From Dermatophagoides farinae (Eukaryota; Arthropoda; Arachnida; Sarcoptiformes; Pyroglyphidae), in contig NC_134678.1 in NCBI RefSeq assembly GCF_024713945.1, positions 6,448,001 through 6,512,000 of the forward strand: DNA of 64,000 nt, read 5' to 3'. The notes beneath the pieces were generated by a model. It did not search any database and was not told the origin of the DNA. It worked only from the letters and a program-made list of their open reading frames with translations. This document shows, piece after piece, positions 1-64,000 of the stretch. The position numbers were made by a program, and so were the translations under genes. The stretch's first letter is position 1, and each line of letters begins with the position of its first letter.

Positions 1-584
1 ATTTGTCAATATCGAATCGATTACTTTGTGGTTTAGGTGCCGGTGTTTGTGAAGCAATCTTTGCCGTCACTCCAATGGAAACTGTCAAAGTAAAATTCAT
101 TAATGACCAAAATAGTACGAATCCAAGATTTCGTGGTTTTTTCCATGGTGTACGTGAAATTGTTAAACAAGAAGGAATTCGTGGAACATATCAAGGTTTG
201 ACGGCAACAATAATGAAACAAGGATCCAATCAGGCGATACGTTTTTTCGTCATGGAAACATTGAAAGATTGGTATCGTGGTGGTGATCCAAATAAAAAAG
301 TAAATAAACTTGTAACCGGTGTATTTGGTGCATTTGCTGGTGCAGCATCCGTATTTGGTAATACACCAATCGATGTAGTCAAAACACGTATGCAAGGTCT
401 TGAAGCAAAAAAATATAAAGGAACTGTCGATTGTTTTATGCAGATTGCCAAAAATGAAGGTTTCTTTGCATTCTATAAGGGAACAGTACCACGTTTAGGA
501 CGTGTTTGTCTTGATGTCGCTATTACATTCATGATATATGATAGTTTTATGGAATTATTCAATACAATCTGGAAGACACCTTAA
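1..584 (+). CDS. SLC25A1: Tricarboxylate (citrate) carrier, SLC25A1 type, 3' part
   Basis: This is the C-terminal part of a mitochondrial inner-membrane citrate/malate exchanger; the 5' part lies outside the window, so no start is assigned. The frame is open from the first bases to TAA at 582-584. Two mitochondrial-carrier signatures of the form P-x-[DE]-x-x-[KR] are visible (PMETVK and PIDVVK), ending repeats 2 and 3 of the usual threefold structure. The stretches CGLGAGV.EA and KQGSNQAIRFFV are typical of the citrate-carrier subfamily rather than other SLC25 members. A paralog follows 1.5 kb downstream on the same strand, so this is a tandem pair. Family assignment is firm; substrate specificity is inferred from the subfamily. 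Confidence 0.9.
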   Translation, partial: LSISNRLLCGLGAGVCEAIFAVTPMETVKVKFINDQNSTNPRFRGFFHGVREIVKQEGIRGTYQGLTATIMKQGSNQAIRFFVMETLKDWYRGGDPNKKVNKLVTGVFGAFAGAASVFGNTPIDVVKTRMQGLEAKKYKGTVDCFMQIAKNEGFFAFYKGTVPRLGRVCLDVAITFMIYDSFMELFNTIWKTP

Positions 585-2103
585 TGACAACAGATGATGA
601 ACAAAATATATTTATTATGTCGATTCGATCGATCAACATTATCATCATTTTTTTTTCATAGAGAATTTTTGAATGTATGTGTATTGAGAACCAATATATT
701 GCTATTGATTTTTGCAACCAAATTTGTTTCCAGTTTTGTTTTTTTGTATTTTTGTTTTTTTTTATATAAGAGAAAAAATTTATAATTTATATACAGATGC
801 AATGAAAAAAAAGATTATTGAAACAATCAACATAATGTTTTTTTTTTTGATTTTTTTTTTGTTCTGTTTTCACATATTCAATTTTCAATTCAAAGATTTT
901 TGTACTTTTTAATGAACTTTTATTTGAGAAAATTTGCTGTTTGAACACACACACACACACACAAAAGAAATGACAACAATGAGATAAGAGAAAACATTTC
1001 TTTTATTCTGGTTGTACATTTTAAAAAAATCTCGTTCATTCTGATGATTATAATGATGATGATGATGATGATAACGAAAAAAAAGAATCGAAATTCTCTT
1101 CCTCTTTATGATGTGTGAAGAATGTGGAAAGAAAAAGAAAAGTTTATTTTTGTTCTGTACTTTGTTTTTTTTTGTCGGTATCATCGATTATCAAAAACCA
1201 AAGTTTTGGCACCGATTAAAAAAAAAACCAGAACAAAAAGGATATGATTTTGTTCTTGTTGCGGTAATAGTTGTAGTAGTAGTGGCACTTGTCAATGATG
1301 AATTATATTTATTATGTAATTCGATTTTTTTTTTTTTTTTGGTTTTGATTAGATTCAACCGTTGATGATATATAGATATATGATTATTATATTGTTATCA
1401 GTAAACATGTGAAACAAACAATCATACGATCAAGCCAATTCAGCCATTCCAGTATTACAAATATTCGAATAATAATGACGTAGGTAATGTACGAATTTTT
1501 TTTTCTTTTCAATTTTCATCTTTAATTTAGTTTAGTAAAATTTCGTATATAAATATGACGACGACGATATTCAACCACAAAAGAGAGAGAGAAAGAAAAA
1601 AATTAAATCAGTCAAAATGACTGACTGACAAACAATAAAAAAAAGGAATAATTCATATATCATTCATAGTGGGAATTTACTTGGCATGAATTCTCTCTTC
1701 ACCACCATCAAATTAGAATTAAAGCTTACTCATTTCGTTGTTTGCATGATGTTTGTTTTATCATCATCATCATCATCGTCATCGTCATCAAGGTTTGTGC
1801 CATCATCATATATTCTTTAAATGATTTCATTTTTTTTCTGAATTACATTTTGTACATTTAATTAATTCCATGTCAGTTATTTTGTTTGTAATCATCAAAC
1901 GGATAATATGTTCTTTCGAATGTTTTAATTATTATCATATAACATAATAAATCAGATGATCAGATTGATTTTGTGTGTGTGTTTGTGTTTATTTGTATTT
2001 GATTTTTCCATTTAATAAATTAAATATTGTATATCATTCATGTATTAATGTGTGTATTGACTACGGGGAGAGAAAAATCGAAAACAACAAAAAAAATTGA
2101 ATC
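585..2103. other. Intergenic spacer
   Basis: No coding region is supported here. The stretch holds poly-T/A runs, a short CA repeat near 945-962, TGA repeats near 1045-1075 and ATC repeats near 1760-1790. It probably contains the 3' UTR of the first carrier gene and the promoter of the second. Short open frames in it are low-complexity artefacts. Confidence 0.7.
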
Positions 2104-3207
2104 ATGGCCAACAATAGTATGTTGCTCACCCCAACTAATTCACCGCAAACAACCAGTGAAATGGTTTGTACAAAACGTAAAACCGAATTACCAATACTAA
2201 ATGCTTATTGGATAAATACCGGAAAACAATTGTTTGCTAGTAAGTCATTATTATCGATTTATTTTTCTAAGCATCATGTTCATGATGATTTTGTCTTTGT
2301 CATGTTACTTACAGGTGGATTATCCGGATGTGTTGAAGTTTGTTTCACCTATCCTACCGATTTCGTTAAAATTATTCTACAATTAGATGAAAGAAGTGGT
2401 AAAAAACGTCGTTTTAAAAATTCATTCGATGTTATCCGTCAAACAATACGAAGCTATGGAATATTGGGCGTTTATCGTGGTTTCAGTGTCGTTTTCTATG
2501 GTGCCATTCCGAAATATATGTTCCGGTATTAGTACATCATAATCCTACCTAATTGCTCATAATTCTTGTTCTACAGATTTGGGTCGTATGAACAAATAAA
2601 ACGATTCTGTGTGAATAATGATGGTCAATTAAGGCCTAAAGATAAATTAATCTGCGGTCTTGGTGCGGGCGTTTTTGAAGCATTATTCGCTGTCATACCT
2701 CAAGAATCGATTAAAGTGAAATTCATCAATGATCGTTTTAGTGATCAACCTAAATACAATGGATTAATACATGGTATCAAGGAGATAATTAGAGAGAAAG
2801 GAATTCGTGGTACATACCAAGGAGTAGTGCCAACGCTACTCAAACAAGGATCCAATCAGGCAATCAGATTTTTTGTCTTTGATTCATTACAAGAATGGAA
2901 TAATAATCGTCAACCAATGAATAAGGATAAAAATAATAAAATCCTCATACCGATATTTGGCGCGATTGCAGGAGCAACATCAGTGTTGGGTAACACACCT
3001 ATGGATGTGGTCAAAACTCGAATGCAAGGACTTGAAGCACATAAATATCGAGGCGTCATGGATTGTATGGCTAAAATCTATCGTAATGAAGGATTATTAG
3101 GCTTCTATAAAGGCTTAGTTCCACGTTTAGTCAAAGTTTCATTGGAAGTGGCCATCGCATTCACCATGTACAGCACCTTTTCCGATCTATTTGGTATTAA
3201 CAAATAG
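2104..3207 (+). CDS. SLC25A1: Tricarboxylate (citrate) carrier, second tandem copy
   Basis: A complete mitochondrial citrate carrier of 325 aa. Exons are 2104-2239, 2315-2525 and 2577-3207; both introns are GT-AG and the joins keep frame (LFA/SGLSGC and KYMFR/FGSYEQ). All three repeats carry the carrier signature: PTDFVK, PQESIK and PMDVVK. Length is close to the family norm of about 310-320 aa. The N-terminus has about 45 residues before the first transmembrane helix and includes a Thr/Ser-rich stretch. The second signature differs from its neighbour (PQESIK against PMETVK), so the two copies have clearly diverged. The ATG at 2104 is the first in frame and follows an A-rich leader. It acts in the inner mitochondrial membrane, exporting citrate for lipid synthesis (family knowledge). 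Confidence 0.92.
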
Positions 3208-3317
3208 AATTTTTCATCATTTTTTCTAAACAATTTTTAGCAAGAAAAAAGAATTTTTGTGTATATAATTCTTAAATTGAGACGATAATCTTAAAAATGT
3301 CCATTTGATTTTTGTCT

Positions 3318-3323
3318 AATAAA
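3318..3323 (+). terminator. Poly(A) signal of second citrate carrier
   Basis: A canonical AATAAA lies 111 bp after the carrier stop codon and before the XPB start. It is the only clear signal in the 250-bp spacer. Confidence 0.5.
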
Positions 3324-3457
3324 AATCATTTTAAAAATTATGAGATACTTTCAATGTATTAATTTGGCTATAATAAAATGTGGTTATCGTCTCAAAACAT
3401 TTATTATTGTCATTTGTTTTTTTTTCATTGATGATCAAAATCAATTAGTTTTGTATC

Positions 3458-5881
3458 ATGTATCGGAAAAAATTTAGTGGTAAAAAAAATTTTAAACCAT
3501 CAAATAAACATGGACAAGAATCATCTAGTCGTATTGATGTAGATGATGATGGTCTTGGTGAAGGCGATAGTGCCGAAGTTCCTGAAGCAGCTTTTCGATC
3601 TGTCAGTGATACAAATGCCGAAGATGAATATGGTGCCAAGGATTATACAAAAGAATTAACGTTAAAAGATGATTATTCGGTTCGACCATTGTGGGTGGCA
3701 CCTGATGGTAATATTTTTCTGGAAACATTTTCACCATTGTATAAACAAGCTCAAGATTTTCTCATCACTATTTCTGAACCGGTTTCTCGACCGGAAAATA
3801 TTCATCAATACAAATTGACTGCTTATTCATTATATGCTGCTGTTTCTGTTGGATTGAATACAGATGAAATCATACAATATTTAAGTCGATTAAGTAAAAC
3901 ATCAATCCCTGATAGTATCGTTGAATTCATCAAGGTAATTTCATTTGACTGTAAAAGCTTTGCATCATTAACCAATTTTGATTTTTAGCTTTGTACTTTT
4001 AGCTATGGAAAAGTAAAATTGGTACTCAAACATAATCGTTATTTTGTTGAATCAACATTTCCTGATGTGATACAGAAATTGATCAAAGATCCAATCATTG
4101 CTAAATGTCGTATTCGACGTGAAGATGGTGATAATCTAATAACCGGCACTATTACGAATAAAGGTAAATTTGCCGGCGAAAATAATAAAGATGAAAATGA
4201 TTCTGATAAAGTTCAAAGTGATGCAAACAAAAGCAAACCGGAAAATATACCTGAAGAATTGTTTAATTTTTATGAAAAAATGGAACGTGACGATGATGAA
4301 CCAGAAGACATACAAACATTATCATTTGAAGTGAATCAAGCAGAAATTGAGACTATACAGAAACGTTGTATTCAATTAGAATATCCATTATTGGCTGAAT
4401 ATGATTTTAAAAATGATACACAAAATCGAGATATTAATATTGATCTTAAACCGAATGCTGTTCTTCGTCCATATCAGGAGAAATCATTACGAAAAATGTT
4501 TGGTAATGGTCGTGCACGTTCTGGTGTGATCGTATTACCATGTGGTGCCGGTAAATCATTGACCGGTGTTACAGCCGCATGTACTATTCGTAAACGATGC
4601 TTAGTATTATGTAATTCATCTGTTTCCGTTGAACAATGGCGTATGCAGTTTAAATTATGGTCAACAGCCGATGATAGTATGATTTGTCGATTTACATCGG
4701 ATGCTAAAGATAAACCGATTGGTAGTGGAATATTGGTCACTACATATACGATGATTACTCATATACAAAAACGTTCATGGGAAGCAGATCAAGTAATGCG
4801 ATGGGTGAAAGATCAAGAATGGGGCCTAATGTTATTGGATGAAGTACATACAATTCCGGCCAGAATGTTTCGTCGTGTGTTGACCATTGTACAGGCTCAT
4901 TGTAAACTAGGATTGACAGCCACATTGGTACGTGAAGATGATAAAATTGCTGATCTTAATTTTTTGATTGGCCCTAAATTATATGAAGCAAATTGGTTAG
5001 AATTACAATCGGCTGGATATATTGCTCGTGTACAATGTGCCGAAGTTTGGTGTCCAATGCATCCAGAATTTTATCGTGAATATTTGGCTGCCAAATCCAT
5101 GAAGAAAATGTTATTTTATGTAATGAATCCGAATAAATTTCGTGTCTGCCAATTTCTAATCAAATATCATGAAAAGCGAAATGACAAGATCATCGTCTTT
5201 TCCGATAATATCTTTGCATTGGTCAACTATGCTAAAAAACTTGGCCGTCCATATATTTTTGGGCCAACATCACAAGGTGAACGTTTACAGATTTTACAGA
5301 ATTTTCAATTCAATCCTAAATTGAATACAATATTCGTATCGAAAATTGCTGATACATCATTTGATTTACCTGAAGCAAATGTTCTCATACAAATATCATC
5401 ACATGGTGGTTCACGACGACAAGAAGCACAACGTTTGGGTCGTATTTTGCGTGCGAAAAAAGGTGCCGTCACTGAAGAATATAATGCTTATTTCTATTCA
5501 CTTGTATCACAAGATACGCTTGAAATGCAATATTCACGTAAACGACAACGATTTTTAGTGAATCAAGGTTACAGTTATAAAGTGATTACAACGATCAAAG
5601 GAATAGATGAAGAAGAATTATTCTATACGAATAAAGATGAACAAATGCAATTATTACAACAGGTATTACAAGCTAATGATAATGATGGTGAATTGGAAAA
5701 GATATCGATAATGGATTCAGCCGAAATTAAATCTTCACAACAAAATCGACAATCATTTGTAACGAAAAAAGCTGGTAATATTAATTCATTATCGGGTGCC
5801 GATGATAATGTTTATATGGAATTTAAATCGAAAAAATCTTCCGATTATAAACATCCATTGTTTAAGAAATTTAGAAAATAA
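3458..5881 (+). CDS. ERCC3: TFIIH helicase/translocase subunit XPB (ERCC3, haywire)
   Basis: XPB is the 3'-5' SF2 DNA translocase of TFIIH, used in promoter opening and nucleotide excision repair. Exons are 3458-3934 and 3989-5881, with a 54-bp GT-AG intron; the join gives [23 protein letters not shown], matching the conserved N-terminal domain. The product is 789 aa, close to the human 782. Visible parts in order: basic/acidic N-terminus, damage-recognition region, Walker A GAGKS with Lys near residue 348, DEVH box near 443-446, [10 protein letters not shown] containing the family's RED motif, and helicase motif [17 protein letters not shown]. The C-terminus is lysine-rich. No break or missing catalytic residue was seen. 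It lies only about 250 bp behind the citrate carrier on the same strand. Confidence 0.97.
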
Positions 5882-8145
5882 AAAAAATAATGATGATGAT
5901 GATGATTAAAATTCATTTCAATTTGTAATTGATAATAATTTTTTCATTTTTGTGGATGTCAATTTATTATATATAATACGGTGATTAAGTTTATTAATTA
6001 TTACAAACGATTATTGATCGATTGATTTTTTTTAATAATAATAATAATTTCAGAAATAAAAGATTACGGTGCTGCTTTGTGTTCGAGATCAATCAACGTG
6101 TTATTGTATGTGTGTGGGTGTGTGTGCGTGTATGTATCCGGAAGAGAGAATTTAATCATTTTGGAAAAAGTAAAATATTTATTTATTACATTCAATAATC
6201 TGCTGGCAAAAAAAAAGAACTGTAAATTAATTATTTCAGTCAGATGTTTAAATATTGTTTATATTATATTAGATATAATTTGAATATGATGATGGATTAG
6301 TTTAATTTGAAATGAAATTAGCTAATTTTTTTCATATTTTAAAAATCAAAAAAAAAGGAAGAAACGGCGTGTGTAATTTGTTTGTGTTTATGCGTGTGTG
6401 TGTGTGTGTGTGTGTGTGACAAAAAAAAATGTGGAATTCAAGTTTTTTTTTTGCACTTCAACATCAATTTGTTTTCATATTATATTATTATTATTATTGT
6501 AGGCAATGAAATAATTTATCAATGATAAACACAAGAAAAAAAAGAATGAGAAACAAAATAACAACAATGATAAACAACAATCAAATATATAGTACCAAAC
6601 GGAAAAAAATTGGAGAAAAAAAAACAGAAAAGAATTATTACACAAATCACAACATTTAATAGCTTAATAAATGAATGAATGGAATGATGAAATGATGAGA
6701 ATGAATTTGTCTAAAAGTAAAATTCAAATGTGTGTAGTATTATTATTAGGTATCAAAGAAAAACGAATGATACCTGAATTATTATTCTTCTCTTTGAAAA
6801 CAAGAATAATCAACATCGACATATGACATGGAAAAATGATGTCGAATGATGTTAAAGTATGAATGATGGTTAATAATTTATCTATTTACATGTGTATAAA
6901 TAATGGATCAGGCAAAAAGGAAAAAAAAATTTTACAAACAAACACAAGACAAGATGATAATCGGAAATGTGAATGCAGGGTGGTAATGGTAAAATCATGA
7001 ATGTATCACAAAAAAAAGAAACGAAATTTTTTTTAGGTGGATAAACTTGTATGTGTGTATGTCAGTGAGAATGGTTGTGTATTAAAACATCGAAACATCA
7101 ATCATTGAAATTTTCTAAAATAAAAACCAAAATTTAATGTCACTGTATTATTGAAAGAGTGCTTGATGCTGGAATGGACAATTTATGAATGGTGGGATTC
7201 TATTTATTTTTTTTTTATTGTATGTTTGTAACATTTTGACTGTCTGTCTGAATAAAAAATATTCAATATAACCATGATGAGAATAATTATTAAATAAATT
7301 AATATATAATGCACACAAACACAATTACACACACACACATACACAACATGAACAAATCATTGGAATTTTTTGTTGTTGTTGTTTCATTTTGTATATAGGG
7401 ATATTGGATTTAGTGTATAATATATAATCGGTATATATGATATGTAACAAGTTAATGAATTCTGTCGTGTTTGTCTGTCACCGGTGTTATTTAATTATCT
7501 TGAATGAGAAAATCAATTTTTTTTTCTTCAATGGATTTCAAGTGATTGATTCGACGAACGACTATAATTCGAGAAGGTTCGATTCATCATCAAAGATCTT
7601 TTTTTTTAATTTGGAATTTTTTTCCTGTTTGTCCAATGTTTTTTTTGGGCACTTTGAAATATAACGGTGCTGATGATGATGATGATGATGATGATGGTGG
7701 TGGTTTGATGTAATTTGGTGCTAGTGATAAAATTAAATAATGATGATTTCAAATTCAAGAAGAGAAGAAAATGAAAAAAAGGTACACAAATGCACACACA
7801 CACACACACAAACAACATTGGAAATTATTTGGAATAAATAAGCATTAGAAGAAAAAGCACAATAATCATCATTCGTTGATAAAATGGGTTTTTTAAGAGG
7901 AAACATTTTTGACATTAGAAAGAGCAAGAGAGAGAGAGAGAGAGAGGATCACGTAAAAAAGAACCAAACGAAGGAAAAATCAATTTGGAGGTCAAAGGTT
8001 AAGGCACAGAACAGAATTCAGACAGATTTTGGTTTTGTTTTGTTTTTTTTGGCAACAGACAGTTTTTCTTCATCATCATATAATTGACCAATAATTTTTT
8101 TATCAAATTAATCAATCGATTAATAGATCGATTATGGATTAGTGA
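5882..8145. other. Intergenic region, low complexity
   Basis: No gene is supported. The region contains the 3' UTR of XPB on the plus strand and the 3' UTR of the RIM-binding protein gene on the minus strand, so the two genes converge here. A GT repeat lies at 6393-6418, a TGA repeat near 7671-7695 and an AGAGAG run near 7927-7947. Open frames inside are made of repeats. Confidence 0.7.
6393..6418. repeat. (GT)n microsatellite
   Basis: About 13 uninterrupted GT units in the convergent 3' spacer between XPB and the RIM-binding protein gene. Confidence 0.9.
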
Positions 8146-11100
8146 TCATAGTTTGAATAAACTTTTCATCGTATTCATTATTGTACCAGCTGCTTGTCCA
8201 GGTTGATTAGCTTGATTGCCCAGCATAGGATTATATGCAGACTGTTGTTGCTGTTGTGGATTTGGATGTTGTGGTTGACCAAAATTCATTTGTGTTTGTT
8301 GTGATGGTTGCTGATGCTGTTGTTGTGGTTGTTGTTGTCCACCAATCATTGTATTTTGCTGCATTGTAGCTACTGTTGATTGTGGTTGATGGTGACCCAT
8401 CATTGGTTGATGTGGTTGATTTGGATGTGCAAATGGTCCACGTGCACCTAAAGGTGTTGTCGCTTCTTCCAGTATCTTTTTACCCGATGCAAATAAACTG
8501 CCCAACATACCCGTTGATTGTTGTTGTTGATGGTGTTGATTTGGCAACGGTAATTGACCCGGTTGACCAGTACCCATCGGTCCACCTGGTCCTAAACCAG
8601 TTTGATTAACCATCTGTTGACCGAATCTTGGTGTAGTTGACATATTTAGATCCAAACTATTTGGTCTTTGTTTATTGCCTAGGTTGGTTCCAGGACCTTG
8701 AAACATTGGATTGTATGGCCCTTGTTGTCCTGGTGCCTGATGCACGCCTGTCACGTTGACCATGGGATTTTGTTGTCTCATTACGCGGCCCATCATTGAT
8801 TGATTGGCTTGTAATGAAGCATTTTGCTGTTGTTGCGTTAATATCTGCTGTTGGGTAGTTAAATGAGGTTGTTGTTGGAATACACCTTGTTGACCTTGGC
8901 CCTGGAACATTTGTTGCTGTTGTTGATTGACGCCTTGACCAGTTGTGACCAATGGTTGTGTTCCGATTTGTTGATGATATTGGGTTGTTTGTTGTTGCAT
9001 TGTTGATTGTGGTAAATGGGACTGCTGTTGCATTAACATTTGCTGCTGTGATAATCCCTGTGGCTGTTGTGTTGCTTGCATTGTATTTTGTAGTAAACCA
9101 CCGGTTGTCTGGCCCGTATTGCTGAAATTTTGTGTTCCGGTCTGATTGAATGGCTGTTGTTGGTGGGATTGTAGTTGTTGTTGAAGGCCTTGCTGGAATT
9201 GTTGTTGTTGTTGGGAAGCAGTGCCTGGTTGTAGTACTTGCATTTGTCCTAATTGACCCTGGCCCATTCCACCAGTTGATATCAGTTGACCATGTGCCAT
9301 GGTGGCCATAGCATTGTTTGTATTCATTTGACGGGTTGTTTGTAACTGTCCTGGTACCATTTGCGTACCTGACATCATCTTTACCTATATTTATTGATTG
9401 TGAAGAAAAATAAATGAAAAAAAAATATTAAATTGAATGAAAAACATAAAATTTATATATGTTGGTGTATGTGTGTGTATGTGTATCATTTAAAATCTGA
9501 CGTGCGAGAACCAAAAAAAAAATCGGTGTCTCATTTTATTTTATTAATTAATTAATATTGTTTTTTAGTGAATTGATTAATTAGAAAAAAGTGTAGAAAT
9601 GAATTTGGAAAAGTGAACGAAATTTTGTTTTTGAAAGAGACAGAGGAAGCAGAGCAATAAGGAAATGTGATTTTTAGATCAGAAATAGAGATATAGATTA
9701 ATAATGAGATAGATTAGAAACATTTTTTGGCAATTGGTATTTTGGAGCGATAGATTTTCATTTTTTTTTCAATGATTATCAAGGTTTTAAATGGATTTAT
9801 GTTTTTTTTTTGCTGCTTGAAAATTGCAGGAATTTCAGGAATTGCAATAATTTGATTGATTCGTGATGATTGGTGCTTATAGTAGTGATGTGAACACATA
9901 TAGACACTGCAAACATTGAATTCATGATATTGCTGATGACCATGATATATGTATATAATTATAATAAAATAAAGTGAAAAATGAATATTCCATGGTGAAA
10001 ATTTTGTTGAAGTTATCATGTTGATATGATGATCATTTTTTCTTCGTACGTGATTTCATTTCATATAATAAATTCGAATGAAAAACTATTTTCTAGCTAT
10101 AATCTATATGATAACTACAAATATTTTGTTTTTCTTCAACCGTCTTGACTACCAAAAACTAATTAATCAATCAATCAAGACAATAATTAATCCAAGAGAC
10201 AGATAAATGCAATTCTAATATTTATGAATAAAAATGATAAAATCTAAATGATAAATGAACAAAAGTATAAAAAATTATAAATCAATTAACATTCATTTTA
10301 CATTAAATAATCATTGTCATCATCATCATCATCATTATTATCACGAAAAAGCAAACCTATTGGTGATTGACTAAAGTCACATCAAACTATCAAATGCTAT
10401 GTTTGGATGCTGCTTGCTGTGATTCAGGTGCATGAATTAACCATTGTAGGTGTGATTTGCATCTAGTTTGAATCGAATGATAAGCTTAATCTAGATTATG
10501 CTAGATTTTTAGGCAATACACTAAATTGAGGGATAAGAAAGAAAAAAGAAAATTTCACTTTTTCCGAAGTGGAAAAAAATTTTCTTCTTTTTTTGCTTGA
10601 TTTTTTTTTTGGAAAAAAAATTTGATTTGAGAAACCAATTTCCAATGATTGCTCCGCTCCCCCACCTTTGACGCGACTCACATGACGCACGTTTGTTGTT
10701 TGGTCAACTGGTCCAGCATCAGCAAGAAAATTCGATGGTACTAAGCCACGCATTCCGTTTGCTTCGCCAATATAGAATCCATCTTCATCCATATCACCAT
10801 AAACGTAGATTATATCGCCAGTTCTGAATGCCAATTCCGTCTAGATTTTGTTGTTGTTGTTCGGTTGATCGGAATATTCATATTTACAAAAAGAAACAAT
10901 TTTGTTCCAATTTGTTGATGCACATAAGACACACACACATACGCACAATTGATGATGAGAGAGATCAATTCTATATTTAACACGAATTTCGACTACAAAA
11001 AATATAATCATATAACTTACCTCAGTATCGAAATTTGGTGATAATTCTTGTGGATCATAATCATAAAGAGCAATCATTTTTCTTATAGACAAATGTGATA

Positions 11101-14100
11101 ATGGATCATTAGGATTGTTTCGAAATCTTGGGTCATTTTCAACATCATATTGGACTTCGGATACCATATTACATGGTACATAACCGATTCTACCATTACA
11201 TTCACCACGATAAAAACCATCGGCATCTTTATCGCCATAAATCTAAAAAATGAAAGAATTGTTTTTTTAAACATTTATCAAATTTATGAATAAAAACAAC
11301 AAACCTTGATTAGTTGACCTTCTTGAAATGGTAATTCTTCTTCGGCAGCATCCGGATTAGGTGACATTGTCATTGGATCATAATCGAATAATGCAACAAA
11401 CCAACGTACACCATGTTCACGATCACGTTGATTTGGTTGTCGTCGGTGTGTTAGTTGATTATAAGGACCTAGATTTGATCTTTCATATTCACTAAGTACT
11501 CTTGTTCGTTGTGGCGGCATTGGTGATACACCGGTACGTTTTCCACCATAAATACGTTGTTTCATTGATTGATCAAATTCTTCTTCCGAATAGCTTTCCA
11601 TTGGCTGTACACTTTCACTTGGTGTTTCTTTTGTAATCTCAATAGCCGGTATAGTCATACGTGCCATATTATCATTCATATGTAATGAGGATGTATGAAC
11701 ATTACGATTAGTAGCCATTCTACCAGCTCCAACCATACGATTAACATTGGTTGTTTGTTGTTGTTGTTGTTGTTGTTGTCGATTGGTCAACATTCGATGT
11801 CTCATATCATATTGAGTGTTCTGTTGTCAATAATAAATAAAATTCAAATTAATAATCAAAACTGAAAATAATTTGGGACTCTTTAAAAAGCCAAATAGCA
11901 CATTAATGGTGATTGATTTTGACATTTAGAATTTGGAAACACAAAAAACAGTGTGCGATTTTGTTGGGAAAATGATTCATCTGGTTGATTTACGTGACAA
12001 ATTTGATGATGTTAATGAAAAAAGCTTCGAAAGAATGCAAAATAAATTATCAATAAATCGGAAAAGGCAAATTGATTGGCTTGATGGTTAATTGGTGATT
12101 TATAACAAATGGATAGACGGATGACACAGTGGTATTATATGTGTGTATGTGATATAATTTGGAACAGCTTGAATTGCATAAAAAAGGGAAGACACTTTTT
12201 TTAGGACTAATTTAAATTGTCTACCTGATTCGTATAGATTTGTTTCTGTTGCTCTTGTGGCTGTAGCTGTTGTTGTGGTGATTGTTGTGGTTGTGGTTGT
12301 GGTTGTGGCTGAGATTGTGATTGAGAAACTAGATTCTCAAATTCTTTGCTATGTCTAGCAACCATTTGCATTAAACGATTCAAATCGGTATCAGATTCAG
12401 AATCCGAATGATTCATCAATATCTGTGTCTAAAGAAGTTTAAGTTTTGAATTTGATTATTCGATTAACACCCAATAATGATAATGATGACAATTTTTTTT
12501 CAAATCTCATAAATTTTTTACGAAATTTAGTACAAATTTTTTGAATGATGAATTTCTATTCAATTGAGAAAAAATAGATTAATTAACAATTCAGCTCACC
12601 TTTTTCAATTGTTGAGTAGTATTGGCCATTAATTGTAATTTAAGTAGATCATCTGGTATTTGGCAAGGCATTGAATCTTGTGACAGATTCTCACCGGATT
12701 TTGTTCGTACAGTAATCAATTTTTTATGTAAATGTTCCAACGAAGCAATATCCAATAATGCATGATCACCTAATAATAATAATTTGATTTAAAATTTATA
12801 CTGCATAAATAAATATATTTCATATTCATATAAATACCGGTAGGACTATCAATTTCTGCTAGTTTTTTATGTCCGGCAAAAACAGCGTAACCGGTCACAG
12901 GACAATTATTCGATGTACCAAATTGATTCAATGTGATTGGAAGCCATGTGACCAGAAGTGTACCTTCTTGTGGTCCAGCTTCAACTTGAATGTCGACAGG
13001 TGGATCTGGAAGACCTGTTTTTTTTGTATCAAAAATATTATGAATTTCAATGAATCAATTATCAACACTTACTTTTGGGTAAAGTTCGAAAATCAACAAA
13101 TGTGGTTAACATTTCTAATTTTTTTGGATTCTTTTCATCGCTACATAATAATTTTCCAGGTTTGGCACGAACGGAAACACGATATAAGGTATTTGCTGAT
13201 AGGCCAACAATTAAATGCTTAAAGACACTTGGCTTTACTGTTCGAACTTCAACACTATTAACGGCAACTACATGATAAAAATTTGAATTACACGGTATCC
13301 AAGATATGAGTGCTGAATCTGATGTAATATTTGATGCTTTCACACAACACGGAGCAAACGGTATATCTAGATTTAATTTAAGAAGATAATTTCATTATTA
13401 GTAATAGTAATTTCATTTGATTTAATGAAACAAACTTTTTCCAATCACTATTGTACAACCCGGATCTTTTGAATGACGACCATTACGATCGATTGCTCGA
13501 ATACTGATACGATGTGGCTAATGAATAAAAAAAATGAATCATTTGTATTTCAAATAAATTGAAAAAAAACAAATAAAAAATACCATTGATGAATCAACGC
13601 CTTCAACAAGGGCTTTAGTTCTATCACCGGATGGTATGGTGGCTTTTAATACTCCATCAACATATATCTGATAATGATCGATCATTGTACGAGGACATTC
13701 AGGGTGTAGCCACCCTATAAGAACACTTTTGTGTAGTTGACGTTCAACAATCAACCTTTGTGGAGGTGGAACTATATAAAAAAAAAAATATAAATTTTCA
13801 ATCAAGTAATTTTTTTCGATAAAAATTTCTTCATACCTGTCGTTTTGGCAGCTTCTTGTTCAGCTCTTTCAGGCTCGGAAACATCTTCATCAATTTCGGT
13901 GGCATCTTCCAGATCAATATAATCATTAATACGATGAAAATCATCTGATTAAAATAAGTAAAAATAAATAAAAGTCCAAAACATTGTTATTGATAAAATA
14001 CCTGGAGCAAGAAGATGTTGAAAACTTGTATGACCAATTTGTTCGCTCAAAATGGCATCATAAAATTCCGGTGGAAAACTAGCCGTATCGGATTCGGCAT

Positions 14101-15712
14101 CTTTATTATGGCCATATAAAACACGTGCTTGAAATTCAAACAAATCATCACCGGTTAATTTTTCGATAAAATTCGATGGAACCAAACCACGGCGACCATC
14201 TAATAATTCTCCATAATAATACCCGTCTTCATCAATATTACCGAATATGAGAATAAAATCTCCGGCTAATAATGTTACTTCAGTTTCAGGATTATCATTT
14301 GGTGAATTTTTATATGGATCATAATTATATTTGGCCATAAAAACTTTACATCGACCACGATTTGGCAGTTCAATACTATCGACAATCTCTTCAGCTTCTT
14401 TAAGTTCATCAATCTGAGCAGTATAAGAAGATTCGGTCATTGGTAACACACGTTGACCAGTTGCCGTAGTTGTTGTAGCAACAGCAGCCGATGATGAACT
14501 AATACGATTTATTATTGTCGATGAAGGAAAAATAACAGGATTGTTACTTGACGATGTATTTATCAATGGATTGGACGATTTACTGATGATATAATGTTGA
14601 TCATTCAATATGCTTGTCTTTGGCAATTGTGTCGCAGCATATGAAGGCAATGATGATGATAGTAATTGACCGCCACTAATCTCTTCACCATGAACACTTG
14701 TTGTTGAAACATTTTTTAATTTTTTATCCAATTCAGCTAGAATTTTATTGTCACGTTCTAATTTTTCCATTAATAAATCTAGATCTTTACTTGATACATT
14801 TGATGTTGTTGATTCTAGAAACAAAAAAAATTTTTTATAATCCAAACGAAATATTATCGAAACTTACTTTGTTTTTCATTTATATTTAATTTTTTATCCG
14901 TCATCATCGAATAATTATCCATTTTTGTTTTCATTGTAAACAGATGTGCTGTTGATTTATTGAACGATGGCTGCTGTTGTTGTTCCTGAGCATCTAGATT
15001 GGCTAGTATTTTTTTATGATGATGATGATGATCAACATTATTAGATAGATGTTTACGTTGACCAATGCTACTTGAAGAACGGTTAATTACAGTTGCCAAT
15101 TTATCTTCAATTCGTTTGAGCTCTGTCGAAATGTTCGATGCATTCGAACTGCTGGCTTTTTGGGATTTTTCTAATCCAAAAATCAAATTGAACAAAAAAA
15201 AATTAATTTATTTAAAAAAAATCACATCACAAATATAGATACTGACCATTTTGAAAACAAAATTCATCATCATCATCATCATCATTGTCATTACGATGAC
15301 CTATATGATCAGCGGTGGTGGTGGTGTTGAGAACACTTTGATAATCTTGTTGATATTTCCATTCATTTATCTCATTTGTTGATGAAGGCAATCGATTTGA
15401 TGACAGATGTTGCTGTTGTTGTTGTGAACTATGACGAACAATTGATTTTTTATTATCATCAATATCGATTGATAATGGTGGATGTTTACTATGTTTATTT
15501 GTATTAACTAGATTAATACGTTCATGATGATGATGTTGATTACTACTATTATCATTATTATTATTCGTATCCAATAATAATGGTGGTGGTGGCGGTGTTG
15601 ATGATGATGTATGTCCAATTCTTGACGATCTATTCGATACTGAACGTAATTGATTGTCCAGTTCTGCCAATATTCTATCATCTTGTTCTAATTTCGATAT
15701 TATGGTATTCAT
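8146..15712 (-). CDS. RIMBP: RIM-binding protein (presynaptic active-zone SH3/FN3 scaffold)
   Basis: RIM-binding proteins link RIM to voltage-gated calcium channels at the active zone. Fourteen exons fit in phase: 15712-15247, 15170-14868, 14814-14002, 13944-13837, 13771-13584, 13517-13436, 13366-13073, 13014-12838, 12769-12600, 12428-12225, 11820-11305, 11242-11021, 10840-10682 and 9384-8146; about 1,646 aa. Order of domains: N-terminal coil motifs, SH3-1 (about 412-476, ALYDY-like KYNYDP), three FN3 domains (about 564-850), a Gln/Pro linker, SH3-2 (about 1074-1137, VALFDYDP), SH3-3 (about 1163-1225, ALYDYDP), then a 412-residue Gln-rich tail ending MKSLFKL. This order is diagnostic for the family. 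The start is tentative because further 5' exons could exist upstream. Reading through the donor at 10681 would give a short alternative end at 10496. Confidence 0.93.
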
Positions 15713-16648
15713 ATCTCAAATACTCACAACAACAACAACAAATGAATGAACGAATGAATGAATGAAGAGAAAAAAAATAAGAAAATTAAATGGAAAACAA
15801 AATCCAGTGCAAAAAATTTTTGTCGTTGTCGTTATTATTTTCTTGTATTCTGTTCCGTTTGTTATTAGTAGTTTTTTTTAATTTTTTTCCATCCAATTAC
15901 TATTTCCGGTGTGTTTGTCCTATTTATTCATCATTTATAATTATGATGATGATGATGATGATGATGAATCTGTGTAATTGATGATCATCAAATTAATTGA
16001 TGATAATCATAATAGAACAAAAAAGAAAAAAAAATGATTTTCAATGATAATAACCAAACAAATTATTATAATAATCAATAACAATTGTTTATATTCAATT
16101 AGTCGATATGATTGATATTTGGATAAATGAATGAACAAATCAATTTCATAATTAGCTATAGAATAATCTATACTAGGATCATTTATCATGCAATAATAAT
16201 TGAGCTCGCACACAAAAATTTGTTTGATTAAAAAAAATGAAAATGAAAATAAAAAAAAACAACCCCTGAAATGTTGGCTTCCACTCATTGCATTTTTTTT
16301 TTTGCTTTCATTTCATTAACGATGATGATCATGATCGTGTGTGTGTATGTGTATGTGATTGTATGACGGTTTAATAAACTTTAATCAAAAAAACTAGCTG
16401 AAAAAAAGAGAAAAAAATTGAAATTTTATTGATGAATTGTCCGCAGCAATTTTTTTTTCTTGTTAAAATGTTGTAAAAATGCCATTCTATGTTTATTTCA
16501 ACTTTTTTTTCATATATTTAACATTTGAAAATATACCTGAAAAAAACTAGAATATTCTCTAATCATATCTAAAGTAAAATTCATTTTTTTCATTCACTTT
16601 TTTTTCGTTTTGAATATATAATCAACGAAAAGAATGAGAATTTGACAA

Positions 16649-16650
<2 letters not shown>

Positions 16651-16709
<59 letters not shown>
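16651..16709. repeat. (ACG)n/(ACGACA)n microsatellite
   Basis: A run of ACG triplets grading into ACGACA hexamers. It is the longest GC-containing simple repeat in the spacer upstream of the RIM-binding protein gene. Confidence 0.9.
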
Positions 16710-17877
16710 AATTTTGCTGCTGATCATCATCATAATCATCATCAATGATAATCATTTCCCAGTTGATGAATAAATAAACATTGTCGTCGACGACAATAAG
16801 TTTAAGTCAAGTTTAGTTGATTGTATATTATTTGGTCTGTTTGTACCCATTATGTAGCCACTATAGTATATAAATACCATTCATGCGTACCACTGGCCAA
16901 AAAAAATAACCTTTTTTTTGTCGTTTGTTCTGGGTATAGTATAGAAGGTATAGTACCGATAAGTTAACCCTTGACAAAAAAAAACATGGGAATGAATACG
17001 ATTTTTTTTAAATACAGACAAAATATATTCCACGATTTTTCTCATATCAGAACATAACGAAACAGAATTCACTCACAATAATAATATTATATTATTATTA
17101 TTCACATCGAATGATATATATGATTATATCGCTATGCCCCTGCCGACAAAGCATACGCCCGATTCTACATATACCGGGATATAAAAGCAAGCCTATAACA
17201 TTACAGTGCTGGTGTCTAGACCACAAGATATTCAACAAAAAAAAAAACATATACACACACAGTGTCGATGGCTATATATATATTAAAAATCTAAATTAAA
17301 ATGGATCCATATATTCTGTGTGTATATCTGTATGTATTGTTCAATATCGTCCGTCATTCTTCTTTTTTCGTTAAGTAATAATAATAATAATAATAAGTAG
17401 CGGACAAACTATCAAATACATAGCAAGTCGGTATTCGTGTGTGTGTGTGCATGTGTCAATGTCGGTATTCGTTATTCGGGTATATATTGGGAGCCTAAAA
17501 TAGAGCATATGAACAACTCAACATTACAACCATACACACACACACTGGTATAAACATGAGAAATAATTTTGGATTCCATGTTTTCGACTTCGATCTTTGA
17601 ATAGTTGCTGTGTCTTCAAACGACAGAATATTCGGCTAGAAGAAAACAAAAAAATTCGTACACTTTATATTTTGGAACTTGGTAGTCATTTGTACGGTAC
17701 GTTCGTTCAGATATTTCGGTACAGTTGACGATGGTCGGGTAAAAAAAAAAATATAATTTTTTTTCTGGTGAACCGAATACTCACACACACACACAGCACA
17801 TCAATATCAACCATCACACACATAGAATATACACGGATAACGTGCAACAACAACAACAACAACAATTAGTGTATAAT

Positions 17878-17904
<27 letters not shown>
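17878..17904. repeat. (CA)n microsatellite
   Basis: About 13 uninterrupted CA units in the non-coding region between the RIM-binding protein and aminopeptidase genes. Confidence 0.9.
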
Positions 17905-17908
<4 letters not shown>

Positions 17909-19862
17909 ATGAAGTTCCAATGAAGGAAGAAATAAAATATATAAAAAACCAACCAAACCAAACTAAAATGTAAATGGAAAAATAATATTATTGAATGGTG
18001 AATAACAAATGACAGGCAAACGAATCAAACTAATAAGAAAAATATAAAAAAAAATCTAGAAATACGTCAACCATTTGCTATTTGGATTGACGATGATGAT
18101 GATGATGGGAAAAGATTCTTGGATAGAAAAAATTTTTTTTCTGGATTCTATATTCTGGATCTTTTTTTTTCATTCAATGAAATCAATAAAATTGAATTGA
18201 CATCACACAAATACATAAATCGTGGTTAAAAAATTGTCGTTTTTTTTTGTAAAAATTTATTTAGTTTGAAAATTAAATTTTAAATTTCAATCAATTCAGA
18301 TTTTTTTTCTCGCACTCTCTCTCTTTCTATTTTGGTTTACGATTGACAAACAGTGGTAACACACTCTACTCTAGTAAGCGGTGAATAATGAAAAATTCAT
18401 TAGAATAAATGAAATTCTATTCGAAACGAATAAATCCAAAGTATTACTGTATTTAGATTTCCAATAAAAATGGTCATCATCACCATTTTAATTTGTTTCA
18501 ATTTTCGGTTTAGTTACATTTGTACACACATGCACACACACACACATACAAGCTTCTTTCTGGTTGCACTGTAAAAGTTTTCGTATCGTTTTTTCTGCGG
18601 AATTGAATCCGATTTTTTTTTTGAAAACTGAGTATCAGAAAACAAAAATTGAAACAAAATGAAAAAAAAACACACAAGAAATTCATCTGTTTATCGATTC
18701 ATAATTTTCACTATTCGTCACATTTTCCAGATGTTCATGTTCATTACATTTTTTTTGTACGTATGAAACATAAAAAAAGAAAAAAAAACTAACCACAAAA
18801 AAGACCAAAGCTTTAATAACAACAGGGTAAAAAAAACCCCAGAATTTTCATAATCATTACACCATTTTGGATTGGAACGTATTTTCCAGTTTTTCAGTCA
18901 AACAACTACAACAACAACAACAAAATTATTTGGTTATATTCTGACGTTTTACAAATAAAAGCAAACATACAATTTACCAACAGACATTCTGTGTAATTTC
19001 ACTTGTACATTTTCCGCGTTTTTTTTTCTCTCTTTGTGTTTGTGTTTGTGTGTATGTTAAATCTGAACGCATTATGATAAATTATTATTTTGTAACTGAT
19101 TTTTTTAGCTTGGATTTCTTTTTTTTTTTGTTGCTATTACAATAATAATAAATCGATCAAAAAAAAAGAAAAGAAAAAATCTAATTTGATATGTAAATCA
19201 TTTTTTTTTGTAAAATTAAAATATTATATTATTTCTGCAATTAATCATAAAAATGGCAACTGATACGATGAAAATATTCCATATTCATAATTTTCGAATA
19301 CATGATTGATCGATGAAATTTGAGCTGATTAATTCAAAACAAAAAGGTCAAACCAAATTGTGGATCATCAAAAGATTATATTTATCGATTTATTGATTGT
19401 GGAACGAGAAAAAAATAAACATTTATCTAAAATCTATAATCTAGATATATTTCGGTTTCGAAAATAAGTCATATTGATTGGAATCATCATCATCATCAAC
19501 AATGTTTATTGTGTTTGATATCGATATAATCGATTATTATATTTGGGAAAGAAAAAATCTAAAATACCTTGTGTGTGTATGTGTGTTCGATATATAACTG
19601 TTTTTCGAATCTTTTGGTATGTGATATCTGATTGAAATATGAGTTTTATGGTTTATTTATCAATTATTAATCAATAACAAATATATTTATTTGATTATTA
19701 TTATATATATGACAATCGACTGTTTCGCAATTTTTCCATTGTATCGGCGTTTTTTTTGCCTCTCTCTCTCATTGATACCAAACAAACCCATTGATAACAA
19801 TCGGTGAAATTAATATACCAGAAAAAATACAATAATTACAAACAATCAAAAAAAAAACTTAC

Positions 19863-19960
19863 CTATTCAAAGTTATTCGGCGGATATTGATGGTGATTCG
19901 TGTCGAATCTTTCATCGATAAATTTACAGTGATGATTTCCCATATAAAAAAAATTCAAAC
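19863..19960 (-). other. Candidate non-coding 5' exon (splice donor) upstream of RIM-binding protein
   Basis: On the minus strand a strong donor, AATAG followed by GTAAGT, ends at 19863. It sits in a short stretch of higher complexity than its surroundings. A 26-codon open frame starting MGNHHCKF stops exactly at the donor, so the exon would be untranslated or carry an upstream ORF. A RIM-binding protein transcript starting here would need an intron of about 4 kb. The left edge is approximate; only the donor is seen, the link to the gene is inference. Confidence 0.25.
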
Positions 19961-22341
19961 TTTTTTTTCAAAAAAAAAGAAAAATCTCGAATTCAGTTAT
20001 TTATTGCAATTATTTGATGATCTTGATCAAATTAAATATTAATAATGGCAATCTTTCATCACTGCCACCATCACTTTGATTCATTTTTTTTCAAATAAAT
20101 TATTTTTTTTTTTATTTATTAATGAACTAAGGCAAACAAGACACACTCAGAACAAACACAAACACAAAAAACACACATTATGATAATGAATTAAAAATTG
20201 ATCGGTGAGCAATCATCTTTTTTTTCAAAACAAACAAACAAAAAAACTTTCATTTTTTTCCAATACGGACAGACGACACACTTCCGGTTGTCAGCTGTTC
20301 GTATTGATGTTTAGCGACAACAACGACGATGATGATGATAATCGTAATGATTCGTTTTCATTGTAAAACATGATTCTATAATTTATTTAATTTTTCGACA
20401 AATCGACAAATCAAATTTGATGATCGAATGTTTATCGAATAATGATAATTGTGTTCGATAATTTTTTGAGAAAAAACAAAAAATCTTTTTGTTGACAAAT
20501 GTTCAAAAATAACTGTCGATCAAATGAATTCGAAAAAATTAATTTCAATTCATTCATAAATGTCGTCATCAATCAATTTATAAAAAATGATGATGATGAT
20601 ATGATGATGATTGATGGATATAATTGATACACGTGTTATAAAATTATTCAATTCATTCATTCACCATTTATGCATTGAATTTTTTTTTTTGTTGTCAATT
20701 TCTAATGTAATTCATTTTTACATTAATCATTTTTCATGCTAAAACAATGATGATGATGATGATGACCTAGAATAGGCCTAAAGGTTTGAATCGATGATGA
20801 TGATGATGATGATGACGATGAAAACAGAAAAAAAACCGTCAAACTAAACATTCATGATTATATAATAATCACCATATTTAAAAATCATCACCATCAGAAC
20901 TAGCATTTAGTCACTAAGAGAAAAAAAAATGGACAAGACGATGATGATGATGATGGTGGTGGTGGTAGTATTGTTGATGTTTGTTGATGATGATGATGAT
21001 GATGATGAGGATCAAAAAGACAAAATCACCGAAAAAACAACAGCAGCAAAAAAAATACCGAGTTGAGCTCAAAAAAAAAAAAACTCAAAGCCGAACTCGA
21101 ACAATCCAGGAACGTGAGTACAACAACAACAACAACGTCGAACGACGACGACGACGACAACAACAACAACAATCAATAGCGATACGTCCTGGTTTTTATT
21201 CACATACAAATAAAAAGGATCTCCTTCATTTTTATCGTTTGAACTGAATTCTATCTCTTATCGTTTCGTTTCGTTTCGTTTTTTTTTTTGTATATACATT
21301 ATTTACTCGTTTTTTGTCGTTGTCGTCGTTTTTCAACCAACTTCTACTACCGTTTCATTTTTTTTTTGTTTTTACAATACGCACACACACACACACACAC
21401 ACATACATTATATATGGTATTCGCCCTAAAAAAAACTAAATTTCCTTATACCAAAAAATAACGCTAGGGTCACAGATAAATAAGAGTAGCATAATATTGT
21501 ATACAATCAAATAATATTCTATGGCCACCGTTCCTGAAAAATCGTCTTGATTCTTTTGAGCTATATGCTGCGTTCTGTATATGAACAATACTCACCATTT
21601 TTTTTGTCTCCAACGGAAATTGTATTTTCCGTAACCCCCTGCCCCTTCCCCCCAAAAAAAAAACAAAATCTTTTACTATTTGAAATTGAATATGAATAGC
21701 TTGATTGGTCACGTTAATTGTGGCCATCATTTTCATACCAGTGGCTAGATTCTTTTTTTCCCCTGAAATTCTGTATATATATTCTGTTATATACAAATTT
21801 CCAGTGAATAGATCAATAATAAATATTTTTACGAGAAAAAACCGTTACTTCAAAATTCTACTACTACTAGGTTTGTCGATTTGCTCACAGTCAATCGACC
21901 TAAATATATTCCAAATTCTAATGGTTATAGAAACAAACAACGATAGAATACAATGGCCCGATTTTATGGCTATAAATGAAACCACCATGTTTATTATATA
22001 TAAAAATTACCTTCCACTTCCTTCACCATTTAATATCTATATAGATGGTCGTCTGTCTGATGAAAAGCTAGAATAAAAAGAGGGGTGATCTTTAGATTTT
22101 TTTTTTTTTGGATTCTACCAGAATTGACATCCGTATTCATAGAGACCTCTTTTGATCATGATCCATACTATTTTGTATATGGTGAGGTTGGCGCATTTTT
22201 TATCATTCAAAAAAAATATTCATCACTATTTCAACCTATTTGGTTTGCGCTTGTGTTTATTTAATTTTTGGTTCGAATCATCATCTGATATATTGAATGT
22301 GATAAATACCGCGAGGTTTATAATATATTCGTTTTATAATA

Positions 22342-23358
22342 ATGTTATTATCAACCCGTGGAACATTAAAAATTATTCGAGATGTATTGGGAAAATTCAA
22401 TTTATATCAAGCTAGTCAAAAATGTTCAACTACAAATGTTTTATCATATGAAATAATTGAACCAAAATATCCAAAATCACATGTTACTCGATATTTTCCT
22501 CCAGATATTCTTTTACCTGATTATGCAAAACATGGCCAACCTAGTAAACATCGTAATTCAGTTTATGTTAAAGACCAAAAAGATATAGAAAAAATATGGA
22601 ATTCTTGTAAAATTGCTAAAACTATACTAATGACAACCGGCGATCGTCTTAAAATTGGAATGACATGTGAAGATATTGATGACATTGTCTATGATCTTTG
22701 TCTTCAACATAAATGTTATCCATCACCATTGAATTATAGCCGATTTCCTAAATGTGTAACCACTTCTGTTAATAATATAGCTGTACATGGAATCCCTGAT
22801 CAAAGACCATTACAACAAGGTGATATTATCTCCATTGATGTTTCCATCTATCATGATGGATTTCATGGAGATTGTTGTCACACTTTTGCCATTGGAGAAT
22901 GTGATCAACAAGCTAAACATCTTGTAAGCAACTATTTCAATGCTTTTTTTGCAGATTTTAATTTATTTATTCCAATATAGATGAATGTTGCCGAATTATG
23001 TCTATACGAAGCGATCAAAATTTGCCGCGATGGTCAGCTAATATCTACCATTGGAAAAACAATCGAAAATATTGCACGAAAATATGAAATGGATGTTGTT
23101 CGAGAATTTTGCGGACATGGTGTTGGCCAAGATTTGCATGAAAATCCACAGATACTTCATTATGATCATGAATCGAATGAAATGATGCTCGAAAATATGG
23201 TGTTTACAATCGAACCAATCATATTGGAAACACCTGGCAATGTTGTTATGTTTGATGATGGATGGACTGTTGCCAGCGAAAATGATTGCAGATCAGCACA
23301 ATTTGAACATACAATTTGGATTCGAAAACAGGATGCTGTTATATTGACTGAAATATAA
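22342..23358 (+). CDS. MAP1D: Methionine aminopeptidase 1D, mitochondrial
   Basis: A type I methionine aminopeptidase that removes initiator Met from proteins. Exons are 22342-22923 and 22981-23358, with a 57-bp GT-AG intron; the join gives AKHL/MNVAELC. The product is 319 aa. The five metal ligands can be followed: Asp in IDVSIYHDG, Asp in FHGDCC, His in GHGVGQDLHENP, Glu in FTIEPI and Glu in SAQFEHT. The first 30 residues are basic, poor in acidic residues and rich in Leu/Ser/Thr, as expected of a mitochondrial targeting peptide, which favours the 1D form over the cytosolic MAP1 (which would carry zinc fingers). The chosen ATG is the first in frame. Confidence 0.93.
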
Positions 23359-23705
23359 TTTTTTTTTTATAATAATAATAGGTTATTTATGTTATATCTA
23401 TCTTATCATCATTGATTAAAAAAAATACAAATTCTATGGAAACCAATGTCAAATTTTTAAGATATATTTTATTTTTTAAGTAAAGTGATGAGATTAATTA
23501 TCGATTTTTTTTATCGATTTGATTATTTTTTTTCCTATTGATTGATTTTCATTTCGATAATTAAATCAGAATATTTAGCTTTTTCATTTTGTGGTTATTG
23601 TTTTAGGAATATTCGTAGAAATAATTACTTTATTATTCGAATGGAAAAAATTTTCCATATAAAACTTGTTGAAATTTGAAACTTTTTTGTTTCGCAGTTG
23701 AAAAT
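23359..23705. other. Intergenic spacer with 5' UTR acceptor of the ABCA gene
   Basis: This 347-bp stretch has no coding capacity of its own. A pyrimidine-rich acceptor (TTTCGCAG) ends at 23697, eight bases before the ABCA start codon. That suggests the ABCA transcript begins in an upstream untranslated exon whose donor I could not locate. Confidence 0.5.
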
Positions 23706-26700
23706 ATGGCTTCGAATATGGAATATTTTTTAGAATCGTTTGCGACAACGTCTTCTACATCATCGTCATCATCGCCATCATCATCATCATCGGCAACAGC
23801 TAAAACGGCGAGAAAATTCGAACCAAGATATGTTTCATTTCGACAACAATTTTCAGCATTAGCTATCCGTAATGTGACCATCAAACGACGACAATTTATT
23901 AAAACATTAATGGTTAGAGTTGGTCATATTAATAATAAATTACAATTAATAATAATAATAAGATTTTATTATTTTGATTATTTAGCAACTACTTTTTCCA
24001 TTATTCATTCTAAGTAATATGTTTTTTCAACCACCAAGATTTCAAATAGTCACACAAATTGATGATCCAATCATTGATTCTAAACTTTATTTTCCTCCAC
24101 TATTGTCCATTTATCGTACATGGTATATAATCAATAATAATGTATTCGACAGGCAAGGATTGGAAAAAATGATCAATACTATTGATAGAATTGCGGTTAG
24201 TATAATGGCATACATTTGAATAGAGACAATAAATCAATTTTTATAATCAATAATCAATTTATCCATATTTAGCCAGTAATATTTCAACGGTCAATCACCT
24301 ATAACACTACATTTCATTCTTATGAACAATTTGAAAAATTTCATGAACAACAATCATTACAGGAAAATTTTCTACTCATTTCATTTGATTCATATAAAAA
24401 TCGAACTATTGAATATACGATAAGAATGGAAAAACGTTTTTTACCAATTCAACCAATCGGTGGTATAGGTAAGTATAATAGAATGTCTGATTTGTTTATA
24501 CATTCGATAATAAATAATTATCTAGGTGATTGTGAAGATAAAGGCCTGACAGGAAAACCTGATTGTGAAGGATATAAATTCTATAGTTATGGATTCTGTA
24601 CAATTCAAGCAATAATTGATACATCAATCACTAAATTCATGGATCGATCATATCGAAGTAATATTGTACCAAATGTTGAAATTGGTGTTTTTCCACAACC
24701 ATTATCATTTAGCATGAGCAAATATCATATGAAAATGGTAATCAGCTTTATTACATTATCATTCATGCCATTTTTTTCTATTGTTCCGGTAACATTGGTA
24801 CTTGAAAAAGAGAAACGTATTAAAGAAGCAATGCATTTAATGGGAATGAAAACATTACCATATTGGTTATCATGGACATTTGTTGAAGTTATGTTAAGTG
24901 TTTTACCATGTTTACTTACCACAGCTGTATTTGTTATGCTTGGTTTAACAATATTCATGAATCCATTATATTTTTATATAATGTTACAACTATATTCATT
25001 ATCATTAATACTTATTGGATTTATCGTTAGTGTACCATTTCGGACAACTAAAGTGGCATCAATTGTTAGCTCATTAACTGGTTTCTCTATTCCTTGGCTA
25101 TTTTATGGTTTAGAATTAATGGCAGTTCCATTCGAAATTGAACGATTGCTATCAATATTCTCTCCATTGGCATTTGCTTATACGATTAAATATTCAATGT
25201 TAACTATTGAAAATATTCCATGGTATTCATTCTCACAATATTCACTTGGTTTCGGTATCATTATGATCATAATCGATATTGGCCTTTATTTAGTGATACT
25301 AATATTAGCAGATGTTTTTCTTACAAACAAAGAAACATTTCTACTTAATTTTATTCGATTATTCAAAACACCGGTTCGAAGTGAAAAATTGAAAGAACAA
25401 CAAAAAAAACAAGCACCAACAGTAGTGGATATTGAATCGATTGGTGATGATTTACAAGATAGTAATCTAATTCAAGTTAGGAATGTAACAAAAATTTATG
25501 ATAAATCATCGATTGCCGTAAATGATTTATCACTGGATATATATGAATCACAGATTACAGCATTATTGGGTCAAAATGGAGCTGGAAAAACTACATTGAT
25601 AAATATGATTGTTGGTTCAATGCAGCCATCATTTGGCCATATAAGTATCTGTAATCTTAATGTAAACAATGTTTTCAATCTTGCTGATCTTCGAACAAGA
25701 TTTGGAATCTGCTTTCAAGAGGATATCATATTCGATGAATTGACACCATTGGAACATTTACGATTCTTTGGACGAATCAAAGGAGCTAGCGGTAATCGAT
25801 TAGAACAGGAAATTCGATTCTTACTATCACAGACTGATTTAATGCCCAAAATGTATCATACTGCAGGTGTATTAAGCGGTGGCCAGAAACGAAAACTATG
25901 TACGGCTATTGCATTGGTGGGAGGTTCACAAATAATTGTTCTGGATGAACCAACCAGTGGTGTTGATCCATATTCACGAGAAAAAATGTGGGCATTATTG
26001 CGTTCATATAAAAAGAATCGTGTCATCATGCTTAGTACGCATACAATGTATGAAGCTGATGTATTGGCCGATAGAAAAGCTATCGTAGTGAAAGGTTCGA
26101 TTCGATGTTGTGGTTCATCAATGTTTCTTAAGAATAAATTCGGTGTTGGTTATCATCTTCGTTTGGAAATTGAACCAAAACAAACGGATATTTCGGAGGT
26201 TGAAGCAATGATAAGTGAAAAAATATACAACTCAAAATTTGATCGTCAAACACAAAGTGAATTATTGTTTACATTACCAAAAAGTGAAACACAAAATTTT
26301 CCCAATTTATTCGAATCAATTGACAAAATGATCGATGATAATAAAGGTATTCTTGGTTATGGCATTAAATTAACAACATTGGAAGATGTTTTTCTGAAAA
26401 TCTGCTATGAAAATGATGAAATACTAATGGAACAGATGAATGCCAATAAATCGAAAAATCAAAATTTGTTTGATTTTGAAGAAATTCATCAATTAAAATT
26501 TAAACAAAATGGTTTCCGAATAATGTGGGAATTTTTCCATATCAAATTGAAAACAATTACAAGAAATTGGCAATTTTTAATGTCGGTTACAATTCAAGCA
26601 ATGGTAATCGTATGTTTTATGGTGTTTACTTCAAGTCGATTAATGCAACAAATGCCAAAACGTACTGTACTTGATTCCAGTATTTATCCAGATCGATCAG

Positions 26701-28956
26701 TATTGTATTCAGGTCCTAACATTGAAAAAGAGCTGAAAATTCTATCCAATTGGTTTCGACCTGTCATACCTGTTGATAGTATGTTATTGACCACAATGTT
26801 GGGAAAACATTATGCCATCACATTGAATGATACAACTATTGATGATTTAAATTTTATTTTATTATTCAACAAATCCTATCAATATTCATTGCCCATTATA
26901 CAGAATGCTTTGACCAACATGTTGATACATGGTGATCATTTAAATTATGAAGCACCGGAAAAATTTTTCCAAATTCGAACGGCAAGTTATCCATTGCCCG
27001 ATAGAAGTAATACGCTTGAAGATGGATTAGATATGTTATTCATTGTTATGTTTGGTATGTCTCTTACTACTTTTCCGGTTAATTTAGCTGCCGAAACGAT
27101 CAAAGAAAGAGATGTAAGTAAATAATGTAAGAATCAAATGAAATTTATTTATTGGAATTTTTTTTTTCATTACAAATCTCATAGGATAATATAAAAAGTT
27201 TTTTGGCTATAAACGGAATGAAAATCATACAATATTGGCTAGTCACTGCATTAGTTGATTCATTAACATTTGGAATGTTTGTGTTCGTCATAATGGCAGC
27301 TACATATTTTTATGTACCATTATCATTTTTTGTCAATCCATATGCATTTATATGTGGAATCATATTGATGTTACTATACATACCATGTTCAATAATGACC
27401 TGTTATGTTTTTTCACATTTATTCAACAAACGTGAAGTTGCACAAGCATTAATGTCAAATATATCGTCATTGATTGCCGGTTTTATGTACATAATGTCAT
27501 ATGTTATTCGTACATTGTTCAAATCAAACATTTCTTTTCGAATCAATTATTTTATTTGGCCATTTTATATACCGTTTGGAGCATTTCAAAGTTTATCATA
27601 TGTATCGAAGGAACAAAAAACACAAGATTATCCAAGTTTAAAACCATATTTAATGTGGAATAATAATATTCTTCCAGCATATGTTGCTGTAAGAAGAAAT
27701 GATAAAATGATTGGGAAAAATTATTGATTTTTTTCAACTCTTTTTTTGTTTTTACTTTTTTCTTATAGATGATTATCCATTTTTTAATCGGAATTGCATT
27801 GTTACCATATTTAGATCGAATGAAACGTGAACGAAGAACATGGCGATCGATATTGCTTTGTCGGAAAAGAAAAGATCCAAGAGATGAAGCATCTGTTGCA
27901 ACCAATCCTGATGATGAAAGACAAATGGATGAAGATGTTTATGATGAAAAATCACGAGCCAAGCAGATAATTGCATCGAAATTTGAAGAAGAAAAACCCC
28001 TATTATTAATTCGTAATTTAACCAAAGACTTTAAAGTACAAACAGCAGTGAAACGTTTGAATCTAATAATTGAATCGGGACAAATTTTTGGATTACTTGG
28101 ACCAAATGGTGCCGGTAAAACTACTGTCATGAAAATTATCGTTAGAGATGAATTGGAAACATCGGGAAAGCTTTATCTTGAAGGTGTACCATTCAAAGAT
28201 CGTTTGTCATCCAATTTGATGGCTTATTGTCCACAGATTAATCCATTTTGGCCCGAAATTACTTTAATGGAACATTTACGTTTGTATGCGGCTACACGTG
28301 GAATACCAGGCAATAGAATCGATGATATATGCAATAAATTAATCAGAGCATTTGGAATTAAAGAATATCAGAATCGAAAATTTAAAAAACTATCTGGTGG
28401 AAATAAACGAAAACTATGTTTATTGATATCGATTTTAGCTAATGTTAAATTAACTATGTTGGATGAACCATCCACCGGAATGGATCCAAGTTCAAAAAGA
28501 TTAATGTGGAATTTAATAATCAAAAAATTCGATCCAAATGGTCCGAATAGTGCCATGTTGACCAGCCATTCAATGGAAGAAATTGAAGCACTATGCACTC
28601 GTTTGGCTATCATGGCAAAAGGAAGTCTTAAATGTTTAGGAAATATTCAACATTTGAATAACAAATATGGTAAAGGATATTTTCTGGAAATTAAATGGAA
28701 AAAAGGATTCGATTTTGGCCGTATACAATCGGAAATTATTTCTATATTTCCAGATATGCGAATAAATGAACAGAATCCTGAACTAATTAAATTGATTATA
28801 CCACAAAAAAATGTTAAATCATTGGCCGATTTTTTCAGTACAATGGAAAAATTAGTAAAAGATAATCCTGAAATTGAAGAATATAATCTAAATCAATCAT
28901 CGATTGAACAGTTATTTATTGAATTTGCTAAAATTCATGAATATATTAATTTGTGA
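23706..28956 (+). CDS. ABC transporter subfamily A, full-size (ABCA3-like)
   Basis: A full ABCA lipid-exporter-type transporter of about 1,630 aa with two TMD-NBD halves. Exons: 23706-23912, 23986-24195, 24273-24468, 24526-27113, 27185-27688 and 27769-28956; all phases fit. After a Ser-rich N-terminus comes a first membrane helix, a short extracellular loop and the membrane block before NBD1. NBD1 has Walker A GQNGAGKTT near residue 554, signature LSGGQKRK, Walker B IIVLDEPTSG and H-loop STHTMYEAD. NBD2 has GPNGAGKTT near 1346, signature LSGGNKRK, Walker B LTMLDEPSTG and H-loop TSHSMEEIE. Both sites look catalytically complete. The 57-bp intron at 24469-24525 is a multiple of three and open, so retention would add 19 residues. 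Size and short loops favour an ABCA3-like member over the larger ABCA1; substrate unknown. Confidence 0.92.
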
Positions 28957-29196
28957 TTTTAATTTTTTGAAAAATGAAATTTTTTTTTCTTTGGCAAAAT
29001 AAAATTCCAAATCTCTAATTTTGTTTTTAGTATAAATAAAATAAAAATTTTGCAAGTTCTTGGACTTTTCGGATAGATGTCGCGTATGTATGCCATATTT
29101 ATTCTCTTTTTTTTTCGAAGCACATTGTGTTAATAAACACATCGTGATTGAAAATTCTGAAATTTTTTTTTGTTTATCCAAAAAAAAAAAAAAAAA

Positions 29197-31017
29197 ATGG
29201 ATATAACCAAGCATAATTTTGCACAAAATATCCATAAAATTGATGAACAAATTTCAAATTGTGATTTCATATCCATTGATTGTGAATTCAGTGGCCTGTT
29301 TCATAATCAACGTAGAAATAATGAGCTAGATAATTATGAACAAATTTATGTGACTACACGGCAAAATATAAATCAATTTCAAATTTTACAATTTGGACTT
29401 TCTTTATTTAAAAAAACAACAGATGAATATAATTTTGATTGTCATTCATATAATTTTTATATTTTTCCATCAAAATGTATCTTTTTATCCGAAGATCAAC
29501 GTGACCGTTGTTTTTTAAGCCAATCATCATCGTTAACATTTCTGGTTGAAAATGGTTTCGATTTCAATAAAGTGATTCGTGATGGTATCACATACATTCC
29601 ATTGAATCAATTAGCTACAGTTGAAACAAAAATCAAAGCAAAACTTGAAGAAAATCAAATGAAAACAAATTTTATTGAAATAGAAAAAGATGAGGATAAA
29701 AAATTCTTTCAAGAAATCAATGATAAATTGATAAAATTTATGAATAACAATGATCAACAGGAAGAAATATTACCACAATGTAATTCATATTATCGACGAA
29801 TAATCTATGAAACTGTACGAAAATCATCATTCAATGATTCAATACAAATGTCAACAGGAAAAAACGAGAACAAAGGATCGATAATATTGAAAAAAGGTAC
29901 ACCAAAACCAAAAGATGAACAAGCTAAAGCATTAATGTTTGAAAATGTTGGATTCACATTGATCATAAAATCATTGATCAAACATCAGAAACCATTAATT
30001 GGCCATGGCATGTTTTTTGATTTGTTACACATCTACAATATATTCATTGAACCATTACCAGAAAAGTATGATGAATTCAAACAATCGATTAAAAGTTGTT
30101 TCAATAATGTTTATGATACGGCTCATATTTCAATGTGTCCAAGTTTGAAGAATTTTTTTCCCACAAATTGGTAAGCAAATAATCACATCTTTCTAAAAAC
30201 AAATTTAATTAATTAAATTACTCTTTTTTTATATTCCAAATGAAAGCATTAAAAAAAGTATTCGAAACTGTACAAAGTGAACCATTTCTTGAAACGGGAT
30301 TCTTATTGAAAAATTCTCCATCCGAATATAGTAATGATAATTTTAATCGTTATCATGAAGCTGGATATGATTCCTTTATAACTGGTTGTTGTTTTGTGCA
30401 AATGATCCGTTATCTATGTGTCCAAGGATAATTTATCATTAGAAGATTTTTTTAACAATAACAAAATATTGGATAAATTTAGGAATCAAATTTTTATTTA
30501 TGGAAATTATGATATCAAATTCCTGAATCTTCAAGGCAACGATGAACCATTGAATCGAAATCACATTTTTCATATGAATTTTACAAAAACATTTACACGA
30601 CATGATTTGAATTTAATATTTGCCGAATTTGGTGGATTGAATCGAATCGTTTTTCTGGATGAAGAATCTGCTTTTTGTATACTAAGAGATGAAGGTAAAA
30701 CAGCCGAAGTTATTGAAGCACTTATTGTGAATCCTAAAGGATATAAATTCGGTTTTAAGATACAACATTATTCTGAATTTATGAAGCAGAAAACCACCAA
30801 TACTGCACAAAAGCAACAACCGCTAGCCACTTCAATGAAACCTAAACATGAATCAACGCCTATGACATCCAAAGACTCATTGGATGAATGTGTAAAGAAA
30901 AAAATCAAATTATCAAATACTCCGATTAAATCCCCTAATGTTGTCAAGAAAAAGTCATCACAAATGGTTGACAAATTATTTGATGATAATATGTCCTGGA
31001 CAACTGCCACTCATTAG
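29197..31017 (+). CDS. PARN: Poly(A)-specific ribonuclease PARN-like, with two frame breaks
   Basis: A DEDD-family 3' exoribonuclease of the CAF1/PARN group, which shortens poly(A) tails and trims small-RNA 3' ends. The four acidic ligands are visible: Asp and Glu in FISIDCEFSGL, Asp in GHGMFFDLLHIYN and Asp in HEAGYDSFITG. The C-terminal part resembles the PARN RNA-recognition region and ends without a membrane helix, which favours PARN over PNLDC1. Exon 1 is 29197-30170 (donor GTAAGC). The next coding block starts at about 30247 but is one base out of phase with that donor. A second one-base shift near 30417 is needed to reach the last block, which ends at 31017. The gene is therefore either decayed or carries two single-base sequence errors. 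Confidence 0.75.
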
Positions 31018-31213
31018 TCATTGTTTTGAATTTATTCATGTGTGTATTTAATTAATTATGAATTTTTTGACCATTTTGTAAAACTATTTCAAGAAATTTT
31101 ATTACTTTTCCCGTATAAACTTGTTCATGTATAAATCATGTCATATGAATGAATCGAGTTTTGTTTTTTTTTAAATTTTATAAAACGAAAAAATTGATGA
31201 AACATTCTTGATA

Positions 31214-31946
31214 ATGGATGCTAACAATTCTGAAATGGGTGATAATTCTACACATGAAACTGCTGCTGCTGCTGATGATGATAGTAGTGGAATTAAATTA
31301 GCATTAAAACAGATTCGTGTCATTAAACCATTTGCCGGAGTTTCTGAGCGTTATTATCAGAATATTGTTCATCCAAAATGTAAAGATGGTCATAATTATG
31401 ATCAAATTGTTTTACTTCATTCAAATCGGTTTGTTATATTATGTTTTTCCTTGTTACCACGAATTATTAATTCATTTGCAATTTATTAGTATTGCAGTCA
31501 TATGTTTAGCACCATCACATGAGATAATTGTTTTGAAAAAATCAATCAAAAACATTGATTTTTGTGGTAAAAATAAAAATGTAAATAGACTTGATAATCA
31601 AGTTAAAGGAAAAGGAAAAAAGGTAAATTTATTTATTAATTTTATCAACAATCAATTAATCAATGTTCATTTTATGTTTCAGGGAGCTCAAATGGTTGGA
31701 CCGGAATCGATTCTTTGTACGTTACATTGTCAAGATGAAACATCATATCCAATACGAGCATGTATGGGTGGAAAAATTATTGAAATCAATAAATGTCTAG
31801 TAGATGAACCATCGTTGATAATAGAAAAGGTGAATAAATAATCAGAAATTTATGAAAAAAATTAATTCGTTTTTTTTTTTTTTTTTGGTCAATAGCCTTT
31901 AACCGATGGATATATAGCAATTATTATGCCTCCATTAAAAAAATAA
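31214..31946 (+). CDS. ABITRAM: ABITRAM (FAM206/Simiate) homolog
   Basis: A small conserved eukaryotic protein; in mammals ABITRAM/Simiate binds actin and localises to nuclear speckles and neuronal processes. Exons: 31214-31428, 31490-31622, 31683-31829 and 31896-31946, in phase, 181 aa, the same as the human length. Recognised segments in order: SERYYQNIVHPKCKDGHNYD, LLHSNRIAVICLAPSHEI, KGKKGAQMVGPESILC, then IIEINKCLVDEPSLI and the C-terminal PLTDGYIAIIMPP. The fold is a lipoyl-like beta domain in the family. The N-terminal 26 residues are Ala/Asp/Ser-rich and variable. The stop codon TAA lies inside an AATAAA, which may double as the poly(A) signal. It meets the next gene tail to tail with two bases between the stops. 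Confidence 0.9.
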
Positions 31947-31948
31947 AG

Positions 31949-32315
31949 TCATTTTAAAAATTTTTCCGATCTTTTCTCTAATTGTTCCAATTTTGTATGA
32001 TTCTCTTGGATAAATTCATCACGTTTAGCTTTTAAATTTTCCAATCGATCATACATTTCTTTTAGTTTTCGAGGAATTTGATCAATATTGTCTAAAGCAC
32101 ATTGTTGACCATATTGTAGTTCAATTTTTTTGCCACAACGATATAGGTTTGAATCCAATTTCAAAGATATTTTTTCTAATCGTAATTTATCTCGTTGCAA
32201 CTGTTTTTAAGAATTAACCAAAAAAAATAATTAATTTCTTCATATATTTTTTTTTTCATTGACATTAATTTTTTTTTTAACTTACATTCGCTTCAATTGA
32301 ATCAACAGCATCCAT
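31949..32315 (-). CDS. Small coiled-coil protein, unassigned
   Basis: A 93-aa protein in two exons: 32315-32286 (MDAVDSIEAN) and 32200-31949. The 85-bp intron is GT-AG and in phase. The sequence is charged and heptad-like over almost its whole length (for example KLKEMYDRLENLKAKRDEF), with no membrane segment or signal peptide. Size and composition resemble small subunits of coiled-coil complexes such as BLOC-1/BORC, but I see no signature that names it. The coding region is compact and spliced, which argues for a real gene. Its 3' UTR must overlap the last exons of ABITRAM on the other strand. Confidence 0.7.
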
Positions 32316-33309
32316 GATGAATTTAAATTCAAAAATTTTTCAATCATTCAAACTAAATTGTCAAACTGGCTAAAAACAGCGGTTATATTACGGCCTGTTT
32401 ACACTAAAGTGGTATCTCACTCTACAAGAATATTCCACTATGGCCATCTATCGATTTGAATCGGTAATCAAATCGCCTTTGATGAGTTAGCAAAAAAAAA
32501 AATCGAATGTATGTGGCCGTGTGTGAACATATTTATACCCCTATTATTCACATAATCATTCGTATATGGTAAAAAAAAAAAAAAATTTCTTTCCCCAAAA
32601 TATAATAATTTATTATTCACTAATGACAATTAGTGATTGACCTTTTATTCATCATCATTTAATTAAAATATAATCGATTAAATCAAATACGTGTGTTTGT
32701 CGTGTCGTTTTCATTTGACAATTGGCTTTGACACCCACCACCACTGCCACCATCACCATCATCATCATCATCATCATCATCATCGCCACCACCACCTGAA
32801 ATAACTTTCGTATATAGTGGCGCGTATGTCATACAATTTTACAAAATCATTGGCTGCTGCTTCTTTCTTCTGCTGCTCAAAGCTTCCACATCTCAATAAG
32901 AGGCCAATCGGTATTAGTCGGCGTTTCATATTACAATTCAAGCTTTCGTCGTTTTAATAATAATCATCAAAATCGTTTTATTGTATCGGTCTGTTTGATT
33001 GCCTTCTGTCTGTCTTTTATTTTCAACAATCTTGTCGGTGTTTTTTTCCCCACATCCATAGGATTTTTACATTTTTCTTCATTTCAATTCGTTTCATCAA
33101 TCGAATTTTGGTCAAGATTATTGTATATCATCAATCAATCATATTTTTAAATTCTCACCAATCCATTTTTTTTAATCAATCAATTTGATTGAAATTGTTA
33201 TTCCATCCGTATTTGTTTTGTGGGCAGGTGTTAGTCTACATTTGGACTGCATCTTGATTTTCCATAATTATTGATTTGGTCAACAGTAATAAAATAATAC
33301 GATCCAAAA
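32316..33309. other. Divergent promoter region between the coiled-coil gene and clathrin
   Basis: About 1 kb between two divergently transcribed start codons (32315 minus, 33310 plus). It holds an ATC repeat near 32755-32783 and poly-T/A runs, but no coding sequence. The 5' UTR of clathrin and any core promoter must lie here; I could not fix a TATA box or start site with confidence. Confidence 0.6.
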
Positions 33310-36300
33310 ATGTCTCAAGCACTTCCGATCAAATTTCAAGAACACCTCCAGGTATAAAATTTTGAAATTTTTAAACATTTTTGCCCCAATAATTTCATTT
33401 TTGTTTTTTTCAATAGCTAACCCAGATTGGTATAAATCAATCGAGCATTAGTTTCAACATGCTCACCATGGAGAGTGATAAATTCATTTGTATTCGAGAA
33501 AAAGTTGGTGATTCATCACAAGTGGTAATTATCGATATGGCAAATCCAACAACGCCAATACGACGACCAATATCGGCTGATTCAGCCATCATGAATCCTT
33601 CAACAAAAGTTATTGCATTGAAAGCACAACGTACATTGCAAATATTTAATATCGAAATGAAATCGATGATGAAAGCACATACAATGCCCGAAGATGTTCT
33701 TTTCTGGAAATGGATTAATGTCAAAACAATCGCATTAGTTACTGAAACTGCAGTTCATCATTGGTCAATGGAAGGTGATTCCACTCCACAGAAAGCTTTC
33801 GATCGTCATGCCTCTTTGAATGGTTGTCAAATCATCAATTATCGTGCAGATCATCAAGCTAAATGGCTTGTTTTGATCGGTATTTCCGCACAGGTAAAAT
33901 AAATACTTGATTAAATTCTTTTTGATTGAATTACCCTTTTGGAAATAGAGCAATCGTGTAACTGGAGCCATGCAACTTTATTCTGTTGCTCGAAAAGTTA
34001 GTCAACCAATTGAAGGACATGCTGCTGCTTTTACAACATTCAAAATGGAAGGCAATACGGAACTATCTAATTTGTTTTGTTTCGCCGCTCGTACAGCAGC
34101 CGGTGGGAAGGTAATAAAATTTTCATGATGATCAATGTCAGAGGAAATAACTAAATTTCAATTGCAATATGATGATATTGTAGCTTCATATAGTGGAAGT
34201 TGGCACAGCACCAACCGGCAGCAAACCATATCCTAAGAAGCAGGTCGATGTATTCTTTCCTCCGGAAGCTCAAAATGATTTTCCCATTGCCATGCAAATG
34301 TCACCTAAATATGATTTAATCTATTTGATCACTAAATATGGTTATATTCATTTGTATGATGTTGAATCCGGAACTTGTATCTACATGAATCGTATTAGCG
34401 CTGATACCATTTTTGTTACAGCTCCATATGAGCCAACCAGTGGAATCATTGGTGTTAATCGAAAAGGCCAGGTACGATTTATTTTTTAATGTACATAAAT
34501 TGTGACTAATTTTTGATTTATAGGTTCTTTCTGTTAGTATCGATGAGAATAACCTGATTCCATACATAAATAATACATTGCAAAATTCAGAATTGGCATT
34601 GCGTATATCTTCACGAAACAATCTTGCTGGAGCTGATGACTTGTTCATCAAAAAATTCAATAATCTTTTTTCGACTGGCCAATATATCGAAGCGGCTAAA
34701 GTTGCAGCGACTGCACCGCAAGGCATTCTTCGTACCTATGAAACAATTCAACGTTTTCAACAAACACCAGCGCAACCCAATCAATCATCACCATTACTTC
34801 ATTATTTTGGCATCCTTTTAGATCAAGGCAAATTGAATAGATATGAATCATTGGAATTATGCCGACCAGTTCTTCAACAACAGCGTAAACAATTGTTGGA
34901 AAAATGGCTCAAAGATGATAAACTTGAATGTAGCGAAGAATTGGGCGATTTAGTTAAACCGGTTGATCCAACATTGGCTTTATCCGTTTATCTGCGTGCA
35001 AACGTTCCGGTGAAAGTTGTACAATCATTCGCAGAAACTGGTCAATTCAAAAAAATATTTTTGTATGCCAAAAAAGTTGGATTCCAGCCTGATTATCTTA
35101 GTTTACTTCGTCACATTATTCGTTCCAATCAGGATAAGGCAACGGAATTTGCACAAGCAATTGTTTCGGAAGAAGAAAATCTTTGTGACATTAATCAAAT
35201 GATTGATGCCTTTATGGAAGCCAATCTTGTCCAACAATGTACCGCCTTTCTGTTGGACGCTCTCAAAAATAATCGTGAAGAAGAAGGACCATTGCAGACT
35301 CGTTGTCTGGAAATGAATTTGGTTACTGCCCCACAAGTGGCTGACGCCATCCTCGCCAACAAAATGTTCAGCTATTATAATCGTCCTTTGGTTGCCCAGC
35401 TCTGTGAAAAGGCTGGTTTATATCAACGAGCATTGGAAAATTATACCGATCTATATGACATCAAACGAGCAATTGTGCACACACATCTTTTGAATCAAGA
35501 TTGGTTGGTCAACTATTTTGGCACATTATCGGTTGAGGATTCGTTGGAATGCCTTCGAGCAATGCTTACTAGTAACATTCGACAAAACTTACAGATTTGT
35601 GTACAAGTGGCTGGCAAATATCATGAACAGCTTACAACCACTGCTTTGATTGAATTGTTCGAATCATTCAAAAGTTACGAAGGTTTATTCTATTTTCTCG
35701 GATCAATCGTCAACTTTAATCAAGATGCCGATGTTCATTTTAAATATATTCAGGCTGCTTGCAAGACCGGTCAAATCAAAGAAGTGGAACGTATATGCCG
35801 TGAAAGTAATTGTTACAATCCTGAACGTGTAAAGAATTTCCTGAAAGAAGCCAAATTAACTGATCAATTGCCATTGATTATTGTTTGCGATCGCTTTGAT
35901 TTCGTTCATGATCTAGTGCTTTATCTATATCGTAATAATTTGCACAAATATATCGAAATCTATGTGCAAAAAGTGAACCCCTCACGTTTGCCAGTTGTTG
36001 TACGAGGATTATTGGATGTCGATTGTTCGGAAGATGTTATTAAACAATTGATTATGGCTGTCAAAGGACAATTTTCTACAGATGAACTTGTCGAAGAGGT
36101 GGAAAAACGTAATCGCCTCAAATTGTTATTACCTTGGCTTGAAACTCGCATCCATGAAGGTTGCCAAGAACCAGAAACACATAATGCCTTGGCTAAAATC
36201 TACATTGATTCAAATAATAATCCGGAACGTTTCTTGAAAGAGAATCAATTTTATGATAGTCGAGTTGTTGGAAAGTATTGCGAAAAACGTGATCCACATT

Positions 36301-38761
36301 TGGCATTCATCGCTTATGAACGTGGACAATGTGACAAAGAGCTCATTCGAGTTTGTAATGAAAATTCTTTGTTTAAAAATGAAGCTCGCTATCTGGTTAA
36401 ACGACGTGATCCAGATCTTTGGGCTGATGTTTTACAAGAATCCAATCCATATCGACGACAACTCATTGATCAGGTTTGTTGTTCATAATTGTTTCGTACT
36501 TGATAACTAAATTTTTTTTTTATTCAAGGTGGTCCAAACTGCCCTTTCTGAAACCCAAGATCCAGAAGATATATCAGTCACAGTGAAAGCTTTCATGGCA
36601 GCCAATTTGCCCAACGAATTAATCGAACTCTTGGAAAAGATTGTATTGGACAATTCGGTATTCTCGGATCATCGTAATCTGCAAAACTTGTTAATATTAA
36701 CGGCCATCAAAGCTGATCATAGCCGTGTAATGGAATACATAAATCGTTTGGATAATTATGATGCACCAGATATTGCTAACATTGCAATAAGCTCGGAATT
36801 GTATGAAGAAGCGTTTGCTATATTCAAAAAATTCGAAGTAAACACTTCAGCCATTCAAGTGTTGATTGAACATATTAAGAATCTGGATCGATCCTATGAA
36901 TTCGCTGAACGTTGTAATGAACCTGCTGTTTGGAGTTTGTTGGCTAAAGCCCAATTACAAGAAAATATGGTGAAAGAAGCAATTGATTCGTACATCAAAG
37001 CAGGCGATCAGGTCAACTTTATGGATGTTGTCACTACCGCTCATCGAACTAACAGTTGGGAAGACTTGGTTCGTTATTTGCAAATGGCCCGTAAGAAGAG
37101 TCGGGAACCTTATATTGAATCAGAATTGATCTATGCTTATGCCAAGACAAACAGGTTGACTGATTTGGAAGAATTCATTTCTAGCCCGAATAATGCAGAT
37201 ATCTCAAAAATCGGAGATCGTTGTTTCGAAGATAAACTATATGAACCTGCTCGTATTCTTTATGATAATGTTGCTAATTATGGAAAATTGGCTATCACAT
37301 TGGTTCATTTGCAACAATTCCAAGGTGCTGTCGATTCGGCTCGTAAAGCCAATTCAACTCGTACCTGGAAAGAAGTTTGCTTTGCTTGTGTCGATCACAA
37401 TGAATTCCGTTTGGCCCAGATGTGTGGCCTACACATTGTAGTCCATGCCGATGAACTTGAAGATTTGATCAATTATTATCAAAGCCGTGGATATTTTGAG
37501 GAATTGATTTCCATGCTTGAAGCTGCTTTAGGTAGGCGTTATGTTTTTCATAATTAAATGTTACTAATCTATGTTCTTAGGATTGGAACGTGCTCATATG
37601 GGTATGTTTACTGAGTTGGCCATTCTTTATTCCAAGTATAAGCCGGCTAAGATGCGTGAACATCTTGAATTGTTTTGGAGCCGAGTTAACATTCCAAAAG
37701 TTCTTCGTGCCGCTGAATCGGCTCATTTGTGGTCAGAATTAGTATTCCTTTATGATAAATATGAAGAATATGATAACGCTATTATAACAATGATGAATCA
37801 TCCAACGGAAGCATGGCGAGAAGGCCATTTCAAAGATATGATCACTAAAGTGGCCAATGTAGAACTCTATTATCGTGCTATACAGTTCTATTTGGATTTC
37901 AAACCTCTACTTTTGAATGATCTTTTGCTTGTCCTAGCACCACGAATTGATCATACACGATCAGTGAATTTCTTCACCAAGGTAATGTTTGCCATCTAAT
38001 AGCAACTTTATTTTCTTTCAAATTTAGTTTGTTAATGTTTTTTTTATAAATTTCAGACAAATCATCTACCATTGGTGAAAAATTACCTTCGATCTGTACA
38101 AAGTTTGAATAATAAAGCAATCAATGAAGCATTGAATGATTTGTTCATTGAACAAGAGGATTATCAAGCATTACGTACATCGATCGATGCCTTTGACAAC
38201 TTCGATACAATCGCTTTGGCACAACGTTTGGAGAAACATGAGCTGATTGAATTCCGACGTATTGCTGCTTATTTGTATAAAAGTAACAATCGATGGAAAC
38301 AATCGGTCGAATTATGCAAAAAGGATGGTCTCTACAAAGATGCTATGGAATATGCAGCCGAATCAAAACAAGCCGAAGTGGCCGAAGATCTTTTGCTTTG
38401 GTTTTTGGAACGAAAAAATCATGCTTGTTTTTCAGCTATGCTCTATCAATGCTATGATCTGGTTCGTCCTGATGTCGTATTGGAATTAGCCTGGAGACAC
38501 AACATCATGGAATATGCAATGCCCTATTTGATACAGATACTTCGTGAATACACAACTAAAACTGATGAATTGAAGGAAACTGTTGACACTAAATTAGAGG
38601 AATCTGTTCAAAACGAGCAAAAACAATCATCCATCGTTTATACACAAGATCAATTGATGTTGACCGCTCCACCCGGAATGATTGGTTCAGCGCCACCAAT
38701 GTCAGGATTTCCACCACAGCCGCCACCCGGTCAACAATTCTTTCCAAGTTATGGAATGTAA
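33310..38761 (+). CDS. Chc: Clathrin heavy chain
   Basis: The triskelion leg of clathrin coats, acting in endocytosis and Golgi-endosome traffic. Exons: 33310-33351, 33417-33893, 33949-34110, 34184-34471, 34524-36473, 36529-37531, 37581-37981 and 38057-38761. All introns are short (49-75 bp), GT-AG and phase-consistent. The product is 1,675 aa, the same length as human CLTC. The N-terminal beta-propeller begins [20 protein letters not shown], followed by the helical-zigzag legs with repeated CHCR modules, and the trimerisation region near [13 protein letters not shown]. The tail is Pro/Gln-rich and ends PSYGM. Codon use is more GC-rich and regular than in the neighbouring genes, as expected for high expression. 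No breaks. Confidence 0.98.
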
Positions 38762-38770
38762 AACATCTTT

Positions 38771-38776
38771 AATAAA
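38771..38776 (+). terminator. Poly(A) signal of clathrin heavy chain
   Basis: AATAAA sits 10 bp after the stop codon. Further AATAAA-like sequences follow within 120 bp, so this one is only the nearest candidate. Confidence 0.45.
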
Positions 38777-39293
38777 AATTCATAAACATTAATTTATCAC
38801 TTATGATTATTAATAAATGATTCTTATATTATTCCCATAATTCCAATTATTATTTGAAAAAAGACATTCGATTAAAAATAAAAATGTTGACATTGATTGT
38901 CATTTCAATGATTTTTATCTATTTTTTTTGCATTTTTATTTATTTGTTCATTATGTAGAAAAACAGAGGAAAAATTAAAATGAAATTGAATTGTGTAAAA
39001 GTAAAATTTTGAAAAATAGTTGAATCATAGTTATTTTCACTGTTAACAGATAGCAGCACTTTTATAAATTAAAATCAAATAATACCATTTATCAATTATT
39101 AAATGATTGAAAACTGTTTTCAAATAGCAAATTACAAATTCAATGATCAATTCTTTATTTAAAGTTCATTGAAAATAAACTATTAACATCAGGTTGTACA
39201 ACAACCAAATAATGATAATATATATTCGAATGATATGAACTGGATGTTCTTGGCTTATATGATATATTTATCAAAGAAAATCGCGATTTTATA
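38777..39293. other. Convergent 3' spacer
   Basis: A 517-bp AT-rich stretch between the ends of clathrin (plus) and the glucuronyltransferase gene (minus). No coding sequence or repeat family is visible; it should hold both 3' UTRs. Confidence 0.6.
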
Positions 39294-41320
39294 TTAACAA
39301 TAATTTTTATTTCCATATTTTTTTCTCAATTCAGCCAATGTCGATGTATAGATCTGATGATTATATTTGATATAGACTAAACGTTTTTGATCATCTTTTG
39401 GATGATATCGTTTGATACCGGGTGCATGGACAAGGAATGCATTGTCCAGAATCAATAGATCATAGTTCATCAAACACATTTGATACATCTGTCCAAAAAA
39501 AAAAAACAAATCACTCATTTATAGCGAGAGACAAAATTATATGGGAATAAATACCTGAGACATTTTATCACGTTTTCCTTCCCACGTTAACCTTTCATCA
39601 TAAAATGGTTCATCATTGGTGCCAATATAAAGCGGTTCCCATTGATTACGATCATGTGTACGTTTGGTTACACGAAAAATATTCATCGTATTATTCTTTG
39701 GAATATCGTTGATCCAGATATTTCGATCTGGAAAATTTTGGCATTCATCACAAACATAACGATGAAAGAATATAGAATCCTCTATTATAAAGCAAATATC
39801 AAATTGAATCAATAAGAATGAAGAAAAAATCAAAGAGTATAGTCTTACTTGATTTGAATAGTTTGGATAATTCTTGTTTCGTTTTTGGTGGTTGTTTGGT
39901 AGCTTTCACTTCGAATATGGGTAACACATAAACATGAGGAAATTTAACATTGATCACAGGTACAAGTCCTTTTTGTTCACGGTCAAGTAAATCAAAAAAT
40001 GCAGGAATAATGCCTATGTTTGGATATAGTTCAATATCTGAGGCAAGTAAATATTTGGATTTTGATGATGAACGAGCAACATTACGAAGAACGTTTATTG
40101 GATACGGAAGAGATTTGTTTGACCGAAAATCCGTATCAATTTTCAACATTTTCATTGTTTCATCCAATGATTTACTACAATCGAATTTATTAGTTTTTAG
40201 AAAACTAGTTGGACCGGACATTTTGGCACTTGGTGGAAAGGCAATATCATAGACAAAATGCCAGAATACACGTTTGGCAACACATTCATGGGCACATTGG
40301 CGTAGATAATAGATCATATTAACCGATAATCGAAAATCCTCTCCAGGCGCATATACAGCCAATGAAATGGGACCATCCCAACGTGAACATAATTGTTCGG
40401 CATGATGTAAAAATCCGGGTCCTCCTTGTGTAGACAATGTTATCGTTCGACTATAATCAATGAGTCCATTTCCAATAATATAATTTTTAAGCGCTTGATA
40501 TTTGCCTCTAGTTTCCGTTGTCCAGGAAGATGGCTCGAGATTAATATTATCAGGAACTATTAATTGTGAATAATTTTTTTTAATATGAGAATTATGGTCC
40601 ATTATTTGTTTGATAACATCTTTGTTAAGTAAATCATCTAATGATTCTTTGGGTAAATCTTTTCTATTATTATCTTTGGCTTCACTCATAATGTCATTGG
40701 CTTTATCATTTTTACCATCAGTAAATGAATCCAAATCCATATGGATAATACTATTCTGTTCATCGGGTTTGGCTCCCAACATTTCAATTTTTAATTTATC
40801 ACTTTCATCAATGATTTTTTCATCTTCTTCCACCCGTTTATAACTAGCATCAGCATTATTTTGGCCAACATCTTGAATTTGAACAGGTCGATTATTTGAA
40901 TCGAAAACTTTATCAACTGATTGATCATTCGATTTTATATTCTTATCATTCGTCATGACGATCGTATTATCTGGATTCTCTTGCCGAGATTGTTGTTGTG
41001 GTTCGACAATTTTATCCACTTTTTTATTGATTATTTTGGCATCGTTAATTTGATGGTTTTCATCTATACCATCCTAAGATTAAATTCCATTTCATTATAA
41101 AGTTAATAATAAACATTTCAAATAATATAATATTTACTTTTATCATAACTTTTGTTGGCTTATCGTTGTTTTGGCTATCATGTGGATATTCGACATATCG
41201 TCGATAGTTAGTGGACAGGAATAGTAGATAAAGACCAAGTAGAATGTTGAATATGATCAATATTTTTAATATATAATGTGAATCAAGACGAAAATTCCGT
41301 AGATAACGCCATTTGAACAT
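39294..41320 (-). CDS. B4GAT1: Beta-1,4-glucuronyltransferase 1-like (GT49 family) type II membrane enzyme
   Basis: A Golgi glycosyltransferase of the Glyco_transf_49 family; B4GAT1 primes matriglycan on alpha-dystroglycan. Exons: 41320-41138, 41073-39849, 39781-39555 and 39488-39294, in phase, 609 aa. The N-terminus has a short cytosolic basic segment and one hydrophobic anchor (ILKILIIFNILLGLYLLFL), as in type II Golgi enzymes. A long charged stem of about 150 residues follows, then the catalytic domain from about residue 190 (TLSTQGGPGFLHHAEQLCSRWDGPIS). LLASDIELYPN carries the DxE metal-binding motif of this family, and the C-terminal LLILDNAFLVHAPGIKR is typical of it. It is longer than human B4GAT1 (415 aa), mostly in the stem. 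Closeness to LARGE's second domain means the exact ortholog is less sure than the family. Confidence 0.85.
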
Positions 41321-42771
41321 TGTGTTATATATTAATAATAACAAAACTAAACTACAATGAAGAATAAAATGGAATGAAGAAAAAATTTGTCAACTTTTCA
41401 TTACATTAATAATAATGTTTTTTTAATTTTTAAATTTTGGTTTATATTTGTGCGCGCTCTCTCAAACAAAAAAAAAATATTTGACACTTTAAAAACATAC
41501 ACATCAGACATTCATCATCAACAGGTAATATCTTAGTAATTACGTATCAGCGCATCATCATTCTTTTCTCATCATTATTATTGTCATGACAGATTACAGA
41601 TGGCAAAAATTTATGATGTGACAAAGAAAATCAACAACGAGTAAACTTTGCATCAAGTATTGCCATCTTTTGATCATCACTGTAAACAATGCAAAAAATT
41701 TTTTTTTTACAAATTATAATAATTCTATAATTCATAAGTTTGTGTATGTTGATATCCTAATGTCTCTAATGGCAACATTATTCATAAGGATTCTAGTTCG
41801 AATTAATTAACATTGTAGACTTGATGTCAAAAAGTTAATGGACAAGGAAAAAGGACAACATTTTTGTAACGATCAAAGATCATCATTCGTAAAAAAAAAT
41901 CTATTCGAAACATATCGTTGATGCTGCTGAATGAAATGTTGAAATGAAACTAGTTTTACCTGTAACTACTAATCATTGTCCAATATAAGTCATTCAAATC
42001 ATGATCATGCATCGATTTGTATTCATTAAATCAATTTGTTACGGATATTTTCTTTCAAAATTATCGGTTACACTTGTCCATTTATTTTATATATATCGGT
42101 TACACTTGCCCATTTATTTTATATATGTAAGTGGACACGATTTATATTATGGCCATTCCATAATAATGATTGAAAAATGGCGATAACACTAAAACATTGA
42201 TGGATCAAAAACGACAAGTGAATAACAATGAATGACCAATGGAAATCATTTGGCAACTTTTGTTTGGTCTGAAAAAAATTTGTGTTCAAATTGAATATAT
42301 TATTATTGTTTATATATTGAGTGTGAATTGGATTTAGATTTTCTTTTTCGTTCTCTCATTGTTTCGAAATATATATAACGTTTTATTATTATTATTATGA
42401 ATATTGTATGTAGATACATCATATATGATGATGAGATTGTTGTGGATTGAACATCAGTTCATTTTTTCATTAACATTCATTTTGTTTCGGTATGTGTGTT
42501 TGGAATGTGTATTTGAAATGATCGATATATTACAACTTTTCATCATCTTAATTCACATATATTTTTTTTATTACTTTCTCTCTTTCGCTCTCAAACTATA
42601 TATCTCTCTATAATCGTAAATCACACACAGCATGATCATTATGAACTTATGAGAAAAAAAAACTTGAATCATACATTCATCGAAAAAAGTGTTTGATACG
42701 CGTTTTAGTTAGTAATATTTACATTTGATTGATTTTATTATGTTCGATTTGAATCGTTGATAAATATTAAG
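41321..42771. other. Divergent spacer with a 32-bp tandem duplication
   Basis: About 1.45 kb between the start codons of the glucuronyltransferase (minus) and the small unassigned gene (plus). It is AT-rich with short repeats. Open frames near 42001 and 42404 have no recognisable content. Confidence 0.6.
42063..42126. repeat. 32-bp direct tandem repeat, two copies
   Basis: Two adjacent 32-bp units beginning ATCGGTTACACTTG differ at one position (T/C). It is the only non-microsatellite tandem repeat in this spacer. Confidence 0.85.
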
Positions 42772-43624
42772 ATGAATATTATGAATGACAATAATAATAC
42801 GGGTAAGTGATTGACAATGTTAACATTCCTCATTTATTCTTGATTATATGAATCATAGATTTGGTCATACGCAAGAGAATTATTAATCATCGTAATAAAC
42901 AGATTGAAACACGAATTAAACGACAAATTATCATTGAAGATGGTGTTATGATATCGGATAGTGGTCCACAAGTGACAACAAAAACAATTGAAGATACACG
43001 ACAAGAACTTGAAGAATTCGATAAAGATGGTCGTCAAACTTATTTTGCATTCGATGATGATCACATTGAAAATAATGTTGATGATAAAGTTGTCATTGAT
43101 GATGATAAAGTTGTCAAAACATGCAATCAACCAACGTCAAGCAAAACGTAAATTTTTGTTGTTCAAATTGCTGTTAAAAACAAAAAATTGAATAAAATTT
43201 ATTTTACCATAGATATCTGTTTGGCTATAATGATGAAATGATGATGACGAAAACAAATAAAAAGCTAGATATTCCAAAATATTATTATGGATTAAATCCT
43301 TCAAAGGTAATTATTGTCATAAATTTGATGATGATAATAAAAACGCACAATAATTACAACCATTATAATTTTTATATATCTTTTTTTTAATCATAAAAGT
43401 AGAATTAGAAAGCTATTGATAATCCTGAAAATATTACGATTAACAAATCAAATGGAAACCATTGGAAAGATATTTTTGATTCAATGAAATCTAAAATGAT
43501 GAACGATAAATTTATTGAAAAAGATTACAAATATGCATATGAAATAAGTAATTTTAGTCGACATAATCAAATGAATGAATTAAATAAAATTAGCGGTAAA
43601 CGTTTACAATTATGGCCATTATAA
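42772..43624 (+). CDS. Uncharacterised 209-aa protein
   Basis: Four exons fit in phase: 42772-42802, 42859-43147, 43213-43306 and 43409-43624. All introns are GT-AG. The product has no signal peptide or membrane segment. Residues about 11-60 contain alternating basic and beta-prone stretches (IRKRIINHRNKQIETRIKRQ) followed by EDGVMISDSGPQVTTKTIED, which looks like a conserved short motif. The middle is acidic (FDDDHIENNVDD), and the C-terminus reads KISGKRLQLWPL. I do not recognise the family. Consistent phases across four exons and the absence of repeats argue for a real gene. It ends 77 bp from the 3' end of the first Argonaute-like gene, tail to tail, and part of its third exon is found again in the remnant at 48.44 kb. 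Confidence 0.7.
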
Positions 43625-43700
43625 ATAAACATATTTTTGATTATATTGATTATTAAAAAATCGTTCAATTTTCATTGATTATATATATTATTATTAATAT

Positions 43701-45829
43701 TCAAAATATGGAATATTCAAGATTATCATGAATTGTTGAATTTTGATGAAAATATTCAATCATTTCATCGATCGTTGATTGTTCGGATGATGGTAGATCA
43801 ACACTTTGTACGGCAAATCTAGAGCAAGCATCACGAGCAAATCGATATGCATATTCCATTGGTGCCGGTATAGTGCTACAACCAAAATAATTATAATAAT
43901 AATGACACATTGTGAAGCAAATATCCTGTAGTTGTTCCAAAGTAAAATTACAATCATCCAAAAAAATTGTATAAAGACTTGGTTTCAAATATTGTTGGTT
44001 TTGCTAGATAAAAAAAAATTAAAGAATAAGATAAAAAAGATTATCAGGATTGATTATTGAATATGAATAATAAACCTTTATTACCTCTTGTTCTGTATCG
44101 AATGTTGGTGATTTAATATTGATAATGAATTCTTTGAATAGATTATCATTTAAATTAGGATATAAAAAATTCATATTAACACTGGTTCCATTGTGGTTGC
44201 TGATTTCTTCGTTCAAACATGATGATGAACTAGTCATTGTTGATGGCATAAAATGTGATGATGTAAATTTATCCACATAAATGACTGTTAATTTAACATT
44301 ATTCAATGATTTTGATGTAAGAACTTTTTTAAAATCTCCCATTGGAAATTTTTGGAATATAATTATTGTTGTTGGAAAATAATCATTTCTTTTTTGATAT
44401 TCATCCAATAAATTAGCGAACATTGATTCATAAACACTATCGTCGAGTTTTCGAAAAATTCGTATTTCCGATATATATCGAATAAATATATCGTCAACAG
44501 TACCAACAAATGAAATGAAATTTAATTTTATTCGCTGAAAATTTTTGACAAAATCATCGATTCCTACGATCATCGTTGTATCAGGATCGAATGGAAAACG
44601 ATTCCAATGATAAGGATGTACAATATTTGGTTGGCCACCGATTTTCATACATATTTTCATTATTAAAGTGTCCATATAATGATTATTTGGATACAAATTA
44701 TCGGTGCAAAAAACTTGATTAACAATACCGTAAACTGTATTACCATAGTATTTGATTAATTCATAAATTTCAAAATTATCAAGTTTACTTCCTATAAATA
44801 AAAGTATTTTATGAATGTGTGTAAGAATTAAAAATAAATCTTAAAATAACAAAAACATCACATACCACGACAAATGCCGAAAAGTGCAAAGTCAATTGTC
44901 ATTTTTTGTTTCATATCAGAAATGATATCCCTAATATCAGTTGCATTTTTCACTTGAATAAAAGAGGAATCAGGACAACTTTTCAGATTAATGCCATAGA
45001 ATTTAGCTCGTTCATAGAATAAGAATTTAAATTGATCCATTTTCAATGCATTAAAATTCTCATCGAATATGTATAAAACCCAGTCCATTGATTTCGGTGG
45101 TATCATATAGAATGGTTTATGTTCATCATTTTCTGGCAATAATTTTGGTTTTGACAATTTATAACCAGTCGTTTTTAATGGTGTTGATGATAAACGTATG
45201 CCGTAATCGGATAAACATTCAGATATTTCTTTTGAACATTGGATTATGCATTTAAAATAGCTTTTCAAATCGATATTTGATTTTTTAATAAATAGATCAC
45301 GAACACGTGGCAAATTATATACATTGATAACGTTACCACGATAGTTGGATGCAATCACCGATCTTGTTATATTCATCAAAAGCATATTCCTCATCATCAT
45401 AATATTTAGTCGAAATCCGACACAAATCGATTGCACTGGATATTCATTTAGATTGATTCTTTCAATACAAAACAATGAAGTAATCTTTTTACGTTTTTGT
45501 GTATAACGAAATTCGATAATTTTTTTCATATCAATATCACTTGATTCAAATGATTTAAATGTAACAATTTTGTTCAAAATTAAACGATAATTATTATGTC
45601 TAAATTCAATTTGTTTATCATAAAGTTGTTGAATCATATTATTATTAGGTATATAGATGAAACCATTTTCATAGAAACAACCGTAGAACAAATTTAAAAA
45701 ATTTCTGCTGAATTCGTTGATTAATTTACTCAATTCAATGTCACTTATCTTAGGTAAGACCCAGTATTCAAATTTATGAATAGGAATATTTACAAATGAT
45801 ATTGGAAAATAATTAGTTTCCAAATCCAT
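43701..45829 (-). CDS. Divergent PAZ-less Argonaute-like protein, copy A1 (intact)
   Basis: A 657-aa protein in three exons: 45829-44866, 44791-44085 and 44003-43701, all in phase. It aligns by eye to Argonaute from end to end except for PAZ. The N domain starts NYFPISF.. IHKFEYWVLP. After a linker with VGFRLNI the sequence passes straight to the L2/MID region (ISECLSDYGIRLSSTPL), leaving about 45 residues where PAZ is expected. MID keeps the Y..K..Q..K..K guide-phosphate set (IYELIK, NQVF, MKICMKIGG). In PIWI, the first slicer Asp is present (MIVGIDDF, residue 400), the second is lost (IIIFQKFPMGDF) and the final His is Tyr (IPAPMEYAYRF). The motif FTLEQLQDICFTMCHYY matches the PIWI C-terminus. 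Catalytic slicing is not expected; guide binding is possible. Function unknown. Confidence 0.8.
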
Positions 45830-46108
45830 GATGAAATGATGCAATGATTTGAATTACATCAGAATCACGCTGAGTTTCAATATTCACACTCCAATTTCAA
45901 CAGCATGACGGATATGATGATGAAAATAGAAAAAAGTGATTGTCGATTTAAGAGGAATCTAGCGGATAAAATTGACACACGCGCACACACATACACACAA
46001 CAATGAATATAAGCACCAAAATGAAATTTAGATTTATTCAAATACGAAAAGATTTCATCACATTTATCATGATTGAATGAAAATTTTTAAATTAGAAGAG
46101 AAATATCA
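45830..46108. other. Spacer between Argonaute-like copies A1 and A2
   Basis: This 279-bp stretch holds the 5' leader of A1 and the 3' end of A2, with a short CA-rich run near 45977-46000. A related copy of part of it (about 45977-46046) recurs at 48612-48690. Confidence 0.6.
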
Positions 46109-48194
46109 CTATTCATCTACAGAATATTCTAGATTATCATGAACTCGGACCATTTGTGAAAAATTGTCGATAATTTCTTCGATAGAATCAACTTTATTAA
46201 TTTCATTACGTCCAATGCATCTTCTTGCTGCTTTTTTTGCAAATTGTTGAGCCAATTCCAACGGAAACGGCGTATCAGTGATGTAAAAATTCCCTGAATA
46301 AAGATGGCACATAGAATAGCAAAGGTTTTTGATGTGATTTTCAGACATTTTAGAATCATCAATGATAATCTTAAATTTTGTCGATTTGTATCGCTATATG
46401 AAAATGTGATTAATTTATAAATAGATTAGATATGTTTTTTTAAACTTACATTCCTTTCATTTCCAATCTCAGCGGAAATAACAAATTCTTTTTCCAGATA
46501 ATTTAAATGTTGGAAGTCAAGATTGACACTAGTACCGATTGGTACTTTTTCACCATTATTTTTAAATAAACGTATGGGGGAATTTTTATCAATCAAAAGG
46601 CTTGTTACCTTAACCTTTTTATTAATTGATTCGGCCACAGATTTCAAATCGATGTATTTTTTTCCATTAAAAATGATAATATTTTCGGGGTATTTGTCAT
46701 GTTCTTTGTGATATTCCTTCAATAAATTCTGGAATATTTCTTTATAGAGTTCTTCGTCGTTTGGCTTTACTGAAACACGTTCTATAGAGATGTTTTGACA
46801 GAAATTATTATCCATTGACGCTACAATTGAATGAGAGAAAAGGTTTCTCCCAATATTATCGAGCTTGAATTGATAACACGATGTGCCAACCATCATGGTT
46901 GATTCGGGATCGAATGAAAAAGCGTTCCAATATCTTGGGTCGATTATATTTGGCTGACCGCCTAATTTCAAACAAGATTTAATTGCAAGATTTTTGTAGA
47001 ATTCTGGCATCGTCTCATTCAAGAGAAATTTGTCGGTTAGAAAAATTTGAGTAACTACTCCATGGTAACTAGTTGCATAAGATTTGATCATTTCAAAGAT
47101 ATAATCCATTCTAGAATCTGAATAATAAGAATAAAAAATGCATAGATAATTATTAAAATTGTTTCTTATATAGATTAAAACAACATAAGAGCAGAAATTC
47201 CGATAAGAACAAACTTTATGTCTCGAATATTCAAATTTTGAAAAACCGTTTCGATTTCCGAAGCATTTTGAACGTCCACTAATTGAGTTTCGAAGCGTTT
47301 TTCAAAATTGATTCCGAATAATCTTGTTTTTTCTATGAATTTTGTTTCGAATTCTTTCATTTTTTCCGAATCGAATGGAACCAAGGATATAATGGCCATA
47401 TTAATTGTTCCAGACGGTTTAATGTAGAATGGCTTATTCGGGCAGTCAGGAATCATTTTTGGGTGACAAAGTATTGATCCATTTTTTTCGAGCGGTTTCG
47501 GGTGAATTTTAATTCCAAATGAATCTACACATTTGGCTATCTCTTTACGACATTCATTGATGAATTCATATTCCGCCTCCGGACCACAGATTATTTCTTT
47601 AGCATTTATTTTTCTAGCTTCATCGGACAATTTACAGAAATCAATGAAAATTTGAGTTTTTCCATCGTGTATTATTGTTTGTTTTGATACCATAATTAGT
47701 GATTCAGGCATTTCAGTGATTGATATTCGAAATCCAGCAATAATTGAAATTCCATCTTCTGGAAATGGATATTCCTTTTGGATGAAAATATCTGTGTTGG
47801 TAATTTTTTTGTTCTTCAATATAAGAAAATGAAAAAATTTTTCCAAATTCAATCCGGCCTCATTTAATGAATAGAATTGACCAGAATTTTTTAAGCTTAT
47901 TACATAACGATTATTGAAATTGACAACATTAGTTCTTCGAATTTGATTCGGGAAAATTGATCTACGTGAATAGATAAAACCATCTTCGTAATAGCATCCA
48001 AAAAAAATTGGAGAATTCTGCTCCATGTATTGCGTAACAATTTTAAAGAAGACTCTTTCACGATTAATACGAGGTGTGATCTGAACATCATATTTGTAGA
48101 TTACGATTGGTGAAAAATGCAATGGAAAATAATTTAAGTTCACAGTTAATGTTGATTCAATGCCATTATTATCATCATCATCTGATTTATTCAT
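46109..48194 (-). CDS. Divergent PAZ-less Argonaute-like protein, copy A2 (first splice donor mutated)
   Basis: Same three-exon layout as A1 and A3: 48194-47189, 47117-46450 and 46393-46109, 652 aa if spliced. The domain pattern is the same: N domain (LTVNLNYFPLHFSP), no PAZ, MID with EMIK, TQIF and IKSCLKLGG, and a PIWI remnant. The first slicer Asp is Ser (MMVGTSCYQ, residue 415), the second Asp is absent (IIIFNGKKYIDL) and the last His is Gln (LELAQQFAKK). The expected first donor GTATGT reads TTATGT here (base 47188), while A3 keeps GTATGT. Without splicing the first exon ends at TAA (47177-47175), leaving only N and part of MID. An in-frame ATG at 48266 would add a hydrophobic 24-residue leader. 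Decayed gene or altered splicing cannot be told apart from the sequence. Confidence 0.7.
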
Positions 48195-48439
48195 TTTGTT
48201 CAACGTGTTATAAACGACGACGATGATGATTGTGATGATACAATAGCAAAGTAACCAAAATTGCATTGATTTTTCTACCCCATCAGGACATTATATATCA
48301 ATTTAAAAAACACCTCATTTTTTTCTCATAAATCAAGTAATAATCTTTATTGCTAATGTTATATTGATATTGTTATGTTATATTGTATCGTTAGATGTGG
48401 TTGGCGTGCATGTGTGAGAGAGAGAAATTTAATTCTTGT
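48195..48439. other. 5' leader and promoter of copy A2
   Basis: This stretch aligns with the leader of copy A3, which lies beyond the foldback element at about 55045-55200. Shared pieces include the ATG context ATTGCATTG, the CCCATCAGGA block and a run around TAATCTTTATTG. The duplication unit therefore carries the promoter as well as the gene. Confidence 0.6.
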
Positions 48440-48690
48440 AATAAAAAGCTAAATATTCCAAAATATTATATTATATCATTATGGATTAAGATGGTATAAA
48501 ATGTGATGATTTAAATTTATCCACATGAATGATCAACACCACTCAATGATTTTAATGTAAGAACTTTTTTAAAATCTCTAATTTGAAATTTTTGGAATAT
48601 AATTATTTTAATTCACACACACACACACACAATAAATATAAGCACCTAAATGAAATTTTCGAAAAATTAAATTTAGATTTATTCAAATAC
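48440..48690. pseudogene. Collapsed remnant of an A1-type locus
   Basis: Three pieces, in the same order and orientation as the A1 locus but with the intervening DNA deleted: 48440-48490 matches 43254-43295 (exon 3 of the 209-aa gene), 48490-48610 matches about 44242-44366 (PIWI exon of A1) and 48612-48690 matches about 45977-46046 (leader of A1). The matches are interrupted by small indels, so the copy is old and inactive. Confidence 0.75.
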
Positions 48691-49059
48691 ACACAGGAAA
48701 ATGAGTCATGAAATAGTCGAAATGATTTTTGGTCGAGAAATTTCATGACTATTTTTCACATTCGAATTATTTCATGACTGATGGTCAAGAAATTTCTTGA
48801 TGAATATTTTTCGATTTCTTCTTCGGCGTGTTCTAGTAGATGTAATTTATGATAAATCATTGATTCAACATTGTCATTATCACCAGATTGTTTACTGATT
48901 TTTTTTATATTTTTTTCTCATTGATAAAAACTGCCTGGTTATATTTTTTACTTGGTTATAGATTTTTGTTAACTTGGTGGTGGAAATTTTTGATGCAAAA
49001 ACCAACACCCCAAAATTACGAAAATACGTGGTTTCCGGCCAATCGTAATCAATGATCGA
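48691..49059. other. Spacer, nothing recognised
   Basis: About 370 bp between the remnant and the transposon-like pieces. It contains short imperfect repeats of a phrase like ATTTCATGACT but no coding sequence I can name. Confidence 0.5.
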
Positions 49060-49620
49060 AACCAGGACATCTTCGAATCTGAAAAAAGCTTCAAGCTTCT
49101 AGAAATAGTATGCAAAAAAAATAAGAATCCAAATACAAATTAAAACAACACAAACCTGTGAAGCAGAACCTTTTAATGAAAAAGCCTCGCCTGCTTTCCA
49201 CTCCAAACTACCATAATGAAAAGGAAAAGCTGTGAAACATGCTTTGATTTTTTGTGATGTTATTTTGTAAGACTTTGAAATCAAATGCAGGCATATACCC
49301 AATTCTTTTGGGAAAACGCCCTCGGCGAGACAATGAACTGCGTCATTAGGAACGTCGTCAATTCCATCGTGTGATATTATATATCCAATGAAAATATCAT
49401 ATTCTGAACCACACCAACTGTTGATTCATTTTCCGATGAAACGTCATCCAATAGCGGTTTGCAAAGGTCGATATTTTGATATGACCTGTTGCTTTTCGCT
49501 TGAACTACTGCTTCCGGGTCAAAGCCTCTCAGTCCACACCCACGACGATATGTGTCACGTGGACGGAACGTGCCTTTAAACCCCAGAGCTTCATATTGAG
49601 CAGCATTATCTCCCGGAAGT
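49060..49620 (-). mobile_element. Decayed transposon-like protein fragment
   Basis: Minus-strand reading gives broken but protein-like text. One block contains VPNDAVHCLAEGVFPKELG followed by FTAFPFHYGSLEW and LKGSASQ. This resembles the D-x-x-H-x-L-x-E-G region of uncharacterised transposon-associated proteins common in arthropod genomes. An upstream block reads LCTLPGDNAAQYEALGFKG. Stops and frame changes separate the blocks, so it is inactive. Base composition is more GC-rich than the flanks. The family assignment is from memory of a motif and is weak. Confidence 0.45.
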
Positions 49621-49630
49621 GTGCATAATT

Positions 49631-50145
49631 CTACTTCAATTTGGATTTTTTTCCCTTTTGTTCCAACCAGATTCCATCATTTTTCAGTTTTATCAGATCA
49701 TTATTCACCACGCTGAACAATGAATGGAATGGGAGTTTTAACAGCATCTTCAGATTATTAGGATTTTTGCAGCGGCAAAAAGCCACATAAATCATTCTAT
49801 GTTGCAATACTGGTGTAGGAAGGTACACACTTATTTTATCGAAAGATTGCCCTTAAAACATTAATTAATTGTCAGAGCAAAAGCCAATACAACAGGAAAT
49901 CGTCCACGCACCAATTTAAATGGTAGCTTAGGATCTCGATCGTTTTGCTGCAAAATGAATCATAGCCTCCTTGTCAATATTCGAGCTTTAATGCTGCGTC
50001 TATTTACAAATAAACGCGTGCCATTGAGCAAACCACTTTGTGGTTCAATATTGCGACTGAACATGATAATCGATCCAATGTTTAATCCAAGTTTGTGTCT
50101 ATAGATCCTATAGGATAACCTTGTGGGTTCATCGCATGAAGACAC
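49631..50145 (-). mobile_element. Helitron-type (Pif1-like) helicase remnant
   Basis: Two blocks in the correct order on the minus strand. The first (50145-49960) contains LGLNIGSIIMFSRN and SGLLNGTRLFV, matching the Helitron/Pif1 region that normally reads like G-x-x-V-M-L-L-R-N and G-L-C-N-G-T-R-L. The second (49828-49631) contains YLPTPVLQHRMIYVAFCRC, matching the C-terminal helicase motif that normally reads L-P-x-P-V-F-x-H-G-Q-L-Y-V-A-x-S-R. The helicase Walker A, Rep domain and Helitron ends were not found, so only the 3' end of an old copy remains. Confidence 0.65.
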
Positions 50146-50901
50146 TCAACATTGAATCTTGAAAGCTCTTTTCTTTAATTTAAATGAAAAAAGTTATCAG
50201 GTATTTTAGGTATAATCAGGTTAAATAACCGAAATAACTTACCAAACGATGAGTAGATCATAGATCATGGAAACAAAAACACAGAAAAAATCATTTCAAT
50301 AAATGCAGTGTTCAAGCAAGATTTCATCATTAAATGCACACTCACACAGGCACACAAAATGAAAATCACGTGTGTCACATGTATTATCACAATAATCAAT
50401 TCGAAAAATTCGAATTCGAACTCTTTCTATGTTCTATTGAATGACTGCACCATCTATTGGATGCAAAAGCTGCAGCAACGTGTGCTGAGCTAGAACAATG
50501 AAAAAAAGCTTTGTCAAAGCTACATACCACAGAATGCGTTTCTTTATAAGCGGCTTCTACTTTTGACCTGGACAAACTGTTCAGAGGCATTCAAAAGTTT
50601 TCCCCACTGTTTTACCAAGAATCACAACAGGTTAATCTTAAAAGTAAGAAAAAATTGAACTTTATTGGCCAAAAAATTTTAAATTTTTTTACTATTAGAT
50701 ACAAAAATACAAACATTAAAAAAATCGTCGTCTCAAATCATGTACACTAATAAAAAATTATTCAAGGATAATTTTTTAGAATCAAAAGCCGTAGGTGTCG
50801 AGCATGTGATGAAAGATGATGTAATCGTATCCGGAAAACTATTTTTTTTGTATCGAAAAATTTAAATTATCCAAAAAAAACGACACGACAAATAAAGGCA
50901 A
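50146..50901. other. Transposon-flank DNA, nothing recognised
   Basis: About 750 bp between the helicase remnant and the next open frame. It has a local base composition less AT-rich than the rest near 50400-50600, but no recognisable coding sequence, terminal repeat or RNA gene. Confidence 0.45.
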
Positions 50902-51129
50902 ATGGTTGAAGATGACAATGCCACAGGACAACAATTTGTCCGTAATTTACAAGTATTTATCGGTTATTTAGTTGAAGATTTAGATACAATCTTTGCCTTA
51001 CCACCACCATATTCGGCGTTAAAAGATCTATCTTTAAAGATAGCTTTTATTTTAATTACCCAGAATTTGGGAAAAAATACAAGACATACCGTAAACATGG
51101 CTTCCTTAGAGAAGAAATTTTCACAGTGA
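50902..51129 (+). other. Open frame of unknown origin
   Basis: A 75-codon frame starting MVEDDNATGQQFVRNLQVF, with normal amino-acid composition and no repeats. Protein-like text continues in another frame to about 51240 (NASRKRCGTDTLFWRGNTRA). A possible donor (GTGAGT) follows at 51126. It lies among transposon remnants, so it may be a piece of a mobile-element gene; I cannot name it. Confidence 0.3.
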
Positions 51130-51399
51130 GTAAAACCAAAACATGCATTCTATTTTCATTCTAATTGTTTGTTTTAGAAATGCATCCAGAAAAAGATGCG
51201 GAACAGATACTCTGTTCTGGAGAGGAAATACAAGAGCCAAAACAATTACTTGGACAGAAAAAAAAATAAAAAAATATCGCTATTAAAATGCAAGAAAACC
51301 AATTGAATGCTATTACTATTTTTTTACTATTTTATTATTATTATTGTTTTTTTATTAAAATTTGGCATTATTTTTATTAAAATTAGAAGAGAAATATCA

Positions 51400-53485
51400 C
51401 TATTCATCTACAGAATATTCTAGATTATCATGAACTCGGACCATTTGTGAAAAATTGTCGATAATTTCTTCGATAGAATCAACTTTATTAATTTCATTAC
51501 GTCCAATGCATCTTCTTGCTGCTTTTTTTGCAAATTGATGAGCCAATTCCAACGGAAACGGCGCATCATTGATGTAGAAATTTTCAAAATAAAAATGGCA
51601 CATTGAATAACAAAGGTGTTTGATGTGATCTTCAGGCATTTTAGAATCATCAATGATAATCTTGTATTTTATCGATTTGTATCGCTATATGAAAATGTGA
51701 TTAATTTATAACTAGATCAGCTTTGTTTTTTTTCTAACTTACTTTTGCATTCGCTCCAATCTCAGCGGAAATAACAAATTCTTTTTCCAAACGATTTAAA
51801 TGTTGGAAGTCAAGATTGACACTAGTACCGATCGGTACTTTTTCACCATTATTTTTAAATAAACGTATGGGGGAATTTTTATCAATCAAAAGGCTTGTTA
51901 CCTTAACTTTTTTATTAATTGATTCGGCCACAGATTTCAAATCAATGTATTTTTTTTCCATGAAAAACGATAATATTTTCGGGGTATTTGTCATGTTCTT
52001 TATGATATTCTTTCAATAAATTCTGGAATATTTCTTTATAGAGTTTTTTGTCGTTTGGCTTTACTGAAACACGTTCGATAGAGATGTTTTGACAAAAATT
52101 AGCATCCATTGATGCTACAATTGAATGAGAGAAAAGGTTTTTTCCAATATTATCGAGCTTGAATTGGTAATACGATACTCCAACCATCATGGTAGATTCG
52201 GGATCGAATGAAAAAGCGTTCCAATATCTTGGGTCAATTATATTTGGCTGACCTCCTAATTTCAAACAAGATTTAATTGCAAGACTGTTGAAGAATTCTG
52301 GCATGGTATCATTCAAGAGAAAGTTTTCGGTTAGAAAAACTTGAGTAACTACTCCATGGCAGCTAGTTGCAGAAGATTTGACCTTTTCAAAGATATAATC
52401 CATTCTAGTATCTGAATAATAAGAATCAAAAATGAGTTGATAATTATTAAAATTGTTTTGTATATAAATTAAAATAACATACGAGCAGAAAGTCCGATAA
52501 GAACAAAATTTATGTCTCGAATATTCAAATTTTGAAAAACCGTATCGATTTCCGAAGCATTTTGAACGTCCACTAATTGAGTTTCGAAGCGTTTTTCTAA
52601 ATTGATTCCAAAAAATTTTGTTTTCTCTATGAACATTGTTTCGAATTCTTTCATTTTTTCCGAATCGAATGGAACAAAGGATAAAATGGCCATATTAATC
52701 GTTCCAGACGGTTTAATGTAGAATGGCTTATTCGGGCTGTCAGGAATCATTTTTGGGTGACAAAGTATTGACCCATTTGTTTCGAGCGGTTTAGGGTCAA
52801 TTTTAATTCCAAATGAATCCGCACATTCGGCTATCTCTTTACGACATTCATTGATGAATTCGTATTCCTCCTCCGGACTACAGTTTAACTCTTTAGAGAA
52901 TGCTTTGTTAGCTTCTTCAGGCAATTCAAAGGGACTAATTGAAGCTTGAGTTTTTCCATCGTATATTATTGTTTGTTTTGATACCATAATTAGTGATTCA
53001 GGCATTTCAGTGATTGATATTCGAAATCCAGCAATAATTGAAATTCCATCTTCTGGAAATGGATATTCCTTTTGGATGAAAAGATCTGTGTTGGTTACTT
53101 TTTTTTTCTTCGAAATGAGAAAATGAAAAATTTTTTTCAAATTCAATCCGGCCTCATTTAATGAAGAGAATTTACCAGAATTTTTTAAGCTTATTATATA
53201 ACGATTATTGAAATTGACAATATTATTTCTTCGAATTTGATTCGGGACAATTGATCTACGTGAATAGATAAAACCATCTTCATAATAGCATCCAAAAAAG
53301 GTTGGTGAATTCTGCTTCATGTATTGCATAATAATTTTAAAAGAGACTTCTCCACGATTAATAGGAGGTGTGATTTGAACATCATATTTGTAGATTACGA
53401 TTGGTGAAAAATGCAATGGAAAATAATTTAATTTCACGGTAAATGTTGATTCAATGCCATTATTATTATCTTCTGATTTATTCAT
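51400..53485 (-). pseudogene. Divergent PAZ-less Argonaute-like gene, copy A3 (frameshifted, leader interrupted)
   Basis: Closely similar to A2 over its full length. Exons: 53485-52483, 52411-51743 and 51684-51400. The first donor is intact (GTATGT at 52482-52477). Exon 2 is 669 bp against 668 in A2 because a T run near 51950-51957 (plus strand) has eight T instead of seven; this shifts frame after NIIVFHGKK. The first PIWI Asp is replaced by Ser (MMVGVSYYQ). The 5' leader is split by a 1,492-bp foldback element at 53551-55042. As written the gene encodes only N, linker, MID and the start of PIWI. A sequencing slip in the homopolymer could explain the frameshift, but not the insertion. Confidence 0.75.
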
Positions 53486-53550
53486 TTTGTTCAACGTGTT
53501 ATAAGACGACGATGATGATGATGGCGATGATGCAATAGCACATCAACATA

Positions 53551-55042
53551 CACACATGACCAGTAAAAAACTGGACACTTTCGAAAAAAGCATTACGGCC
53601 TATGGGAGAGAGGGTTTTTTCAAAGCTTCTAAAACCATGTTTTTTGTCGGAATCAAGCGAAAATATTTTACCAGTGCATAGTGAAAGAGTTGCTCTTTGA
53701 ACAGTCTGAGTTTCAACTTCCGGCTACCATTTTCGAGAGTAGATGTAGGGTGTCAAAGTTTATGTAGGGGAAATTTTCGCCCCTCTCGACTGTACTGCCA
53801 TCTTGCAGATTAATAAATCCCTGAGATTAGCAAAAATGTATAGACACCAATTTTCGAATGTCGTGCAATCATACTTAACATCAATTTTGACAATTTTGCA
53901 TTTGTTTTAAATCTTGTTTTAAGACATAAATAAAATATATCACTACAATGGTTTATTTTGTGCCATTTTTTGTTGTAAAGTAAGAATTCAAAAATTCAAA
54001 ATCGAGAAAATGACCAATATCCAACCTAACACGACCAGATCAGAATCGAGAAAATGGCAAATTTCAAAACTAACACGACCAGTTCAGAATTCAGAATCGA
54101 GAAAATGACCAATATCCAACCTAACACGACCAGATCAGAATCGAGAAAATGGCAAATTTCAAAACTAACACGACCAGTTCAGAATTCAGAATCGAGAAAA
54201 TGACCAATATCCAACCTAACACGACCTGCTCGTGTTAGGTTGGATTTGATGTTTTCTCGATTTTGAATTTTGAATTCTGAATTGGTTGTGTTAGTTTGGA
54301 CTTGTTATTTTCTCGATTCTGAACTGGTCGTGTTAGGTTGGATTTGTTATTTTCTCGATTCTGAACTGGTCGTGTTAGTTTGGACTTGTTATTTTCTGAA
54401 TTTTGAATTCTGAATTGATTGTGTTAGGTTGGATATTGGCCATTTTCTCGATTCTGATCTGGTCGTGTTAGGTTGGATATTGGTCATTTTCTCGATTCTG
54501 AATTCTGAACTGGTCGTGTTAGTTTTGAAATTTGCCATTTTCTCGATTCTGATCTGGTCGTGTTAGGTTGGATATTTGGTCATTTTCTCGATTTTGAATT
54601 TTTGAATTCTTACTTTACAACAAAAAATGGCACAAAATAAACCATTGTAGTGATATATTTTATTTATGTCTTAAAACAAGATTTAAAACAAATGCAAAAT
54701 TGTCAAAATTGATGTTAAGTATGATTGCACGACATTCGAAAATTGGTGTCTATACATTTTTGCTAATCTCAGGGATTTATTAATCTGCAAGATGGCAGTA
54801 CAGTCGAGAGGGGCGAAAATTTCCCCTACATAAACTTTGACACCCTACATCTACTCTCGAAAATGGTAGCCGGAAGTTGAAACTCAGACTGTTCAAAGAG
54901 CAACTCTTTCACTATGCACTGGTAAAATATTTTCGCTTGATTCCGACAAAAAATATGGTTTTAGAAGCTTTGAAAAAACCCTCTCTCCCATAGGCCGTAA
55001 TGCTTTTTTCGAAAGTGTCCAGTTTTTTACTGGTCATGTGTG
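53551..55042. mobile_element. Foldback / MITE-like element with long inverted repeats
   Basis: A near-perfect palindrome: a left arm of about 674 bp (53551-54224), a central loop of about 5 bp (54225-54229) and a right arm of about 813 bp (54230-55042). The outer ends are CACACATGACCAGT and its complement, each flanked by TA (53549-53550 and 55043-55044). That fits a TA target-site duplication as made by Tc1/mariner-type transposases. The inner part of each arm is built from repeats of about 97 bp containing CCTAACACGACC and GAGAAAATG. It has no transposase gene, so it is non-autonomous. High arm identity suggests a recent insertion or ongoing conversion. It sits in the 5' leader of A3. Confidence 0.85.
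54000..54225. repeat. About 97-bp internal tandem repeats of the foldback element
   Basis: The unit begins near GAATCGAGAAAATGACC, runs through CCAACCTAACACGACCAG, then has a variant half with GGCAAATTTC. It is present about 2.4 times on the left. Complementary, more variable copies fill 54230-54600 on the right, which accounts for the longer right arm. Confidence 0.75.
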
Positions 55043-55044
55043 TA

Positions 55045-55939
55045 TATTGCATTGGTTTTTCTATCCCATCAGGACCATTCATATATAAAATAGAAAAAAC
55101 CAACTCATTAAAAATTTTTTTATCAGGAATCAATAATCTTTATTGATAATGTTGATATTGTTATGTAATATTGTATCGTTAGGTGTGGTTGTCGTGTATG
55201 TTTGTGTGTGTGTTTATATGTGTTTATGCTAACAAGTGTTTTCAATCAATAAATGACCAATTCTCTTGTTGTCCACAGGAAGCTTACATTTTCACATAGG
55301 ACTTGAGTGAGTTGATCGCCGAATTCCAATTCAACTATAACATTGAGCGAATTGAAAAAAAAGAATGTGTCATATATTGAATGTGTGTGTGTGAATAATA
55401 AAAAAAAATTATACAACAAAAAAATCTTTAATGTGTTTACAAGAATTAAATTTCTCTCTCTCTCACACACACGCACACACACACCCTTACATACATATAT
55501 ATCACTTGCACACGGTTGAGATCTCTTCTTAGGAGTCCATATACATCCGTTTCTTTGATTGAGAATTCTTACATCAATCCACACCACACACACACACACA
55601 CATACATACACACACCAACACACAGGACCAGAAGAGATCACAGGAGGTTTGAAGGTTTGAAAAAAAAATTATTTCATTCATTCATTATATATACCTAAAT
55701 GTGTAACAAATAAATTAGGAAAATGAAAAAAAAATAACCAACATTGATGATGAAAATGATCAGTGAAGAATCTCGAGACGAGATTCACATTCACTATTCA
55801 AAGCCATCATCATCATCATTTTGGAGAATAAAATGAATTTTTTTGTTTTGTTTTTTTTTTAATTATCACATTTGTTTCTGTTAATTGGATTAGATTTGAG
55901 AATTTTAATCACACACATACTCTCACTCACTCTCTCTTG

Positions 55940-55973
<34 letters not shown>

Positions 55974-57009
55974 TCACTCTCATTCTGTCAATCTGGCACA
56001 ATGATTAAAGAATTTTTTGAATTCTGTTTTTTTTATATGCAAAAAAAATTGGCAGCTTTCATATCATTATTTGAAATTTTTTTTTTTCATGGTAATATAT
56101 CACACTCACTCACACTCACACACAAGCACACAAACATACAGATAAATCTCACATACAATTTATATTCTAATTATCTCTCTCTCTCACTCTCACACTAACA
56201 CTCACACAATTATACATACCTTTATTAATTCATCGTTTATGAATTAACAAAGGTATGATTAAAATTTAAATGTGGTGTAATTAATTATGTGGGAGGGGGT
56301 GTTGTAATTTCAATGTCATTGTTTTTCTGTTATTGTTGTTGTTGTTGTTTCATCAGTATTCATCAAATGTATGCCTGTATATATGTGTGTGTGTGTGCAT
56401 GTTTAAATTGTATTAATTAATTTTTGTATAAATGTTTATAACAATTTCTTTGTAAATGTTTCATGTATTTTGATAGATTTTATAATCAATTCACTTGTAT
56501 CATATTGTTGTAATCAAACTTTTTTTTGACAATGTTGATCGATGAGATTTCTTTCTTTCATTATTGCCATCAATGATGTTGTTTCATTGTTGTTAAAAGA
56601 CAGATAAATTTTGTTGCCAACATGCAGTATGATTGATTATTAATATAAGGATATGGATTGAGATATTTATTCGGAATTGATCGATCAAATGTCATAATTT
56701 CATCATTCTGTGGCAAAAAAATAAGAAATGAATAATTTTTGTAAATAAATTATTCTGAAACATTTTTGTTAACATAATCATGATCAAAATGTTTCATTTG
56801 TAAAACATGTGGTATCATTGTCGTTTTGGTGGACGAAACATTTTCATTATCGACATTAATTATTCCATTACTATACATTGTAAAGAAATAGGAATGCAAC
56901 AATTGGTTACCCATTTTTATTGCCCACTTATGAGAATGTCAATTATGACAAACACATAAGAGTACTTATTGTTTATAAAAAAATGATGATTGATTTATAT
57001 ATGTAAAAC
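55045..57009. other. Intergenic, A3 leader plus CA/CT repeats
   Basis: The left 150 bp is the displaced promoter side of copy A3, matching the A2 leader. The remainder has CA and CT microsatellites (55450-55480, 55585-55622, 55915-55975 and 56100-56215) and no gene. The right end should hold the 3' UTR of importin beta-1, including a possible 3' UTR exon starting at 56707. Confidence 0.6.
55915..55972. repeat. CT/CA microsatellite
   Basis: ACTCTCACT-type repeats run into CTCTCTCT and then CACACA, forming the densest simple-repeat block in the spacer left of importin beta-1. Confidence 0.85.
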
Positions 57010-59940
57010 TTACCAGGAAGCGGTAGCTGTATTATGTTGAATCTGAGCATTTCCAAACATTTGCTGTTCCGTTGGATTCAATGTTTGTTGGCCACTTTGT
57101 TGTAAAGTTGTTAATTGTGATTTGACACGTTTAATTTCACGCAAAGCAAAGGCAATGGTGCTACGAACTTTATTCGATTTTGAACGTTTACCACGAGCAA
57201 GCATTTGCTGTACTTGAGGCAATTCACATAATGTTAACATATCGGCACCAAATACATTGGCTAAATCGCCAATTAAACCGGCAGCCGATGATATAATGCT
57301 ATCAGGTAATTCTTCCCATCGACTTGCAAGTGTCATTAAAAATTGATTGATGAGCAGAATATGTGGCTGTAAAACTTGAATACATTTAGGATTTGGTCGT
57401 TCTTCATCGCCTTTTAATGCTTGTACAATGCCAGTATAGGCAAGTAGAATGGAATCCCAAAGATCGTTCAGATAATCTACAAGCTCATAATTGACATGAT
57501 TACAAGAATTTGCTTTTGGCATTTGTTGAACGCTTGTGTTGACCGCATCGACCAATGTTTGTAAGACATGATTCAAATATTTTTCGAATTTAAATCCAAT
57601 CGCCAAAGCAATGTCACCGAAAACTTTCAATACTTCAGATTTAACTTTTGGAATCAGATTACTTTGAAGAACTTCGGTTAAAACAACAATCAATTCATCG
57701 GAGAATTGAGCAATGTCATTTTTTAACGAATGACATAGATCCGAAACGATACCAATGGAAATCGAGCAAAGCTGAGAATTCTGATAGCTTTTCAAACCGA
57801 GGAATAGATAATTTTTAAAAGTTGGCAAATAATTTAAAAATCCTTTTTCCAAAACTTCGGCCAATGTACCTGCCACAAGCAATGCATCTTCACTTACATT
57901 ACCAGTTTTTGCTATTATCAAAAAGAAAAAAAAATTATAAAATCAATGTGAAAAAAATTAAATAAAACTTACAACTAAATCCAAGAATATGGATCATTGC
58001 AGTCATGATAGCATCGGATATTTTAGGACCATCTTCAGGAATCATTTTTCGTAACACAGATTGTAGTGCCGAACAAAGTAACGATTGTAATTCCAATAGA
58101 TTTTGATCCATGTTTCCCGTATTCTCCAAAGAAACAAACGAACGATTTAGACGATCCAAAATGATCATTGTTGTTTGCCGTACAATTTCATAACAATTTT
58201 GTGGACTATTTCTTATCATTTCCATTATGGCTTCGTATGCCGATGAACGTAGATTGTTCATCAAAGCATCCGGTCTTTCGGTACATTGAAGTAAATGATT
58301 TATGATATATTGAAAATATTCAGACAATGCATTTGATCGTGGATTTTCATCCACACCTTCTGCATTACATGCAATATCATTGGCACTTTCCGATAATGAA
58401 TTGAATGCCAAACATGAATGAACTGCAACACGTGGTTCAGATTCAAGACTTTTGATCAAGACATCCACAACTAATTTTAGTATATCGGGCTTGAAAATTA
58501 CTTCGGACACTTGTTGACAAATGACTGATAGCACCCACATGGTAGTGTCACGAACACAGACAGAATCGTCTCGAGTAAAATTTATAACCGTAGGTAATGC
58601 TTCCGTTACAATTGGTATTAATTGAATCTGTGATGGGCCTTCCAGTATTGAACCTAAAGCCATCATGGCTGCTTCACGATGATGCCAATCAGGACTGCCG
58701 ATATTTGATACAATAAAAGGCAATACAAACTGTGGAATATCATCGCCAGTACAATTAGCTAACAATGCTAAACAGACTGATGCTGCTTTACATGGATTCC
58801 ATTCATCTTCATCTGAATCTTCTTCTTGTTGTGTTAATAATTTAAATATAAATGGAAGCAGAAATTGTAGTGCACCTTTTGCATAAAATTTGGATGTGCG
58901 TTGTGGTGGACGACCTTGTTCTTGGGCATCAATTGCTTCATATTGTAATTCAATCTCTTCTTCGCATACATTCGACCAAAATTCGATACCTTGTAAGCAA
59001 ATATTGGGATGTGAACTTTTAATTGCTTGCATTGTGATTGGAAACAATGCCACACGCATATAGTGTTCCATATGTTGATAGAATAATGACATTATTTTCA
59101 CCAAACATTGTAATGCGGCCACCTGAACATTGGGATCCTGACATTGTGTTGCTTCACAAACCACTTGCATTATATAATGTCTTTCATTTTCTGTATCAAA
59201 ATTTGCTTTAATATAATCCAACGAATTCAACAAAGCAGTTGTGGCGGTCAATTTAACGGCATTGGATGGTTCATCTTTACGCATATTATTTACAATAGCC
59301 GTCAACATTTCATTCGATTGTCCCACTAATAATGAAGGATTAACCTCTTGACGAATATAACCGATTGCTTCCAATGTAGCAACTTTTTTTTGTTCATCAA
59401 CATCTGGTCTAGTTGCATTATCTGTTAATAATTTGATCAAATCTGGCCAAAAATTGTGCATCAATTCAATGGCGGCTATGTATGCAACACATTGTGATGA
59501 TGCTGATGGACGACCAGTTTCGGTGCCAAGACTATTGATGACATTAATTTTAATCTGATCACGACATTCTTTTGGTAACGATAACCATTGTTGCTGTAGA
59601 CGTGTTCTTTCTGTTTCATCTTTTGATGTTAGCTGATTTTTGAGTTGAAGACCGGCCAACATACGAACATAGCCATTGATTTTTTTATTGACCAAAACTT
59701 CTGATAATGATTTGAGATATTCGGGCTGTAAGAACAAAAATAATAAATAATGAAAATCGATCAATATAAAAATATAACTTACCAAATTTGAGCGACAAAA
59801 TTGTTCCAACAAATCATAAGCTTGTCGAATTTCATTTTGGTCTGTAATAATAACGAAAAATTAAATATATAAAGAATGGATAAAATTTCTAAATACAAAC
59901 CTTGAGAGATGGCTTTCTCAAGAATCTGAAGAATAGTCAT
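57010..59940 (-). CDS. KPNB1: Importin subunit beta-1 (karyopherin beta-1)
   Basis: The nuclear import receptor that carries importin-alpha/NLS cargo through nuclear pores. Exons: 59940-59901, 59841-59783, 59725-57973 and 57911-57010, in phase, 917 aa (human 876). The whole protein is HEAT repeats. Recognised landmarks are EYLKSLSEVLVNKK, the acidic loop QEEDSDEDEWNPCKAA (importin-alpha binding) and DDSVCVRDTTMWVLSVICQQ. The first exon encodes MTILQILEKAISQ, the normal N-terminus. The C-terminus extends about 40 residues past the family end with a Gln/Thr-rich tail. The last codons TGG TAA overlap a good donor (GTAAGT at 57013). If it splices to an acceptor at 56708 the junction reads TGA, so the protein would end one residue earlier. 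Confidence 0.96.
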
Positions 59941-60787
59941 TGTTCGTAAAGTTTTTGTTGAATTCGAACAAAAAACCGATAAAATCTATTCTATTCTATT
60001 ATGACGCTTGTATTTATTAAATTAACAAATTGTCAAAAATGACTCTAATGATTGAAAAAAATTTCCTTGATTTAATTAGTTAAAAATTAGTTTAAAACAA
60101 TAGTATCGAAAAATATGAATGGTATGATCGATACCACGTTGTTTTTGTCATAAGCCGGCAACCAATATTTCTTCTAAGTTATTATGATGATAATGATGGT
60201 GATGATGGAAGAATGCGAAAAAAAATGCCGGTGATATATAGTTATATGAAGTTGGAAGAAAAAACGCCTTATATATTGATTATAATTAATCAATCAATTA
60301 AATGAAACACAGAAAAATATTATTATTATTTTTTTTTTTTTTTGAAAACACTACAAAAATTAATGATGATGATGATGATGAACAATAATACAAGTAAAAT
60401 GAAAATGGAAAAAAAACGTTGGACAGAAAAAAGGCGGATAAGACGTAAAGATGAAACAAAACGAGCTAATAACGGCCAATTTTTTTTTAAGCGAGTAATA
60501 ATAAAGAGAAAAAGAAAATGAGCGCTATCACATCGTCTCAATGCCACAACACACACACACACATACATTCTATCCATAAATTCATAAACATTGTTACGTC
60601 ATTTCATCTATGAACATCTCATATTATGATTAAAAAATTATTTTTTTTTTTCAACAGGCCACGCAAACATTTTTTTTCTGTGATATTCATGATCAATAAT
60701 AATACAACACATCATCAATTTGAACTGAACATTCAAAATTTTTAATTTTTATTTTTAATTCCCAACTTTAATCATCAAATAATCATC
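59941..60787. other. Divergent promoter region between importin beta-1 and Sec61 beta
   Basis: About 850 bp between start codons at 59940 (minus) and 60788 (plus). AT-rich, with TGA repeats near 60360-60380 and poly-T runs. No coding sequence is supported, and no core promoter element could be fixed. Confidence 0.6.
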
Positions 60788-61535
<748 letters not shown>

Positions 61536-61686
61536 AATTGGAACGAAAAAAAAGATTACAAAAAAAATTTTATCATCTGGACCAATTCATTTGATTTTTT
61601 TTCTCAATCCCTTTAATTTTTTTTTGGTTTAATTATGATGTTAAAATATTTTATGTGAACACAGAAAACAACTGAATGCTAAATGA

Positions 61687-61692
61687 AATAAA
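61687..61692 (+). terminator. Poly(A) signal of Sec61 beta
   Basis: AATAAA lies about 150 bp after the Sec61 beta stop and about 85 bp before the stop of the converging GPDH gene. Confidence 0.5.
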
Positions 61693-61777
61693 ATTTATGT
61701 ACAAAAAAGCGAGTTTTTTTCGATTTTTTTTCTGATGAATCAGTCAGATTATTATTATTTTTTTTTTTTGCAAAGAT

Positions 61778-64000
61778 TCATACACCACCACCACTTCTTT
61801 CGACAGAAATTCTTGATTCAAGATTCAAAGCCTTTGCAAAACGATTATGAACGACAACACCGTTTTTGATACAACTCATCAATTCCAAATATTCACCAAA
61901 TTCGATGCGACCATTTTGATTTAGATCCACTTCGGATAATATTAGATGTAAATCATCATCAGTAACTTTAACACCTTGATCCTGTGTATTATTAACAACA
62001 ACAACAAAAAAAAATTAATTTGATTCACAAATTCAATTGATTCATTACTTACTTTTAATGATCTTCTTAGATCATTAATACCAATATATCCTTTACGATC
62101 TCGATCAAGTTCATGAAATCGTTTGCTCAATTGATTAATTTCATCTTTCGACATTGAAATTGGCAACTGTGATCGAATCATTTGATTAACACTGCGGCCC
62201 ATTTCACTGTTAAGGAATTCTTTCGCATTTTTAAGCTCTTCTTCCTGTTGTTTTTTACCCCATTTAAGTTCTTCACTCATAATTTCAACGATACGTGGTA
62301 AAACCTCTTCAGTGGCTTGAACATTTAGGAAAGCTAGTCGTGTTCGACGTGCTATAACATCGACAGCCGTAGAAGCATATTCTCTTATGGCATAACGAAC
62401 TTCGGCTTCAAGGTATGGAAATTCCGTATGTAATCGACGACCAACAACAGGCCATCTTTTTCCAGTAAGTTCAGCTAATCGTGCTACCGATTTAGCTTTA
62501 TCACCATACGTGGTGGCCAAATGGATTGCAACATCTTCTTCAAGACCATAATCTTGAACTAAATTAATGTGCATAGTGGGTGTCCATCCTTGTCCACCTT
62601 CTAATTTTAGACCAAGTGTCATACATTTGCCTGCATGACCTAGGGTATCAGGATTATCATTGATTGCAGCATCAACAGCCTCTTCAGCCATTACTCTATA
62701 AGTTGTCCATTTTCCACCAGCTACGGTTACTAGACCAGAATTTTTACATACATCAATGATATGATTACGAGCAATTGATTCAGTGTTTGGTTTAGATGGA
62801 TCTAATACCAGAGGACGTATACCAGCCCAAGCTGACATTACATCACCACGTCGTACATCGATTGTACCCGAAAGATAATGACGAATTTCATTCAATATGA
62901 ATTGAATATCTTGTTCAGTCGGTGATGGATGATGAGTTACTTCACATGAACGATCAGTCGTTCCAGCAATGGTCCATTTTTCCCATGGTAAAAAGAATAT
63001 AACACGACCATCACTAGTGGCCGGATCAAGTAATCCCATGCTCGATGGACTATAATATCCCGGTAATACAATATGTACACCGATACTTGGTTGACAGATT
63101 TTTCTCTGTGTTGAATCGCTCATCTGGCGAATTGAATCGGTAAATGGACCTGTAGCATTAATAATAACTTTAGCCTGTACATCCCATTCTTCATTTGTCA
63201 TTTGATCTTTCAGTCTAGCTCCGATTAATTTTCCAGTTTCAGGGTCTTTTCGTAATGAAACTACAGCCACATGATTAGCGACGGTAGCACCATATCTTGC
63301 AGCACTTAATGCTATAGCAATATTCATACGTGCATCATTATGTTGACCATCATAATAAACAATGGCACCTTTCAATGATTCGGATTTTAACATTGGAAAC
63401 AATTCTAATGCATTCTTTTTCGAAAGAAAATAGCTTGATTTAAGATTACGACTTCCGGCAACAAAATCATAGGCTTTAATTCCAACCCAAAAATATGGTA
63501 CTTGCCACCATTTATAAACTGGTAACATGATCGGCAATGCTGATGATAGATGTGGTGCTATATCCAACAGGTTGGCACGTTCTTGTAACTGTAAAAAAAA
63601 AAATTTAAAAATATTCGTGAAAATATTCAATTCAAATTGTAGAGAATAATAAAATGGATGCTTACAGCTTCTCGAACCATATGATATTGATCATAATCAA
63701 GTTTTAGGATTGCCTTTTGAAGATAACGAACACCACCATGAATTAATTTTGTTGAACGACTAGATGTACCGGATGAAAAATCATCCAATTCAACTAAAGC
63801 GGTAGACAAACCACGTGTAGTTGAATCTAACGCTACACCACAACCGGTTGCACCACCACCAATAACAAGAACATCGTAAATTTTATTTGGTTCTTTTAAT
63901 TTATTCAACATATCCATACGACTTGGCAATATTTTCAATGGTATTAATTTCTTTTTTTGTTCTTCAAAATCATTTTGCTGTGTATCGGCAACAACATCTC
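61778..64000 (-). CDS. GPD2: Glycerol-3-phosphate dehydrogenase, mitochondrial (FAD), 3' part
   Basis: The inner-membrane flavoenzyme of the glycerol phosphate shuttle, oxidising glycerol-3-phosphate and passing electrons to ubiquinone. Exons in the window: 64000-63666 (5' end outside the window), 63588-62053 and 61981-61778. The FAD-binding motif is [16 protein letters not shown], followed by [20 protein letters not shown], the typical substrate-site region. Later blocks include [15 protein letters not shown] and [14 protein letters not shown]. Two EF-hands end the protein, [11 protein letters not shown] and [12 protein letters not shown], both with plausible calcium ligands, as in animal GPD2. 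The C-terminus SVERSGGGV is variable. Splice phases fit and no break was seen. Confidence 0.96.

Follow-up and report, generated by a model that had tools for sequence, protein, structure and literature searches.

In eukaryotic Argonautes, the PAZ domain holds the 3' end of the guide. The loss of both this domain and a complete cutting centre is known from microbes and unusual in an animal. AfAgo with AfAgo-N of Archaeoglobus fulgidus and the long-B pAgos are described as devoid of PAZ, and a catalytically dead PAZ-less archaeal complex is reported to bind guide RNA and target DNA (PMC10954474). Among eukaryotes, the Leishmania PIWI-like protein is presented as an Argonaute relative without PAZ (PMC3528672), and an animal Argonaute transcript lacking the domain was reported as AGO-2 isoform 2 of Euschistus heros (PMC7078254).

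In Dermatophagoides farinae, eight confident Argonautes were reported in an RNAi system without Piwi proteins, where siRNAs act against transposons and those of a master locus carry a 5' monophosphate and an unmethylated 3' end (PMC5805368). The same study knocked down Dicers by dsRNA soaking (PMC5805368). In Psoroptes ovis, a divergent clade (PsoAgo1-6) was described as potentially specific to that species, with PsoAgo1, 3, 4 and 6 carrying the slicer motif S[E/K]HE (PMC6211577). Five of the six gene numbers of this clade are consecutive, which suggests a tandem array, and the term "PAZ" occurs 0 times in the main text of that article (PMC6211577).

A tandem array of Argonaute-like genes

The window (the whole stretch of D. 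farinae DNA analyzed, 64,000 nucleotides) contains three neighbouring Argonaute-like genes, A1, A2 and A3, on the minus strand of 43701-53485. A Der f 2 exon in this genome matches at 118 of 119 residues, so D. farinae is almost certainly the source, in keeping with the astigmatid mite suggested in the preliminary description. Together with two other genes of the genome, A4 and A5, they form a set of five PAZ-less genes. The features of the locus are the following:

44866..45829, minus strand: A1 exon 1, with start codon, N-terminal domain, L1, L2 and initial MID, without PAZ
44085..44791, minus strand: A1 exon 2, remaining MID (5'-phosphate pocket) and most of PIWI, preceded by a phase 1 intron
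43701..44003, minus strand: A1 exon 3, PIWI end, C-terminus and stop, preceded by a phase 0 intron
47190..48194, minus strand: A2 exon 1, 335 aa, with TT at the donor place where A3 has GT
46450..47117, minus strand: A2 exon 2, MID/PIWI
46109..46393, minus strand: A2 exon 3, PIWI end and stop
52483..53485, minus strand: A3 exon 1, with the donor GTATGT
51743..52411, minus strand: A3 exon 2, with an A-run frameshift near 51945 relative to A2
51400..51684, minus strand: A3 exon 3
48489..48690, minus strand: relic of a further A1-type copy, a PIWI fragment and two short matches to A1 upstream DNA

The A1 model (43701-45829, minus strand) has three exons separated by predicted GT-AG introns and encodes 657 aa, or possibly 660 aa, since a second donor with an equal score lies three codons on in the last intron. 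A2 and A3 are near-copies with one lesion each, a lost first splice donor in A2 and a frameshift in an A-run in A3, leaving A1 as the only lesion-free gene of the trio. In the relic, the PIWI fragment at 48490-48607 shows 85% DNA identity. All introns in the gene models are predicted, and splice sites were picked among scored candidates in the knowledge of where each junction was expected; the donors used were top-scoring or tied, except the last donor of L013, which was hand-picked, and some acceptors of L011, L014 and L015 were not in the top row of their lists.

The preliminary description recognized MID/PIWI-like segments in three adjacent minus-strand genes, and this was confirmed. In a comparison of the trio profile with six PAZ-bearing paralogues, the divergent Argonautes of this genome, A1 residues 165-653 (L2, MID, PIWI and C-terminus) align with an E-value of 4.9e-40, and the PIWI match of A1 reaches 2.5e-27. 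PIWI matches were also found in A2 (exon 2, 2.6e-16; exon 3, 1.6e-9), in A3 as two pieces (1.9e-8 and 2.5e-8) and in A4 (2.9e-9), the latter having L2-MID-PIWI homology with all eight PAZ-bearing Argonautes of the genome (1.6e-16). A5, represented by exons 1-2, has zero Pfam matches, yet hhalign relates it to the same eight proteins (5.6e-12). ArgoN was found under the Pfam cut-off in A2 (2e-4) and A3 (8e-6), and A3 has weak matches to ArgoL2 (0.004) and ArgoMid (0.24). Shared N and L1 regions had been claimed as well. The N domain holds as a local match of about 51 columns (E 3.5e-6, probability 87.5), but the N-L1 match from end to end has a probability of 47.7 and the second match, that of L1, is weak (E 0.58), the L1 call resting partly on visual reading; in the same comparison, the PAZ part used as control scores E 0.24-0.4. 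The full-length MAFFT alignment placed the A1-A3 gap partly inside the N domain; we therefore worked with the profile alignment and with a second alignment that starts at L2.

Loss of the PAZ domain

The loss of PAZ in a tandem animal Argonaute family, as proposed in the preliminary description, is supported by two profile searches and by spacing. With the Pfam PAZ profile, 11 matches were found genome-wide among the best candidates scored, none of them at the present genes: 9 are in the eight other Argonautes and 2 near RNase III domains. A second PAZ profile, built from the Argonautes of this genome, recovered 8 of 8 held-out Argonautes in a leave-one-out trial. Across open stretches of at least 20 aa in the six reading frames of the window and of the related loci L017 and L026, its best match had an E-value of 0.46. 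The L1-L2 spacing is 71-72 residues in the window trio and 71-105 across the PAZ-less genes, against 182-220 in PAZ-bearing Argonautes, so PAZ has no room in these proteins. By medians, the missing stretch amounts to about 120 residues, instead of the about 135 that follow from the figures given earlier. The absence of a MID/PIWI match or a hidden PAZ exon had been named as evidence against the loss; MID and PIWI gave good matches, and the window yielded no PAZ-like exon.

It is very improbable that PAZ is there in an unrecognisable form or is provided by another gene or exon. The Pfam profile is not fully sensitive, since it gives no match at C3:6463k, one of the three Dicer-like loci, and a divergent PAZ could thus escape it, and split Argonautes are described in archaea (PMC10954474). 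Against this stand the lack of room between L1 and L2, a continuous exon 1 without interruption, the home-made profile that catches every Argonaute PAZ of the genome, and the position of all 11 Pfam matches. A hidden PAZ exon was rejected by both profiles and by spacing, and a separate PAZ partner gene was not found among those 11 matches.

PAZ-less Argonautes had been regarded as familiar in prokaryotes and new as an animal tandem family. The first part must be widened, as the Leishmania protein is eukaryotic (PMC3528672), while PAZ loss in this animal family is supported here. The Leishmania protein, likened by description, differs from the mite family in keeping a DDH triad, in its predicted 133 kDa and in belonging to a protist (PMC3528672). 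The E. heros transcript differs in being a rare isoform (0.14 TPM) beside a PAZ isoform and not a gene family (PMC7078254).

Descent from the divergent Argonautes of mites

Besides the five PAZ-less genes, we found eight PAZ-bearing Argonautes in this genome. Six of them are divergent and, unlike the PAZ-less family, keep PAZ and a DEDD-type centre with D at 597, 669 and 807. By number and motif they appear to be the published Ago3-8 (PMC5805368). In our models, a phase 1 MID intron occupies the same alignment column in 5 of the 6 divergent Argonautes (not in L016) and in all four PAZ-less genes with a usable donor (A1, A3, A4 and A5). The phase 0 PIWI intron is shared by all six divergent Argonautes, A1, A3 and A5, but not by A4. 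Ago1 has its introns elsewhere, and the Ago2 region is one open frame.

The matching intron positions and phases support the origin of the PAZ-less family from the mite-specific divergent line. In the tree, the PAZ-less genes fall on one side of a branch with support of 100/99, and the six divergent Argonautes group weakly (68/78 without A4 and A5, 84/88 with both). Two placements nested within the divergent clade are not rejected (AU p 0.23 and 0.11), and the branches of A4 and A5 are long (2.25 and 3.06). A prokaryotic origin or contamination was rejected, since the introns are common to mite paralogues. A contig scan with exon 1, which reaches sequences having two short motifs, yielded 108 pattern matches, none of them confirmed as a relative. 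Judged from sequence, the architecture and descent of the family are nearly certain.

AfAgo and the long-B pAgos resemble the mite family in having N-L1-L2-MID-PIWI without PAZ and an inactive PIWI (predicted in the mite, where L1 is weak), and they differ in being prokaryotic, AfAgo moreover consisting of two chains (PMC10954474). As the mite family has introns in common with its paralogues in the mite, this likeness is convergent.

Guide pocket and slicer residues

We tested five residues that we take to form the MID pocket for the guide 5' phosphate, corresponding to Y529, K533, Q545, K566 and K570 of human Ago2. A1 keeps all five, compared with an overall 24 of the 56 invariant columns, but has D at the site of R812, presumably a further residue of this pocket. 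Four are kept in A2 and in A3, three in A5 and one in A4. PAZ-bearing paralogues, too, lack some of the five (3/5 kept in L013, 2/5 in L016, 4/5 in Ago2), so that function can be judged from these residues only roughly.

The slicer set D-E-D-H/D is incomplete in all five PAZ-less genes: D-D-K-Y in A1, S-D-G-Q in A2, S-D-gap-H in A3 (the gap is the cut made at the frameshift), gap-D-N-D in A4 and N-Y-N-I in A5. D597 is retained in A1 and H807 in A3, so the case for lost slicing depends on D669 together with the other positions of the set. The alignment is uncertain at E637, where three PAZ-bearing paralogues have Q or T. PIWI is therefore predicted to be inactive in this family.

Decay, scaffold or small-RNA binding

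The lesions of A2 and A3 and the A1-type relic could indicate decaying pseudogenes, a lineage of divergent Argonautes dying out under relaxed selection, and so could the fast evolution of A2-A3 exon 1 (dN/dS 0.78, p 0.20), which fits decay or conflict as well. We consider this improbable. Exons 2 and 3 of the same pair have dN/dS 0.37 (p 3e-4), A1 and A2 differ with pN 0.438 against pS 0.670 (p 2e-15), and no stop interrupts the A1, A4 and A5 models, although their divergence exceeds one change per site. In each of these three regions, the longest open frame is also longer than in any of 500 shuffles, with the A4 and A5 frames entering predicted introns.

A guide-free scaffold or regulator, keeping the Argonaute fold for contacts with the RNAi machinery and binding no RNA, would account for the incomplete slicer sets, the pocket losses and long branches of A4 and A5, and the missing R812 in A1. 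Such a protein might serve as a decoy or a dominant-negative partner. The pocket residues kept in A1, A2 and A3 speak against it, and we regard both this reading and that role as rather unlikely for the family. On balance, we lean towards PAZ-less descendants of the divergent line in which A1 is a non-cutting, siRNA-binding regulator; siRNA binding without cutting by A1, taken by itself, falls a little short of an even chance. A1 would still hold a small RNA by its 5' phosphate in the MID pocket and pair it with targets, with neither PAZ anchoring of the guide 3' end nor cutting. A1 would thus bind siRNAs without cleaving and with tolerance for different guide lengths, acting as an adaptor or as a buffer in competition with the DEDD Argonautes for the Dicer siRNAs by which this mite silences transposons. 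A4 and A5, having lost parts of the pocket, may be guide-free protein scaffolds.

More tentatively, an animal lineage may have independently repeated the prokaryotic loss of slicer and PAZ, giving rise to RNA-guided, non-cutting target readers of unfixed guide length that regulate the Dicer-siRNA system which has taken over transposon defence from piRNAs in psoroptid mites. The family would then show in animals the coupled loss proposed for prokaryotes (PMC10954474). Under selection without PAZ or a complete slicer, it would test the minimum Argonaute fold for guide handling, and it adds an apparently undescribed component to the mite RNAi system.

Comparison with P. ovis

PsoAgo1-6 and the PAZ-less genes may be one family, the two being compared by description. 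By eye, A3 could be read as S-K-H-E and A2 as S-E-N-E, which would resemble the S[E/K]HE of PsoAgo1, 3, 4 and 6, whereas at the canonical sites the aligned residues of A3 and A2 given above differ from that motif.

A family of Argonautes devoid of PAZ

Five Argonaute-like genes without a detectable PAZ domain were found in the 62.4 Mb D. farinae genome under search, three of them (the trio A1, A2 and A3) adjacent in the window and two (A4 and A5) outside it:

53485-51400, minus strand: A3, Argonaute-like gene
48194-46109, minus strand: A2, Argonaute-like gene
45829-43701, minus strand: A1, Argonaute-like gene
C2 (the contig of the window), 11-13 kb from one contig end, in locus L017 (C2:9000-17500): A4, with Pfam Piwi
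contig C5, near 4.13 Mb: A5, recovered in a search with A1 (2.3e-8, 22% identity)

The genome is almost certainly that of D. farinae, one exon at locus L019 agreeing with the solved Der f 2 in 118 of 119 residues. The A1 model encodes 657 aa in three exons, with GT-AG introns and no inner stops, and Pfam recognizes its PIWI domain. No Pfam PAZ match was found in the five pieces searched from the array (A1, A2 exons 1 to 3 and A3 exon 1), nor in A4 or exons 1-2 of A5. In the whole genome, 12 scored candidates gave 11 Pfam PAZ matches, none of them in A1-A5: 9 are in eight other Argonaute genes (Ago1, Ago2 and six divergent ones, one gene having two matches) and 2 are near RNase III domains and were taken as Dicers. 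A third Dicer-like locus (C3:6463265-6464410) has two RNase III matches and no Pfam PAZ match, and excerpts of an earlier study describe the PAZ of two mite Dicers as divergent (PMC5805368). Since this locus indicates that Pfam alone is no proof of PAZ absence, a dedicated profile was built from the eight PAZ-bearing Argonautes. In leave-one-out runs it recovered all held-out proteins (8/8, E 4.3e-12 to 9.8e-37); against the six-frame translation of the window and of two related loci (L017 and L026), the best E over all runs was 0.46, and no hidden PAZ exon was found. Between the GF motif of linker L1 and the FG motif of linker L2, the eight have 182-220 residues (median 192.5), against 71, 72, 72, 77 and 105 residues in A1 to A5, the motifs of A4 and A5 being placed by eye. 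The loss of PAZ proposed for the tandem trio in the preliminary description is thus upheld.

A4 and A5 are the two members outside the array. A4 has a Pfam PIWI match (E 2.9e-9), retains one of the five pocket residues tested and, read by eye, apparently lacks part of the N domain. In a search with A4, matches below E 0.02 are confined to parts of the last exon in A3, in A2 and in a single divergent Argonaute; A1 has E 0.17. Over exons 1-2 of A5 no named domain was found by Pfam; a profile comparison with the eight Argonautes gave E 5.6e-12, and A5 as query recovered A1 (2.1e-8) and A3 (2.5e-7).

Possible decay and past selection

Exon 1 is 84% identical between A2 and A3, 27% between A1 and A2 and 32% between A1 and A3. 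At the place of the first donor, A3 has GTATGT and A2 has TT; A2 might still use a different donor. The A-run of exon 2 is one A longer in A3 than in A2 and shifts the A3 frame, which might be an assembly error. A relic of a further A1-type copy lies between A2 and A3, suggesting that the array may be a duplicated pair of A1-type and A2-type genes with decay.

Purifying selection in the past is supported by these sequences. For A1 and A2, pN is 0.438 and pS 0.670 (p 2e-15), a rough ratio since synonymous sites are near saturation. Overall dN/dS between A2 and A3 is 0.55 (p 0.0013), being 0.37 in exons 2 and 3 (p 3e-4) and 0.78 in exon 1 (p 0.20). The longest open frames exceed the maximum of 500 shuffles in A1 (331 vs 143), A4 (353 vs 285) and A5 (363 vs 199), those of A4 and A5 extending into predicted introns.

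Descent

All introns were predicted from splice consensus. A phase 1 intron in MID occupies one alignment column in 5 of the 6 divergent Argonautes (not in L016) and in A1, A3, A4 and A5; a phase 0 intron in PIWI, within one gapped stretch (columns 476-489), occurs in all six and in A1, A3 and A5. The Ago1 introns are at different columns (274 and 510), and the corresponding region of Ago2 is a single open frame. For all trees, A2 and A3 were made continuous across their lesions. In a tree of 13 proteins, a branch separates the five PAZ-less genes from the rest (100/99, in 100% of 200 bootstrap trees), the positions of A4 and A5 being unsure because of their long branches. When these two are left out and Ago1/Ago2 serve as the root, the trio is placed next to the six divergent Argonautes, whose own grouping is weak (68/78); two placements of the trio nested inside them were not rejected (AU p 0.23 and 0.11).

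Pocket, slicer and possible function

In human Ago2 numbering, A1 keeps Y529, K533, Q545, K566 and K570, has D at R812, and carries D-D-K-Y at the catalytic sites; all six divergent Argonautes have D at 597, 669 and 807. The A1 pattern suggests that the 5' phosphate may be held in MID and that cutting by PIWI is probably impossible. Such an easy reading is weakened by PAZ-bearing proteins, where the five pocket sites are also incomplete (3/5 in L013, 2/5 in L016, 4/5 in Ago2); three PAZ-bearing proteins have Q or T at the E637 site.

According to PMC5805368, D. farinae lacks Piwi proteins and has eight confident Argonautes, and its transposon siRNAs are Dicer products of ~24 nt; those of the master locus have unmodified 3' ends and 5' monophosphates, about half being removed by a monophosphate-specific nuclease. 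A1 would bind such 5'-phosphate siRNAs, leave the guide 3' end unanchored and the targets uncut, and could act in buffering or as an adaptor.

Other cases of PAZ loss appear in excerpts of the literature: an archaeal complex both PAZ-less and inactive, with PIWI inactivation proposed to accompany PAZ reduction in prokaryotes (PMC10954474), a Leishmania protein with DDH retained but no PAZ (PMC3528672) and a rare isoform of a bug AGO-2 (PMC7078254). For four parasitiform mites, domain annotation is reported to show Piwi-family members whose sole domain is PIWI, and most Acari Ago2 homologues are said to be without MID or without both N and MID (PMC7659050). PAZ is unmentioned in the excerpts that list PsoAgo1-6 (PMC6211577) and in those of the Sarcoptes paper (PMC5466799); those of PMC3522703 and PMC3563456 concern Dicers. 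Within such portions of the openly licensed literature, no report of an animal PAZ-less Argonaute gene family was found. Judged from sequence, the layout, the lack of PAZ, the broken slicer center and the shared introns are supported; we regard the family as a real, unusual animal Argonaute variant, with good evidence for its architecture and a function that is a proposal.

Surroundings of the array

Upstream of A3, at 53993-54500, there are direct repeats with copies of 95 nt, as well as inverted arms that are 113 nt long and 90% complementary; these might fold into a hairpin or be part of a mobile element. The segments 48260-48416, close upstream of A2, and 55046-55204, 1.6 kb upstream of A3, are ~79% identical, as if ~1.5 kb with these repeats had been inserted before A3. 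A Glycosyltransferase-49 gene of dystroglycan type (39802-41073, minus strand, 8.1e-56) adjoins the array. At 29197-31014 (plus strand), ~13 kb from A1, lies a PARN-like deadenylase with CAF1 ribonuclease (2.5e-70) and RNA-binding (3.4e-11) domains and R3H below the cut-off. In other animals, the 3' ends of small RNAs are trimmed by relatives of PARN; the proximity of this gene to A1 is probably a coincidence.
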